55,046 bases of DNA, from contig LFTI01000060.1 of NCBI GenBank assembly GCA_001513285.1, forward strand, positions 1-55,046. The letters run 5' to 3'. Made by a program: the position numbers and the translations under genes. Source of the stretch: Rikenellaceae bacterium DTU049 (lineage in GTDB: Bacteria; Bacteroidota; Bacteroidia; Bacteroidales; DTU049). Below the pieces are notes generated by a model. That model searched no databases. It was not told the origin of the DNA and worked only from the letters and a program-made list of their open reading frames with translations. Below, piece after piece: positions 1 to 55,046 of this stretch (positions are counted from its first letter, which is position 1; the number at the start of each line of letters is the position of its first letter).

Positions 1-3
1 CAT

Positions 4-25
4 ACCCTGACCTATAGGTCAGGGT
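4..25. repeat. Perfect 22-bp palindrome
   Basis: Two 11-base arms (ACCCTGACCTA and its exact complement) meet with no spacer. It could be the terminator of a gene left of the window or an internal hairpin of the dispersed repeat that ends at 182. No T-tract follows, so intrinsic termination is unproven. Confidence 0.55.
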
Positions 26-182
26 TAATTTTGTGCTCATTTGTGTTAATTTGTGGACTAATTTACAACTAATATCCTACTAAACTCCTCATCACTAATC
101 AACTAATCAACTAATCAACTTTAATTTATAATTTTTGTCCTTTGTGATAAAATAATTTATCCACAATGAACGTTATAGAACC
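26..182. mobile_element. Right part of inverted-repeat (MITE-like) element, copy A
   Basis: The right end reads CCACAATGAACGTTATAGAACC, the inverted form of the end shared by the elements at 8234-8583, 37984-38262 and 50473-50658. The interior near 26-58 is a reverse-complement relative of 8282-8322 (a TTTGTG-rich phrase). No matching left end is visible in the window, so the copy is truncated or starts further left. It contains three tandem copies of CTAATCAA at 95-118. No coding sequence is seen in 1-282. Confidence 0.6.
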
Positions 183-282
183 GTTGATTAGGTAATTACT
201 ATTATGGTTATGATAAATTAAATTTGATAAGAGTTAGAAAAAAATTGTGATATAATTTTATAATTTTTAATTATGATTGATT

Positions 283-1032
283 TTACCCTTCTATCTCATC
301 TAATATTTCATCGGGGAGTTCCATATTATGATATACTTCTTGAACATCATCATCATCTTCGAGCAAGTCTATCAGTTTAAGAATTTTAAGAGCTTGATCT
401 TTATCTAATTTAACAAAAGTATTTGGTATACGTTCTAGTTTAGAAGAATCTGCTTCGATATTTAATTTTTCTAAGGTTTTTTGCATCGTGCCGAAATTTT
501 CTCTAGGAGTAAATATTATGACCATATCATCATCCTCTACGACATCCTCTGCACCTGCATCTATTGCTTCTAGCATAAATTCATCAAAATTAGAAATTTT
601 TTCTTTATTAATACGAAAAACACCTTTTTGATCAAAAATAAAATTAAGAGAACCACTCGTAGAGAGACTACCACCATGTTTATTAAAATAACTTCTAATA
701 TTAGCAACTGTTCTTTGCTGATTATCAGTAGCACATTCTACGATAATAGCTACACCATGAGTAGCATAACCCTCATAAACTATTTCTACATAGTTAGCAG
801 AATCTTTTTCATTTGCTTTATTAATAGCTCTTTGAATATTATCTTTGGGCATGTTTACACCACGAGCATTAGCTATAGCTAATCTAAGTCTTGGATTAGA
901 ATTTGGATCAGGTCCTCCCTCTCTCACAGCTATAGTGATATCTTTTATGATTTTAGTAAACATTTTGGAACGTTTAGCATCGTTTGCTTCTTTTTTTCTT
1001 TTAATTGTTGACCACTTATTATGACCTGACAT
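283..1032 (-). CDS. yebC: YebC/PmpR family DNA-binding protein
   Basis: This 249-residue protein belongs to the YebC/PmpR/TACO1 family. Members have been described as transcriptional regulators and, more recently, as factors that help ribosomes through difficult proline stretches. The N-terminus begins MSGHNKWSTIKRKK, the family signature, and the length is full for the family. The acidic C-terminal third (many D/E around residues 160-249) is also typical. The ATG at 1032 lies 15 bases after a TAACTTTG promoter box on the minus strand, which supports this start and a transcription unit of its own, although holA and the acetyltransferase lie upstream in the same direction. Family assignment is secure; which cellular role applies here is not shown by sequence. 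Confidence 0.93.
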   Translation of the reverse strand: MSGHNKWSTIKRKKEANDAKRSKMFTKIIKDITIAVREGGPDPNSNPRLRLAIANARGVNMPKDNIQRAINKANEKDSANYVEIVYEGYATHGVAIIVECATDNQQRTVANIRSYFNKHGGSLSTSGSLNFIFDQKGVFRINKEKISNFDEFMLEAIDAGAEDVVEDDDMVIIFTPRENFGTMQKTLEKLNIEADSSKLERIPNTFVKLDKDQALKILKLIDLLEDDDDVQEVYHNMELPDEILDEIEG

Positions 1033-1047
1033 ACAATATATTTTTTA

Positions 1048-1055
1048 CAAAGTTA
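1048..1055 (-). promoter_or_regulatory. Bacteroidota -7 box of yebC
   Basis: TAACTTTG matches TAnnTTTG and ends 15 bases before the yebC ATG. No clear -33 partner was assigned. Confidence 0.5.
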
Positions 1056-1079
1056 TAAAATCTTTTTTAATTTAATAAA

Positions 1080-2195
1080 TTACAGCTCTTTCACATAACA
1101 TCTTCTGCGTTTATGCTGGATATGTTTAAAGTTTTTCCATGTTTGAATAGCTTGAGTGTTGATTTCAAAAATCCCAGTAGTCTCTACCTCTCTAACTCCA
1201 TAGCGTATAAGTTCTTTTTGTAATTCAGTTATTAATACAGCTGCCACTCCTTGTCTTTGCAATTGCGGTAATACAGCTGTAAGAGCCAAATCTACAACTT
1301 TAGGATGTTTTATTGCCCTTAAAATATGATAAATCCCACATGGATTGAGCTTACCATTAGCTTTTTGCATAGCTTTAGATAATGAAGGTAAGCCTACAAT
1401 AAAAGCAATCGCTTCACCTTCAGCATTGGTAATTATTTTTACTAAATTAGGATTTAATAAAGGGAAATATTTCTCTATGTAATAACTACCCGTTTTATCA
1501 TCAAATGGCACTACATAAGGCAAATCAGCAAAAGCTTCATTTAAAACTTTTAAAACTTGTGGAATATATGGTTTGAGCTCTTGACTTTTTTTGAAAGAAT
1601 TTACTATTAAATTATATCTTTTTTTGATAGTTTCATTCAGCTTGAGAACCCTATCTTCTATATGCTGTTCGGGATATAGAATAAACTCTACCCAATCGTT
1701 TTCTTTTTGATAATTTAATTTATCAAAAACATTTTGATAAAATTTTTTATTATAAGTAGAAGCTATAGAAGGTAAATATTCATAACCTTCAATTAGTAAT
1801 CCTTGATTATCTAGATTAGAAAAACCTAGTGGCCCATGAATGTAAGTAGCTCCTTTGTCTTTAGCCCATTTTTCTGCAAATAATAATAATTGCTCACCTA
1901 CTTCTTCATTGGTGCATTCAAATTTAAAAAATCTAGAATAAGCTTTATTAACTTTTTCATTATATTTATTATTAATCATAGTAATGATGCGTCCTACGGT
2001 CTTATCATTATCTTTTGCCAACCAAAATTGCGTATCACAATATCCTAATTCTGGATTAGTATCTGGAGAAAACATTTTTTTCTCATCATTTTTAAGAGGT
2101 GGTATCCAGTATTTATCACCTTTATAAATCTTAAAAGGCAAATCAATAAATTCTTTGATGTCTTTTTGTGTTTTTACTTCTAAAATTTCTATCAT
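1080..2195 (-). CDS. GNAT-like N-acetyltransferase
   Basis: The 371-residue protein resembles the YghO-like group of long GNAT-fold proteins common in Bacteroidota, which are annotated only as N-acetyltransferases. The first ~40 residues include the motif YKGDKYWIPPL, where such proteins begin, and residues ~45-150 form the first acetyltransferase-like region ending in YIHGPLGFSNLDNQG. A second GNAT-like region lies near the C-terminus (LTAVLPQLQRQGVAAVLI, a plausible acetyl-CoA loop). No signal peptide or membrane segment is present. Its ATG overlaps the holA stop codon by four bases (ATGA), so the two are translationally coupled. Substrate unknown. Confidence 0.72.
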   Translation of the reverse strand: MIEILEVKTQKDIKEFIDLPFKIYKGDKYWIPPLKNDEKKMFSPDTNPELGYCDTQFWLAKDNDKTVGRIITMINNKYNEKVNKAYSRFFKFECTNEEVGEQLLLFAEKWAKDKGATYIHGPLGFSNLDNQGLLIEGYEYLPSIASTYNKKFYQNVFDKLNYQKENDWVEFILYPEQHIEDRVLKLNETIKKRYNLIVNSFKKSQELKPYIPQVLKVLNEAFADLPYVVPFDDKTGSYYIEKYFPLLNPNLVKIITNAEGEAIAFIVGLPSLSKAMQKANGKLNPCGIYHILRAIKHPKVVDLALTAVLPQLQRQGVAAVLITELQKELIRYGVREVETTGIFEINTQAIQTWKNFKHIQHKRRRCYVKEL

Positions 2196-3238
2196 GATTT
2201 TAAAATTCTTACAATTAATTCTTTCAATAACTCTTGCTGTTCAAAAGAACGGTTACCTACACCTTTAGCTTTGAGATCATATTCACGCAGCAAAGATATA
2301 ATATTTATTATAGATGATATAGAATAATTTTTATCTGCTTGCTGGAACTGCTTTAGAAAAAAAGCATGTGATAAATGCATCAATTTTAATAATTCAGCTT
2401 CAGCTTTTCTTTTATTATTTTGTTTATAAATTAATAATTGAGTAAAAAAATTAAATAAATTTTGAATAACTATGAATAATGAACTTCTCTCATCGCTAGA
2501 TGCCAGATATAAAGTAATATTTTGTATAGATTTAATATCTTTCTGTGCTAAGGAATTTTGTAATTCATAAACATTATATTGTCTATTGATGCCAGTAAGG
2601 TCTTCTACTATTTGCATAGTAATCTCACCACCAGAGGGCACTAAAATAAATAATTTTTCTAGTTCATTAGTAACTACCGAAAGGTTGGTCCCTAAATTAT
2701 CAGCCAATATCTTAGTAATATGAGGATTTATCTTATACCCCCTTTGTTTTGCAAAATCTTCTATAAAATTAGGAATTTGATAATTATATAAGCCTTTACT
2801 ATTAAATTTTATTACTTTGGATGTTTTTTTATTTAATAAAGCTTGCCATTTGCTATTTAACTTTTCATCTTTATAAGCAAAAAATAAAATAGACTGAGAC
2901 ATAGGCTTTTGAAAATATTTCTCGAATAAATCGAAATTAGCTAAACTAAGCTCTTGAGCCTCTCTAATAGAAATGACTTTATAATTGCCAAAAAAAGAAT
3001 AACTCTCTGCTATATTGATTATATCTGGTATAGTAGTATCTTTGCCATATAAAATATATAAATTAAAATCTTTGTCTGCAGGATCTAATATTTCATTTTC
3101 TATGATATGTTGCAACTGATCAATAAAATAAGCCTCCTTCCCGTAAGCAAAATATATATTTGCATAATTTTTAGTTTGAATATCAAATTTGATTTTTTCA
3201 AATTGCTGTATAAAATCAGATTTAATCGTAGATGCCAT
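2192..3238 (-). CDS. holA: DNA polymerase III subunit delta
   Basis: The 348-residue protein fits the delta subunit of the clamp loader, which opens the beta sliding clamp during replication. The order of features is typical: an N-terminal clamp-interacting region with the sequence IYFAYGKEAYFIDQL near residue 30, an AAA+-like middle with no Walker A motif, and the C-terminal region NLFNFFTQLLIYKQ followed by an LLREYDLKAKG stretch seen in delta subunits. It is the first gene of a pair with the acetyltransferase. The nearest promoter-like box lies 49 bases upstream of the ATG. Confidence 0.88.
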   Translation of the reverse strand: MASTIKSDFIQQFEKIKFDIQTKNYANIYFAYGKEAYFIDQLQHIIENEILDPADKDFNLYILYGKDTTIPDIINIAESYSFFGNYKVISIREAQELSLANFDLFEKYFQKPMSQSILFFAYKDEKLNSKWQALLNKKTSKVIKFNSKGLYNYQIPNFIEDFAKQRGYKINPHITKILADNLGTNLSVVTNELEKLFILVPSGGEITMQIVEDLTGINRQYNVYELQNSLAQKDIKSIQNITLYLASSDERSSLFIVIQNLFNFFTQLLIYKQNNKRKAEAELLKLMHLSHAFFLKQFQQADKNYSISSIINIISLLREYDLKAKGVGNRSFEQQELLKELIVRILKS

Positions 3239-3287
3239 TATTATTTTGCTTTTTTTAACTAAACTATTATCTTAATGTTTTCAAAAA

Positions 3288-3295
3288 CAAAAATA
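3288..3295 (-). promoter_or_regulatory. Possible -7 box of holA
   Basis: TATTTTTG on the minus strand, 49 bases before the holA ATG. The rest of the gap 3239-3473 holds no gene; a C-rich stretch at about 3352-3390 is low complexity. Confidence 0.35.
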
Positions 3296-3473
3296 CAAAT
3301 AATTAAAAATATTGATTTTAAAATTTCCCCAAAATTTCAAAAGAGATTTCTCATCCCCCATTCTACCCTACTTCCACATCTTAAAAATGAATTTACCTAA
3401 GCTCTTGATTACTCAAATTCTTTTATAAAATTTTACTATTATTTGCTGTTCTTTAAACAATTCTTTTAAAAAT

Positions 3474-4349
3474 TTATCTTAATTTTTCTTGTTTAGAGTA
3501 CCAAATTTGATAAAAAAATAACGAAGATATTATAATAGCAGCACCCATATAAAACCAAAAACTTAAAATTTCTGATTCTCCAAAAATAATTACAGATAGT
3601 ATAATAGCATAAACAGGTTCTAGATTTACATGCATGATGACTAGATAAGCACTATAAGTTTTCATTAATCTTATTAGAGCAGAAAAAGCATAAGCAGTAC
3701 AGCCAATCGCTAAAATCAATAAATAGAAACTATCTGTAATATTAGGAAATGATAAATCATTATTTATCCATGTCAGAAAAAACATAAAAATCCCACCACT
3801 TAGAAATTCCCAAAAACTTATCACCAAAGTATCATTATTAAAACCAATTTTTTTATTTATGACACTAAAAATGCTAAATAATAAATATGATAAAATAGCT
3901 ATAACAAGACCTCTCCATTGCACTGGTTCACCCCAATAAATTAGCAAAACACCAATTAAAATTGGAATAGCAAAAACTAAATCTACAAAAGAAAATTTCT
4001 TTTTAAGTAATAATGGCTCTAATAAAGAAGTAAATAAAGTACCTGTACCTAATAGACCTAAAACTAATGAGACTGTAGAAATTTTAATAGCATAAAAAAA
4101 CAAATACCAATGTAAAGCCATAATTATACCAGTAATTACAGAAATCAACAGGATCCTTTTTGTTAAACTAAGATTAATTTTTTTAATTTTTAATAAAAAA
4201 AATAAAAAAGCAGCAGCTATTATCATTCTGTAAAACACTAATGATAAAGCCGAAAGAGAAATTAATTTACCTAAAACACCTGTTATGCCAAAAAGTAATA
4301 CAACAAAATGTAATTCAAAATATGATGAAGAAATTTTGAAAAATTTCAT
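3474..4349 (-). CDS. EamA/DMT-family transporter
   Basis: The 291-residue protein is almost entirely hydrophobic, with about ten membrane helices arranged as two EamA halves (roughly residues 12-145 and 150-285), the hallmark of the drug/metabolite transporter superfamily. It begins MKFFKISSSYFELHFVVLLFGITGVLGK, where the first helix and a short FGITGVLGK loop fit EamA. Members move small metabolites or amino acids across the inner membrane; the substrate cannot be told. It stands alone and is divergent from the DUF2851 gene, with a TATTTTTG box 20 bases from its ATG. Confidence 0.87.
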   Translation of the reverse strand: MKFFKISSSYFELHFVVLLFGITGVLGKLISLSALSLVFYRMIIAAAFLFFLLKIKKINLSLTKRILLISVITGIIMALHWYLFFYAIKISTVSLVLGLLGTGTLFTSLLEPLLLKKKFSFVDLVFAIPILIGVLLIYWGEPVQWRGLVIAILSYLLFSIFSVINKKIGFNNDTLVISFWEFLSGGIFMFFLTWINNDLSFPNITDSFYLLILAIGCTAYAFSALIRLMKTYSAYLVIMHVNLEPVYAIILSVIIFGESEILSFWFYMGAAIIISSLFFYQIWYSKQEKLR

Positions 4350-4369
4350 AAAAATAATATAATTTTATA

Positions 4370-4377
4370 CAAAAATA
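4370..4377 (-). promoter_or_regulatory. -7 box of the EamA transporter gene
   Basis: TATTTTTG on the minus strand, 20 bases before the ATG at 4349, in the 36-bp gap between divergent genes. Confidence 0.45.
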
Positions 4378-4385
4378 AAAAATAA

Positions 4386-5489
4386 GTGAAAGAAATAAAA
4401 TTACATAAATGGTGGGCTAGAAATTACGGTCATAGCTACTTTAAATGTAATGATGATAAAATAATAAAAATTTTAAATCCTGGAAAATATAATTTACATG
4501 ATGGTCCAGATTATATAGGAACTGTTATAGAGACAAATGGTATAAAGCTTATAGGTAATACAGAAATGCATATTTTTGAGCAAGACTATAAACGACATAA
4601 TCATTTAAATGATCCACATTACTCTAATGTGATTCTTCATATTTTTTGCTTTCCTTCATCTGATCCTATATTAGACATACCTTTTAGGCTACAGATACCA
4701 ATAGAAAATATTTCAACAAATGAAATTGAAAATAATTTAATGAATATTTCTAAAAATGATCTATTTATAGCAGGGATAGCACGTATAAAAATGATTGGCA
4801 AACAATTAATTAATGATTATGGCAGCAATGATTTAATCCAAACATTATATGTAAGTTACTTTAGAGCAATGGGCTTACAAGCTAATGCTACTGCAATGGT
4901 TATGCTCGCTTGCCAAATACCATACAAAATTTTTTATGATAAATACGAATTAAAAAATATTATAAATACTTATTTATATGCAGCCAACATAGAAACAAAT
5001 TTGACAAATTCTACTAAAAATATTCTCAAAAAATATAATATTGTTCCTATAGCCCAGAATATATGGAACTATAAAGGTGTGAGGCCTAATGCATATCCTC
5101 ATATAAGAATAGTCAAAGCAGTAAGATCATTTAATGAATTAATAAATGAAGATAACTTTTTAAAAAGATTAATCAAAGATGGTACTGAATTTTGGTTTAA
5201 TAAAATGGATAATTTATTAACAAATGAAAATAAAAAACAAATTTTAGCTAACTGTATATTACCACTACGTTTGTGGTATATGGAAAATTTTGGTTATTAT
5301 GAAATAACAAATAGTATTATTACTGAAGGTGAGAAATATAAAATAGAAAAAAATTCATTAATATCAGATGCATGTCAGCTTTTAAAAATAAATGAATTTT
5401 TATTAAATCTAATTCATGGTCAAGGCATACTATCATTAATTAAAGCGGGTGTTATAAATACTGATTTAGAAAAATATATAATTCAATAA
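4386..5489 (+). CDS. DUF2851 family protein
   Basis: The 367-residue protein shows the DUF2851 hallmarks near its N-terminus: a first block LHKWWARN, then NPGKYNLHDGPDY (residues 31-43), IGNTEMHI, and HNHLNDPHYSNVILH (71-85). The family is widespread in Bacteroidota and its function is unknown. It starts with GTG; no ATG lies in frame between the preceding gene and the DUF2851 motif. The protein is shorter than the roughly 420-440 residues I recall for relatives, so a shortened C-terminus is possible. There is no signal peptide. It is divergent from the EamA gene. Confidence 0.8.
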   Translation: MKEIKLHKWWARNYGHSYFKCNDDKIIKILNPGKYNLHDGPDYIGTVIETNGIKLIGNTEMHIFEQDYKRHNHLNDPHYSNVILHIFCFPSSDPILDIPFRLQIPIENISTNEIENNLMNISKNDLFIAGIARIKMIGKQLINDYGSNDLIQTLYVSYFRAMGLQANATAMVMLACQIPYKIFYDKYELKNIINTYLYAANIETNLTNSTKNILKKYNIVPIAQNIWNYKGVRPNAYPHIRIVKAVRSFNELINEDNFLKRLIKDGTEFWFNKMDNLLTNENKKQILANCILPLRLWYMENFGYYEITNSIITEGEKYKIEKNSLISDACQLLKINEFLLNLIHGQGILSLIKAGVINTDLEKYIIQ

Positions 5490-5609
5490 ATACAGTTTAT
5501 AAGGTTAAATCTCATTAGTGTTGGGATAAGTTTAATGATATAATATAACAATTATAGTTTTTAAATATTCAAAAATATTCATTAATTTTACCTAATAAAA
5601 ATATTTTTT

Positions 5610-5756
5610 ATGTACACCGCTAAGGAACTAGACAACGAGGCCAGCTACATATATTTCGGGGCGAGATATTATGATCCAGCAGGTAGCCATGGTGTACCAA
5701 GATTATTTATAAGAATAAATGAAAAATATTCTAAGAAATATGAAAATTATTATTAA
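5610..5756 (+). pseudogene. RHS-repeat core domain fragment
   Basis: The 48 codons read MYTAKELDNEASYIYFGARYYDP followed by an unrelated tail, ending at a TAA at 5754. YTAKELDNE...YFGARYYDP is the end of the RHS-repeat-associated core, the strongly conserved stretch just before the variable C-terminal toxin tip of RHS polymorphic toxins. The usual WLSVDP continuation is missing and nothing RHS-like lies upstream, so this is a scrap. Bases 5611-5700 contain 43 G or C of 90 by my count, far above the flanks, which suggests an origin outside this genome or recent arrival. It runs into the start of the lipoprotein gene at 5740. Confidence 0.75.
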
Positions 5757-6360
5757 TAGAATAATTATTTTATTTATTATTACAACACTCTTTAGTTGTA
5801 ACAATAATGATATTGGATATAATGCTGATAATAAATATAATGATTTAATTATTCAAAATATTTTTAGTACTAATAAAGAAATACCAATAATTACGAACAA
5901 AGAAGAGATTTATAAGTTATTAGGTGTCCCTAAAAAAACAAAATCAAATATGCATATTAACTTATTAGAAAATGATAAATGGGTAAGATACAATTCTACA
6001 CATTATAGCTGGGATGATTTTTATTATATTGAGATAAATGGTGTTCTATTTTTATCAAATATTTTCTTTAAAAATAATAAGGATATTAAATTGGTTGCAG
6101 AAAAAGATATAATTTTTAATAAAAATACTAAAATGTCGTTTATAAAAAGAAAATTACCTGATTCATATAATGATAGATACGCTATCTCTCACTATTCATC
6201 TTTATATAATCCAGATGAATTAAAAAAAGATATAATAGTAGTACCATTTAATACTCAATATGGAACAATGGTTTTCTATTTTTATAATAATAGATTATTT
6301 TATTTAGATATAGGGTTAGGTATTATTGATTTATACAAAGAGAACCATGGCAAGATATAA
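5740..6360 (+). CDS. Putative lipoprotein in RHS-flanked island
   Basis: Starting at the ATG at 5740, this 206-residue protein has a hydrophobic leader and a lipobox TTLFSC, predicting a lipid-anchored envelope protein. An upstream in-frame ATG at 5719 would put seven extra residues before the leader and is less likely. The remainder is rich in N, K, Y and D and shows no domain I recognise. It overlaps the RHS fragment in another frame and overlaps the next gene by 14 bases. Position downstream of an RHS core end is where immunity or accessory genes of toxin cassettes usually lie, but an immunity role is inference only. Base composition is very AT-rich, unlike the RHS scraps. Confidence 0.65.
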   Translation: MKIIINRIIILFIITTLFSCNNNDIGYNADNKYNDLIIQNIFSTNKEIPIITNKEEIYKLLGVPKKTKSNMHINLLENDKWVRYNSTHYSWDDFYYIEINGVLFLSNIFFKNNKDIKLVAEKDIIFNKNTKMSFIKRKLPDSYNDRYAISHYSSLYNPDELKKDIIVVPFNTQYGTMVFYFYNNRLFYLDIGLGIIDLYKENHGKI

Positions 6361-6595
6361 TAAACCAAACAATTATAATATGGTTATACAAAGAGAATTA
6401 AATCATAGTTATCCATGGAATAGTTATCCATCCAGTTTAGATAATAAGGATAAAGATATAGGATTTTCCAGATCTGTATCAGAATGGTATAACATAGCAT
6501 ATCCTAATAGACCTCAAATTAACTTTAATATTTATAAAAATGGTAAATATACTCCATATAATAAAAATTCAACACAAAAAGATTATGGATTATGA
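6347..6595 (+). CDS. Small protein of unknown function, coupled to neighbours
   Basis: The 82-residue product starts at ATG 6347 (MARYNKPNNYNMV); a TTG at 6326 would add seven residues. It has no signal peptide, is rich in N, Y and K, and ends INFNIYKNGKYTPYNKNSTQ plus eight residues. It overlaps the lipoprotein gene by 14 bases and its stop overlaps the next start in ATGA, so the three are likely translated together. I recognise no family. Because it sits inside an RHS-flanked island and directly before a secreted protein, it could be a small effector domain or a toxin remnant, but nothing in the sequence proves this. Confidence 0.5.
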   Translation: MARYNKPNNYNMVIQRELNHSYPWNSYPSSLDNKDKDIGFSRSVSEWYNIAYPNRPQINFNIYKNGKYTPYNKNSTQKDYGL

Positions 6596-7083
6596 AAAAA
6601 TTATTTTTTTTAATTTTAATAAATTTATTGTTTATTAACTTAAATTTCACTCAATCAGGATTTAAAATGGTAGAAAAACAAATGGTAGAATATAAATTGA
6701 GTGATAGCTTTAGAGAGTTGATAATTAAGTATGTGATTGATAATATTCCTATAAAAAATGCATATTTTGTAGTTAATGTAGATGAATATGATGATAGATG
6801 TTCGATTAGCATTGAATACTGTCAAGAATTAAATGATAAAGATTTAAAATATATAGGTTTTTTCGAAATAGACAATAAATTATTTTTTGTAATAAATGGA
6901 CATAAAGATTTTTTATATCCTACTGATAGTATAAAGGAAGTGGAATATAGACAATATATAAAAAAAGAACAGGTAAAAAATGATATTTTATATCTTGAAC
7001 CATACGAAGATGATGTGCCAGTATGGTATTTTGTTTATAAAGATGGTGAATTTAATTTAACTTATTACTCTAATAAATATTAA
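6592..7083 (+). CDS. Putative secreted protein of unknown function
   Basis: The 163-residue protein begins MKKLFFLILINLLFINLNFTQ, a clear signal peptide with no lipobox, so export to the periplasm is expected. The mature part is acidic and tyrosine-rich with no recognised domain. Its start overlaps the previous stop (ATGA). With the lipoprotein at 5740 it gives the island two envelope-targeted products. An immunity protein for a toxin acting in the periplasm is one possible reading; a plain hypothetical protein is the safe one. Confidence 0.6.
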   Translation: MKKLFFLILINLLFINLNFTQSGFKMVEKQMVEYKLSDSFRELIIKYVIDNIPIKNAYFVVNVDEYDDRCSISIEYCQELNDKDLKYIGFFEIDNKLFFVINGHKDFLYPTDSIKEVEYRQYIKKEQVKNDILYLEPYEDDVPVWYFVYKDGEFNLTYYSNKY

Positions 7084-7149
7084 CATATTAAATAGTTACA
7101 AAATATTTGTATATTTGATAGATTTTACAAATATAAAAATAACACAGTA

Positions 7150-7230
7150 ATGCAGCACCTCCAATACCTCTCATACAGCGAGCTATTTGTCTCCCACCTA
7201 AACTCTGTCTGCTTAAAAAATAAATATTAA
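7150..7230 (+). pseudogene. Second RHS-repeat fragment
   Basis: The 26 codons begin MQHLQYLSYSELFVSHLNSVC, which resembles the VMQHLQYLPYGE-FV segment found just upstream of the RHS core end in Bacteroidota RHS proteins. The fragment ends at a stop at 7228 after an AT-rich tail. Bases 7151-7210 contain 29 G or C of 60 by my count, again above the flanks. In an intact RHS gene this piece would precede the piece at 5610, so the order here is reversed, as expected if an RHS array has been cut down or a cassette inserted. Confidence 0.6.
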
Positions 7231-7237
7231 AACAATA

Positions 7238-8185
7238 CTAAATATCATCAGCATTTTTCACTATTTGCAGTGATACTTCTTTACCATTTTCTATAGCTAA
7301 TCTTGCCTTTTTAGAATATTTAACTAATAACTCAAACAATTTATCTATGTTATTATCTCCTGATAAAACTATTCCTAATGGTGATGGCTCACTCAAACAA
7401 TAAATCTTATATTGTGAAGCAGCTATTTCAAATAATTTTTTGTTTTCTTCATAATTTCTACCTAGCATTATCCACGTGTTATCAGCAATGTAATGTCTAC
7501 CTAAGGTTAACAGTTCAGCAGTTATAGTATTGAGAGGTAAATCGTTCTTTAGTATTGCTAAAACTCTATCTCCTATCACTGGATCTGTTAAAAGGCAACC
7601 ACCTGCTGGGCTTGGAATATCTTTTATGCCAAATCTCTCAGATAAGCTCAATTGTTCATGTCTAGATCTACCGTTAATGTTTAATAATTTTTCTCTATCT
7701 ACTAAACCTTCTCTCTCTGGTTTAGTAGGAAATAGTAATTTTGCTGATAATGGACGTAATAATAAATCTTCGAATTCAGCATTTTTTTTAATTAATATTA
7801 GAGCATTCCTATTTTGACTCATTGGTCTCTGACCTAAAACTTCACCTGTGGCGATAAAATCTGCTCTCCCCTCTTTTACTAATTGAAAAGTTTTATTTAT
7901 CATTAGTATTTTACAGTCAATGCACGGATTAGCATGCGATCCATAACCGTATCTCGGTTTTTTTAATAATTCTAAATATTCCGTGCTTATATCTATGATT
8001 TCTCCATCGTCAAAGCCAAGTTCTTCTATATTTTTATAATATTTTTCTGGATTTTTTTTTAGCTCCCAGCCAAAAAAAGGTGTTATATATTTCACAGCAG
8101 TTATATGTATCCCTTGTTCTTTTAATATTTTACCTGCTAATATACTATCTAATCCTTCAGAAAATAGTAATAATGCTTTTGTCAT
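7238..8185 (-). CDS. ThiI-like PP-loop sulfurtransferase/ATPase family protein
   Basis: From ATG 8185 this is a 315-residue protein. The N-terminus carries a PP-loop FSEGLDS (residues 8-14), as in adenine-nucleotide alpha-hydrolases such as ThiI and MnmA that activate tRNA uridines for thiolation. A CIDC pair (88, 91) and a conserved PSPAGGCLLTDP segment (C197) follow, then TLGRHY...MLGRNYEENKKL, matching the family often named ThiI-like or wrongly queC. Such proteins probably modify tRNA with sulfur, but the exact base is not established. An open frame continues to 8413, but that extension lies inside a mobile element and reads as low-complexity sequence; a TAATTTTG box 21 bases before 8185 supports the shorter start. 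Confidence 0.75.
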   Translation of the reverse strand: MTKALLLFSEGLDSILAGKILKEQGIHITAVKYITPFFGWELKKNPEKYYKNIEELGFDDGEIIDISTEYLELLKKPRYGYGSHANPCIDCKILMINKTFQLVKEGRADFIATGEVLGQRPMSQNRNALILIKKNAEFEDLLLRPLSAKLLFPTKPEREGLVDREKLLNINGRSRHEQLSLSERFGIKDIPSPAGGCLLTDPVIGDRVLAILKNDLPLNTITAELLTLGRHYIADNTWIMLGRNYEENKKLFEIAASQYKIYCLSEPSPLGIVLSGDNNIDKLFELLVKYSKKARLAIENGKEVSLQIVKNADDI

Positions 8186-8206
8186 CTTTTTTAATTTTAA
8201 GTATTT

Positions 8207-8214
8207 CAAAATTA
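8207..8214 (-). promoter_or_regulatory. -7 box of the ThiI-like gene
   Basis: TAATTTTG on the minus strand, 21 bases before ATG 8185. It lies between the gene and the element at 8234-8583 and argues against a start inside the element. Confidence 0.5.
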
Positions 8215-8233
8215 GTAAGAAATTTAAAAATAG

Positions 8234-8583
8234 GGTTCTATAACGTTTATTGTGAGTAAATTTTTTAACTGTCCAATTGTTATTTATTGTCCACAAATGC
8301 ACACAAATGAACACAAATAAGCACAAATTAATAAATTCAATTCCAAAATCCTTTAATCCCACAAATCCCAGTTCAGACAATTCACCCCGTGAGATATAAA
8401 ATAAAAGATACATTCAAAGTATAATAGTAGTTATCTCACTGGGTAAATTTCTATCATCCTTCGTGTTCTTTGTGTCTTCTTTGAGAACTTTGTGGTTAAT
8501 ATTTAAGAGTACAATAATAAATAAAATTCTTTTTTTTAAATTACTTTTTTTTATTCTTTACCTATTTAAAACGTTATAGAACC
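8234..8583. mobile_element. MITE-like inverted-repeat element, copy B
   Basis: The 350-bp element starts GGTTCTATAACGTTTATTG and ends with the inverse AAACGTTATAGAACC. It is flanked on both sides by AAAAATAG (8226-8233 and 8584-8591), a candidate 8-bp target duplication. The interior has TTTGTGT-type phrases shared with the other copies and an imperfect dyad (CCCCGTGAGATA at 8384-8395 against TATCTCACTGGG at 8432-8443). No transposase or other coding sequence is inside, so it must be non-autonomous if mobile. It fills most of the 474-bp gap before 8660. Confidence 0.7.
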
Positions 8584-8591
8584 AAAAATAG

Positions 8592-8599
8592 TATTTTTG
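8592..8599 (+). promoter_or_regulatory. Possible -7 box for the glycosyltransferase gene
   Basis: TATTTTTG, 60 bases before ATG 8660 and immediately next to the right target repeat of element B. Confidence 0.35.
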
Positions 8600-8659
8600 T
8601 AAAAATTATTAATTAATTACAAATAGCAATTTTATTAATTTTAAAATAATTACATAAAG

Positions 8660-9649
8660 ATGCATATTACTATTTTTTATAAAGGTAAAATACCTACAAA
8701 ATATTATGGAGGCACAGCTAGAGATATTTGGTATTTAGGTAAAGAATTAAAAAAATTAGGTAATAAAATTACATATTTAGTAGCTAAAGAATCTTTTTGC
8801 CCTTTTGCTGATGTTATTTATATAGATGAAAATAAAAATATCAATGAGCAAATTCCCATAGATACAGATATTGTCAATTTACATTCTGAAATAGATGAAG
8901 AATTAAATAAACCTTTTTTGCTCACTGTTCATGGCAACACTTATAATCCTAATAAAATTTTCCCAATCAATACAAATTTTGTTTCTCAATCACACGCTAA
9001 AAGATATGGTGCAGAAGCATATGTTTATAACGGAATGGATTGGTCAGATTATCCCTCAGTAGATTTTTTGCAAAATAGATATGGATATCATTTTCTTGGC
9101 AAAGCTGCTTGGCGTGTAAAAAATTTAAAAGCTGCTATTAAAATTGCTCAGAATAATAAAAAAACTTTAGAAGTTATGGGAGGCCATCGTATCAATTTAT
9201 CTATGGGCTTTCGTATCACATTGAACCCTCATATTCATTTTCATGGAATGGTGGATGATAGCTACAAAGCAAACATTATGAATAAATCTGAAGCTTTGCT
9301 TTTCCCAGTTTTATGGCACGAACCAATGGGATTGGCTATTATCGAAAGTTTATATTATGGTTGCCCAGTTATTGGCACTCCGTATGGCTCTCTACCAGAG
9401 ATTGTAACTAATGATTTTGGTGTCCTTTCTAATCGTTTATCAGATTTAATATATGCTGCAGCCCACTTAGAACATTTTGATAGAAAAAAATGCCATTATT
9501 ATGCTCGCGATATTTTCAATTCTAACCAAATGGCTAAAAAATATTTATTCTATTATCAAAAAATTTTAAATGGTGAAAATATAAATACTCAAAAGCCGCG
9601 TTTAGCAACCATTGATAATAAAAAATTTCTGGATTTTTATTGGGTATAA
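8660..9649 (+). CDS. GT4-like glycosyltransferase
   Basis: The 329-residue protein has the two-domain GT-B layout of family 4 glycosyltransferases. The N-terminal half has a YGGTARDIWYLGKEL segment near residue 18, the acceptor-side motif region. The C-terminal half has HEPMGLAIIESLYYGCPVIG with the E-x7-E pair at E221 and E229, which contacts the nucleotide-sugar donor. No membrane segment is visible. Donor and acceptor cannot be told; neighbours give no polysaccharide cluster. It appears to be a single-gene unit. Confidence 0.87.
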   Translation: MHITIFYKGKIPTKYYGGTARDIWYLGKELKKLGNKITYLVAKESFCPFADVIYIDENKNINEQIPIDTDIVNLHSEIDEELNKPFLLTVHGNTYNPNKIFPINTNFVSQSHAKRYGAEAYVYNGMDWSDYPSVDFLQNRYGYHFLGKAAWRVKNLKAAIKIAQNNKKTLEVMGGHRINLSMGFRITLNPHIHFHGMVDDSYKANIMNKSEALLFPVLWHEPMGLAIIESLYYGCPVIGTPYGSLPEIVTNDFGVLSNRLSDLIYAAAHLEHFDRKKCHYYARDIFNSNQMAKKYLFYYQKILNGENINTQKPRLATIDNKKFLDFYWV

Positions 9650-9677
9650 TTGTATTATTTAATTGTAATCTTTTATG

Positions 9678-9685
9678 TAAATTTG
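9678..9685 (+). promoter_or_regulatory. -7 box of the VOC/membrane protein operon
   Basis: TAAATTTG, 18 bases before ATG 9704. Confidence 0.5.
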
Positions 9686-9703
9686 CGATAAATTATTCAA
9701 ATT

Positions 9704-10087
9704 ATGTTGAGGCACATAGCTATAAATATTAATTCTTCTGATGAAGTAGAAAATTTTTATCAAAATGTTTTAGGTTTTGAATTGATAGGAGAATATTATT
9801 TACATCCTTCTATTGCAAAAACTTTTTTTAATAATGAGCAGATAAAAGTTTACAGAGTAAAAAAATTTAATTTAGAAATCGAGCTATTACTCACCAATAC
9901 TACAAATAATTCTGCCTTTGCACATATAGCATTAGAATTTTGGAAACCAGATACTGTATTCGAAAAAGCCAAAGCTGCTGGTTATAAAGTTTATGAATTT
10001 ATTAAAGAAACTGGCACTAAAGCTAGATATATTTTAGATAAATCTGGCAATATTTTCGAAATTAAAAATATTAATTTAGTAGAATAA
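9704..10087 (+). CDS. VOC (glyoxalase/dioxygenase fold) family protein
   Basis: The 127-residue protein has the paired beta-alpha-beta-beta-beta modules of the vicinal oxygen chelate fold. It begins MLRHIAININSSDEVENFYQNVLGF and ends YILDKSGNIFEIKN, both characteristic of glyoxalase-like domains. H4, E54 (in NLEIELLL), H74 (in FAHIALEF) and E119 (in IFEI) sit where metal ligands usually occur. Substrate unknown. It is followed after nine bases by a membrane protein gene, probably one transcript. Confidence 0.8.
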   Translation: MLRHIAININSSDEVENFYQNVLGFELIGEYYLHPSIAKTFFNNEQIKVYRVKKFNLEIELLLTNTTNNSAFAHIALEFWKPDTVFEKAKAAGYKVYEFIKETGTKARYILDKSGNIFEIKNINLVE

Positions 10088-10096
10088 ATCTATATA

Positions 10097-11440
10097 ATGG
10101 GATTAGATCCAATTTTTTCTATCGAAAATATCATCATCTCACTAATTCTAATAATTGCTCTATTTTCATTAGTTTTTTTTTATAGTAAAATCATTACTGA
10201 TAATCCATTACATAAATATCTAATGTATGGACTTGGCTTTAAAATATTGATGAGTATAGCTTTTATAATGATTTACTATTTTTTTTATGGTGGTGGGGAT
10301 GCTTATTGGTATTGCTATAATGCTAAATGTCTTGTAAATTCTTTTTTTTATCATCCCTCGGAAATTACTAGAATTATTATAAGTGGGAATATCGATCCAG
10401 AAAATTATTATAGATTATTCTCTGTAAATACTGGATATCCAGCTACTGACCTATTATACGATCCTAAAACATTAGCTGTTTCACGTTTTGCATTTCCTAT
10501 TTTATTTATTACTCAAAATTATATCTCTACTACCATATTAGTTTCTATGTTTGCTTTTATCGGACAATGGAAAATGTTCACATTATTAAATAAACTTTTT
10601 CCCAATTTTACAAAGTATGCAGCTATAGCTGTTCTTTTTTTCCCATCACCTACTTTTTGGAGCAGTGGCATATTAAAAGATACTTTTATTTATGGTGCTG
10701 CCTTATGGAGTATATATAATTTTTATCAAATTTTTGTTTATAAAAAAAATATTTTGGGTAATTTATTCCTTTTTATTATGAATTTTTATATAATTATATT
10801 AATAAAACCTTATGTAGCTGTAGCCTTACTACCATCATTGGTTTTGTTATTTTCTTTATCATACATTAGGCAAATAAAGAATCGCTTTATTAGATATTTT
10901 GTAGCTCCTTTTGGACTATTACTAGCTTTTGTGATTTCAATAGTCATTTACACATCTATAGGCTCATCTTTAGGTCCATATGGTAGCATACAAAGTGCCA
11001 TAAACAAAGCATATATAACTCAGCAAGATTTTCTAAAAAATGTAACTTATAGTGAACATAAATATGACATTGGAGAATTCGAACCAACTATTCCTAGTAT
11101 TATATCTAAATTTCCTAAAGCTGTTTTTTTTGGATTTTTTGGCCCATTTATTTGGGAAGCTGATAATTTAACTATGCTACTAGCTGCTTTAGAGAGTTTA
11201 GCTCTTCTTATTATTACAGCTTATTTGTTATACAAAATTAGGTGGCATTTTTTTAAATTTATTTTTCAAAATGATTTTTTAATTTTCGCTTTAGTATTTT
11301 CATTAATATTTATTTTTTTTGTTGGTTTATCATCAGCTAATTATGGATCATTGAGTAGATATAGGATACCAGCACTTCCCTTATTTTTATCTAGCCTTTT
11401 TGCTATTTATAATTATTCTAAACAACAAAAAATTTTATAA
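10097..11440 (+). CDS. Polytopic membrane protein, possible GT-C-like
   Basis: The 447-residue protein has about ten to twelve predicted membrane helices. A loop after the second helix reads YGGGDAYWYCYNA and a later one FFPSPTFWSSGILKDT, motifs I associate with uncharacterised Bacteroidota membrane proteins that resemble GT-C glycosyltransferases or polymerases using lipid-linked sugars. No definite family can be assigned. It follows the VOC gene by nine bases. A transferase role is inference; hypothetical integral membrane protein is the safe call. Confidence 0.6.
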   Translation: MGLDPIFSIENIIISLILIIALFSLVFFYSKIITDNPLHKYLMYGLGFKILMSIAFIMIYYFFYGGGDAYWYCYNAKCLVNSFFYHPSEITRIIISGNIDPENYYRLFSVNTGYPATDLLYDPKTLAVSRFAFPILFITQNYISTTILVSMFAFIGQWKMFTLLNKLFPNFTKYAAIAVLFFPSPTFWSSGILKDTFIYGAALWSIYNFYQIFVYKKNILGNLFLFIMNFYIIILIKPYVAVALLPSLVLLFSLSYIRQIKNRFIRYFVAPFGLLLAFVISIVIYTSIGSSLGPYGSIQSAINKAYITQQDFLKNVTYSEHKYDIGEFEPTIPSIISKFPKAVFFGFFGPFIWEADNLTMLLAALESLALLIITAYLLYKIRWHFFKFIFQNDFLIFALVFSLIFIFFVGLSSANYGSLSRYRIPALPLFLSSLFAIYNYSKQQKIL

Positions 11441-11484
11441 TAATTTAACTTTATGGTATAATAATTGCAGTATTTTTATAAAAA

Positions 11485-11490
11485 AGGAGG
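11485..11490 (+). promoter_or_regulatory. Strong Shine-Dalgarno site
   Basis: AGGAGG sits four bases before ATG 11495. Such sites are rare in Bacteroidota and I saw no other clear one in the window. It decides the start over a TTG at 11465. Confidence 0.7.
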
Positions 11491-11494
11491 CTAT

Positions 11495-13054
11495 ATGAAA
11501 ACCATTAAATTTTTATTATTATTCATTGTGGGAGTAATGATATCTAGCTGCACTATAAATAACTATTATACACAGAGTCAGCCCTATGACGATGTTTACT
11601 ACAATCCTAATATTCATCAATATCCCGATAACAATGCACAAAATCAAGATTATCAGCAAGATTACCAACAGCAGGATAATCAATATCAGTATAATCAAGA
11701 ATACTATCAAGATCAACCTAACTATTCCGAAACATACACTGATGATAATGGAAATACATATATAACTAATAATTACTATGGAGATTATTATGATTACTCT
11801 TATTCATCTCGTATTCGTAGATTTTACTATCCAGAGCTTGGTTTTGGATATTATGATCCATGGTACACTAATATGTATTGGTATACTTATGATCCATGGT
11901 ATTTTGGTATATCGGTTTACCTAACATATCCTTTCTGGAGACCAGGAATATCATTTTATTGGGGATATTACCCATTTAACTATTATGCAGGATGGTATTA
12001 TCCATATCATTATGGATGGGGATATCCTGGATATTGGCATGGATATAATCATGGCTACTGGGATGGTTTCTGGACTGGTTATTATAATGGATTCTATGGC
12101 TCAGAATATTATTATTATAATCCTTTTGATGTTCATTCAGGCTCTGTTTATTATGGACCTAGAGATTATATTTCTACTTCTACTAGTGGCAGAACTAATC
12201 GTACAATAAATGAAACTCAAACAGTTTTACCTCTGAATAGAACTGTAGCTACTACTCAAACTTTTTCTGAAAGGCTCAGCAGGGCTGGTTACAAACCATT
12301 AGAACAAGTATCAGTTAATAAACCAACAGAATCTTTGCAAAAACAAAATGATAATAATGTCATACAGAGTGGTGTAGGTAATGCTAAAATAGATAACTTA
12401 CAGAAAAAACCTTTAGAAAATAATGCTAATCCTGCTACATCGATTACTAATCAAGCTATTAAACAAGAAAATAAAGATAATACTCAACAACAAATTAATA
12501 AACCTCTAAATAATCAAATCAATATTAGCCAACCTACTCAAATACAAAAACAACCAACTCAGCAAAATATACAATCTCAACCTACTCAACAAAGACCGTC
12601 TACTCAACCTACTAATAATACCCAGCCTATTCAAAGACAACAAAATATTCAACCTACTCAACAGCAAAATATGCAATCTCAACCTACTCAACAAAGACCA
12701 TCTACTCAACCTACTAATAATACCCAGCCTATTCAAAGACAACAAAATACTCAACCTACTCAACAATATCAAAGACAATCTGCTCCAAATACTCAATATC
12801 AAAGACCTCCACAGCAATCTAATTCACAAAATAATCAATCTACAGGTCGTAGCTATACTAGACCTTCTACTAATCAATCTGCACCTGTGCAATCAAAAAG
12901 CTACTCTAACCCTCCTTCACGTAGTTATAGTTCACCGAGCAGCAGTCCGAGTAGATCATCTTCTGGCAGTTCATCTCAATCTAAATCATCTAGCTCATCA
13001 TCCAGCTCTCCACGTAGTTCTAGTAGTAGTTCATCAAGTGGTGGAAGAAGATAA
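11495..13054 (+). CDS. Tyr/Trp-rich, Gln- and Ser-rich repeat lipoprotein
   Basis: From ATG 11495 this is a 519-residue protein. A leader ends in the lipobox VMISSC (C19), so it is lipid-anchored. Residues ~20-70 are rich in Q, Y and D; ~90-220 is extraordinarily rich in Y, W, G and P (for example YYPYHYGWGYPGYW); ~260-450 is a Q/P/N linker containing a 34-residue repeat in tandem; the tail is almost pure serine with K/R and ends SGGRR. No enzymatic domain is evident. Such composition suggests an envelope or surface structural protein. It has a true Shine-Dalgarno site, and the FadL-like porin gene follows after 28 bases. Confidence 0.75.
   Translation: MKTIKFLLLFIVGVMISSCTINNYYTQSQPYDDVYYNPNIHQYPDNNAQNQDYQQDYQQQDNQYQYNQEYYQDQPNYSETYTDDNGNTYITNNYYGDYYDYSYSSRIRRFYYPELGFGYYDPWYTNMYWYTYDPWYFGISVYLTYPFWRPGISFYWGYYPFNYYAGWYYPYHYGWGYPGYWHGYNHGYWDGFWTGYYNGFYGSEYYYYNPFDVHSGSVYYGPRDYISTSTSGRTNRTINETQTVLPLNRTVATTQTFSERLSRAGYKPLEQVSVNKPTESLQKQNDNNVIQSGVGNAKIDNLQKKPLENNANPATSITNQAIKQENKDNTQQQINKPLNNQINISQPTQIQKQPTQQNIQSQPTQQRPSTQPTNNTQPIQRQQNIQPTQQQNMQSQPTQQRPSTQPTNNTQPIQRQQNTQPTQQYQRQSAPNTQYQRPPQQSNSQNNQSTGRSYTRPSTNQSAPVQSKSYSNPPSRSYSSPSSSPSRSSSGSSSQSKSSSSSSSSPRSSSSSSSSGGRR
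12560..12763 (+). repeat. 102-bp tandem repeat, two copies, in coding sequence
   Basis: Copies at 12560-12661 and 12662-12763 are nearly identical (start CAGCAAAATAT versus the same bases) and encode a 34-residue unit containing QPTQQRPSTQPTNNTQ. Being in frame, copy number changes would only lengthen or shorten the linker of the lipoprotein. Confidence 0.8.
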
Positions 13055-13082
13055 AATTTTTTAATATAAAATTCTAATTAAT

Positions 13083-14537
13083 ATGAAAAAGTTAATTTTT
13101 AGTTTAGTGATAGTATTATTAACTGGAATTGCATCAATAGCACAAAATTTAGATGATGCAGTGAGATATTCTTATCTAATTCCTTATGGAGATAGCAGAT
13201 TTAATGCTGTAGCTGGTGCATTCTCTGGCATAGGTGCTAATGTTAGTGGGGTAAGCATAAATCCAGCGGGATTAGGTGTATATAAAAAATCTGAAATATC
13301 TGGCACATTTTCTATATCAAATTTTGTATCAAACTCTAATTATTTAGGCAATTCTAATAATGATATAAAAACAGTAGTATCACTTCCAAGTATGGGTATA
13401 ATGATAGCTACTAATTTGAATGAAAATTCAAGTTGGAAAAACCTGAATTTTGGGGTTAGTTATTCAAAACTAGCAGATTTTAATAACAGGATTATGATAT
13501 CTGGTGATAATCAATACAGTAGCATAGTAGAAGTATATTCTGCATATGCTAATGGTAATACCCCCGATCAACTAAATAATTTTGATACAAGGCTTGCTTT
13601 TAACACATGGCTGTTAGATACTTTACCTGGTAATCCTACTGCTTATTCTGGCATAGTATCTCAAGGTGTCAGACAAGAATATATCGAAATAAATAGTGGT
13701 AGCATGTACGAAATAAACCTTTCTGTAGCAGGAAACTATGAAGATAAACTATATATAGGTGGAGCATTGAATTTCGATATATTATCTTATAAAAAAGAAA
13801 CATCATATAAAGAAATAGACAAGGAAGATACTATTCCATATTTTAAATCTTTAGAATCTTTTAATTATCTAAAAACTACTGGTGATGGTATAAATTTTAA
13901 AATAGGATTGATTTATAAACCTATACAATGGTTTAAATTTTCTGCCGCATTTCATAGCCCTACATATTTTGATTTTAACGATTCATATTATGCATCTATG
14001 GAAACAAATGTTTATGGTCAAAATTATAATGATGAAAGCCCAAAAGGCATTTACAATTATAAATATTACAACCCTATGCGAGCTATCTTTGGATTAGGAT
14101 TCACAATAGGTGAATATGGATTTATAGATGCAGAATATGAATGGACAGATTACAGCCAAAATCATTTTAGCAATAAACATGCTAATACTAGTTTTTTTGA
14201 TTTAAATAATACAATAAATAATGAATTAACATATGGGAATAACGTGAGAATAGGAACTGAATGGGTATTGAAACCATTAGCTATTAGAGCTGGATATGCA
14301 TACTATTCTTCTCCATACAAAAATATCAAAAATTTCGATACTCATGTGATGGGATTAGGTTTTGGATTAAGAGAAAATAAATTAATTTTTGACGTAGGTG
14401 TAAATTATTATATACGTAATGATCAAAGATATCTATACGACCCAATAGTGATGGAAATGCTTAGCAAACCAGAGCCAAAGGCTGCTGTATCATTAGATAA
14501 TATTTTAGTTTCTTTCACAATAGGAATGAAATTATAA
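13083..14537 (+). CDS. Outer membrane protein, OmpP1/FadL/TodX-like
   Basis: The 484-residue protein starts with a signal peptide (MKKLIFSLVIVLLTGIASIAQ) and continues NLDDAVRYSYLIPYGDSRFNAVAGAFSGIGANVSGVSINPAGLG, in which the A-G-A...SINPAGLG block is the hallmark of the FadL/OmpP1 family. The rest alternates short polar and aromatic stretches as in a beta-barrel and ends on a strand closing with a hydrophobic residue pattern (ILVSFTIGMKL). The family transports hydrophobic compounds across the outer membrane, but Bacteroidota paralogues are mostly uncharacterised. It lies 28 bases after the lipoprotein gene and before a bidirectional terminator. Confidence 0.83.
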   Translation: MKKLIFSLVIVLLTGIASIAQNLDDAVRYSYLIPYGDSRFNAVAGAFSGIGANVSGVSINPAGLGVYKKSEISGTFSISNFVSNSNYLGNSNNDIKTVVSLPSMGIMIATNLNENSSWKNLNFGVSYSKLADFNNRIMISGDNQYSSIVEVYSAYANGNTPDQLNNFDTRLAFNTWLLDTLPGNPTAYSGIVSQGVRQEYIEINSGSMYEINLSVAGNYEDKLYIGGALNFDILSYKKETSYKEIDKEDTIPYFKSLESFNYLKTTGDGINFKIGLIYKPIQWFKFSAAFHSPTYFDFNDSYYASMETNVYGQNYNDESPKGIYNYKYYNPMRAIFGLGFTIGEYGFIDAEYEWTDYSQNHFSNKHANTSFFDLNNTINNELTYGNNVRIGTEWVLKPLAIRAGYAYYSSPYKNIKNFDTHVMGLGFGLRENKLIFDVGVNYYIRNDQRYLYDPIVMEMLSKPEPKAAVSLDNILVSFTIGMKL

Positions 14538-14556
14538 TTAAAAAAAATGTAAATAT

Positions 14557-14589
14557 GAAAAAGGGACTTATCAAATAAGTCCCTTTTTC
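14557..14589. terminator. Bidirectional intrinsic terminator
   Basis: Perfect 14-bp stem (GAAAAAGGGACTTA and its complement) with loop TCAAA, T-rich on the right and A-rich on the left, between the convergent genes ending at 14537 and 14604. It can serve both. Confidence 0.85.
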
Positions 14590-14603
14590 ATTAAATATAT
14601 TTA

Positions 14604-15386
14604 TCAATGAGCTATTGATATTAATTTTCTATAAATCACCTCTGAATTATCTACAATTTGTAAAATATAAGAACCATTATCTATTAAAGATGTATTAATA
14701 GTATGTACAGCATTATTTGTTTTCAAATTTTCTAAATAAATAATTTGTCCTGTAACATCATAAATTGATAAAATAGGACTATTAAGTTTGCTATTTCGGA
14801 TATCAATGAATAATTCTGCCTGAGCAGGGATAGGATAGATAGCAATTGTTTTTGCTAACAAATCATTAATAGATGTTTGGCAAGGCATAGATTGAATGCC
14901 ATAACTCTCGAGAGTATAATTACAAATTGCAGTTGAAAATGGCCATATATCTTGTTCGACTATATCTCTATTAGGAGCAATTAATATATAGGTAGGATAA
15001 GCAGTAATACCATAATTATTACATATAGCAGTTCCTCCCTTATCACCACTAATAGTAGGATATTCTATGCCATATTGAGTATTAAAGTTTATAACCTCAG
15101 CATCTGAATCCCCATTATCTATGCCTAAAAATATAACATCTCCTTGATTACACCCAAAATAAATATAAGAAGCATTACCCTCAGGTGCCTTAGATTGACA
15201 AGTGCCGCATGCTGTATAAAAAAAATCAATAAGCACATATTTACCTGCATCTAGATAAGTAAAAAGATTATGCGAGGTACCATGAACATCTGTAGCAGCG
15301 AAATCTACAGCTGTAGTTAATGGCGTTTGAGCATTTAAATAAAAAGCCAAAAAAACAATAATAATTAAACAATAAATTTTTTTCAT
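14604..15386 (-). CDS. Secreted thioredoxin-like protein with T9SS sorting domain
   Basis: The 260-residue protein has a signal peptide (residues 1-20), then a thioredoxin/AhpC-TSA-like domain in which FFYTACGTCQ carries the redox pair C60-G-T-C63. The middle keeps the thioredoxin pattern with a YGITAYPTYILI segment containing the cis-proline. Residues ~183-260 (IAIYPIPAQAELFIDI to the end RKLISIAH) form a type A C-terminal sorting domain for type IX secretion, so the protein is likely exported to the cell surface. It may exchange disulfides or act as a thiol peroxidase relative there. It is convergent with the FadL-like gene. Confidence 0.82.
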   Translation of the reverse strand: MKKIYCLIIIVFLAFYLNAQTPLTTAVDFAATDVHGTSHNLFTYLDAGKYVLIDFFYTACGTCQSKAPEGNASYIYFGCNQGDVIFLGIDNGDSDAEVINFNTQYGIEYPTISGDKGGTAICNNYGITAYPTYILIAPNRDIVEQDIWPFSTAICNYTLESYGIQSMPCQTSINDLLAKTIAIYPIPAQAELFIDIRNSKLNSPILSIYDVTGQIIYLENLKTNNAVHTINTSLIDNGSYILQIVDNSEVIYRKLISIAH

Positions 15387-15442
15387 AAAATTGAGTTTTA
15401 AAATTTTAGTAAAATTAAATCATTTTTCTTGAATAAATAATA

Positions 15443-15450
15443 TAAATTTG
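15443..15450 (+). promoter_or_regulatory. -7 box of the Nudix operon
   Basis: TAAATTTG, 15 bases before ATG 15466. Confidence 0.5.
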
Positions 15451-15465
15451 CAATAAACTAAAAAA

Positions 15466-15906
15466 ATGCATTTAAAAAAAAGATATTGTTATGATTATCC
15501 TAGACCAGCTGTAGCCACAGACATTATTATCATACATAAAAATAAAGTATTATTAGTTAAAAGGAAGAATGAGCCATATAAAGGGATGTGGTCTATCCCA
15601 GGTGGATTTAATGAAGAAAATGAGAGATTAGAGGACACTGCACATAGAGAACTACTAGAAGAGACATCATTAGATATCGATTTTTTAAAACAATTCAAGG
15701 CTTATAGTGATCCAAAAAGAGATCCACGTACCAGGGTCATTAGCGTAGTATTTTATGCAATTTTACCCGAAGAATATGAAATAAACAAAGCACAAGCTGG
15801 AGATGATGCAGCTGAGCTAGAATGGTTTAGTCTTTCAGAGTTACCATTATTAGCTTTTGATCATAAAATCGTATTAGATGAATTTATTAAATTTGCAAAT
15901 TTATAA
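15466..15906 (+). CDS. Nudix hydrolase
   Basis: The 146-residue protein carries a Nudix box at residues 47-69: G47, E53, R61-E62 and E65-E66 fit G-x5-E-x7-R-E-U-x-E-E-x-G-U, except that S68 replaces the last glycine. Nudix enzymes cleave nucleoside diphosphates linked to another group. The N-terminal YCYDYPRPAVATDIIII is typical of ADP-ribose or NAD-related Nudix proteins, including the domain found in NrtR regulators, but no DNA-binding tail is present. It is six bases upstream of the AI-2E transporter gene, so the two are probably co-transcribed. Confidence 0.9.
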   Translation: MHLKKRYCYDYPRPAVATDIIIIHKNKVLLVKRKNEPYKGMWSIPGGFNEENERLEDTAHRELLEETSLDIDFLKQFKAYSDPKRDPRTRVISVVFYAILPEEYEINKAQAGDDAAELEWFSLSELPLLAFDHKIVLDEFIKFANL

Positions 15907-15912
15907 TTAATT

Positions 15913-17082
15913 ATGCCAAATAAATATAATGGAGAGCCATTCTGGGCAAACATATTTAAAAAATGGTATGTATGGTTGCCCAGCCTCATAGTAATAGTAT
16001 TAATATTTATACTATTACCTAGAGTTTTAATCTATTTACTGAGCTCATTTGTAATATCACTAATACTTTCACCAATAAAAAATTTATTTTTAAAAATAAA
16101 AATAAAAAAATTTCATTTAAGCCCCTCTATAGCTACATTACTATCGATGATAATTTTTTTTGGGGTAATAATAGTATTTTTTGCTTATGTGCTCCCTCCG
16201 ATTATAACAAAGTTGACTTCACTTTTGACAATAGACTATGATAATTTATTACTACAATTACAATCAAGCCTTAAACCACTAGAAGACACATTAAAATATT
16301 ACAAAATAGCTAATGATGATTTCAGTTTTATTCAAATAATACAAAAATACATAACACAATTCCAAAGTAGCATTAACATAGAAGAAACATTCACAAATAT
16401 CATAAATTCCTTTGGAGATATAGTAATAGGTGTCATTACAGTGATTTTCTTTTCATTTTTTATAGTAAAAGATCAAAATATATTTCCATCATTAGTAAAA
16501 TCATTATTCGCAGAACGTTATCATACTATCATAGATAATATCATAAATGATACACGAGTATTATTGTCTAGATATTTTTTAGGAATCTTAATTGATCAAA
16601 TCATTGTTTTCGTATTAATATTCTTGGTTTTCACATTGATAGGTTACGATTACGCAATATTAATAGCATTTTTTGCGGGGTTATTCAACATTATACCCTA
16701 TTTCGGTCCATTAATAGCACTTATAATAGCAATATTATTAGGAATAGTATCTACACTAACAGCTGGAGCAGATACACAACTAATCTGGACGATTTTAATA
16801 ACTATTGCTGGCTTTGAATCAATAAAAGCTTTAGATAATTTCATTCTACAACCTAATATATATGCTAAGAGCGTAAAAAGTACTCCATTTGAAGTATTTT
16901 TAATATTAATTATTGGCGAAGAATTATTTGGTATAGTAGGTATGATATTAAGTGTGCCAGTATATACTTTACTTAGGATAATAGCACTTCAAACACTACA
17001 AGGAGTGCCATTAATACAAAAAATAACTTCAGATATAGAAAAGTCTATTGAAAAAAATAATAACGACAAAGTAGATAGCTAA
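15913..17082 (+). CDS. AI-2E family (PerM-like) transporter
   Basis: The 389-residue protein has about eight membrane helices with a long periplasmic or cytoplasmic segment between the first pairs (residues ~95-165) and the family motif region FFAGLFNIIPYFGPLIALI, then a C-terminal block NFILQPNIYAKSVKSTPFEVFLILIIGEELFG. This order is diagnostic of the AI-2E/PerM family (formerly UPF0118), whose members export small signals or ions. The substrate here is unknown. It follows the Nudix gene by six bases and precedes the radical SAM gene by 33. Confidence 0.9.
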   Translation: MPNKYNGEPFWANIFKKWYVWLPSLIVIVLIFILLPRVLIYLLSSFVISLILSPIKNLFLKIKIKKFHLSPSIATLLSMIIFFGVIIVFFAYVLPPIITKLTSLLTIDYDNLLLQLQSSLKPLEDTLKYYKIANDDFSFIQIIQKYITQFQSSINIEETFTNIINSFGDIVIGVITVIFFSFFIVKDQNIFPSLVKSLFAERYHTIIDNIINDTRVLLSRYFLGILIDQIIVFVLIFLVFTLIGYDYAILIAFFAGLFNIIPYFGPLIALIIAILLGIVSTLTAGADTQLIWTILITIAGFESIKALDNFILQPNIYAKSVKSTPFEVFLILIIGEELFGIVGMILSVPVYTLLRIIALQTLQGVPLIQKITSDIEKSIEKNNNDKVDS

Positions 17083-17115
17083 TAATAATCAATTACATAT
17101 TCAATCATTGCTAAA

Positions 17116-18081
17116 ATGTTTGCTAGCACTAAACTTGTGATTATGAGAAACATAAATATGCTATTATTTGCTTATTCATATTTATTTTCAAAAATATTTC
17201 AAAAAATAAAAGTTTATAATCTACCACTAGCTATTCACATTGAGACTAGCAGCAAATGTAATCTATCATGCTTGTTTTGCGATCGAGGACAAGGGAATAT
17301 TGATAGACCAGCAGCAATAATGACACTCACAGATTTTCAGCAAATTATCACTAAACTACCAAAATCTATCTACTGGATAACATTATATTTCCAAGGCGAG
17401 CCATTATTAGATAAAACAATAATAGAAAAAATAAAATATCTTCGTGCAAATAACTACTTTGTAGAAATATCTACTAACGCGCAGAATATTAATGAAGAAA
17501 TGGCTACAGCATTAGTAGAGAGTGGAATAAATAGAATCATCATTTCTATGGATGGAATATCTCAAAAGACTTATGAAAAATACCGAATTAACGGTAAAAT
17601 TAATAAGGTCTTTGAAGCAATAAGCAATCTACTAGAGTCTAAAAAAAAATTAAATAAAAAAAATCCAAAAATAATTATACAATATATTGTTTTTAAACAT
17701 AATGAATCAGAAATATACCAATTTAAAAAAATGATGAAAAAATTGGATGTTACTATAAGGATAAAAAATGCACAATTAGAAGATGACGCTATAGATTATT
17801 TACCAAATAATAAAAAATATAGAAGATATAAAATCAATAATGACAAATTACAATTAAATAAATCATTACCCAAGCCTTGCTATAGATTATGGAAAGAAAT
17901 AATATTTTTACAAAATGCACAAATAGCAATATGCTGCCAAGATAAAAATGGTGAATTAATCAACGAAACCTGGCATAAAAAAACAATAAAACAAATATGG
18001 AGTTCACAAGAATTAAATGCAATTAGACAAAAGACATTGATTGGCAATAATTTGGAAATATGCAAACATTGTGATATTTGA
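17116..18081 (+). CDS. Radical SAM protein with SPASM-like C-terminus
   Basis: The 321-residue protein has the radical SAM cluster motif C48-x3-C52-x2-C55 within ETSSKCNLSCLFCDRG, which binds the 4Fe-4S cluster that cleaves S-adenosylmethionine. FQGEPLL near residue 95 corresponds to the GGE region. The C-terminus has further cysteines (PCYRLW, ICCQD, and C316-x2-C319 in CKHCDI) that resemble a short SPASM region for auxiliary clusters. The substrate is unknown; no peptide precursor gene is visible nearby. An alternative ATG at 17143 would remove nine residues before the helix. It could share a transcript with the transporter upstream. Confidence 0.85.
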   Translation: MFASTKLVIMRNINMLLFAYSYLFSKIFQKIKVYNLPLAIHIETSSKCNLSCLFCDRGQGNIDRPAAIMTLTDFQQIITKLPKSIYWITLYFQGEPLLDKTIIEKIKYLRANNYFVEISTNAQNINEEMATALVESGINRIIISMDGISQKTYEKYRINGKINKVFEAISNLLESKKKLNKKNPKIIIQYIVFKHNESEIYQFKKMMKKLDVTIRIKNAQLEDDAIDYLPNNKKYRRYKINNDKLQLNKSLPKPCYRLWKEIIFLQNAQIAICCQDKNGELINETWHKKTIKQIWSSQELNAIRQKTLIGNNLEICKHCDI

Positions 18082-18175
18082 TTTGAAAAGTATTAATACA
18101 TAAAAAATCAACTCCTATTTTAGTATTTCAATACAAGTTAATCTTTATAAATTATAAAGTAGAATATTAATAAAA

Positions 18176-19915
18176 TTATTGAATTTTAATATGTAATTCT
18201 TTTAATTGCTCTTCAGATACAGGAGCAGGAGCCTGCATCATCAAGTCTTTTCCCATATTATTTTTAGGGAAAGCTATCACATCTCTAATGCTATTAAGTC
18301 CGAGCATGACAGCTACTATTCTATCAATACCAAAAGCTATTCCACCATGTGGTGGTGCACCATAATCTAGAGCTTTTAAAAAGAACCCGAATTTATCTTC
18401 TGCTTCTTGATCAGTCAAATTTAATAATTTGAAAATCTTTTTTTGCAAATTTTTATCGTGAATTCTTATAGAACCACCGCCTAGTTCTGCACCATTCATT
18501 ACCAAATCATAAGCATTAGATCTGGCAATAGATGGATTAGTATCTAATAAATCAATATCTTCCTCCAATGGGCTTGTAAATGGGTGATGCGAAGAAGTGA
18601 AACGTTTATTTTCTTCATCCCATTCAAACATAGGGAAATCTATTACCCATAAAGGTTTAAATATATTTTTTTGTATTAAATTATATTCTTTTGCTAAATA
18701 TAGTCTAAAATCTCCTAAAATTTTCAAAGATTTGTCTTTATTACCACTAATAATAAATAGAATATCATTTGTAGAAGCATTTAATGAAACCATGACATTT
18801 TGTAGAAACTCATTAGTAAAAAATTGAGAAATTGAAGATTTGATTTGACCATCCACATATCTAATGTATGCAAGTCCGCTGCCGCCTACTTGAGGATTTT
18901 TTACCCATTCAGTGAATTTATCTATATGTTTGCGTGATACTGATGGTTGATTAGCTAGTAATAATCCTCCGATATATTCTGATTCATCAAAGATTTTAAA
19001 TCCATTACCTTTTAATTTATCAGATAAATTAATGATAGGCATATCAAAACGAAGGTCTGGTTTATCACTACCATAAGTTTCCATAGCTTCTTTATAAGTA
19101 AGCCTGGGAAAAGTAGGCAAATCAATATCGAGTAATTTTTTAAAAAGATTTTTCATCATATTTTCGAATAGATTTAGTATGTCTTCTTGCTTTACAAAAG
19201 ACATTTCACAATCTAACTGTGTAAATTCAGGTTGCCTATCTGCTCTGAAATCTTCGTCTCTGAAACAACGCACTATTTGAAAATATCTATCCATGCCAGC
19301 AAACATCAATAATTGCTTCAGTAATTGAGGAGATTGAGGTAAAGCATAGAAATTACCAGGATTTAATCTAGATGGCACAATGAAATCTCTAGCACCTTCA
19401 GGAGTACTTTTGATTAGAAAAGGAGTTTCTATTTCTAAAAAATCTTGTTCGCTGAGGAAATTTCTGATAGATAAATTAAGCTTATGCCTAAAAATCATTG
19501 TGTCTTTCATCACATTTCTACGAAGATCTAAATATCTATATTGCAATCTCATCTCTTCGCTACCATCAGTATCATCTTCTATAGTAAAAGGCGGAATTTG
19601 AGAAGAATTAAGCACCATTAGCTCTTCTACATCGATTTCTATATCACCTGTTGGCATTTTAGGATTTTTATTACTTCTCTCTCTGACAGTACCAATGACT
19701 TGTATCACATATTCTCTACCTAATTGTTTAGCTCTTTGATACAATTCAGGCTTATTATTAGCATCGAAATATATTTGAGTAGTGCCATAGCGATCTCTAA
19801 GATCGATAAATAATAATTTACCCAAATCTCTAATATGGTGCACCCACCCACATAAACTTACTTGGCTATCTAAATCATTTATTCTGAGTTCTCCGCAATT
19901 ATTACTTCTCAACAT
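18176..19915 (-). CDS. aspS: Aspartate--tRNA ligase
   Basis: The 579-residue protein charges tRNA-Asp (and possibly tRNA-Asn) with aspartate. The N-terminal OB-fold anticodon domain begins MLRSNNCGELRINDLDSQVSLCGWVHHIRDLG, followed by the class II catalytic core with motif 2 FRDEDFRADRQPE (218-230) and motif 3 with GIAFGIDRIVAVMLG near residue 540. The bacterial-type GAD insertion domain between them fits the length. Its start overlaps the end of the TerC gene by 14 bases, so both likely share an mRNA. Confidence 0.97.
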   Translation of the reverse strand: MLRSNNCGELRINDLDSQVSLCGWVHHIRDLGKLLFIDLRDRYGTTQIYFDANNKPELYQRAKQLGREYVIQVIGTVRERSNKNPKMPTGDIEIDVEELMVLNSSQIPPFTIEDDTDGSEEMRLQYRYLDLRRNVMKDTMIFRHKLNLSIRNFLSEQDFLEIETPFLIKSTPEGARDFIVPSRLNPGNFYALPQSPQLLKQLLMFAGMDRYFQIVRCFRDEDFRADRQPEFTQLDCEMSFVKQEDILNLFENMMKNLFKKLLDIDLPTFPRLTYKEAMETYGSDKPDLRFDMPIINLSDKLKGNGFKIFDESEYIGGLLLANQPSVSRKHIDKFTEWVKNPQVGGSGLAYIRYVDGQIKSSISQFFTNEFLQNVMVSLNASTNDILFIISGNKDKSLKILGDFRLYLAKEYNLIQKNIFKPLWVIDFPMFEWDEENKRFTSSHHPFTSPLEEDIDLLDTNPSIARSNAYDLVMNGAELGGGSIRIHDKNLQKKIFKLLNLTDQEAEDKFGFFLKALDYGAPPHGGIAFGIDRIVAVMLGLNSIRDVIAFPKNNMGKDLMMQAPAPVSEEQLKELHIKIQ

Positions 19916-20969
19916 TTACTTTAACTTTTGAATGGTTCTTTTTTAATAATGACGCAACAATAGTAATAGTAATGATACTTAATACTAATATTAAACTATG
20001 AACATTTGTAAATCCTATTTCGTGTAACCAATCAGCAGCAAGGATTTTTACTCCCATCAAAGTAAGTAAAGCTCCTAATCCATAATTCAAATAATATAAA
20101 CTGCGTAAGCCGTGGTAAATTAAGAAAAATAATGCTCTAAGTCCTAAAATAGCAAAAATATTTGAAAAATAAATTATAAATGGATCAGCAGTAATAGCAA
20201 ATATAGCTGGTATAGAATCTATAGCAAAAATAACATCTGTTAATTCAATAATACAAAGTACTAGGAAACTACCAGTAACAAATGTAAATCCCCCTTTCTT
20301 AAAAAAGAAACCTCTATCATATTCAGGGTAGAAATGGCGAAATTTCGAAAACCATTTAACTAAAAAATGATTTTTATACTTTTCTTTTTCTTTTTCTTCA
20401 TTATCTTTTTTCCTGAAGAACATTCTAATACCAGTATATAGCAGTATAGCAGCAAAAATGAAAAGTACCCATTCAAATGCACTTAATAGCGATGATAATC
20501 CAAAAATAAAAATAAATCTAAATACTACTGCTCCTACTATACCCCAAAATAATATATCTTTATAACTTTTCTCAGGTACGTTAAAAGACATAAATATTAG
20601 TAACCACACAAAGATATTATCTAATGATAAAGATTTCTCTATGAAATATCCAGTAAAATATTCTATAGTGAGATTTTGTCTATATAATTTCAATGCTTCA
20701 TCAAATGATAATCCACTAATATTTATCATGTGATGATGCTTTTGTATGATTAAGGATAAATCCTCCATTGAATGAATGGAATGTATATGATGTCCCCAAA
20801 TCAATAGACTAAAGCCAAATAATACACCCGCACCAATCCAAAATACTGTCCACAATGCTGCAGATTTCAGTGTCATGACATGATGCTGAGTTTTACCTAC
20901 TTTCAGATCAATAAACATTAGAATAGCTACTAAAACTATAAAGCCAAGCATCGATAATATTTCTTCCAT
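19902..20969 (-). CDS. TerC family membrane protein
   Basis: The 355-residue protein has about nine membrane helices and the TerC motifs with acidic membrane residues: EKSLSLDNIFVW (D117) and, in the second half, ELTDVIFAIDSIPAIFAIT. Relatives such as Alx and MeeY export manganese; others are linked to tellurite resistance. The loop at residues 60-81 is unusually histidine-rich (H60, H61, H63, H66, H78, H79, H80), which could bind metal. A charged cytoplasmic loop (KKDNEEKEKEKYK) separates the halves. The ATG lies 16 bases after a TAATTTTG box; aspS follows as second gene. Confidence 0.9.
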   Translation of the reverse strand: MEEILSMLGFIVLVAILMFIDLKVGKTQHHVMTLKSAALWTVFWIGAGVLFGFSLLIWGHHIHSIHSMEDLSLIIQKHHHMINISGLSFDEALKLYRQNLTIEYFTGYFIEKSLSLDNIFVWLLIFMSFNVPEKSYKDILFWGIVGAVVFRFIFIFGLSSLLSAFEWVLFIFAAILLYTGIRMFFRKKDNEEKEKEKYKNHFLVKWFSKFRHFYPEYDRGFFFKKGGFTFVTGSFLVLCIIELTDVIFAIDSIPAIFAITADPFIIYFSNIFAILGLRALFFLIYHGLRSLYYLNYGLGALLTLMGVKILAADWLHEIGFTNVHSLILVLSIITITIVASLLKKNHSKVKVNVEK

Positions 20970-20985
20970 TGTTAAAAAATTTTTG

Positions 20986-20993
20986 CAAAATTA
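20986..20993 (-). promoter_or_regulatory. -7 box of the TerC-aspS operon
   Basis: TAATTTTG on the minus strand, 16 bases before ATG 20969. The remaining gap down to 21195 holds no recognised feature. Confidence 0.5.
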
Positions 20994-21195
20994 ACAGAAA
21001 AAAATTGATGATATGTATTTTTTGATAAATATTAAAATGAGGGATGAAGAAAAGTATGGATATTCATTCAGAATAATTAAGAGTACAAGGGTAAAGTAAA
21101 ATTAACAAAATTTATAATCCTTAATTTTAAACAAAGATGTTGTTTTCTCACTCTCTTAGCTTATACCACCAGTAAGTATTTTTACATAAAAATTA

Positions 21196-21549
21196 TTATT
21201 TTAATTGTTTTAATATAATAAAAACATAAGCAAATAAAAAGTATAAATATAACGCTACAAACATTATTATGTGAGCATTTGATATAGCAGATTTCATATT
21301 AAAAACTGTAATATAAATTATAAAAAATATTAAAACTGCTAAAAGTCTCACCACATCGATAGCTAAATAAACTATAGGTTTATTTTTTAATAATTTTTTT
21401 TTATAATTAACAAAAAGTATTATACCTAAGAAGACTAAAAAATTAACAAACCAAAATAACATTATTGTTATGTCTATAGGTTTAAAAACTATCCATAACA
21501 AAGGTAATAAAATGCTAAAAGCAGAAAATATACCAAAATATTTCCACAT
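21196..21549 (-). CDS. Small membrane protein, AtpI-like by position
   Basis: The 117-residue protein is hydrophobic with four predicted membrane helices and few charged residues, mostly in the short KKKLLKNKP loop. Its ATG overlaps the stop of the AtpZ-like gene (TAATG), so it is translated with it. In many Bacteroidota a protein of this size follows AtpZ and precedes atpB, and it resembles ATP synthase protein I in topology. Here no atp structural gene follows: the next gene downstream is terC after about 230 bases. Function by context only. Confidence 0.55.
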   Translation of the reverse strand: MWKYFGIFSAFSILLPLLWIVFKPIDITIMLFWFVNFLVFLGIILFVNYKKKLLKNKPIVYLAIDVVRLLAVLIFFIIYITVFNMKSAISNAHIIMFVALYLYFLFAYVFIILKQLK

Positions 21550-21755
21550 TAATGTTTATTATTTATCAACTCTCTGATACCAATATATATAGCTATTATT
21601 GTGGCTATTACACCAATTATACTTGTATATAAATTATTTGTATTATACTTGTTATCAAACCATTTACCTAAATATGCTCCACCTACTATTATCACTAACA
21701 TTTGTATTGCTAGGTTACTATATTTTATGTATTTATCTAGATTTTCTTTTTTCAC
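21549..21755 (-). CDS. AtpZ/AtpI family protein
   Basis: The 68-residue protein has two membrane helices and the family pattern VGGAYLGKWFDNKYNT between them, matching AtpZ/AtpI accessory proteins of F-type ATP synthase, which are thought to help c-ring assembly or ion uptake. It follows the bactofilin gene by eight bases and overlaps the next gene. The expected ATP synthase genes are absent from this window. Confidence 0.8.
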   Translation of the reverse strand: MKKENLDKYIKYSNLAIQMLVIIVGGAYLGKWFDNKYNTNNLYTSIIGVIATIIAIYIGIRELINNKH

Positions 21756-21763
21756 TGAAAAAA

Positions 21764-22117
21764 TTAATTAGACAAATCATTCATTGAGCATTTACCATTA
21801 AATCTAGCACCAGTATATATTGATAATTTTGTAACTGTAATATCACCTTCTAATATAGCGGTTTCTTTCAAAATTAGAATTTCTGAAGCCTCAATGTTTC
21901 CTTTTACAGTGCCATTAATTTCAACTGTATTTGCTGAAATATTGCCATTTATTGTAGCCGTTGTCCCTATAATTATTCTTTTATTAGATTTAATATTACC
22001 GTTAACTATCCCATCAATTCTAAGATCATCATCTGTTGATAGGTCTCCATTTATATTTGTAGTTTCACCTATTAGATTTACTTTACTCATTACTACTTCA
22101 GGAACATTTTTTGCCAT
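21764..22117 (-). CDS. Bactofilin (polymer-forming cytoskeletal protein)
   Basis: The 117-residue protein is made of short repeats with glycine turns (INGDLS, VNGNIKSN, INGNISAN, VKGNIEAS, LEGDITVT), the beta-helix pattern of bactofilins, which polymerise without nucleotide into membrane-linked filaments affecting cell shape. The N-terminal MAKNVPEVVMSKVNLIGETTNING and short charged C-tail fit. A TAAATTTG box 23 bases upstream suggests its own promoter, with the AtpZ-like and small membrane genes downstream in the same operon. Confidence 0.88.
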   Translation of the reverse strand: MAKNVPEVVMSKVNLIGETTNINGDLSTDDDLRIDGIVNGNIKSNKRIIIGTTATINGNISANTVEINGTVKGNIEASEILILKETAILEGDITVTKLSIYTGARFNGKCSMNDLSN

Positions 22118-22140
22118 AACTTTTTATTTTTATATATTTG

Positions 22141-22148
22141 CAAATTTA
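22141..22148 (-). promoter_or_regulatory. -7 box of the bactofilin operon
   Basis: TAAATTTG on the minus strand, 23 bases before ATG 22117. Confidence 0.5.
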
Positions 22149-22172
22149 AAACAAAATTATTATTTGTGTTTG

Positions 22173-23564
22173 TTATATCATTTTTTGTATATTAACTATT
22201 TTATCATAATCTTCAGCAGATAAAAAACCTAGTAATATAGTAGCTTCTTTTAAAGTAATGTTTTCTTCATATGCTTTTTTAACTATCATACAGGTTTTAT
22301 CATATCCAATGATAGGTGTGAGGGCAGTAGACATCATTAGAGAATTATTTAGATGCATATTTATTCTTTCAATATTAGGTTGTATACCTATCACACATTT
22401 ATCGCAGAAAGAAATACATGCATCAGTCATCAAATTAGCAGACTTTAAAAAATTATTAATGATCATAGGCATGAAAGTATTAAGTTGAAAATGCCCATTC
22501 ATACCACCAATATTAATAGCTAAATCATTACCTATTACTTGAGCACAAACCATAGTAAGTGCTTCTGCCTGAGTAGGATTTACTTTACCAGGCATAATAC
22601 TAGAGCCAGGCTCATTAGCTGGTAATATTATCTCTCCTATTGCACATCTAGGACCACTAGCTAAAAAACGAATATTATTAGCAATGTGAAATAAACTAAC
22701 TGCTGTATATTTAAGTGCTGCACTAGCAGCAACTATAGCATCACGTGTAGATATGCTTTCGAATTTATTACTTGCAGGTTTAAAAGGTAAATTAGTATAT
22801 TCTGAAATTTTTTTACAAATTTCTATATCAAAATTTTTGGGTGCATTAAGTCCAGTACCAACAGCTGTACCTCCGATAGGTAATTCAACTAAATGTGTCA
22901 GAGATTGCTCTATAGTTTTAATATTATAATCTAGCTGAGAAACATATCCCGAGAACTCTTGACCTAGTGTTAGTGGCACAGCATCCATAGTATGTGTACG
23001 TCCTGTCTTTATGATATTTTCAAACTCTTTACTTTTGATATCAATTGCTTCTTTTAATTTTTTCAGTGCAGGAATAGTTTTGTTAACTAAAACAGTATAA
23101 GCTGCTATATTAGATGCTGATGGGAAAACATCATTTGAAGATTGACTTTTATTCACATCATCATTAGGATGGAGAATTTTTTCTTTATCATCTAATTTAC
23201 CTCCATTAAGCACGTGAGCTCTATTAGCAATAACTTCATTAATATTCATATTAGTTTGTGTGCCAGAGCCAGTTTGCCATATTACAAGTGGGAAATTGTC
23301 ATCTAATTCGCCTAATAGTATCTCATCACAAACTTTCATTATTAATTCAGCTTTTTTATGATTTAAAATGCCAAATTTTTCATTTGTGCTAGCAGCAGCT
23401 TTTTTAATAATGGATAATGCTTGTATTATTTCTTTTGGCATCAACTCTGAACCAATTTCAAAATTAAGTCGACTACGCTCTGTCTGAGCTCCCCAATATT
23501 TATCTGCCGGAACTGCTATTTCGCCAATAGTATCTTTTTCTATGCGTTTTATATCGTTATTCAT
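22173..23564 (-). CDS. fumC: Class II fumarate hydratase
   Basis: The 463-residue enzyme interconverts fumarate and malate in the citric acid cycle without an iron-sulfur cluster. The signature [11 protein letters not shown] lies at residues 320-330, the catalytic loop; the N-terminus has [21 protein letters not shown], and [11 protein letters not shown] and [16 protein letters not shown] are the other conserved substrate-binding blocks. Length matches the family. A -7 box lies 25 bases upstream, back to back with the promoter of the kdsD operon. Confidence 0.96.
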
Positions 23565-23589
23565 TGTTTTAATTTTTTTTTTGATTTAG

Positions 23590-23597
23590 CAAAAATA
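23590..23597 (-). promoter_or_regulatory. -7 box of fumC
   Basis: TATTTTTG on the minus strand, 25 bases before ATG 23564. Confidence 0.45.
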
Positions 23598-23638
23598 TAA
23601 AAAAATTTTTTTTAAATTTTAATATTAAAATTACTATG

Positions 23639-23646
23639 TAATTTTG
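23639..23646 (+). promoter_or_regulatory. -7 box of the kdsD-kdsA operon
   Basis: TAATTTTG ends only seven bases before ATG 23654, leaving room for a leader of a few bases at most if the box is used. Confidence 0.5.
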
Positions 23647-23653
23647 TAAAAAA

Positions 23654-24277
23654 ATGGATTCACATTCTTATATTTCACATATTATAGAGATAGAAGCTAA
23701 TGCTATTAGGAATATTCCAATGGAGAATAAATATACAGAAGCTATTGATTTAATATATGAACAAATACATATAAAACATGGTAAATTAGTTACCTCTGGT
23801 ATGGGCAAAGCCGGTCAAATAGCTCTAAATATAGCTACTACTTTTAGTAGTACTGGAACTCCAGCAATATTTTTACATCCTGCAGATGCACAACATGGCG
23901 ATTTAGGTGTCATTCAGAAAAATGATATTTTACTATTAGTATCTAATTCTGGAAAAACAAATGAAATTTTGCAACTAATAGAATTGGCTAATAGATTAGT
24001 TCCCAATATACCTATAGTAGTTATTACTGGCAATGGAAATAGTGAATTGGCTAGAAAAGCTAATATAACATTACTTACTGGCAATCCTCCAGAAGTATGC
24101 CCACTAGGGCTCACTCCTACTACATCTACAACAGTAATGACCGTCATCGGAGATATTTTAGTAACTTTGATGATGAAAAAAATTAATTTTACTGCAGAAG
24201 AATATGCTAAACGCCATCATTCTGGCTATTTGGGAGAAAAATCTAAAATGTATATTAGTAATAACAATAATAAGTAA
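23654..24277 (+). CDS. kdsD: KpsF/GutQ-type arabinose-5-phosphate isomerase (SIS domain only)
   Basis: The 207-residue protein is a SIS domain: GKLVTSGMGKAGQIALNIATTFSSTGTPA binds the sugar phosphate, LVSNSGKTNEI is the SIS signature and EEYAKRHHSGYLG is the KpsF/GutQ C-terminal motif with the catalytic histidine. It converts ribulose 5-phosphate to arabinose 5-phosphate, the first step to Kdo. Most KdsD proteins are about 320 residues with two CBS domains after the SIS domain; these are absent here, a known short form in some Bacteroidota. kdsA follows after five bases, which supports the Kdo role. Confidence 0.88.
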   Translation: MDSHSYISHIIEIEANAIRNIPMENKYTEAIDLIYEQIHIKHGKLVTSGMGKAGQIALNIATTFSSTGTPAIFLHPADAQHGDLGVIQKNDILLLVSNSGKTNEILQLIELANRLVPNIPIVVITGNGNSELARKANITLLTGNPPEVCPLGLTPTTSTTVMTVIGDILVTLMMKKINFTAEEYAKRHHSGYLGEKSKMYISNNNNK

Positions 24278-24282
24278 ATATT

Positions 24283-25056
24283 ATGTGGTTAATAGCTGGC
24301 CCTTGTGTGATAGAAGATGATAAAATGCCTTTCATAGTGGCAGAAGAGCTCGTAAAAATTGCTAAGGAATTAGATTTGAATTTAATTTTTAAAAGTAGTT
24401 ACTTGAAAGCTAATCGTTCAAAAGTAGATAGTTTCAGAGGAATACCTAGAATTAATGCTCTAGAAATATTGAAAGGAATACATAAAACATATCAACTACC
24501 TGTAATAACAGATGTACACGAAAGTTGGGAATGCGAAGAAGTAGCTCAATATGTAGATTATTTGCAAATACCAGCCTTTCTGTGTAGACAAACTGAGCTA
24601 CTACTATCTGCTGGTAAAACTGGTAAACCTATTAATATAAAAAAAGGACAATTTATGTCTCCTGAAAGTATGCAATTTGCTATTGATAAAGTAAAATCTA
24701 CTGGCAATAATAATATTTTTTTAACAGAAAGAGGGTCAATGTTTGGTTATTATAATTTAGTAGTAGATATGACAGCTATACCACGTATGAAATCCTTTGG
24801 TTATCCAGTTTTGATAGATGCTACTCATAGTGTACAAATGCCTAATCACAATGATGGTGTTACTCATGGGCTGAGAGACTATGTACCAACTATTGCTCTA
24901 GCTGGCATAGCAGCAGGTGCTGATGGCATCTTTATGGAGGTTCATCCAGATCCTCAATCCGCTCTCAGTGATGCAGAAACTCAATGGCCTCTAAATAATG
25001 CTTTTGATCTATTGAAAAAAATAAAAAATTTATATTCATCTGTTAATAATTTATAA
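24283..25056 (+). CDS. kdsA: 3-deoxy-8-phosphooctulonate synthase
   Basis: The 257-residue enzyme condenses arabinose 5-phosphate with phosphoenolpyruvate to Kdo 8-phosphate. Visible motifs are IAGPCVIED at the very N-terminus, KANRSKVDSFRG and TDVHESWE. The likely metal ligands of the metal-dependent class are present: C8 in GPC, H in DATHS, E in FMEVHPDP and D in ALSDAETQ; the metal-independent class has Asn in place of the cysteine. The N-terminus is a few residues shorter than usual. It lies between kdsD (five bases) and the M1 peptidase gene (two bases). Confidence 0.95.
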   Translation: MWLIAGPCVIEDDKMPFIVAEELVKIAKELDLNLIFKSSYLKANRSKVDSFRGIPRINALEILKGIHKTYQLPVITDVHESWECEEVAQYVDYLQIPAFLCRQTELLLSAGKTGKPINIKKGQFMSPESMQFAIDKVKSTGNNNIFLTERGSMFGYYNLVVDMTAIPRMKSFGYPVLIDATHSVQMPNHNDGVTHGLRDYVPTIALAGIAAGADGIFMEVHPDPQSALSDAETQWPLNNAFDLLKKIKNLYSSVNNL

Positions 25057-25058
25057 AT

Positions 25059-26930
25059 ATGAAAAAATATTGGTTTTCATTTTTATTATTTGTTTGTCCT
25101 TTGTTAATATTTTCTCAGGTCATAACTATTGCTGAACCCCGTTCTATGGCTAATAGTTCTGTAAAGTTTATAGGACAGAGTTACGATATCAAATATCACA
25201 GATTATACATAAATGTTAATCCCGGTTCAGGTGATATTAATGGTTATGTTTTAACAAAATTTATTCCTTTAGTAAATGCAGATACTATTGATTTCGATGC
25301 TAATAGTTGTTTGGTAATAGACTCTGTCATTTATCATGGTAATGAGGTTACATTTTCTCACAATAATAAAAAACTATTAATATCAAATTTATCATTAATT
25401 TCTCAAAATTTAGATAGCATAATAGTATATTATCATGGCACACCAGAAGCTAGCGGTTTTGGTTCATTCTATTCTTCTTCTCAGTGGTTATGGACATTGT
25501 CTGAACCATATGGTGCTCCAGATTGGTGGCCATGCAAAAATGACTTAAGTGACAAAATAGATTCTATAGATATTTTTATAGAACATCCATCCAGTTATGT
25601 AGCAGTAGCAAATGGATTAGAACAAGCCACAATAGATTTAGGTAATAGCAGAACTTTAACTCATTGGAAACATAAATATCCAATAGCAACTTATTTAGTA
25701 GCTATTGCTGTTGCTCCATATCAATACTTTGACACTAATGTTACACTACGAGATGGTGATTTGAGAATAGATAATTATGTGTTGAGCTCTGCATATAACA
25801 ATGCACAAAATGCAATGACAAATTTTAGTAAAGTAATTAAATTTTATGATTCATTAATAGCTCCTTATCCATTTATGAATGAGCGATATGGACATGTGCA
25901 TTTCGGATGGGGCGGTGGCATGGAACACCAAACAGTGAGCTTTGTTGGTAGTTTCGATTATGAACTTTTAGCACATGAATTGTTACATCAATGGTATGGA
26001 GATGCCGTTACTTGTGGTTCCTGGCACGATATATGGCTGAATGAAGGATTTGCTACATATTTCACTGCATTATCTCAAGAGAAATTTTTTCCTCAAGATT
26101 TTACAAATTGGAAAGACAATTCTATAAATTTTATTACATATTTGCCATGTGGGTCAGTATATGTGTATGATACTACTTCTGTAGATAGAATATTTAGTTC
26201 TCGCCTCAGCTATAGAAAAGCTGCCTATGTACTACATATGCTTAGATGGGTCTTAGGTGATGATTTATTTTTTAATGGGACAAGACAATATTATGAAACA
26301 TATAAATATAGCTATGCAAAGACCGAGGATTTCAAAAATGTAATGGAGCAAATAGCTGATACATCTTTAACCGAATTTTTTAATGATTGGATTTATGGAG
26401 AAGGATATCCCAAGTATACTTTTTATGTAAACGAAATAGATAATAATAGTTTCAGGATAACTGTACATCAAGAAGCATCATTCATAGCTAGTGATTTCTT
26501 CGAAATGCCACTTCCTTTTTTATTATCTTATAATTCTACTAATGATACTACTATAATCTTAAATAATAATTCTCAAGACCAAGAATTTATAATCCATTTA
26601 CCTATGCCAGACAATATTACTTTTGATCCACTAAAGTGGATATTAACTAATAATCCAACATTTATTGTAGATATTCAACAATATAATAATTTAAATTTGA
26701 CAATTTATCCTAATCCTGCTTATGATATTTTAACTATTGAGAATAAAAATAGAAAAGATTTCACTATGACTTTTACAGATTTATTGACAAAAAATGTAAT
26801 ATTTAATGAAAACATTGCCGCAAATACTACTAAGAAAATAGATATTTCTAATTTAGCTCCTGGTAGTTATTTGATTATTTTTAAAACAGAGAAAAATCAA
26901 ATTGTTTCTAAGAAGTTTATTAAACAATAA
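25059..26930 (+). CDS. Secreted M1-family metallopeptidase with T9SS sorting domain
   Basis: The 623-residue protein starts with a signal peptide (ends near FSQ, residue 20). The M1 aminopeptidase core has the exopeptidase-like GGGMEHQT motif and the zinc site H306-E307-x2-H310 with E329 eighteen residues later (WLNEGFATY). Relatives cleave N-terminal residues from peptides. Residues ~550-623 (YPNPAYDILTIEN to KKFIKQ) form a type A sorting domain for type IX secretion, so the enzyme is predicted at the cell surface. It follows kdsA by two bases. Its last codons overlap the end of kdsB by 11 bases. Confidence 0.9.
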   Translation: MKKYWFSFLLFVCPLLIFSQVITIAEPRSMANSSVKFIGQSYDIKYHRLYINVNPGSGDINGYVLTKFIPLVNADTIDFDANSCLVIDSVIYHGNEVTFSHNNKKLLISNLSLISQNLDSIIVYYHGTPEASGFGSFYSSSQWLWTLSEPYGAPDWWPCKNDLSDKIDSIDIFIEHPSSYVAVANGLEQATIDLGNSRTLTHWKHKYPIATYLVAIAVAPYQYFDTNVTLRDGDLRIDNYVLSSAYNNAQNAMTNFSKVIKFYDSLIAPYPFMNERYGHVHFGWGGGMEHQTVSFVGSFDYELLAHELLHQWYGDAVTCGSWHDIWLNEGFATYFTALSQEKFFPQDFTNWKDNSINFITYLPCGSVYVYDTTSVDRIFSSRLSYRKAAYVLHMLRWVLGDDLFFNGTRQYYETYKYSYAKTEDFKNVMEQIADTSLTEFFNDWIYGEGYPKYTFYVNEIDNNSFRITVHQEASFIASDFFEMPLPFLLSYNSTNDTTIILNNNSQDQEFIIHLPMPDNITFDPLKWILTNNPTFIVDIQQYNNLNLTIYPNPAYDILTIENKNRKDFTMTFTDLLTKNVIFNENIAANTTKKIDISNLAPGSYLIIFKTEKNQIVSKKFIKQ

Positions 26931-26938
26931 ACTTCTTA
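26909..26938. terminator. Hairpin shared by two convergent coding ends
   Basis: A perfect 13-bp stem (26909-26921 with 26926-26938) and loop AAAC lies across the overlapping 3' ends of the peptidase and kdsB genes. It could act as a terminator in both directions, although no long T-tract follows. Confidence 0.5.
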
Positions 26939-27666
26939 ATATTCTGTAAATCCTCAGGAGTGTCTATACTTATACTTTTATAATCTGTATCCATCACATA
27001 AATGCTATAGCCATTGTCTAACCATCTGAGTTGTTCTAATTTTTCAGTCTCTTCTAGCAATGTAGGTTTTAGCTTAGTTAATTCATTGAGAATAACTTTT
27101 TCATAAACATAAATGCCAATATGCTTTTTATAAGGATATGCATTTAACCATTCCTTGCAATCTAAATCTCTATTGTATGGAATAATAGAACGACTGAAAT
27201 ATAAAGCTTTACTATTGAGATCTGTAGTGATTTTAATATTATTAGGAGAGAATAATTCATCAAAATTCTCAAAAGACGACGCTGCAGTGGCTAATTTGAT
27301 ATTTTTATCTGAAACAAAATCTATTAAATCATCTATCAATTTAGAAGAAATAAAAGGTTCATCCCCTTGAATATTAATGATATAGTCATTATTGGGAATA
27401 TTCAAAATATTTGCAGCCTCATTTACACGTTCGGTACCATTTCTATGATTCACATCAGTAATTATAGCATTGTATCCAAAATTATTTACAACATTATAGA
27501 TACGATTATCGTCGGTAGCCACATAAATGTTTTTAATTTTACTTTTAGATACATTATTTAATACATGAATGATCATCGGTAATCCATCAATTTGTGCTAA
27601 TGGTTTACCTACAAAGCGAGTGCTTCCATACCTAGCTGGTATTATTGCCCAAAAATTATTCATCAT
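26920..27666 (-). CDS. kdsB: 3-deoxy-manno-octulosonate cytidylyltransferase
   Basis: The 248-residue enzyme activates Kdo as CMP-Kdo for lipid A core assembly. The N-terminus IIPARYGSTRFVGKPLAQIDGLPMI is the CMP-sugar synthetase nucleotide-binding motif, and INIQGDEPFI and the YFSRSIIPYNRD block are KdsB-specific. The length is normal. It converges on and overlaps the peptidase gene, so kdsD, kdsA and kdsB lie together although on two strands. Confidence 0.95.
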   Translation of the reverse strand: MMNNFWAIIPARYGSTRFVGKPLAQIDGLPMIIHVLNNVSKSKIKNIYVATDDNRIYNVVNNFGYNAIITDVNHRNGTERVNEAANILNIPNNDYIINIQGDEPFISSKLIDDLIDFVSDKNIKLATAASSFENFDELFSPNNIKITTDLNSKALYFSRSIIPYNRDLDCKEWLNAYPYKKHIGIYVYEKVILNELTKLKPTLLEETEKLEQLRWLDNGYSIYVMDTDYKSISIDTPEDLQNIKKFIV

Positions 27667-27681
27667 TTTATAATATTATTA

Positions 27682-27689
27682 CAAAGGTA
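27682..27689 (-). promoter_or_regulatory. -7 box of kdsB
   Basis: TACCTTTG on the minus strand, 15 bases before ATG 27666, in a 73-bp gap shared with the divergent hydrolase promoter. Confidence 0.5.
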
Positions 27690-27723
27690 ATTGATTTTTT
27701 TCATCAGTATAATATGCAATTAT

Positions 27724-27731
27724 TACTTTTG
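27724..27731 (+). promoter_or_regulatory. -7 box of the serine hydrolase gene
   Basis: TACTTTTG ends eight bases before ATG 27740, implying a leader of only a few bases. Confidence 0.5.
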
Positions 27732-27739
27732 CAATAAAA

Positions 27740-28858
27740 ATGAATATTTTGAAAAAAGGAATAATTTTATCTACTATAGCCTTTACTCTAAATAGCTGCT
27801 ATTTTGGCAGAATGGTTGTTTATAATGTAGCTGACATAAATGATTATAAAAAATTTCCTCAGATGCTCATACACACTAAAGATCCTCACCCACTGAAAAT
27901 TAATTATATATCTCCTAGTGATAATTGGTTCTCACCAGACTTTTTTTTAAAGAAAAATAAATTTAAAAATATTAATACATTCATAGATATGCTTCAGGTG
28001 AGCGAAACAAATGCTTATTTAATTTTAAAACATGATACTATTATTTATGAATATTATGCACCTGGATATGATGCCAGCTCTATACATACATCTTTTTCAG
28101 CAAATAAAAGTGTTATAGCTCTATTACTAGGGATAGCAATAGATGAGGGATATATAAATAGTGTAGATGATCCGATTACTAAATATATTAGCGATTTTGA
28201 GGATAAAAATATGAGTAATGTTACCCTTAGACATTTATTAGATATGAAGTCTGGATTAAAATTCGATGAAAATTATTTTAATCCTTTTGCAGAAATTGGT
28301 AAATATTATTATGGTAATAATCTAAAAGGGAAAATTCGTAAATTAAAATTAATTAAAGAACCTGGAGGAGAATATAAATATCAGAGTGTCAATACTTTAT
28401 TGATAGGATTAGCTATAGAGAATGCCACAGGCACTCCATTGTATCAATACTATGAAACTAAATTGTGGCAACCTCTACATATGGAATATGATGCTACTTT
28501 AAATGTAGATGATACAAAGAATCTTACGGCAAAAGCTTTTTGTGGTTTAAATGCGAGAGCCAGAGATTACGCTAAAATTGGATTAGTTTGTTTGAATAAG
28601 GGTAATTATATGGGTAATCAGATAATACCTGAGAAATGGATTAATGAAATAATGGATGTAGAACAGCCTATAGATGGAGAGATATCTTATCATTATCATT
28701 GGAGAATAGATGCAGATGGTAATTTGATGGCAGTAGGTCTTTTAGGACAATATATTTGCATAAGCTATAAAAATGATTTGGTTATTGTACGATTAGGAGC
28801 AAAGGAAGGTGATATCAATTGGAAAGGCTATATGAGATACCTAGCCAATAATATTTAA
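27740..28858 (+). CDS. Beta-lactamase-fold serine hydrolase lipoprotein
   Basis: The 372-residue protein has a leader with a lipobox (TLNSC, C20), so it is probably lipid-anchored. The class C beta-lactamase/DD-peptidase fold shows S120-A-N-K123 as the S-x-x-K nucleophile motif in SFSANKSVIALLLG, the LRHLLDMKSGL block that follows in this family, and Y214-Q-S216 as the second motif. Members hydrolyse esters, amides or D-amino-acid peptides; the substrate cannot be told. It is a single-gene unit. Confidence 0.87.
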   Translation: MNILKKGIILSTIAFTLNSCYFGRMVVYNVADINDYKKFPQMLIHTKDPHPLKINYISPSDNWFSPDFFLKKNKFKNINTFIDMLQVSETNAYLILKHDTIIYEYYAPGYDASSIHTSFSANKSVIALLLGIAIDEGYINSVDDPITKYISDFEDKNMSNVTLRHLLDMKSGLKFDENYFNPFAEIGKYYYGNNLKGKIRKLKLIKEPGGEYKYQSVNTLLIGLAIENATGTPLYQYYETKLWQPLHMEYDATLNVDDTKNLTAKAFCGLNARARDYAKIGLVCLNKGNYMGNQIIPEKWINEIMDVEQPIDGEISYHYHWRIDADGNLMAVGLLGQYICISYKNDLVIVRLGAKEGDINWKGYMRYLANNI

Positions 28859-28948
28859 TAAACTTTTTCAATTGAGAGTCAATTAAATAATAATTTTTTA
28901 TAAGTAGAATTTTAACTAAAAACTTTGATAAACTATAAAATAATTTTT

Positions 28949-28993
28949 AAGTCAAGTATAAAAACTTTTATCAACAGCTTCTATACTTGACTT
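28949..28993. terminator. Inverted repeat after the serine hydrolase gene
   Basis: Exact 12-bp arms (AAGTCAAGTATA and its complement) separated by 21 bases. No T-tract follows, so termination is only possible. The rest of the 326-bp gap 28859-29184 shows no gene; short open frames there look like noise. Confidence 0.45.
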
Positions 28994-29150
28994 GCATCCC
29001 TATAAATCTTTTCTTATATTTTGTTACTATTTAAAAAAATTTTTTATTTTCTATAGTCTAATTTTTATGACAATGGCATCGATTCCCTATATTTCAAAAA
29101 TTTATAACATTGATTATTATCAATTTTTTTATTTTTTACTGTGTTTTTTT

Positions 29151-29158
29151 TATTTTTG
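29151..29158 (+). promoter_or_regulatory. -7 box of dsbD
   Basis: TATTTTTG, 26 bases before ATG 29185; it lies downstream of the alternative start at 29110 and so supports 29185. Confidence 0.45.
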
Positions 29159-29184
29159 TAAAATTATTAAAAATACTATCTTTT

Positions 29185-31206
29185 ATGTTTAAAAAGATAT
29201 TTTTCTTTTTGTTGATTCCTATTTTTATATTTGGTCAGGAACCTGTTACATGGAGTTATGAAGTTAAAAAAATATCTACTGATGAAGCGAATATTATTTT
29301 TAATGCTTATATAGAAGATGGTTGGTGCTTATATTCATTAAAAACTAAAGGTGCTTTACCTGGAGAGTTTATTTTTGAAGAAAATCCTGCCTATAAATTG
29401 ATAGGAAATACTACAGAATCACCTAAACCAAAATCAAAATATGAGCCAGATTTAGGAGCTACTACAACTTTTTTTGAAGGGGAAGCTACTTTTACTCAAA
29501 AAATTAAAATTTTAAAACCAGAAAAATTTAATATTGAAGTATATTATTCAGGTCAAGCATGTTTACATGATGGTATGTGTGTAATGGTAAAAAATGCTTT
29601 TGCTATACCTATTGATGGATCTCAATATACACCTCAGCTCTCCAATATTCCTATACCTGAAGATGACACTAATGAACAGAATAATTTACTTACAAACGAA
29701 GATTCAAATAAATTAGATAATAGAATTGATACTTCTAAATTTACAAAAATATTTGGTATAAATCCGTTAGATTCAGCTTTGCAAGCTTATAACGAGCAAT
29801 ATCTAGTCGAAAAATCTGAGAGCAAAACTTCTGATAGATCTCTATGGGGCATTTTTCTTGCCGGCATTTTAGGTGGATTAGTAGCACTAGTTACCCCATG
29901 CGTATGGCCGATGATACCGCTTACTGTTAGCTTTTTTATTAAAAGAAATAAAAGGAAAGGCATCAAAGATGCTACTATTTATGGTCTCTCTATTATCATT
30001 ATTTATGTATCTTTAGGACTTTTAATAACTTTAATTTTCGGTGCTAATGCTTTAAATGCTTTATCTACTAATCCATGGTTTAATGTATTTTTCTTCTTAT
30101 TATTATTGGTTTTTGCTATAGCATTTTTGGGAGGTTTTGATTTGACCTTACCTAGTTCTTGGGTTAATGCAATGGATAGAAGGGCAGAAAAAGCTACAGG
30201 ATTATTTAGTATCTTTTTCATGGCTTTCACACTAGTACTTGTGTCGTTTAGTTGTACTGGACCCATAATAGGAACTTTACTCGTAGAAGCTATTACTGAG
30301 GGGTACCTAGCACCATTTATTGGTATGTTAGGATTTTCTATAGCTTTAGCTTTGCCATTTACTCTTTTTGCTTTATTCCCACAACTGATTTCTAATTTGC
30401 CTAAATCTGGTGGATGGATGAACACTGTAAAAGTTACTCTTGGTTTTATTGAGTTATTTTTTGCTTTTAAATTTTTATCTGTCGCCGATTTAGCTAGTCA
30501 TTGGGGTATTTTAGATAGAGAAATTTTTATAGTTATTTGGGTAGCTATAGCTTTTATTATGGGTTTATATTTCCTTGACGTTATCAGATTCAAAGGGGAA
30601 GAAAAAAAGCAACATTTGAGCGTGATAAGATTTTTCTTAGCTCTTATTTCTTTCGCATTTACTTTTTATCTAATCCCAGGACTTTGGGGAGCTCCTTTAA
30701 AAGGAGTATCAGCTTTTCTACCACCTATTTATACTCAAGATTTTAATATTAATGAGCAACATGTGAAAGCCGATTACAAAGATTTAATTCCTGCCATTGA
30801 GTTTGCTCGCAATGTTAATAAACCTCTATTGATAGATTTTAGTGGTTATGGTTGCGTTAATTGTAGAGAAATGGAAGCTAGTGTATGGACAGATCCCAAG
30901 GTCAAAGATTTCCTTGAAAACAATTTTGTCCTGGTATCTCTTTATGTTGACGACAAAACATTACTTTCTCCTGAGCAAAGCATTACTATTGAAGATGGTA
31001 ATGTCAAAACGAAACTACGCACTGTTGGTGATAAATGGAGCTTCTTAGAATTTTCTTTAGTTAAAAGACAATCTCAACCTATGTATGTTATCATAGATCA
31101 TAATGGTAGAATATTAAATGAGTTGTATGGTTATAATAAAAATCCTAATAAATTTCTGGAATGGTTACAAGAAGGCTTAGAAAAATATAATCTTTCTAAT
31201 AGATAA
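29185..31206 (+). CDS. dsbD: Thiol:disulfide interchange protein DsbD
   Basis: From ATG 29185 the protein has 673 residues and begins with a signal peptide (MFKKIFFFLLIPIFIFGQ). It passes electrons from cytoplasmic thioredoxin to periplasmic reductases. All three domains are seen: an N-terminal domain with the C126/C132 pair in GQACLHDGMC, a membrane domain with C239 (TPCVWPMIP) and C357 (SFSCTGPIIG), and a C-terminal thioredoxin domain with C557-V-N-C560. An in-frame ATG at 29110 would add 25 residues before the signal peptide and precede the promoter box, so it is rejected. Confidence 0.93.
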   Translation: MFKKIFFFLLIPIFIFGQEPVTWSYEVKKISTDEANIIFNAYIEDGWCLYSLKTKGALPGEFIFEENPAYKLIGNTTESPKPKSKYEPDLGATTTFFEGEATFTQKIKILKPEKFNIEVYYSGQACLHDGMCVMVKNAFAIPIDGSQYTPQLSNIPIPEDDTNEQNNLLTNEDSNKLDNRIDTSKFTKIFGINPLDSALQAYNEQYLVEKSESKTSDRSLWGIFLAGILGGLVALVTPCVWPMIPLTVSFFIKRNKRKGIKDATIYGLSIIIIYVSLGLLITLIFGANALNALSTNPWFNVFFFLLLLVFAIAFLGGFDLTLPSSWVNAMDRRAEKATGLFSIFFMAFTLVLVSFSCTGPIIGTLLVEAITEGYLAPFIGMLGFSIALALPFTLFALFPQLISNLPKSGGWMNTVKVTLGFIELFFAFKFLSVADLASHWGILDREIFIVIWVAIAFIMGLYFLDVIRFKGEEKKQHLSVIRFFLALISFAFTFYLIPGLWGAPLKGVSAFLPPIYTQDFNINEQHVKADYKDLIPAIEFARNVNKPLLIDFSGYGCVNCREMEASVWTDPKVKDFLENNFVLVSLYVDDKTLLSPEQSITIEDGNVKTKLRTVGDKWSFLEFSLVKRQSQPMYVIIDHNGRILNELYGYNKNPNKFLEWLQEGLEKYNLSNR

Positions 31207-31239
31207 TATTTTATTTTTTTTAATGTTTTTTATCAAATT

Positions 31240-32268
31240 ATGTATGATGATAATGAAATTATAGAAGTTAATGATGAATTTTATGAACATTATAAAATAG
31301 AGGTTGATCCTGGACAATCTTTAATGCGCATAGATAAATTTTTAACTCAAAAAATCGAAAGTATTAGCAGAACAAAAATACAAAATGCTGCTGATGCAGG
31401 TTGTATTTTAGTTAATGATATTCCCAGGAAACCTAATTACAAAGTAAAGCCTGGCGATGTAATTCGTGTAATGCTACCTAATCCACCTGCTCCTAGTGAA
31501 GTTTTACCTGAGCCCATGGATTTAAATGTTGTTTATGAGGATGAGGATCTAATAATTATTAATAAACCTGCAGGTATTGTTGTGCATCCAGGTTATAATA
31601 ATTATACTGGCACTTTGCTTAATGGCCTTCTTTATTATTTTCAGAATGATCTTAAAATTGATCAATTCCCACTTTTATTACATAGAATAGATAAAAATAC
31701 AACTGGATTATTAGTTATTGCTAAAAATGAATTTGCCGAGCAATTTATTTCTAAACAATTTTTTGAACATACTGTCAGTAGGACATATATTGCTATTGTC
31801 TGGGGTGATTTAGAAAATGATGATGGAGAAATTACTGGTTATTTATCACGTGATTCGAGAGATAGAAGGATAATGGCTCTCAGTAGTAATGAGAATAATG
31901 GTAAGTATAGCCACACAAAATATAAAGTTCTCGAACGCTATGGCTTTGCCACTCTTATAGAATGTAAACTTTTCACTGGTCGTACTCATCAAATTCGTGC
32001 TCATATGAAAGCTATAGGTCATCCAATCTTTAATGACGAAGATTATGGCGGCGATAATATCATTTATATGAATTTCGGTGGTAATTTTAAGCAATTTATT
32101 TCAAATTCTTTCAAAATCTGTCAACGCCAAGCTTTGCATGCCAAAAATCTTGGATTTATTCATCCTAAAAATAATGAAGAAATATTTTTTGATAGTAACT
32201 TACCAGCAGATTTAGCTGAATTAATTGAAAAATTTAGGGCTTACACTAATGCATATAATATTTTATAA
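31240..32268 (+). CDS. rluD: Ribosomal large subunit pseudouridine synthase, RluD family
   Basis: The 342-residue enzyme has an N-terminal S4 RNA-binding domain (about residues 17-75, MRIDKFLTQKI...RTKIQNAADAG) and the RluA-type catalytic domain with HRIDKNTTGLL, where D151 is the catalytic aspartate. GRTHQIRAHMKAIGHPIFNDEDYGG is the conserved C-terminal block. The domain order is that of RluD, which modifies helix 69 of 23S rRNA; RluC-like specificity cannot be excluded. It lies 33 bases after dsbD. Confidence 0.9.
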   Translation: MYDDNEIIEVNDEFYEHYKIEVDPGQSLMRIDKFLTQKIESISRTKIQNAADAGCILVNDIPRKPNYKVKPGDVIRVMLPNPPAPSEVLPEPMDLNVVYEDEDLIIINKPAGIVVHPGYNNYTGTLLNGLLYYFQNDLKIDQFPLLLHRIDKNTTGLLVIAKNEFAEQFISKQFFEHTVSRTYIAIVWGDLENDDGEITGYLSRDSRDRRIMALSSNENNGKYSHTKYKVLERYGFATLIECKLFTGRTHQIRAHMKAIGHPIFNDEDYGGDNIIYMNFGGNFKQFISNSFKICQRQALHAKNLGFIHPKNNEEIFFDSNLPADLAELIEKFRAYTNAYNIL

Positions 32269-32275
32269 TAAATTT

Positions 32276-32294
32276 GGTTCTATAACGTTTATTG
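32276..32294. repeat. Solitary end of the inverted-repeat element family (copy C)
   Basis: GGTTCTATAACGTTTATTG, identical to the left end of element B, lies 8 bases after the rluD stop without a partner end within the gap. It is probably a remnant of an element. Confidence 0.55.
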
Positions 32295-32342
32295 GCATAA
32301 CTTTTGAGATAATAAAATCAGAAATATAAAATTGTATATATT

Positions 32343-33191
32343 ATGAATTACGTTAAAACAGCTTTTTTATTAGGTTTGATGTTTGCTCTGTTTATGGGCG
32401 TAGGTTATTTAATTGGTGGTCAGAGTGGCATGATTATAGCATTTTTCATTGCTTTAATGATGAATGGAATTTCATTTTTTTATTCTGACAAAATAGCATT
32501 ATCCATGTTTAAAGCTAAAGAAGTTAGCGAAGCTGAGGCTCCACAATTACATAGAATAGTTGATGAATTAGCTGCAGAAGCTGGCATCCCAAAACCCAAA
32601 GTATATATTTCTAACATTAATATACCAAATGCCTTCGCTACTGGTCGTAATCCAAAACATGGTGCTGTGGCAGTTACTAGAGGATTGCTCGATTTATTAG
32701 ATCAAAATGAAATAAAAGGAGTATTAGGACACGAAATAGCTCATATTGCCAATAGAGATATTCTTATTTCTTCTATAGCAGCCGTTATTGCTGGTGCTAT
32801 TTCTATGCTGGCTCGCTTAGCGTATTTTGCTAATATTTTTGGTGGAGGTAGAGATGGTGGTGGCATAGGTAATCTGCTCGCTACATTAATAATGATAATA
32901 TTGACACCTATTATAGCTATGATTATCCAATTAGCTATTTCTCGTACTAGAGAATATGCTGCCGATGAAAAAGGTGCTAAATTCGCTAGAAATCCTCTTT
33001 ATTTAGCTAATGCTCTTAAAAAAATGAATTCTTTTGCTAAAGCTAAACCTGCAACAGAACAGGAAATCAATCCTTCTGCTACTCACATGCTTATTATAAA
33101 CCCTTTCAAAAAAGGTGGTCTGCAAGCTCTCTTTTCTACTCACCCTCCTATTGAGAAAAGAATAGAAAAATTAGAAGCTATGGCTTTGTGA
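32343..33191 (+). CDS. htpX: Zinc metalloprotease HtpX
   Basis: The 282-residue membrane protease has two N-terminal helices (MNYVKTAFLLGLMFALFMG and IIAFFIALMMN), the zinc motif H130-E131-x2-H134 in GHEIAHIANRD and the third ligand region REYAADEKGA with E204. Two more hydrophobic stretches lie between. HtpX degrades damaged membrane proteins. Length and layout match the family. It stands alone downstream of rluD. Confidence 0.95.
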   Translation: MNYVKTAFLLGLMFALFMGVGYLIGGQSGMIIAFFIALMMNGISFFYSDKIALSMFKAKEVSEAEAPQLHRIVDELAAEAGIPKPKVYISNINIPNAFATGRNPKHGAVAVTRGLLDLLDQNEIKGVLGHEIAHIANRDILISSIAAVIAGAISMLARLAYFANIFGGGRDGGGIGNLLATLIMIILTPIIAMIIQLAISRTREYAADEKGAKFARNPLYLANALKKMNSFAKAKPATEQEINPSATHMLIINPFKKGGLQALFSTHPPIEKRIEKLEAMAL

Positions 33192-33279
33192 TTTTATTTG
33201 TTTATTTCTTATTATACTATAAGCTTAGAATATATGAGTTGTCATATGTTTATCTGATATTTATTTTCTAAAATTTTAT

Positions 33280-33287
33280 TAAATTTG
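33280..33287 (+). promoter_or_regulatory. -7 box of the MORN-like repeat gene
   Basis: TAAATTTG ends nine bases before ATG 33297. Confidence 0.5.
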
Positions 33288-33296
33288 TAATAAAAA

Positions 33297-35093
33297 ATGC
33301 GTCCATACATATTAATATTCTTGCTAATAGCATTATTGAATCCAGCTATTGCTCAGAAAAAAACAAAAATAACATATACTTATCCTGATGGACAAATCAA
33401 AGAAAAAGGGACAATATTATTGCCTGATAGCACTCGTGTAGGTAAATGGTCTTTCTATTATCATAATGGTCAGCTATCTATGGAAGGTGAATACGATAAT
33501 AGTGGTCTCGAGATAGGTACTTGGAAACAATATTATCCTAATGGCGATATTTACATTATTGAAGAAAAAGACAATGGCCCTGTAAAAGCTTATTATCAAT
33601 ATCCTGATTCTCTGAAAATGACAGGACAAATCAAAAATCGTAAACCTGATGGCGAGTGGATTATTTATTATGAAAATGGAAATATTCAAAGTAAACAATT
33701 TTTCTCTGATGGTAAAATGACTGGACAATGGGAATATTATTTTGATAATGGTAAATTATGGAAAATCATTAGTCCTGAGACTGGTCCAGTGATTATTTAT
33801 GATTCATTAGGTAATAAACTAGAAGAGTGGTACGTTGTTAATGGACTAATGGATGGTGAGCATAAAACCTATACCACTCAGGGAACTTTGATTTCAAAGA
33901 TTACTTATAAAAATGGCAAAAAAGATGGTATATATGAGCTCTATCATGGCAATGGTCAAAAAGCTTTAGAAGGATTTTATCAAGATGATAAAAAAATTGG
34001 TATTTGGAAATACTATTATCCAAATGGTAAACTAGCAAAAGAAGAAAATCAAGAGTCGGGTCCATGCTATTCGTGGTATGAAAATGGAAATATTAAAGAA
34101 CAGTACAACCATCTAAATGGTAAAAAACAAGGTTTATATATTAGCTATCACATTAATACTAAAGTAAAAGATAGCATTTATTATGAAAATGGACTGCGTC
34201 AAGGCAAAGCTGTTTCGTATTACGATAATGAGAACAAAGAATTTGAAGGATATTATATAAATGATAGCCTAAATGGATACTGTCGCTGGTGGTATCCAAA
34301 CGGTTTTATGGAAATGGAAGGCAAAATCATCAATGATAAACATGATAGTCTTTGGAGATTTTATCATCCTACAGGTAAGCTAGGCAGTATAGGTATGTTT
34401 GTGAATGATAATCTTGACGGTAAATGGACTTATTATTATGAAACGGGGGAAAAATGGAGAGAAGGTTATTATAAAAATGGCTTAAGAGAAGGCAAATGGA
34501 TGGCCTGGTATGAATCTGGGAAAAAGCAAAGAGAAGGGAATTTTGTAAATGATAAAGAAGATGGCTATTGGGTTACATGGTACGAAAATGGTAAAGTGCA
34601 GCACGAGGGATATTTTAAAAATGGATTGATGAATGGACCATGGAACGGCTACTATCCTAATGGCTCATTGAAATATCAAACTAATTATACCGATAATGTA
34701 AAAAATGGTTCAGATGTTTTTTATCTACCTAATGGCAATAAATTATACGAGGGCACATACAAAATGGGATTAAAAGATGGTTACTGGATAGAATATAATG
34801 ACAATGGCAAACCTGTTTCTGAGGGAATGTATAAAAATGAAAAGCAAGAAGGATTATGGAAGTTTTATAACCAATATGGAGGATTAGCAAGAGAACAATT
34901 CTTTAAAAATGGCTTCCCTGATGGCAAATTTGTAGAATATCATCCTAATCATCAAATAGCTACTATGGGATATTACAAAAATACTGCTAAAGTAGGTGAA
35001 TGGGTTCTTTTCGATCAAAATGGTAAAATCATTGCTAAAATGTTTTTTGATAGTAACGGCAATCTATTAAAGAAAGATATACCAAATCCATAG
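33297..35093 (+). CDS. Secreted MORN-like repeat protein (YwqK family)
   Basis: The 598-residue protein has a signal peptide (residues 1-19) and then about twenty copies of a 22-25-residue repeat of the form G-x-W-x-x-Y-Y-x-N-G-x-x-x-x-E-G-x-Y-x-x-G, for example DGKWTYYYETGEKWREGYY. This is the MORN-variant repeat of proteins that databases label YwqK-type antitoxins, a name without evidence for this protein. No toxin-like partner gene lies next to it. The repeats form an extended beta sheet and probably bind protein or envelope material. Function unknown. Confidence 0.8.
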   Translation: MRPYILIFLLIALLNPAIAQKKTKITYTYPDGQIKEKGTILLPDSTRVGKWSFYYHNGQLSMEGEYDNSGLEIGTWKQYYPNGDIYIIEEKDNGPVKAYYQYPDSLKMTGQIKNRKPDGEWIIYYENGNIQSKQFFSDGKMTGQWEYYFDNGKLWKIISPETGPVIIYDSLGNKLEEWYVVNGLMDGEHKTYTTQGTLISKITYKNGKKDGIYELYHGNGQKALEGFYQDDKKIGIWKYYYPNGKLAKEENQESGPCYSWYENGNIKEQYNHLNGKKQGLYISYHINTKVKDSIYYENGLRQGKAVSYYDNENKEFEGYYINDSLNGYCRWWYPNGFMEMEGKIINDKHDSLWRFYHPTGKLGSIGMFVNDNLDGKWTYYYETGEKWREGYYKNGLREGKWMAWYESGKKQREGNFVNDKEDGYWVTWYENGKVQHEGYFKNGLMNGPWNGYYPNGSLKYQTNYTDNVKNGSDVFYLPNGNKLYEGTYKMGLKDGYWIEYNDNGKPVSEGMYKNEKQEGLWKFYNQYGGLAREQFFKNGFPDGKFVEYHPNHQIATMGYYKNTAKVGEWVLFDQNGKIIAKMFFDSNGNLLKKDIPNP

Positions 35094-35141
35094 TTTAAAA
35101 AATTAAAGAGGATATTATTTTTTTTAGTAAAAAAAATAACT

Positions 35142-35149
35142 TACTTTTG
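35142..35149 (+). promoter_or_regulatory. -7 box of the cDPGS-like gene
   Basis: TACTTTTG, 24 bases before ATG 35174; it favours this start over the non-ATG start at 35147. Confidence 0.5.
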
Positions 35150-35173
35150 CAAAAAGTAAAAAATATATATTTT

Positions 35174-36514
35174 ATGAAAAGAAATGTATTGATCCTCGGT
35201 GCAGCAGGACGTGATTTTCACAATTTTAATGTTTATTACAGAGACAATGAAAATTTTAATGTTGTCGCTTTCACAGCTGCACAAATTCCTGATATCGATG
35301 ATAGGAAATATCCAGCAGAGCTAGCAGGTAAATTATATCCTGATGGTATTCCTATATTTTCTGAGTCAGATGTTCCTAAATTAATAAAAGAATTAAATGT
35401 ACATGATGTAGTTTTGTCATACAGTGATTTGCCTTACAATAGAGTGATGCACTTATCTGCAATAGCAAATGCTAATGGTGCAAATTTTGTTTTATTAGGA
35501 CCTAATGATACTATGGTTAAATCTGTAAAACCTGTTATAGCAGTTTGTGCAGTGAGGACTGGATGCGGCAAAAGCCAAACTTCTAGAAGGATAATTGAAA
35601 TATTAATGAAAAAAGGTCTCAAAGTTGTAGCTGTAAGACATCCGATGCCTTATGGTAACTTAGTAGAACAAAAAGTTCAACGTTTTGCTACTGTTGAAGA
35701 CTTAAAGAAACATCACTGCACTATAGAAGAGATGGAAGAATATGAACCACATGTGGTTCGTGGTAATGTTATCTATGCGGGCGTAGATTATGAAGCTATA
35801 TTGAGAGCCGCTGAGAATGATCCTGATGGTTGCGATGTTATTTTATGGGATGGTGGCAATAATGACTTCCCATTTTACAAACCAGATTTGATGGTAGGTG
35901 TAGTAGATCCTCTACGTCCAGGACATGAGGTTAGCTATTATCCAGGAGAAGTCGTAGCTAGGATGTCAGATGTCATCGTAATTAATAAAATAGACAGTGC
36001 TAGCCTAAATGATATTAATACTGTTCGTAATAATATTAGAAATATTAATCCAAATGCAATAGTCATAGATGGTGCTTCACCAATAACAGTGAATAATCCA
36101 TCTCAAATAAAAGGGAAACGTGTATTAGTAGTAGAGGATGGCCCTACACTCACACACGGAGAAATGACTATAGGTGCTGCTACTATTGCTGCAATGAAAT
36201 TTGGCGCTGCAGAAATGGTAGATCCTCGTCCATATATTGTTGGTAAAATCAAACAAACTTTCGAAACTTATCCTCATATAGGTGCTCTACTCCCTGCTAT
36301 GGGCTATGGTGATGAGCAAATTAAAGATCTAGAAGCTACGATAAATAATACTCCTGTAGATTTAGTCATTAGTGGTACTCCTATTGATCTTAGTAGAGTA
36401 GTGAAAGTTAATAAACCTATTATTAGAGTGGGTTATGACTTACAAGAAATTGGTTATCCTACCTTCGATGAGGTTCTTGATGATTTTGTTAAAAATCATC
36501 ATTTAAATAAATAA
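35174..36514 (+). CDS. Cyclic 2,3-diphosphoglycerate synthetase-like GTPase
   Basis: From ATG 35174 the protein has 446 residues. It begins RNVLILGAAGRDFHNFNVYYRD, an NAD-like fold segment, and carries a P-loop AVRTGCGKSQTSR followed by WDGGNNDFPFYKPDL and a NKIDSA motif that resembles a GTPase base-recognition motif. This is the COG2403 family, related to archaeal cyclic 2,3-diphosphoglycerate synthetase and found in many bacteria that do not make that compound. The bacterial role is not established. It precedes pyrB across a strong terminator. Confidence 0.85.
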   Translation: MKRNVLILGAAGRDFHNFNVYYRDNENFNVVAFTAAQIPDIDDRKYPAELAGKLYPDGIPIFSESDVPKLIKELNVHDVVLSYSDLPYNRVMHLSAIANANGANFVLLGPNDTMVKSVKPVIAVCAVRTGCGKSQTSRRIIEILMKKGLKVVAVRHPMPYGNLVEQKVQRFATVEDLKKHHCTIEEMEEYEPHVVRGNVIYAGVDYEAILRAAENDPDGCDVILWDGGNNDFPFYKPDLMVGVVDPLRPGHEVSYYPGEVVARMSDVIVINKIDSASLNDINTVRNNIRNINPNAIVIDGASPITVNNPSQIKGKRVLVVEDGPTLTHGEMTIGAATIAAMKFGAAEMVDPRPYIVGKIKQTFETYPHIGALLPAMGYGDEQIKDLEATINNTPVDLVISGTPIDLSRVVKVNKPIIRVGYDLQEIGYPTFDEVLDDFVKNHHLNK

Positions 36515-36521
36515 AAATTTT

Positions 36522-36550
36522 AAAAAAGCGGCTTATAGCCGCTTTTTTTT
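36522..36550 (+). terminator. Intrinsic terminator after the cDPGS-like gene
   Basis: Stem AGCGGCT with its complement, loop TAT, A-run before and eight Ts after. Confidence 0.9.
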
Positions 36551-36575
36551 TATAAGAAATTAATAAACTAAATAT

Positions 36576-37484
36576 ATGAAAAAAGATCTTGTAAGTATTA
36601 ATGATTTTAATAAAGAAGAAATACTACACATTCTTGATATGGCTAAAAAGTTTGAGGCTAAGCCAGACCAAAATTTACTTAATGGCAAGGTGATAGCAGT
36701 ATTATTTTTTGAACCATCTACTCGCACACGGCTCAGCTTTGAATCAGCTATTCAAAGATTAGGTGGTAGAGTTATTGGTTTCTCAGAGGCTACAAATACC
36801 AGTGTAAAAAAAGGAGAATCATTAGGTGACACGATACGTACTATTAATCAATATTCTGATATGATAATAATGCGTAATTCTTTAGATGGTAGTGCTCGAT
36901 ATGCTAGTGAAAATTGTACAGTACCTTTTATTAATGCTGGAGATGGTTCTAATCAGCATCCTACTCAATGTCTGCTAGATTTATATAGCATCTTGCAAAC
37001 TCAGCATACTCTAGATAACCTCAATATCACTTTTGTAGGAGATCTGAAATATGGTAGAACTGTCCATAGCCTAGTTAAAGCTATGACAGATTTTAATACT
37101 ACATTTCATTTAGTTTCCCCACTAGAGCTTAAACTTCCAAGTGCTGTAAAATATTATATCAAGAAAAATAATCTGCCCTATTTTCAATATGAAAGATTAG
37201 AAGATGCTATTCCATTGAGTGATATTATTTATATGACACGCATTCAGCAAGAACGTTTCGCAGATCCTATGGAATATGAAAAAGTAAAAAATTCCTATAC
37301 CCTTAATGCTAACATGCTATCAAATGTGAAACCTAATATGAAAATTCTTCATCCACTTCCTAGAGTTAATGAAATAGATATCTCTGTAGATACAACTCCA
37401 TATGCTTACTACTTTCAACAAGCCCAAAATGGGTTATTCGTTAGGCAAGCACTTATTTGCTATATGCTAGGTATAGAAGTTTAA
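36576..37484 (+). CDS. pyrB: Aspartate carbamoyltransferase catalytic subunit
   Basis: The 302-residue enzyme joins carbamoyl phosphate and aspartate, the committed step of pyrimidine synthesis. Carbamoyl-phosphate binding residues S48-T49-R50-T51-R52 lie in FEPSTRTRLSFESA, followed by the KGESLGDTIRTI loop, and HPLPRVNEID near the C-terminus. It lies 22 bases before pyrI, so the holoenzyme is expected to be of the regulated E. coli type. It starts 26 bases after the terminator hairpin. Confidence 0.96.
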   Translation: MKKDLVSINDFNKEEILHILDMAKKFEAKPDQNLLNGKVIAVLFFEPSTRTRLSFESAIQRLGGRVIGFSEATNTSVKKGESLGDTIRTINQYSDMIIMRNSLDGSARYASENCTVPFINAGDGSNQHPTQCLLDLYSILQTQHTLDNLNITFVGDLKYGRTVHSLVKAMTDFNTTFHLVSPLELKLPSAVKYYIKKNNLPYFQYERLEDAIPLSDIIYMTRIQQERFADPMEYEKVKNSYTLNANMLSNVKPNMKILHPLPRVNEIDISVDTTPYAYYFQQAQNGLFVRQALICYMLGIEV

Positions 37485-37506
37485 AATATTTTAAAATTTA
37501 ATTTGT

Positions 37507-37977
37507 ATGCAAGATAATTACAATAAAAAAGAATTAAAAGTTTCTGCCCTAGAAAATGGGACAGTCATAGACCATATACCTCAAGGTGTAGTTTTACAAG
37601 TTTTGAGAGCTTTACAATTAGAGGATTTTAATGATGCTATTTATATGGGATCTAATCTAGATAGTCATAAAATGGGAAAAAAAGGTATTATTAAAGTTAG
37701 CAATAAATTTTTCGAAAAAGATGATATTAATAAAATTGCTTTAATAGCACCTAGTGCTACTATTATTGAAATAAAAAATTATGAAATTATTAGAAAAACT
37801 AAAGTAGAGCTACCTGATGAAGTAATCGGATTAGTAAAATGCATTAATCCTAAATGTATTACTAATAATGAAAAGATTACAACAAAATTTATTGTGCAAA
37901 ATGATTTAGAGGAGGTGAAATTTAGCTGCTATTATTGCGAAAAAACTATGAGAAAAGAAGATTTGGAATTCTTGTAA
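37507..37977 (+). CDS. pyrI: Aspartate carbamoyltransferase regulatory subunit
   Basis: The 156-residue subunit binds effector nucleotides and the catalytic trimer. It begins with the allosteric domain (KELKVSALENGTVIDHIPQG) and ends with the zinc domain whose ligands C112, C117, C141 and C144 are spaced as in E. coli PyrI. It is 22 bases downstream of pyrB in the same operon. End-product feedback by CTP and ATP is therefore likely, by analogy. Confidence 0.96.
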   Translation: MQDNYNKKELKVSALENGTVIDHIPQGVVLQVLRALQLEDFNDAIYMGSNLDSHKMGKKGIIKVSNKFFEKDDINKIALIAPSATIIEIKNYEIIRKTKVELPDEVIGLVKCINPKCITNNEKITTKFIVQNDLEEVKFSCYYCEKTMRKEDLEFL

Positions 37978-37983
37978 AAAAAA

Positions 37984-38262
37984 GGTTTCTATAACGTTTT
38001 ATATGGAAAAGATTAAAAAGAGTAATTTTATAAAAATGAATTTTATTTTTAGACGGTTAAATATTAACCACAGAGTTCACAAAGAATGCACAAAGAACAC
38101 AGAGAATGATAGAATTAAAATGGTTATAAATGGCACTTTGTTCATCCTGTTAAATGCAAAGCAATTCCGCTTATGCGGAATTATTTAACAGGATAAACTT
38201 TGTGTAATGTCTTAGTGTTATTTGTGGTAAAATAATTTACCCACAATAAACGTTATAGAACC
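37984..38262. mobile_element. MITE-like inverted-repeat element, copy D
   Basis: The 279-bp element begins GGTTTCTATAACGTTTT and ends ATAAACGTTATAGAACC. The interior carries CACAGAGTTCACAAAGAA-type phrases also found in copy E. A nested hairpin (arms ATCCTGTTAAAT at 38144-38155 and complement at 38183-38194; inner arms AATTCCGC at 38163-38170 and complement at 38175-38182) lies in the middle. No clear target duplication is visible. A 61-codon open frame inside is not considered a gene. It fills the gap between pyrI and pfkA. Confidence 0.65.
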
Positions 38263-38318
38263 CCAAAAAGTGTATTTAATACAGTTATAATATAAACGAA
38301 AGTTTATGATATTATACT

Positions 38319-38326
38319 TATTTTTG
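38319..38326 (+). promoter_or_regulatory. -7 box of pfkA
   Basis: TATTTTTG, 16 bases before ATG 38343 and outside element D. Confidence 0.5.
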
Positions 38327-38342
38327 TAAAAAAAGTAATAAT

Positions 38343-39317
38343 ATGAAGAATATAGGTATATTGACATCAGGAGGAGATGCTCCTGGGATGAATGCTGCTA
38401 TAAGAGCTGTGGTACGTACTGCAATATTTAATGGTAGAAATGTTTATGGTATTTATGAAGGGTATCACGGTTTAATTGAGAATAATATGTTTGAAATGAG
38501 TGCTAGTGATGTTAGCAATATTATCCAAAGAGGTGGCACTATTTTACGTTCTGCACGCAGCAAGCGTTTTTTGGAAAAAGAATATCGTCAAATAGCACAT
38601 GAAAATTTGCTTAAAAGAGATATAGATTCATTAGTTCTTATTGGTGGTGATGGCACTTTCAAAGGAGCATGTGAATTTAAAAATGAATTTCCTGATATTC
38701 AGGTTATAGGCATTCCCGGTACCATTGACAACGATTTATATGGAACAGATTATACTATTGGATTTGATACAGCATGTAATACTGTCGTGGAAGCTGTTGA
38801 TAAAATAAGAGATACTGCTAGCTCGCATAGTAGAATATTTTTTGTAGAAGTAATGGGAAGAGATGCAGGATATATAGCTCTATATACTGGCATTGCTAAT
38901 GGTGCAGAGGAGATTCTAATACCTGAAACTAAAACTAATATGGATGATCTCGTTGATAATATACAAAATAGATGGAGAAGTAATAAAAAAAGTTCTATAA
39001 TTATTGTAGCAGAAGGAGAGGAACTGGGTGGTGCTGTTAAAATTTCAGAAATAGTTAAAGAAAAACTACCAGACTATGAAATTAGATATACGGTATTAGG
39101 TCATATTCAGCGAGGGGGCAATCCTACTCTCAGAGATAGACTAAATGCTTCTAGAATGGGTTATAATGCTGTCAAATCTATTATGATTGGTGATGATAAA
39201 ATTATGATAGGCATTATGAACGAACGTATAGTAAAAATCCCACTAGAAAGAGCAGTTAAAAGCTTCAAAGGTGTAGATAAAGATTTATTAGAAATGATGT
39301 ATGTTTTAGCTATTTAG
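38343..39317 (+). CDS. pfkA: ATP-dependent 6-phosphofructokinase
   Basis: The 324-residue enzyme phosphorylates fructose 6-phosphate. It begins IGILTSGGDAPGMNAAIRAVVR, with the ATP-binding glycines, then LIGGDGTFKGA and the catalytic loop PGTIDND with D129. Glycines in GGDG and PGTIDND, where pyrophosphate-dependent enzymes have Asp and Lys, indicate ATP as donor. ILGHIQRGGNPTLRDR-like sequence (VLGHIQRGGNP) binds the substrate. Length fits the bacterial type. A terminator follows. Confidence 0.96.
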   Translation: MKNIGILTSGGDAPGMNAAIRAVVRTAIFNGRNVYGIYEGYHGLIENNMFEMSASDVSNIIQRGGTILRSARSKRFLEKEYRQIAHENLLKRDIDSLVLIGGDGTFKGACEFKNEFPDIQVIGIPGTIDNDLYGTDYTIGFDTACNTVVEAVDKIRDTASSHSRIFFVEVMGRDAGYIALYTGIANGAEEILIPETKTNMDDLVDNIQNRWRSNKKSSIIIVAEGEELGGAVKISEIVKEKLPDYEIRYTVLGHIQRGGNPTLRDRLNASRMGYNAVKSIMIGDDKIMIGIMNERIVKIPLERAVKSFKGVDKDLLEMMYVLAI

Positions 39318-39336
39318 CTTGTAAAAGTGACTTAAC

Positions 39337-39367
39337 AAAAAAAGCCAGAATTAATTCTGGCTTTTTT
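39337..39367. terminator. Bidirectional intrinsic terminator
   Basis: Stem AAAAAAGCCAGAA with its complement around TTAA, with T-runs on either strand, between the convergent genes ending at 39317 and 39388. Confidence 0.9.
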
Positions 39368-39387
39368 ATTTAATTTTAATTTTTCTT

Positions 39388-40476
39388 TTATTCAATAACT
39401 AATTTTTTAATTAATCTAGATCCTTGAGAATTTAGAGAAACTAAATACATACCTGGTTGTAAATTAGATATATCCATAATAGTATGATGTGAGCCAGCTT
39501 CTTTCATACCTAAATCTTCAGATTTAACTAATTGGCCATTAAGACTAATAATATCTATAGAAGTATTAGATGCATTTTTTAGAGCAAATTGTATTACTAA
39601 TTCTGGATCTCTTGTTATATTTGGGAAAGTCAATTGCATACCTTGGAAATAAGAACTAGAATTAATATTTACATAATCTAAATCTACTACAGCAAATAAC
39701 GAAATATTTACATCTAGAACTCCACCAGTACCAAAGTTAGTACTTACCCAATAATACCTACCTAAAGGAGATTTTGCATATTGAGTATAATGTAAGCCCA
39801 TTCCATCACCCTCATCATCACTTAATAAATATGCAGTATCACCTTTTTCACGTAAATCTGTGTAATCAGCAACTATACAAAATTCATCAGTTACTAGTAT
39901 TGTTTGATCTAATTCTTTATATGTAAATAAATTTATAGTATCGATATCACTAATAGGTATAGATACATCGGCATAAGGATTATTGAGATCTGGTCCTGCA
40001 CCGTATTGATAATTACCCGAAGTACCACCAATTATACAAACATCAGCAGCCATTGGAGTCACAGAAGCTGATAGAGAGGAATTATTATCTTCATCAGTAT
40101 CAAATTTACCACCAAATATCATTAATAGACCTTCAATACCTACTTGACTAACATTATATAGTTGATAGCACTGTGCCCATCCATCTAAGCTATCAGAATT
40201 TACACCAAACCAATAACCGATAGGATTATAATCGGCATCAATTAATCCCCAGATATGCATAGGTCCATCTGGTGAGAAAACAGGGAAGAAATTGTCTGAT
40301 AAACCTACTGTGTCTAAGGTCTCATTTGTACTTTTAACTACATAATTAATAGTTTTAGTAGTTTTTTGTGGGATAAATCCGTATTTAAACGTACTTTGGT
40401 GTGGTTGATTTTGGCTAAATAAAATAGCTACACATAGCATTAATGCCATTGATAAAATTATTCTTAATCCTTTCAT
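39388..40476 (-). CDS. Secreted protein with T9SS sorting domain
   Basis: The 362-residue protein has a signal peptide (residues 1-22). The middle has no recognised domain but looks like a beta-rich surface protein (repeated short strands, many D, N, S, Y; a PMHIWGLIDADYNPIGYW segment). The last ~75 residues (IDIISLNGQLVKSEDLG, ISNLQPGMYLVSL, RLIKKLVIE) fit a type A C-terminal sorting domain, though the usual YPNP opening is missing. It is likely exported by type IX secretion. Function unknown. Confidence 0.75.
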   Translation of the reverse strand: MKGLRIILSMALMLCVAILFSQNQPHQSTFKYGFIPQKTTKTINYVVKSTNETLDTVGLSDNFFPVFSPDGPMHIWGLIDADYNPIGYWFGVNSDSLDGWAQCYQLYNVSQVGIEGLLMIFGGKFDTDEDNNSSLSASVTPMAADVCIIGGTSGNYQYGAGPDLNNPYADVSIPISDIDTINLFTYKELDQTILVTDEFCIVADYTDLREKGDTAYLLSDDEGDGMGLHYTQYAKSPLGRYYWVSTNFGTGGVLDVNISLFAVVDLDYVNINSSSYFQGMQLTFPNITRDPELVIQFALKNASNTSIDIISLNGQLVKSEDLGMKEAGSHHTIMDISNLQPGMYLVSLNSQGSRLIKKLVIE

Positions 40477-40511
40477 AATATTATATTTTTTAGGGTTTCT
40501 TATTTCATTTA

Positions 40512-40519
40512 CAAATTTA
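40512..40519 (-). promoter_or_regulatory. Possible -7 box of the T9SS protein gene
   Basis: TAAATTTG on the minus strand, 35 bases before ATG 40476. Confidence 0.4.
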
Positions 40520-40555
40520 ATATATTTTTTTCATATATTAAATAAAAATATTTAA

Positions 40556-41023
40556 CTATTTTTCTTCTGGTTCTTTAACATCAATGATTTTACCTTCTAT
40601 CTTAATTTTTTTGCCTGCATAAGGATGATTGAAGTCTAATTTTATTTTATTTTCTATATGATTTATACTTTTAACTCTAAAATAATCTGTTTCACCCTCA
40701 TCATTATTATATGTAAAATACATATCTTCTGTGAGATCTTTAGCCTTTACATTAGTCATATCAGCGAATTCATTTAAATCAGACTCTACTATTTCATCTT
40801 CATCATATTCACCAAAAGCATCTTCTGGTTCTAACACGAAACTAAAACTTTCTCCTGCAGATAATCCTTTAAGACGAGAATAGAAAACTAAATTTTCCAT
40901 ATCATCATCATATAAAATTTCTTCTGGTTCGTTTTCTGATATTTCTACCAAGATTTCTCCATTGGGTTCATCTTCCGATATTTTATAAGCTATGCTTGCT
41001 AATTTGTTTTTTTCTACTTTCAT
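40556..41023 (-). CDS. slyD: FKBP-type peptidyl-prolyl isomerase, SlyD-like
   Basis: The 155-residue protein resembles SlyD/FkpB: an FKBP half with YKISEDEPNGEILVE, and SFVLEPEDAFGEYDEDEIVE, then the insert-in-flap chaperone region and the return DFNHPYAGKKIKIEGKIIDV, which is highly conserved in SlyD. It assists folding by proline isomerisation in the cytoplasm. The C-terminus lacks the long metal-binding His/Cys tail of E. coli SlyD. Its strongly acidic composition is unusual among the neighbours. A -7 box lies 26 bases upstream. Confidence 0.88.
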   Translation of the reverse strand: MKVEKNKLASIAYKISEDEPNGEILVEISENEPEEILYDDDMENLVFYSRLKGLSAGESFSFVLEPEDAFGEYDEDEIVESDLNEFADMTNVKAKDLTEDMYFTYNNDEGETDYFRVKSINHIENKIKLDFNHPYAGKKIKIEGKIIDVKEPEEK

Positions 41024-41049
41024 AAAGAATTTATTTTTTGTATTTTTTA

Positions 41050-41057
41050 CAAAGATA
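41050..41057 (-). promoter_or_regulatory. -7 box of slyD
   Basis: TATCTTTG on the minus strand, 26 bases before ATG 41023. Confidence 0.45.
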
Positions 41058-41094
41058 AAAAGTTTTTTTTAAAATAAAAAAATTATTTTGTTAA

Positions 41095-42270
41095 TTATTC
41101 ATTAATAATTGTAATAGTAACTAATCTGCAATGTGGTAAAAAGCTAAAATCAGATTTACAACTGCTCTTGGGTACTTGTATAGTAAACCTGGTTTGTGCT
41201 ATGCCATTACCATTTAGCTGATGAAAGATGTTTAACGCTCTTTGCTGAGCTAATGATAAATCTGCAGTTCCTTCATTACTATCTTGATATCCTTTCAATA
41301 CAATTTTTAAATTAGGATGCTCATATAAAACTTGTATTATGTAAGATAAATATTGAAAAGTAGAGTCATAAATCTGGTATGAATTAGGCTCGAAATAGAT
41401 AAAAAAAGTTTTAGAACCTCCTGTATCGGGTAGCATTTCTGCCAATGTGTCTTGTCGAGTAGGTGTTTTGAAAAGTTCTTTGTAATCATCAATATTAAAT
41501 TGACTATTTAATGTAGTTGATGAATCTATGTATGTAGAATCTACTTTTTTATTAGAATAATATAATGCAGAGTCTATTCCTATTTCGCATAATAAAACAT
41601 CATCTACATAGTAATAGGCTTCTCGTTTACCAAAAGAAAAAATGTTTTTTCTAATGAATTTTTCTTTATCACTTAAATCGAAATTACCTATTGTTAAGAA
41701 AAGTTCATTGCCTTGGGCAGTATAAGTTCCAGTTATTTTAATCCACTCTTCTGGATTGTTTTTATCATATAGTCCTTTATCATCTCTAACCTCTATCTGA
41801 GGTCTATAAGTATCTAATATTTTAGGTGATATATAATTTGGTGCGTTTGGATAAAAACTAGCTCCAAAAGATCTAGCATAGCTATTAGCATATTTAGATG
41901 GAGTAATATATACCTCAAAATAATAAATTTTACCTCTTTCTAAAGTGTTATTTAATCTCACTTGTAAAAATTCATTATAATTTTGTGGCCATAAACGTAA
42001 ACCCGCATATGCGTTGCCAGTGTGAGCTGGACGTAGAATATAATTTTTATCAAATTTGATTTTATTTACATCCTGCATTTTTTTATTTTTGCTATTTACG
42101 AAATAGTCTGCAGTATTAATCTTTTTCCAGGGTTTTAAAGTAGATTTGCCATTGCCTTCAAAGCTCGCATTTGGTACTAAATTTACACAATCTTTAGGTA
42201 TAGTATCTTGTGCTATTAATAAAAAATTAATATTAAAAAAAATTAGTAATATAATGCGAACTGTATTCAT
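41095..42270 (-). CDS. OmpA-family outer membrane protein
   Basis: From ATG 42270 the protein has 391 residues and a signal peptide (MNTVRIILLIFFNINFLLIAQ). The C-terminal ~100 residues (FFIYFEPNSYQI, LKIVLKGYQDSNEG, LSLAQQRALNIFHQL) form an OmpA-like peptidoglycan-binding domain. The front part has a NASFEG...YAGLRLWPQNYNEFLQVRL carbohydrate-binding-like or jelly-roll pattern. A start at 42324 would lie inside the neighbouring gene and delay the signal peptide, so 42270 is chosen; this ATG is one base from the stop of the preceding gene. Confidence 0.83.
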   Translation of the reverse strand: MNTVRIILLIFFNINFLLIAQDTIPKDCVNLVPNASFEGNGKSTLKPWKKINTADYFVNSKNKKMQDVNKIKFDKNYILRPAHTGNAYAGLRLWPQNYNEFLQVRLNNTLERGKIYYFEVYITPSKYANSYARSFGASFYPNAPNYISPKILDTYRPQIEVRDDKGLYDKNNPEEWIKITGTYTAQGNELFLTIGNFDLSDKEKFIRKNIFSFGKREAYYYVDDVLLCEIGIDSALYYSNKKVDSTYIDSSTTLNSQFNIDDYKELFKTPTRQDTLAEMLPDTGGSKTFFIYFEPNSYQIYDSTFQYLSYIIQVLYEHPNLKIVLKGYQDSNEGTADLSLAQQRALNIFHQLNGNGIAQTRFTIQVPKSSCKSDFSFLPHCRLVTITIINE

Positions 42271-42271
42271 C

Positions 42272-42934
42272 TCATTCAATTCTTGAAAATATTTTTTTAA
42301 AATAGTTAATATGCCATAAAGCATGAAACAAAGATATTAAGGTCATTACAATACCTACCTGTACATGCCAATATAAAAACTCTAATCGCAATGCTGGCCA
42401 TATACCATAATTAATTTGTATAATTAAAATAATTCCTAAAAAACATGAAATAATAAAACTGATCAACAATAACACATTCCATATTCTTTTGTGCAATCTT
42501 TTGCTTATTAAATGATATTTGGTAAATAACCACGATAAAGAATATAAAATCAAAGTAATTATTCCAATTTCTAATAAATTATATGGTCTTTTTTTTATAT
42601 TTAAATTTAATGAAGGAATAGCAACGAAATGCTTTTGATAGTTCATTATCTGTTTATTTATAATATTATCATGTGTATTATTATTGCTATTGTTTATCTC
42701 ATTATTATAGCTTTTTTGTATTTTTTCTACTGTGTCTTTTATTACTTCATCATTGATTATTTCTGTATGTGATATTATAATTCCAAAATCACAAATACCA
42801 TCTGCATTTTTATCTAGAAATTTACCACAGCTACCTGTACAATTGACCTTATCACATATAGGGTCTTCATTTTGTGAAAATAAAAAATTATTACTCATTA
42901 AAAGGATTAATAAAGTAATGAATAAAGGGTTCAT
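42272..42934 (-). CDS. Membrane protein with Cys cluster and possible b-haem histidines
   Basis: The 220-residue protein has a signal peptide, then a cysteine cluster (C27, C32, C36, C48) in CDKVNCTGSCGKFLDKNADG, an N-rich linker, and three membrane helices in the C-terminal half. The last helix has H190, H204 and H208 (YWHVQVGIVMTLISLFHALWH), spaced as in some b-type cytochrome or DUF4405-like domains. The DKNADGICD part resembles a calcium loop or part of an iron-sulfur protein. A redox role is a guess. The stop lies one base from the OmpA start, so they are coupled. Confidence 0.6.
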   Translation of the reverse strand: MNPLFITLLILLMSNNFLFSQNEDPICDKVNCTGSCGKFLDKNADGICDFGIIISHTEIINDEVIKDTVEKIQKSYNNEINNSNNNTHDNIINKQIMNYQKHFVAIPSLNLNIKKRPYNLLEIGIITLILYSLSWLFTKYHLISKRLHKRIWNVLLLISFIISCFLGIILIIQINYGIWPALRLEFLYWHVQVGIVMTLISLFHALWHINYFKKIFSRIE

Positions 42935-42971
42935 TTTTATAATTTAGAATTACTAAAGTTTAAAATTTTTA

Positions 42972-42979
42972 CAAAAATA
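42972..42979 (-). promoter_or_regulatory. Possible -7 box of the membrane/OmpA operon
   Basis: TATTTTTG on the minus strand, 37 bases before ATG 42934. Confidence 0.4.
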
Positions 42980-43030
42980 TTTAAAAAATATCAAATTAAT
43001 TATTTTTATTATTAAATAAATTTTTTCGCT

Positions 43031-43038
43031 TATATTTG
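43031..43038 (+). promoter_or_regulatory. Possible -7 box of the hydroxyacid dehydrogenase gene
   Basis: TATATTTG, 38 bases before ATG 43077. Confidence 0.4.
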
Positions 43039-43076
43039 CTAATTATTTTTTATAGATATAATTTATAATATTTTTT

Positions 43077-44030
43077 ATGAGTAAAACATTAGTAATACCA
43101 CATCCAATAGAAATAACTGACAATCAAATTAAACAACTAAAAGATGAGCTCTCTCATTATGATGTAGCAGTAAAATATTATGCTGATGAGCCAACGAGTA
43201 AAGAGCAAATAATAGAGAGGATAAAGGATGCTAATTATTTGATGATAGCAGTCTTGCATCTGAATGCTGACATATTAAGCTATGCTAAAAATCTAGAATA
43301 TATTTCTATCACTTTCACTGGATATGATCATGTAGATATAGAATATTGCAAGGCTCATAATATAAAAGTAAGTAATGCTGCAGGATATTCTACTACAGCT
43401 GTTGCTGAGTTAACAATCGCAATGGCTATAATGCTTTTTAGACAAATTATACCTCAATATTTATCTTTGAAAGCTGCGGGCGATAGAATAAACCTTCCTG
43501 GAAGGGAACTTTATGGCAAAACATGGGGAGTAATAGGTTATGGGAATATTGGTAAAAAAGTGGTAGAATATGCTAAATACTTGGGTTGTAATGTGATAGT
43601 CTATACTCGTACTGCTCATGCAGATGAAAAAGATGTAATATTTGTAACTAAAGAATATTTATTGAAAAAATCAGATATTATAAGCCTGCATATACCTCTA
43701 AATACAGAAACTAGACATTTTATTAGCTACAAAGAATTTAGTTTAATGAAAAAAGATGCTATACTGATAAATACAGCTAGAGCTTTGATAGTAGACCAAG
43801 ATGCCATGAAAGATGCTTTGTTAAATAAAACAATTTCTGCTGTGGCAACAGATGTTCTAGAAAATGATCCTCCCATAGATCCTCAATATCCATTATTACA
43901 TATTGATAATTTGTTTGCTCTTCCTCATATAGGCTATTACACAAGTGAAGCATTAGAGAGACGAGCAGATATAGGTATTAGAAATTTAATTAATTATTTA
44001 AATGGAAATGTTACTAATGAAGTTTGCTAG
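43077..44030 (+). CDS. D-2-hydroxyacid dehydrogenase (NAD-dependent)
   Basis: The 317-residue protein has the two-domain layout of D-isomer 2-hydroxyacid dehydrogenases: ISITFTGYDHVDIEYCKAHNI in the substrate domain, TWGVIGYGNIGKKVVEYAKYLGC as the NAD-binding Rossmann motif, and the catalytic Arg/Glu/His set in INTARALIVDQ, ATDVLENDPP and LPHIGYYTSEA. The exact substrate (glycerate, phosphoglycerate, lactate or other) is not given by sequence; glycerate dehydrogenase is a frequent label for such proteins. No operon partner is evident. Confidence 0.88.
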   Translation: MSKTLVIPHPIEITDNQIKQLKDELSHYDVAVKYYADEPTSKEQIIERIKDANYLMIAVLHLNADILSYAKNLEYISITFTGYDHVDIEYCKAHNIKVSNAAGYSTTAVAELTIAMAIMLFRQIIPQYLSLKAAGDRINLPGRELYGKTWGVIGYGNIGKKVVEYAKYLGCNVIVYTRTAHADEKDVIFVTKEYLLKKSDIISLHIPLNTETRHFISYKEFSLMKKDAILINTARALIVDQDAMKDALLNKTISAVATDVLENDPPIDPQYPLLHIDNLFALPHIGYYTSEALERRADIGIRNLINYLNGNVTNEVC

Positions 44031-44160
44031 GAGAATTGGAGACAGGTAGACAGGGAGATGGGGAGAATAAGTGATAAGTGATGAGTGATAGGTGATAAGT
44101 GATGAGTTGATAAGTTGATGGTGAGAATGGGAGAGGGGGAGATGAAGTAAGAGTTGTTGG
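44031..44160 (+). repeat. Purine-rich low-complexity tract
   Basis: The tract is built from imperfect copies of GTGATAAGTGATGAG and GTTGATAAG with GGGAGA-type stretches, and is strikingly poor in C. The words resemble the reverse complement of the tandem repeat at 95-118. No gene or terminator is seen in it; it fills the gap before the cyclase gene. Confidence 0.65.
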
Positions 44161-44182
44161 TTAAAAAATATTAAATCATTCT

Positions 44183-47100
44183 ATGTGTAAAATTTTTAAT
44201 AAAACTTTAATTAAATTGAAAAAAATAAAATTCATTAATTTATTTTTAATAATAAGCTTAAGTTTTTTAATGCTAAGTAGCTCATTATATAGCCAGAGTA
44301 TAGCTAGATGGGGATTACCATATATTAAAAACTATTATCCTTATGAATATAATGGATATTCTCAAAATTGGGATATTGCTTTTGATAATACAGGTATATT
44401 ATGGTTAGCAAATGGTGATGGACTAATGAGCTTCGATGGTATCAACTGGCATAAATATTTTTTGCCAACTAATGATGCTATTGCTTGCATTGTAATTGAT
44501 AATGACAGAATATATGTAGGTTCTAAAAATGAATTTGGTTATTTCCTGATTTCTAATCCTAAAACTTATAAATACGTCTCATTGACTAGTAAAGCTAAAA
44601 ATTTATCTTTTTCAAATAATTATTTTTTGAGTACTGCTAAAACAAATTATGGAATTTATCTATCAGATAATAATAGCGTTGTTAGATTAATAAATGATAA
44701 AGTAGATGTGCTTTTTACTAATGTCAAAGGGAATCTTATTAATTTCAATAATTTAGCTTTTTTTTATAATCCAAAGACAGGGTTATACCTTTTGTCTGGT
44801 TCTAAATTATTATATATCAAAGGGAACTATCCTTTAAATAGTCAAATATTTATGTTTTTGCCATATACCAATGATACATTGCTAATAATCGATGCTGCAG
44901 CTGGTATATATAAAGGCATTTTAAATATAGATAATATCTCATCACCTACATTAAACATCGAAGAAATAGATTTCCCCATTGAAAAGGAATTATTGCAAAA
45001 TAACATATTAGATGCTAAAAAATCTTCTGATAGTTATATTTTTTCAACTTATTTCGGTGGCACCTATGTGTATGATTTAGATTTTAATTTACAATATATT
45101 CTCAATCATTCTTCACAACTTATTAGTTTAACGCATAATAAAATAGCATTGGATCCTAATGAAAATATATGGCTAGCAATGGACTATGGGATAGCCAAAA
45201 TAAATACTCATAATCCTTTTACGTTATTATCAAAGGTGCATGGGCTCACGACTTCTATCTTAGATGTAATTTTTTTTAATAATAAATTAATCGCTGGAGG
45301 ATGGACTAATTTATTCGTAGAAGAAATAGATAAAAGTACAAATTATTTCAAAAAAACATCTATAGATAATATCTGCTGGCAATTAAAAAAAATAAAATTT
45401 GATAAAGATAGTTTCGTAATTGTAGCATCTAGCATAGGATTGTATGCATTAGATTATAAAAACAACATTATACCTATAGATACTGGTAATTTTCGTACTA
45501 TAAATGTAACGACCTCGCCTACATACTTCACTGCAACTACAGAAAACTTTTTTAATATTTATCATTATAAAAATAAAAAATTTGTAAAAACATTATCTAT
45601 CCCATTACCAGTAGGTATTACTTTTTCGAATATAAATTTTAAGAAGTCTGATAGTTCTTATGTTCATTATATTTCTTGTGATGAGCCCAAAATTATTAAA
45701 ATAACTACTTCTAATGATTTGCAAGAAATACAAGTATTAGATTTGCCAACAAAAAAAGTATTTTCTTCTGGTTATTTATTAGAAAAAGACCAAAATAGTA
45801 TATTGGTTTATTCTCCAGACAATATCTGGCGATTAAACATTAATAACGATCAAATAACATTAGCAGAACCTGCTTTAAGGAATTTTTATGATTCATTACA
45901 TTTTATAAATATCTTGAAAATTTTTGGTGATACAATTTGGCTACAGACCTCATCTAAGCAATTACCAAATAAACCAATTTATTTAATGATGAGAGACAAT
46001 GGTAAATATGTTACTAAAAAAACTTTACAACTCTTTCACGAATTAGAAGTTTTGTCTATTAAAAAAGGCCCTAACGATAATATACTATTTTCTACTGACG
46101 ACGGCATTTTTGTACTAAATCAAAAAAAATTATTTAAAAAATCAGCTCCCTTGAGATTATATGCTACATTAAATATAGATGCTCAAGATACTAGTTATAT
46201 GATAACCAATTACTCTCTGATAGATACTACCATAAAAATACCTTATCCACTTAATAAACTCAGCATAGAGTGGCGAACTAACCTCATAGAAAGAGAGATG
46301 ACAAACAACATAAAATTTAGTTTTTATTTAGAAGGATATGATAGAGATTGGTCTGAATGGACTACACATCATCGTAGAGAATATTATAAATTGAAACCAG
46401 GTAACTACACTTTTCATATAAAAGCTATTGATGAGAATGAACAAATCACAACCCTGGTCAATATACCTTTACACATCAATGTACCATTTTATAGAACGGT
46501 AGTTTCATATATTTTATATGCTATTTTAGGTATTTTAGCTATTTATGCTATCGTTTATTTTTCTAATAGATTAATATTGAGAAGAAATAAACTCTTAGAG
46601 GAATATGCTCTTACTAAAAATAAAGAAATCATTCAAAAAACTTTACAACTAGAAAAAGAAAAGGAAAAAGCGGATAAATTACTGATAAACATATTGCCAG
46701 TGAGGGTGGCAAATGAATTAAAAGAAACAGGTAAGGTAGAAGCTGAGTTTTATTCTTCTGTATCCGTTATTTTTACTGATTTTGCTTCTTTTAGTCAGTT
46801 AAGTGATCAATTAGATTCTGAATTAATTGTTAATAATCTAGATTATATATTTGGGAAATTCGATGAGATATGTGTGAGGAATAAACTAGAAAAATTAAAA
46901 ACTATTGGAGACTCTCATATGAGTGTAGGAGGCATGCCTATTCGTAATCAAACTCATGCGATAGATACAGCATTGGCAGCTCTAGAGATGCAGCAATTTA
47001 TTCAAAAATTTTATAAAGTTAATCCAGAAAATGAGAGATGGAAACTACGTGTAGGCATTAATACTGGTGAAGTAGTAGCTGGCGTTGTAGGTAAAAGAAA

Positions 47101-47410
47101 ATTTGCTTTTGATATTTGGGGAGATACTGTAAATACTGCTAATCGATTGCAAAGTACCTGTGAAAGTAATAAAATTAATATCTCTGCTACTACATATGAA
47201 CTATTAAAAGACTTTTTTGAGGTAGAATATAGAGGAGAGATACCTATCAAATATAAAGGCCCCACTCCTATGTATTATTTGTTGAGAATAAAAGAAGAAT
47301 ATTCTAATGATGACGAAGGCTATAGACCTAATAAAGATTTTTGGGACAAATATAATACACTAGTAGATTATTCTAATCTTATTAATCTAGATAAATGGAT
47401 AAGCAGTTAA
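44183..47410 (+). CDS. Membrane adenylate cyclase with propeller sensor
   Basis: The 1075-residue protein makes cyclic AMP. It has an N-terminal signal or anchor helix (~13-36); a long periplasmic region with short propeller-like repeats (DIAFDNTGILWLANGDGL, NENIWLAMDYGIAKI) typical of two-component regulator propellers; a Y_Y_Y domain (~690-770; YDRDWSEWTTHHRREYYKLKPGNYTF); one membrane helix (~772-795); a coiled coil; and a class III cyclase domain. Metal-binding D866 and D910, adenine-selecting K906 and D977, and transition-state N984 and R988 are present, with the D977-N984-R988 spacing of mammalian adenylate cyclase. The class III domain should act as a homodimer. Confidence 0.9.
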   Translation: MCKIFNKTLIKLKKIKFINLFLIISLSFLMLSSSLYSQSIARWGLPYIKNYYPYEYNGYSQNWDIAFDNTGILWLANGDGLMSFDGINWHKYFLPTNDAIACIVIDNDRIYVGSKNEFGYFLISNPKTYKYVSLTSKAKNLSFSNNYFLSTAKTNYGIYLSDNNSVVRLINDKVDVLFTNVKGNLINFNNLAFFYNPKTGLYLLSGSKLLYIKGNYPLNSQIFMFLPYTNDTLLIIDAAAGIYKGILNIDNISSPTLNIEEIDFPIEKELLQNNILDAKKSSDSYIFSTYFGGTYVYDLDFNLQYILNHSSQLISLTHNKIALDPNENIWLAMDYGIAKINTHNPFTLLSKVHGLTTSILDVIFFNNKLIAGGWTNLFVEEIDKSTNYFKKTSIDNICWQLKKIKFDKDSFVIVASSIGLYALDYKNNIIPIDTGNFRTINVTTSPTYFTATTENFFNIYHYKNKKFVKTLSIPLPVGITFSNINFKKSDSSYVHYISCDEPKIIKITTSNDLQEIQVLDLPTKKVFSSGYLLEKDQNSILVYSPDNIWRLNINNDQITLAEPALRNFYDSLHFINILKIFGDTIWLQTSSKQLPNKPIYLMMRDNGKYVTKKTLQLFHELEVLSIKKGPNDNILFSTDDGIFVLNQKKLFKKSAPLRLYATLNIDAQDTSYMITNYSLIDTTIKIPYPLNKLSIEWRTNLIEREMTNNIKFSFYLEGYDRDWSEWTTHHRREYYKLKPGNYTFHIKAIDENEQITTLVNIPLHINVPFYRTVVSYILYAILGILAIYAIVYFSNRLILRRNKLLEEYALTKNKEIIQKTLQLEKEKEKADKLLINILPVRVANELKETGKVEAEFYSSVSVIFTDFASFSQLSDQLDSELIVNNLDYIFGKFDEICVRNKLEKLKTIGDSHMSVGGMPIRNQTHAIDTALAALEMQQFIQKFYKVNPENERWKLRVGINTGEVVAGVVGKRKFAFDIWGDTVNTANRLQSTCESNKINISATTYELLKDFFEVEYRGEIPIKYKGPTPMYYLLRIKEEYSNDDEGYRPNKDFWDKYNTLVDYSNLINLDKWISS

Positions 47411-47429
47411 TATTTTTAACCAATTTCTT

Positions 47430-49265
47430 ATGTGTGGAATAGCTGGTATCTATTGCTCAAATGCTAATGATTATTTTTTACAAAAAATTTATCCTTTTAC
47501 TCATAGTTTAGCTCATAGAGGCAAAGATGCTAATCATTTTTTTATAAGTCCAAATATTGCTCTCGGACATCAGCGATTATCCATTATCGATCTCAGTGAT
47601 AATGCTAATCAACCCATGACATCTATAAATGGCAGGTATACCATTGTTTATAATGGAGAATTATTCAACTATAATGATATCAAATATTATTTCTCTCATA
47701 AATATCCAGAATCATTTAAACAATTAAGATCTTATTCTGATACTGAGATGATACTAGAGCTTTTCGCCATTGAAGGTGAAGCTGTCTTTGATAAACTAGA
47801 TGGTATGTTTAGTATAGCTATTTGGGACCAAAACGAACAATCATTAGTTTTAGCTAGAGATCCCATTGGCATTAAACCATTATACTTTTCTAAATTTGAT
47901 AATTATTTTTGTTTCGCTTCAGAATTAAAAGCTTTTTATGAAATTTTGCCAAAAACATCTGTAGACGATATGGCTGTAGCTTATTATTTACATTTAGGAT
48001 ATATACCACATCCTTTTACTATTCTTTCACAAGTAAATAAATTCCCTGCAGGCCATTTTGCAAAAGTCAAATCTGATAAATTTGAATTGCATCAATATCA
48101 TTATTTTGATGTTATAAATAATCAAAACATTACATATTCCCAAGCAAGAGAGCAAGTAAAACAAGCTATAGAAAATGCTGTAAAAGGAGCACTCGTAAGC
48201 GATGTGAAAATAGGAGTATTGCTATCTGGCGGCATTGATAGCAGTCTAGTTGCCAGCATAGCTGCTAAAAATCAAACTAATCCAATAACAGCATTTACTA
48301 TCGAGCAAAAAGATAAAAATTTTAATGAAGGAGATTATGCTAAAAAAATAGCTGATTTCCTTGACATAGAATATATGCCTCTAATGGTGGATTATGATTT
48401 TTTGACTAAAAATTTAGAAAATGTTCTATTAAAAATGGATGAACCATTAGCAGATTCTAGCTTTTTAGTTACTCATGCTATTAGCCATTTTGCAAGCCAT
48501 TATGTAAAAGTAGCTCTATCTGGTGATGGCGGAGATGAATTATTTATGGGCTACGGTATGTATAGATGGGCTAAAAGATTATCAAATCCGGTAGTTAGTA
48601 TCCTAAAACCATTTGCTAGAGCTATATTCAAAAATATTCCTTCACATAGATTTAATCGCTGGGGACAGTTTTTTGATATAAAAGAGAATTTGCATTCTAA
48701 TATTTTTTCAATTGAGAATAACTATTTCACTAGTTGGCAGCTAAAAGATTTATTAAATCAAGATTTTCAATTAAATTTCTTAAATATAAATATTGATGAT
48801 GCTATTCTAAGGCAAGAATGGTTCGATTTTACCTATTATTTGCCCGATGATTTATTAGTAAAAGTAGATAGAGCTAGCATGGCAAACACTTTAGAACTTC
48901 GTCCACCATTATTGAGCACAGAGTTAGCAGATTTAGCATGGTCTATACCTGCAAAATATAAAATGCATGGTAATCAATTAAAAATAATGCTAAAAGACAT
49001 TTTATCAGATTATCTACCCAGAGAGCTATATGATAGACCCAAAAAAGGGTTCGCCATTCCGTTATCTAATTGGTGCCATAATGAGTTAAAAGATAATATT
49101 ACTACTTCATTAACTAATCACCAAAGCCCTATTTATAATTTTATAAATTATAATTTTGTAAATAATTTAATTTCAAATTTTTATCATGAAAATATTGAAT
49201 ATTTAGCAAGTAGAATATGGAATTTATATATATTAAATTATTATTTAGAATCTCATAAACTATGA
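47430..49265 (+). CDS. asnB: Asparagine synthase (glutamine-hydrolysing)
   Basis: The 611-residue enzyme has an N-terminal class II glutaminase domain starting with the catalytic C2 (MCGIAGIY) and a C-terminal synthetase domain with the PP-loop SGGIDSS at residues 266-272. It makes asparagine or amidates a sugar or other acid. The next gene, a glycosyltransferase, overlaps it (ATGA), and such asnB-like genes are frequent in polysaccharide clusters, where they may amidate sugar acids rather than make free asparagine. RPKKGFAIPLSNW near the C-terminus is typical of the polysaccharide-associated type. Confidence 0.9.
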   Translation: MCGIAGIYCSNANDYFLQKIYPFTHSLAHRGKDANHFFISPNIALGHQRLSIIDLSDNANQPMTSINGRYTIVYNGELFNYNDIKYYFSHKYPESFKQLRSYSDTEMILELFAIEGEAVFDKLDGMFSIAIWDQNEQSLVLARDPIGIKPLYFSKFDNYFCFASELKAFYEILPKTSVDDMAVAYYLHLGYIPHPFTILSQVNKFPAGHFAKVKSDKFELHQYHYFDVINNQNITYSQAREQVKQAIENAVKGALVSDVKIGVLLSGGIDSSLVASIAAKNQTNPITAFTIEQKDKNFNEGDYAKKIADFLDIEYMPLMVDYDFLTKNLENVLLKMDEPLADSSFLVTHAISHFASHYVKVALSGDGGDELFMGYGMYRWAKRLSNPVVSILKPFARAIFKNIPSHRFNRWGQFFDIKENLHSNIFSIENNYFTSWQLKDLLNQDFQLNFLNINIDDAILRQEWFDFTYYLPDDLLVKVDRASMANTLELRPPLLSTELADLAWSIPAKYKMHGNQLKIMLKDILSDYLPRELYDRPKKGFAIPLSNWCHNELKDNITTSLTNHQSPIYNFINYNFVNNLISNFYHENIEYLASRIWNLYILNYYLESHKL

Positions 49266-50461
49266 ACCAAAATAGCAAAACCATTTTATATGTTACATAC
49301 GATGGATTGTCTGATCCAGTATCACAATCTCAGGTAATACCATATTTAGAAAAATTATCACAAAGCGGAATTAGTTACCATATTTTAAGCTTTGAAAAAA
49401 AAGAAAGATTGGCTGCAAATGAAGATAAAATCTGGGAACAAATTGAAAAAAATAACTGGATTTGGTACCCAGAAGATTATACTAAAACTCCTGCAATTTT
49501 ATCTACCCTCTATGATATTGATAAAGGGAAAGAGAAAATTAGAAAAATTTTGAAATATAATCCTGATATATCAGCGATACATGTACGTAGCTATATCCCA
49601 ATGATGATGGCGTTTGGCATAGCAAAAAAAAATAATATTCCTATAATTTTTGATATGAGAGGCTTCTGGGCTGATGAACGTGTAGATGGACATTTATGGT
49701 CACTTAATAATCCTATATATAGAGCTGTATATAATTTTTTTAAGAAAAAAGAAAAATTATGGATTACTAATTCTGATGCTGTAGTGGTACTCACTAATGC
49801 TGCAAAAAATTATTTAATCAATAACTTTGAAGTCTCACCCAATGATGTATATGTGATACCTTGTGCTACAGATATAGACCTATTCGATCCTAGTAAAATT
49901 AAGCCACATAATGAAAAACAGATAAACAATCTATTATATTTCGGTACTGCCGAAAATTGGTATCTTTTTGATGAGATGTTTAGCTTTTATGATGTATATA
50001 GAAAGTTCTTTTCGCCATCTAAATTTACACTTATACTTTATAGCAAAAATTCTAAAATTTTAGAAAAAATAGATAAATATGATTGGCATGATGAGGTGGA
50101 GATAATATATAATGTGCCTAGAGCAGCTATGCCAGAATATATCAATTTGGCTACTCATGTTATATTTTTTCTAAATAATAATTTTACAAGAATTGCAACT
50201 TCTCCAATTAAGTTTGGTGAAACAATAGCAATGGGCAAACCAATCATTACCAATAAAGGAATAGGAGATCTAGATGACATAGAAAATGATAAATGTGGCG
50301 TTGTCATTGATAAGTTTGATGTAGATCAATTTACTAATGCTTGTCAGCGACTAAAAAATACAAAATTTGACTCACAAGTGATACGTGATAATGCTTTGCA
50401 GAAATATGATTTGAACTTGCTTTGTGAGAAATATAAAATGATATATGATAAATTCTTTTAA
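49262..50461 (+). CDS. GT4-like glycosyltransferase
   Basis: The 399-residue protein resembles family 4 glycosyltransferases: VTYDGLSDPVSQSQVIPYLEKL at the N-terminus (the G-rich acceptor loop), DMRGFWADE in the middle, then TDIDLFDP and the donor-site region SPIKFGETIAMGKPIITNKG. The last is a degenerate form of E-x7-E, with one clear glutamate. It overlaps asnB by four bases and should be made with it. Donor and acceptor unknown. Confidence 0.85.
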   Translation: MNQNSKTILYVTYDGLSDPVSQSQVIPYLEKLSQSGISYHILSFEKKERLAANEDKIWEQIEKNNWIWYPEDYTKTPAILSTLYDIDKGKEKIRKILKYNPDISAIHVRSYIPMMMAFGIAKKNNIPIIFDMRGFWADERVDGHLWSLNNPIYRAVYNFFKKKEKLWITNSDAVVVLTNAAKNYLINNFEVSPNDVYVIPCATDIDLFDPSKIKPHNEKQINNLLYFGTAENWYLFDEMFSFYDVYRKFFSPSKFTLILYSKNSKILEKIDKYDWHDEVEIIYNVPRAAMPEYINLATHVIFFLNNNFTRIATSPIKFGETIAMGKPIITNKGIGDLDDIENDKCGVVIDKFDVDQFTNACQRLKNTKFDSQVIRDNALQKYDLNLLCEKYKMIYDKFF

Positions 50462-50472
50462 TCAAAATAAAA

Positions 50473-50658
50473 GGTTCTATAACGTTTTGAGTTGGTAAGG
50501 ATTAAAAAATAGTAATTTTACAGTTGAATATTAACCCCAGAGTTCTCAAAGAAGGCACTAAGAACACAGAGAATGCAAATATCACTTTGTGAACTTTGTG
50601 TAATAACATTGTGCCCTTTGTGGTAAAATAATTAACCCACAATAAATGTTATAGAACC
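50473..50658. mobile_element. MITE-like inverted-repeat element, copy E
   Basis: The 186-bp element begins GGTTCTATAACGTTTTG and ends ATAAATGTTATAGAACC. It is flanked by AAAATAAAA on both sides (50464-50472 and 50659-50667), a 9-bp candidate target duplication. The interior shares the CAGAGTTCTCAAAGAAGGCA-type phrases with copy D. No coding sequence inside. It lies between the glycosyltransferase gene and the T9SS protein gene. Confidence 0.7.
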
Positions 50659-50716
50659 AAAATAAAAGTATTGAATAATTAAGAAAAAAATTTGCAATTT
50701 TGTAAAAAATATAATT

Positions 50717-51427
50717 ATGAAAAAGATTTTTACTTTTTTAATATTATTAATCCCATCATTATTTGCATTTTCACAAAATTCACTTAGATTATATTATAAT
50801 AATGATCTGCTCGCAAATGATGATAGCATTTATTTTTTTATGGATAGTAGCCAATATACTGCACAATATGTGCAATTGGCTGTAGAAAACATTAGTGATA
50901 ATAATTTAAATGTTAAGGTAAAGAAGACAGAAATCAGTGTTGTTCCCGGTACAGAAAATAGCTTTTGCTGGGTACAGTGCTATGATGCATCTGTTTTAGT
51001 TTCTACCAAATATATTACTATACCAGCTCATTCTATTAATAGTGATGATTTTTATGGCGAATACTATCCTAAAGGTCATTTGGGAACTTCTATCATTAGA
51101 TATACTTTTTTTGATATGAATAATACTACCGATAGTGCTAGTATGATAGCAGTGTATGTAGCTACTCCTGTAGGCATAGAAGAGTTGGTAGAAAATAATA
51201 ATATTTTACTTTATCCTAATCCTACCAGTGGTATAGCAAATTTAAATCTGGATTTGGAAAAAGATTTTACTATCGAAATATTTAATTCTTTAGGAGCAAA
51301 AGTTTTACAAGAAAATATTATAAGTAATAGCATAGATTTATCACTCCTACCAGAAGGTATTTACTATTATAGAATTAAAGAAAATAACCAAATACAAACT
51401 AATAATGTTTTAGTTATACAAAAGTAA
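50717..51427 (+). CDS. Secreted protein with T9SS sorting domain
   Basis: The 236-residue protein has a signal peptide (residues 1-20, MKKIFTFLILLIPSLFAFSQ), a middle domain of about 140 residues without recognised family (beta-rich, QYVQLAVENISDNNLNVKVKK as in immunoglobulin-like modules), and a type A sorting domain from about residue 163 (LLYPNPTSGIANLNLDLEKD to the end NNVLVIQK). Export by type IX secretion is expected. The gene ends four bases before the convergent transglutaminase gene. Confidence 0.82.
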   Translation: MKKIFTFLILLIPSLFAFSQNSLRLYYNNDLLANDDSIYFFMDSSQYTAQYVQLAVENISDNNLNVKVKKTEISVVPGTENSFCWVQCYDASVLVSTKYITIPAHSINSDDFYGEYYPKGHLGTSIIRYTFFDMNNTTDSASMIAVYVATPVGIEELVENNNILLYPNPTSGIANLNLDLEKDFTIEIFNSLGAKVLQENIISNSIDLSLLPEGIYYYRIKENNQIQTNNVLVIQK

Positions 51428-51431
51428 AAAA

Positions 51432-53051
51432 TTAATCTATAGGTTCCCAATCTCCATAAGCTTCAGTAACGACAAAAGTTTGTGGTTCTGTAGTGAAGCG
51501 TATATTACCATTATAGTTCCAATCTAAATATTCGGAATTGCCACCACCTGTAGTAGTGATTAAAAATCTGCGTCCCGTAAATCCGAAATAACGTGCTTTA
51601 TCTGCTGGTAAAGCTTCATCACCACCTGATGGATCAACAGGTATCCATCCATAATTAGGCAAATATACCTCTACCCATCTATGAAAAACTTCATCCATAG
51701 ATGCTAACTCACCTCTTTCCACTACAGATCCCACATATCTCGCAGGTACTCCAGCAGCTCTACACATAGAAATAAAGACAAAAGTATATTCAGAACAAGA
51801 GCCATTACCTCTTTCTAATACTGTAGGAGCTGTATTCCAGCCTCCAGAACGTTCATAATATAATTTCTCATGTAAATAATAATAAATTCCCTTTACGATT
51901 TTATATACATTAGTCTCATTACCTATAGCCTCTTTGAGTGCATTTCGAATAATTGGATTATTTATATCATATTTTTCATCATCTACTAAATATATTTCTT
52001 TTAATTTTTCTGGAATTTCATTTAGAGAACCAACTTTATCAGGATAAATAAAGTAGCGAGTATCAAACATCTTAGCTTTTACATACATTTCTACTTGAAC
52101 TTTTTCACCTGCATTCACATTATCAAAATGGAAATAAGCTATTTTTTGTCCCCATTTATCAGTTAAAATTTCTGTTGGATTAATAGAAAATTCTACTTCA
52201 CCTATTATATCTTGATTGTCCATAGATTGTGGGATAGCAAAATATAATTCAACTGTATTTGCTTTTCCTGGCCCGAAATTCATAGCTGTTTGAGTGAAAG
52301 TGAGCTTAGCAGTTCTAGATTTCATTCTAATAAATTTGTCATCATCACTTTTTTTCATCTGATAAATAGTATCTGATTGACTATCTACGAGCCATAAATA
52401 ATTGCCATCATATGCCATACCACGAGGATATTCATTAGGTGAAGATGTTACAATAATTACATTACCATCTTGTGGAGAAACTTGATAAATTTCATTTCTA
52501 TAATTATTAGCAATCCAGATATTTTCTCCGTCGAAAGTCAAGCCTGTACAGCCAGGAGCTGGAGCAACAAATTCTAATATAGATGTACCATCAAATGGAT
52601 TAAATTTAATAAGTTTATTTGATCTAGCGTCTATTACCCACATATATTTACCATCATATGCTAAGTCTTGTGGATTAGTAAAAGGTAATGGTGTAGTATG
52701 TAATATATTACCGTTGGCAGTATCTATCATGTATAATTGACCACCAAAAAATTCATCACCTTTAGGTATACCGCCTCTCTCATCTACTGCCCACAAATAT
52801 TTACCATCCCAAGCTAAACCAGTAATCCAATAGGCTGGAGCACGTAAAGTTTTTAAAACTTTACCATTTTTCACATCTATTTTATACAATAAATCAGTAC
52901 CTCTATCAGCAACCCATAAATATTTGCCATCAAAAGTCAGGCCAGTACTAAATTTATTAGGAGCTTTAAATTTATTTATAACCTCACCTGGATAAGCATA
53001 TAATGTAATGGCAACCACTACATTTATAAAAAATAATACAAATTTTTTCAT
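51432..53051 (-). CDS. Secreted beta-propeller protein with transglutaminase-like domain
   Basis: The 539-residue protein has a signal peptide, then residues ~25-245 with repeated GLTFDGKYLWVADRGTD-type units, a beta-propeller of the NHL/SMP-30 style. A linker of about 120 residues follows, and then a transglutaminase-like cysteine protease domain with C419 (NGSCSEYTF), H457 (FHRWVEV) and D473 (PVDPSGG) as the catalytic triad. Such domains cleave peptides or form amide bonds. The propeller probably binds a substrate or partner outside the cell. It has a -7 box 11 bases upstream. Confidence 0.85.
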   Translation of the reverse strand: MKKFVLFFINVVVAITLYAYPGEVINKFKAPNKFSTGLTFDGKYLWVADRGTDLLYKIDVKNGKVLKTLRAPAYWITGLAWDGKYLWAVDERGGIPKGDEFFGGQLYMIDTANGNILHTTPLPFTNPQDLAYDGKYMWVIDARSNKLIKFNPFDGTSILEFVAPAPGCTGLTFDGENIWIANNYRNEIYQVSPQDGNVIIVTSSPNEYPRGMAYDGNYLWLVDSQSDTIYQMKKSDDDKFIRMKSRTAKLTFTQTAMNFGPGKANTVELYFAIPQSMDNQDIIGEVEFSINPTEILTDKWGQKIAYFHFDNVNAGEKVQVEMYVKAKMFDTRYFIYPDKVGSLNEIPEKLKEIYLVDDEKYDINNPIIRNALKEAIGNETNVYKIVKGIYYYLHEKLYYERSGGWNTAPTVLERGNGSCSEYTFVFISMCRAAGVPARYVGSVVERGELASMDEVFHRWVEVYLPNYGWIPVDPSGGDEALPADKARYFGFTGRRFLITTTGGGNSEYLDWNYNGNIRFTTEPQTFVVTEAYGDWEPID

Positions 53052-53062
53052 AATCTTTTTTT

Positions 53063-53070
53063 CAAATATA
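53063..53070 (-). promoter_or_regulatory. -7 box of the propeller-transglutaminase gene
   Basis: TATATTTG on the minus strand, 11 bases before ATG 53051. Confidence 0.5.
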
Positions 53071-53275
53071 AATAAATTTATTGAATAAGAAAGTAATTTT
53101 TTTTATATATTTTGTTGAGTTAAAAATGTTAAGCATAATGTTTACAAATTAAATTAAACTTTTTCTTTTATTATAAAATCGTACACTAATGCCAATTGCT
53201 ATAGTTTGTAATTTGCTTTGAGTTTGCTATTTAATTACTATGAATTATACATAATTTTATTAAATTTTCTTTTAT

Positions 53276-53283
53276 TAATTTTG
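53276..53283 (+). promoter_or_regulatory. -7 box of the acyltransferase gene
   Basis: TAATTTTG ends six bases before ATG 53290; this favours the start at 53290 over 53218 and implies an almost leaderless mRNA. Confidence 0.5.
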
Positions 53284-53289
53284 CAAATT

Positions 53290-54441
53290 ATGAACGAAAA
53301 AAATTTTGATCAAATTCGCTCTTTTAGAGATAATGAAGTAAATGATTATTTACAAAAAATCATAAAAGAAGATCTATTCATTGAAATTTTGTCATATCAG
53401 TTTGGTAGAGATAAAGTAGATGAGATACTCAATAGGCTATCTCAAATGCAAACAATTAAAGAATTGCAAATTAATTTATTACAACCTTTATTAGAAAATT
53501 TATTAAAACAATCTGTTTCTGAACTTACATATTCTGGCATAGAAAATATTCAAAAAGACAACACTTATTTGTTTATATCTAATCACAGAGATATACTATT
53601 AGACTCATTTATTTTAAATTATATTCTAATAACTAATGGTTATGATACTATTGAATCTGCTATTGGTAATAATTTATTTGTGATGCCATGGATAGAATAT
53701 TTAGCAAGATTAAACAAATCTTTTATCGTTCGTAGAGATTTAGAAGGCAAAAAAATTTATTATGCTTCCATTGAATTATCAAATTACATAAAAAATACTT
53801 TATTAGAAAGAAAACAGTCTATGTGGATAGCTCAGCAAGAGGGCCGAAGTAAGGATGGTAATGATAAGACACAAAGTTCTCTAATACGAATGCTACTATT
53901 ATCTGCTGATAAAGGACAAGAAATAGAATTATTGAATAATTATAATATAGTAACTGTTTCTTTGTCTTATGAATATGATCCTTGTGTAGCCTATAAAATT
54001 TTATCTAATTACCAAGATAAATCAAAAGTGATTTTTAAGAAAACTGATAAATTTAGATTAAATGAAATGAAAGAAGGCTTGATAGATTTTAAAGGTAAAA
54101 TTCATTTTCATTTTTCTAAACCTATGTTATTTCATCCAAATAATCGAAATATTAAAGATTTTATTAATAACTTTTGCCACGCTATAGATACAGAAATACA
54201 CAAAAATTATGTAATATATCCCTTTCATTGGTATTGCTACGATAAAATAAATAAATCTAACAAAAATATTGATAAATATATAGGCCAAGAAACAAAATTT
54301 ATCGAATACATCGACTCACAAAAGAGAAAAATCGAAAACACCATTGGCATGCAAACCAGCATAATGGACTCTTTAGTTGAAAATATTTATAAATTTTATG
54401 CTAAAATAGTTAGCAATTTTTTAAAAACTCAAAATATATAA
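53290..54441 (+). CDS. 1-acyl-glycerol-3-phosphate acyltransferase family protein
   Basis: From ATG 53290 the protein has 383 residues. The PlsC-type acyltransferase motif ISNHRDILLDS carries the H-x4-D pair, and FIVRRDLEG and IAQQEGRSKDGND are the second and third blocks of the family. The enzyme would transfer acyl chains to a lysophospholipid or similar lipid. Length exceeds the usual 200-250 residues of PlsC, with extra N- and C-terminal regions, so it may belong to a Bacteroidota-specific subgroup. The extension to 53218 is hydrophobic noise before the promoter box and is rejected. Confidence 0.83.
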   Translation: MNEKNFDQIRSFRDNEVNDYLQKIIKEDLFIEILSYQFGRDKVDEILNRLSQMQTIKELQINLLQPLLENLLKQSVSELTYSGIENIQKDNTYLFISNHRDILLDSFILNYILITNGYDTIESAIGNNLFVMPWIEYLARLNKSFIVRRDLEGKKIYYASIELSNYIKNTLLERKQSMWIAQQEGRSKDGNDKTQSSLIRMLLLSADKGQEIELLNNYNIVTVSLSYEYDPCVAYKILSNYQDKSKVIFKKTDKFRLNEMKEGLIDFKGKIHFHFSKPMLFHPNNRNIKDFINNFCHAIDTEIHKNYVIYPFHWYCYDKINKSNKNIDKYIGQETKFIEYIDSQKRKIENTIGMQTSIMDSLVENIYKFYAKIVSNFLKTQNI

Positions 54442-54442
54442 A

Positions 54443-54766
54443 TTATTTTTTTGTATTTTCTTTTTGAGTAGAATCTTTTACTATTAAAAATATAGTTTCA
54501 TTATCTTTTTTGAAAAAAAATGTTTTTCGTGCATATAGTTCTAATTGTTCTTTATCACGTTTTAATTTTTGAATTTCTAATGAATCTTCTTTAATTTTTT
54601 GTTTGTAATATTCATTTTGTTCTTTAGCAGTATTTAATTGTTTTTTATACTTTCTTAATTTTATAAGATTGTTATTATCTAAAAAAATGATGAAAACTAA
54701 AAATATTATCAATACTAATATATATTTATACTTATCTAATTGTCTAAGTAAATCTTTCCAAGTCAT
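54443..54766 (-). CDS. Septum formation initiator (FtsB/DivIC-like) protein
   Basis: The 107-residue protein has one N-terminal membrane helix (~15-33), then a coiled coil (LIKLRKYKKQLNTAKEQNEY and following) and a short C-terminal end with YARKTFFFKKDNETIFLI that resembles the LAREKYGM-type motif of FtsB and DivIC. It is thought to link division proteins in the septum. ATG 54766 is used; TTG 54769 lies directly before. The gene ends one base from the convergent acyltransferase gene. Confidence 0.82.
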   Translation of the reverse strand: MTWKDLLRQLDKYKYILVLIIFLVFIIFLDNNNLIKLRKYKKQLNTAKEQNEYYKQKIKEDSLEIQKLKRDKEQLELYARKTFFFKKDNETIFLIVKDSTQKENTKK

Positions 54767-54780
54767 CAAAAATTTTTGAA

Positions 54781-54788
54781 CAAATTTA
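54781..54788 (-). promoter_or_regulatory. -7 box of the FtsB-like gene
   Basis: TAAATTTG on the minus strand, 14 bases before ATG 54766. Confidence 0.5.
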
Positions 54789-54904
54789 CATTAAATTTAT
54801 GAATTATATTGAATAATATGTAAAAAAATAATTTTTTTTAATGTAATAAAGCGATGTAAAATGGGAAGGATGATTTTAAAGAAGAAGAAGAGGCCTAAAA
54901 AAGG

Positions 54905-54944
54905 TAAGAGAGTGAGAAAATTATTTAATTTTTTCACTCTCTTA
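54905..54944. terminator. Inverted repeat in the last gap
   Basis: Exact 11-bp arms (TAAGAGAGTGA and complement) with an AT-rich loop, lying upstream of the last gene and upstream (minus-strand sense) of the FtsB-like gene. It may be a terminator or hairpin remnant. Confidence 0.45.
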
Positions 54945-54992
54945 ATTAACCAACAAAATTTTTGTTTAAAATTAAGTATTATATATTTTTAT

Positions 54993-55000
54993 TAATTTTG
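54993..55000 (+). promoter_or_regulatory. -7 box of the gene starting at 55017
   Basis: TAATTTTG, 16 bases before ATG 55017. Confidence 0.5.
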
Positions 55001-55016
55001 CAAAAAACATAATTTT

Positions 55017-55046
55017 ATGGAATATACAGCCGAAGTAATAGAAGAA
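55017..55046 (+). CDS. Start of a gene cut by the window edge
   Basis: Ten codons, MEYTAEVIEE, follow a -7 box. The reading MEYTAE resembles the first residues of LpxD-like acyltransferases (often MEFTAxxIAE), which would suit the lipid A context, but ten residues cannot prove this. Confidence 0.4.
   Translation, partial: MEYTAEVIEE

Follow-up and report, generated by a model that had tools for sequence, protein, structure and literature searches.

The 55,046-nucleotide stretch of contig LFTI01000060.1 from Rikenellaceae bacterium DTU049 that was analysed here (the window) carries three complete copies of a short inverted-repeat element, all on the plus strand and all with GGTTCTATAACGTTT ends, as a sequence-only reading of this DNA had claimed. 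Element B (8234 to 8583, 350 bp) has both ends exact and is flanked by an 8-bp duplication, AAAAATAG, at 8226 to 8233 and 8584 to 8591; element C (37984 to 38262, 279 bp) has no clean duplication and contains a nested palindrome; and element E (50473 to 50658, 186 bp), a deletion derivative of the GxxExxY cassette described below, lies between 9-bp repeats, AAAATAAAA, at 50464 to 50472 and 50659 to 50667. The direct repeats that the same reading had placed around elements B and E are exact, and the two further occurrences it had listed are also real, one being cut by the contig start (element A, 1 to 182, no strand assigned, with its end at 168 to 182) and the other a solitary end (32276 to 32290, plus strand). 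The window contains 11 matches to GGTTCTATAACGTTT at up to three mismatches, where chance would give 2.03, and none of 100 shuffles reached 11; the matches at 18461, 25155, and 41404 are weak, lie within ORFs, and were rejected as chance. The copies are intergenic and can fold as single-stranded DNA (z of -3.3 and -5.7), and an Rfam search of the window gave no match. The palindrome in element C (about 53 bp, at approximately 38157 to 38212, no strand assigned) has the form CCTGTTAAAT..GCGGAATT..ATTTAACAGG, with its outer parts arranged around ATTCCGC/GCGGAAT, and makes up the central hairpin of the computed fold. Further palindromes are nested in elements at 1 to 24 and 8386 to 8455 of the window and at locus L068 near C87:51175-51195, and two of the nested forms, CCCTGACC-TATAGGTCAGGG and ACCCCGTGAGATA...TATCTCACTGGGT, look like additional small repeat families. 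Elsewhere in the window, a predicted ORF region contains a tandem pair of 102-bp copies with 97% identity (12560 to 12763).

The high copy number anticipated from five occurrences was borne out in the window's own genome assembly (metagenome-derived, 104 contigs totalling 1.54 Mb, 64% complete), which holds 43 exact ends and 91 ends with at most one mismatch in the 13-mer core, against 9 for a reversed control. Several of the ends listed genome-wide are close to contig starts, as expected, because repeats break assemblies. About 70 element matches were found in the 97% complete genome G003. Among the 59 genomes searched, exact ends occur in 4 of 5 congeners and in none of the 53 genomes outside the genus, to which the family is therefore confined within that sample. 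Pairing of ends in the window's genome and its congeners, with three spurious pairings dropped, gave 80 elements of 106 to 922 bp, some of which are orthologous copies of a single insertion in two species. The elements are short and transposase-free, the window copies measuring 186 to 350 bp and most copies in the genus 106 to 608 bp.

That these elements are transposed DNA is supported by target duplications, by one empty site, and by differences in site occupancy between congeners. Of all 83 pairings, spurious ones included, 23 had flanks that agreed exactly over 8 bp, whereas shuffling of right flanks among elements gave an expectation of 0.66 (maximum of 5 in 2000 partner shuffles); at up to one mismatch, the observed and expected numbers were 35 and 3.8. 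Exact matches at 5, 6, or 7 bp in the same element set showed no excess over expectation. The duplicated 8 bp are AT-rich and mostly intergenic. A recognisable duplication is missing in about half of the elements, which we read as decay. The clearest site comparison is that of the copy at 50473: contig C309 of the congener G004 reads AATC-AAAATAAAA-ATATTG, with a single AAAATAAAA in the sequence AATCAAAATAAAAATATTGAATAATTAAG, where the window has AAAATAAAA, 186 bp, and a second AAAATAAAA, the difference including the 9 bp; this copy is also absent from G001 and G002. The insertion at 8234 is common to G005, with an identical duplication, but measures 213 bp there and 350 bp in the window, and this interior difference suggests an exchange between copies after insertion. 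The site of the copy at 37984 is occupied in G004 (215 bp) and unoccupied in G005 and G001. Its window version has the extra palindrome of about 53 bp relative to the orthologous G004 copy, so that the palindrome would have been either inserted in the window copy or lost; the unoccupied sites differ by about 20 nucleotides, which counts against the explanation favored below, as does the missing duplication. The survey thus returned duplications far above chance and a clean empty site, whereas the sequence-only reading had named random flanks and a lack of empty sites as the outcome that would speak against transposition.

The origin of the copies can be followed to gene-bearing versions with the same ends. 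In the window's genome, a 579-bp cassette (C73:34008-34586) has MITE ends and an intact 126-amino-acid GxxExxY gene, which scores 132.4 bits against TIGR04256 (curated cutoff of 35) and 128.1 bits against PF13366 (curated cutoff of 22). The cassette occupies the same site in G004, the two genes differing in 8 codons, 6 of them silently. Both of its arms are kept in 73 of the 80 elements, and at least 10 nucleotides of its 3' coding end in 49 of 80, some elements retaining up to 68 nucleotides together with the start region. Element E contains the 5' arm at 50520 to 50575 (TTAACCCCAGAGTTCTCAAAG...CACAGAGAATG, plus strand), which matches the C73 arm, and the 3' arm at 50579 to 50641 (CACTTTGTGAACTTTGTGTAAT...CTTTGTGGTAAAATAATTAACCC, plus strand). 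Since arms and 3' coding remnants have been kept, the MITEs are mostly internal-deletion derivatives of the gene-bearing cassette. The TTTGTG phrases that had been noticed as shared in spite of length differences are real and correspond to the cassette arms (TTAACCACAAAGTTCTCAAAGAAGGCACAAAGAACACAGAG 5' of the gene and CTTTGTGAACTTTGTGTAATATCTTTGTGCTCTTTGTGGTAA 3' of it), but the cassette ancestor and the arms themselves had been missed, and the phrases are not specific to the genus.

Larger passengers are carried between the same ends as well. G005 has a second, different GxxExxY gene, 31% identical, whose 922-bp element is flanked by an exact 8-bp duplication. In the window's own genome, a 2356-bp copy at C24:11646-14001 (L065:1147-3502), flanked by an exact 8-bp duplication of TTAAATAT, encodes a 556-amino-acid repeat protein with a T9SS sorting domain; we regard the latter as a shell of MITE type that transports the gene of a secreted protein. 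Both copies have a passenger gene in place of a transposase between IS ends and, by their exact 8-bp duplications, moved as a unit, which is the make-up of a mobile insertion cassette. As far as MIC231 is described where it is cited (PMC6542083), the likeness lies in IS ends around a passenger gene with the transposase absent, whereas the passengers here are nuclease-like GxxExxY or T9SS-sorted repeat proteins, the ends are of ISL3 type, and a large MITE family has been derived. The region C16:14990-17522, considered as a 2.5-kb autonomous element, proved to be two adjacent MITEs.

The gene in the cassette encodes a full-length protein of the GxxExxY family (TIGR04256/PF13366, PDDEXK_3) with the conserved motif and the catalytic D, E, and K; in 44 sequences, D67, E77, and K79 are invariant. 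A structure model built from 44 homologues (pLDDT of 93.9) adopts a PD-(D/E)XK nuclease fold, its closest structures being Cas4 SSO0001 (Z of 9.9), restriction-type nucleases (Z of about 8), and archaeal Hjc (Z of 7.3). No match was obtained with the model in Foldseek at E<0.001, with the sequence against solved structures, or in PADLOC and PHROGs. The fold class is thus supported and a specific relative is not; the resemblance to archaeal Hjc, Cas4-like, and lambda-type PD-(D/E)XK nucleases is one of predicted fold, without a sequence match to solved structures. Our guess is that the protein may cut a hairpin or cruciform of its own arms.

The family has been described as proteins only, and what we add is its flanking inverted word-repeat arms. 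When 84,980 genomes were scanned by protein alignment, at least 80 GxxExxY loci were found, and the arm statistics are drawn from the loci listed, which are mostly from Bacteroidota, with single cases from metagenome-assembled genomes labelled Planctomycetota, Pyrinomonadaceae, Ignavibacteria, Cyanobacteria, and Methylobacter. Most of these listed loci have inverted word-repeat arms on both sides. The 220 bp before and the 220 bp after the gene have a mean inverted similarity of 30.7, compared with 15.1 for windows 1.2 to 1.4 kb away, and with 200-bp flanks the median is 26 for GxxExxY and 15.5 for other ORFs of the same loci (Mann-Whitney p of 2.8e-19). In an independent sample picked by HMM score, the means were 25.2 and 12.9, and 14 of 29 loci were individually significant (p<0.01); by this measure, the arms are common but not universal. 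Within the order, one search found GxxExxY in 53 of 99 genomes. The arm words, among them CACAAAG, CGCAAAG, CACAGAG, CACGGAG, CACAATG, CACATAG, and ATTTGTG, vary between copies within one genome, and nevertheless the two arms of one locus match each other better than arms taken from different loci (30.7 versus 19.3; 0 of 5000 permutations). A GxxExxY gene in G002 (L088, C210, 1330 to 2010) lies between direct, not inverted, hairpin-like units ending in GTTCAGACAATA, which would be a second repeat type attached to the family. A literature search found no description of the arms and no link of GxxExxY to repeats, the papers that name GxxExxY treating other topics, and a search with the repeat words themselves returned nothing recognisably relevant.

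Vertical descent of the arms can be followed at one site, between genes that we read from the sequence as argG and argC and in one family (f20). There, GxxExxY is present in seven species that form one clade (7/7 monophyletic, support of 0.997), and the arms vary between species and match within each copy (27.8 versus 17.5; 4 of 5040 permutations). Among other species, this site has no insert in some (G229 and G170, with spacers of 13 to 25 nucleotides) and gene-less arms in others, and in G172 what look like the last GxxExxY codons have been kept. No target duplication was recognisable for the module on comparison at argG-argC. The pattern is that of a single insertion clade followed by losses, i.e., of decay and not of transposition. 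A further GxxExxY gene (L289) also lies just upstream of an apparent argC, but on a separate branch of the tree, and the spot has therefore been occupied at least twice.

The matching of arms within a copy could be explained by either of two processes: (i) selection on pairing and (ii) homogenisation by template switching. If the latter operates, through template switching or inverted-repeat gene conversion, the match could be a by-product without function, a possibility that we take seriously while placing it on the doubtful side. Template switching does homogenise the arms of inverted repeats in yeast (PMC8604942), the arm words are free to vary between copies, and at argG-argC the arms changed jointly during vertical descent, all of which agrees with homogenisation. 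On the other hand, the arms recur at GxxExxY in many lineages and not at other ORFs of the same loci, as the medians given above indicate.

With no transposase inside the elements, an external mover had been called for, and an ISL3-family transposase is the likely one. A degenerate ISL3 domain (PF01610, E of 7.6e-17) lies on contig C427 of the congener G005 between inverted ends AGTTCTATAACGGATAGTGTGGGTAAT and GGTTCTATAACGCTTTAAGTGGGTAATT, and two further identical ISL3 end fragments were found at contig ends of the same genome. The ISL3 ends GGTTTTATAACGGATAGTGTGGGTAA and GGTTCTATAACGCTTTAAGTGGGTAA pair one-to-one with the MITE consensus ends GGTTCTATAACGTTTATTGTGGGTAA and GGTTCTATAACGTTTTGTATGGGTAA, 22 of 26 terminal bases being identical at each end; in 30 ISL3 loci taken from further genomes of this order, MITE-type ends were absent. 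ISL3 elements also duplicate AT-rich 8-bp targets, as in the transposon Tn7546 with its duplication AAAATAAG (PMC9782665), and a 187-bp MITE of Microcystis has ends matching ISL3 and 8-nucleotide duplications (PMC11448079). On this evidence, an ISL3 transposase was taken as the mover; as the genus yielded no intact ISL3 copy and remnants in G005 only, this is a role that we infer. No ISL3 transposase was found in the window's 64% complete assembly, and neither ISL3 nor GxxExxY in G003, despite its many element matches. Next to the degenerate copy in G005 (C427:1-770, L110) lies an ORF that resembles a different kind of transposase and, judged by eye, may be IS1595/ISXO2-like. By their ends and 8-bp duplications, the outer elements are correctly placed as an ISL3-type MITE family, a known kind: they share with the Microcystis MITE the ISL3-matching ends, the 8-nucleotide duplications, a length below 400 bp, and many copies, and differ from it in the end sequence (GGCTCTTCG there, GGTTCTATAACG here) and in that most copies here come from a gene-bearing cassette and not visibly from a transposase element (PMC11448079).

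Other movers are less convincing. It is unlikely that a transposase of another family moves the elements and that the ISL3 remnants are passengers or contamination; the 8% contamination of G005 and the degeneracy of the remnant would allow for it, but contig C310 carries an ISL3 end together with a genus-type MITE end, and each of the two ISL3 ends separately matches its own MITE end. Still harder to sustain is the view that the GxxExxY protein itself, in place of the ISL3 transposase, moves the GGTTCTATAACG-ended elements, even though it is the sole gene within the 579-bp and 922-bp versions and has a predicted nuclease fold: GxxExxY genes elsewhere are without GGTTCTATAACG-type ends, G001 and G003 have elements and yet no GxxExxY was found there, and the ends are those of an ISL3 element. 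To our knowledge, PD-(D/E)XK nucleases by themselves are not associated with 8-bp duplications, which also counts against this role. REP/BIME repeats, which are single-hairpin units moved by a RAYT (a Y1 tyrosine transposase), are an unlikely model for the outer element, given the 8-bp duplications and the ISL3 ends. A regulatory or structural intergenic repeat that never transposed, to which the intergenic position and folding of the copies might point, is scarcely credible in view of the 8-bp duplications and the congener site differences, and the empty site already contradicts it.

The explanation that we favor, and consider very probable, is therefore that of MITEs moved in trans by an ISL3-family transposase and descended from a mobile-insertion-cassette-like GxxExxY ancestor. 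The events that we infer would have followed in this order: (i) a gene for a PD-(D/E)XK-fold protein, flanked by inverted arms in a module older and wider than the genus family, would have come to be enclosed with its word-repeat arms by ISL3 ends; (ii) an ISL3-family DDE transposase would recognise the GGTTCTATAACG...GTGGGTAA ends and act in trans on the non-autonomous copies, each insertion producing an 8-bp duplication of target DNA that is AT-rich and mostly intergenic; and (iii) the gene would mostly have been lost through internal deletion, with ends and arms retained, larger passenger versions existing alongside. Within a copy, the arms stay matched as their sequence drifts, probably because they fold into a hairpin or cruciform that serves the element or its nuclease.

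To conclude, the ISL3 MITEs are of a kind already known, and the novel part is the GxxExxY arm module, for which the mechanism just outlined is a proposal. More tentatively, and with somewhat less than even confidence, we suggest that small genetic elements of a widespread and so far undescribed class may be built around GxxExxY genes, with a PD-(D/E)XK nuclease gene in the loop of drifting but co-matching arms, that gene-less derivatives may account for many of the CTTTGTG/CTCTGTG/ATCTGTG intergenic repeats ubiquitous in bacterial genomes, that the nuclease may act on a cruciform or hairpin into which its own arms fold, and that in this genus ISL3 ends captured the module and amplified it as MITEs. 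With intermediates still present, the genus offers a direct view of a gene-bearing cassette being whittled into a MITE family. GxxExxY, a family of unknown function, gains a recurrent genomic anatomy, that of a gene flanked by inverted arms, and a common and unexplained type of intergenic repeat is tied to a nuclease gene, so that both become testable.
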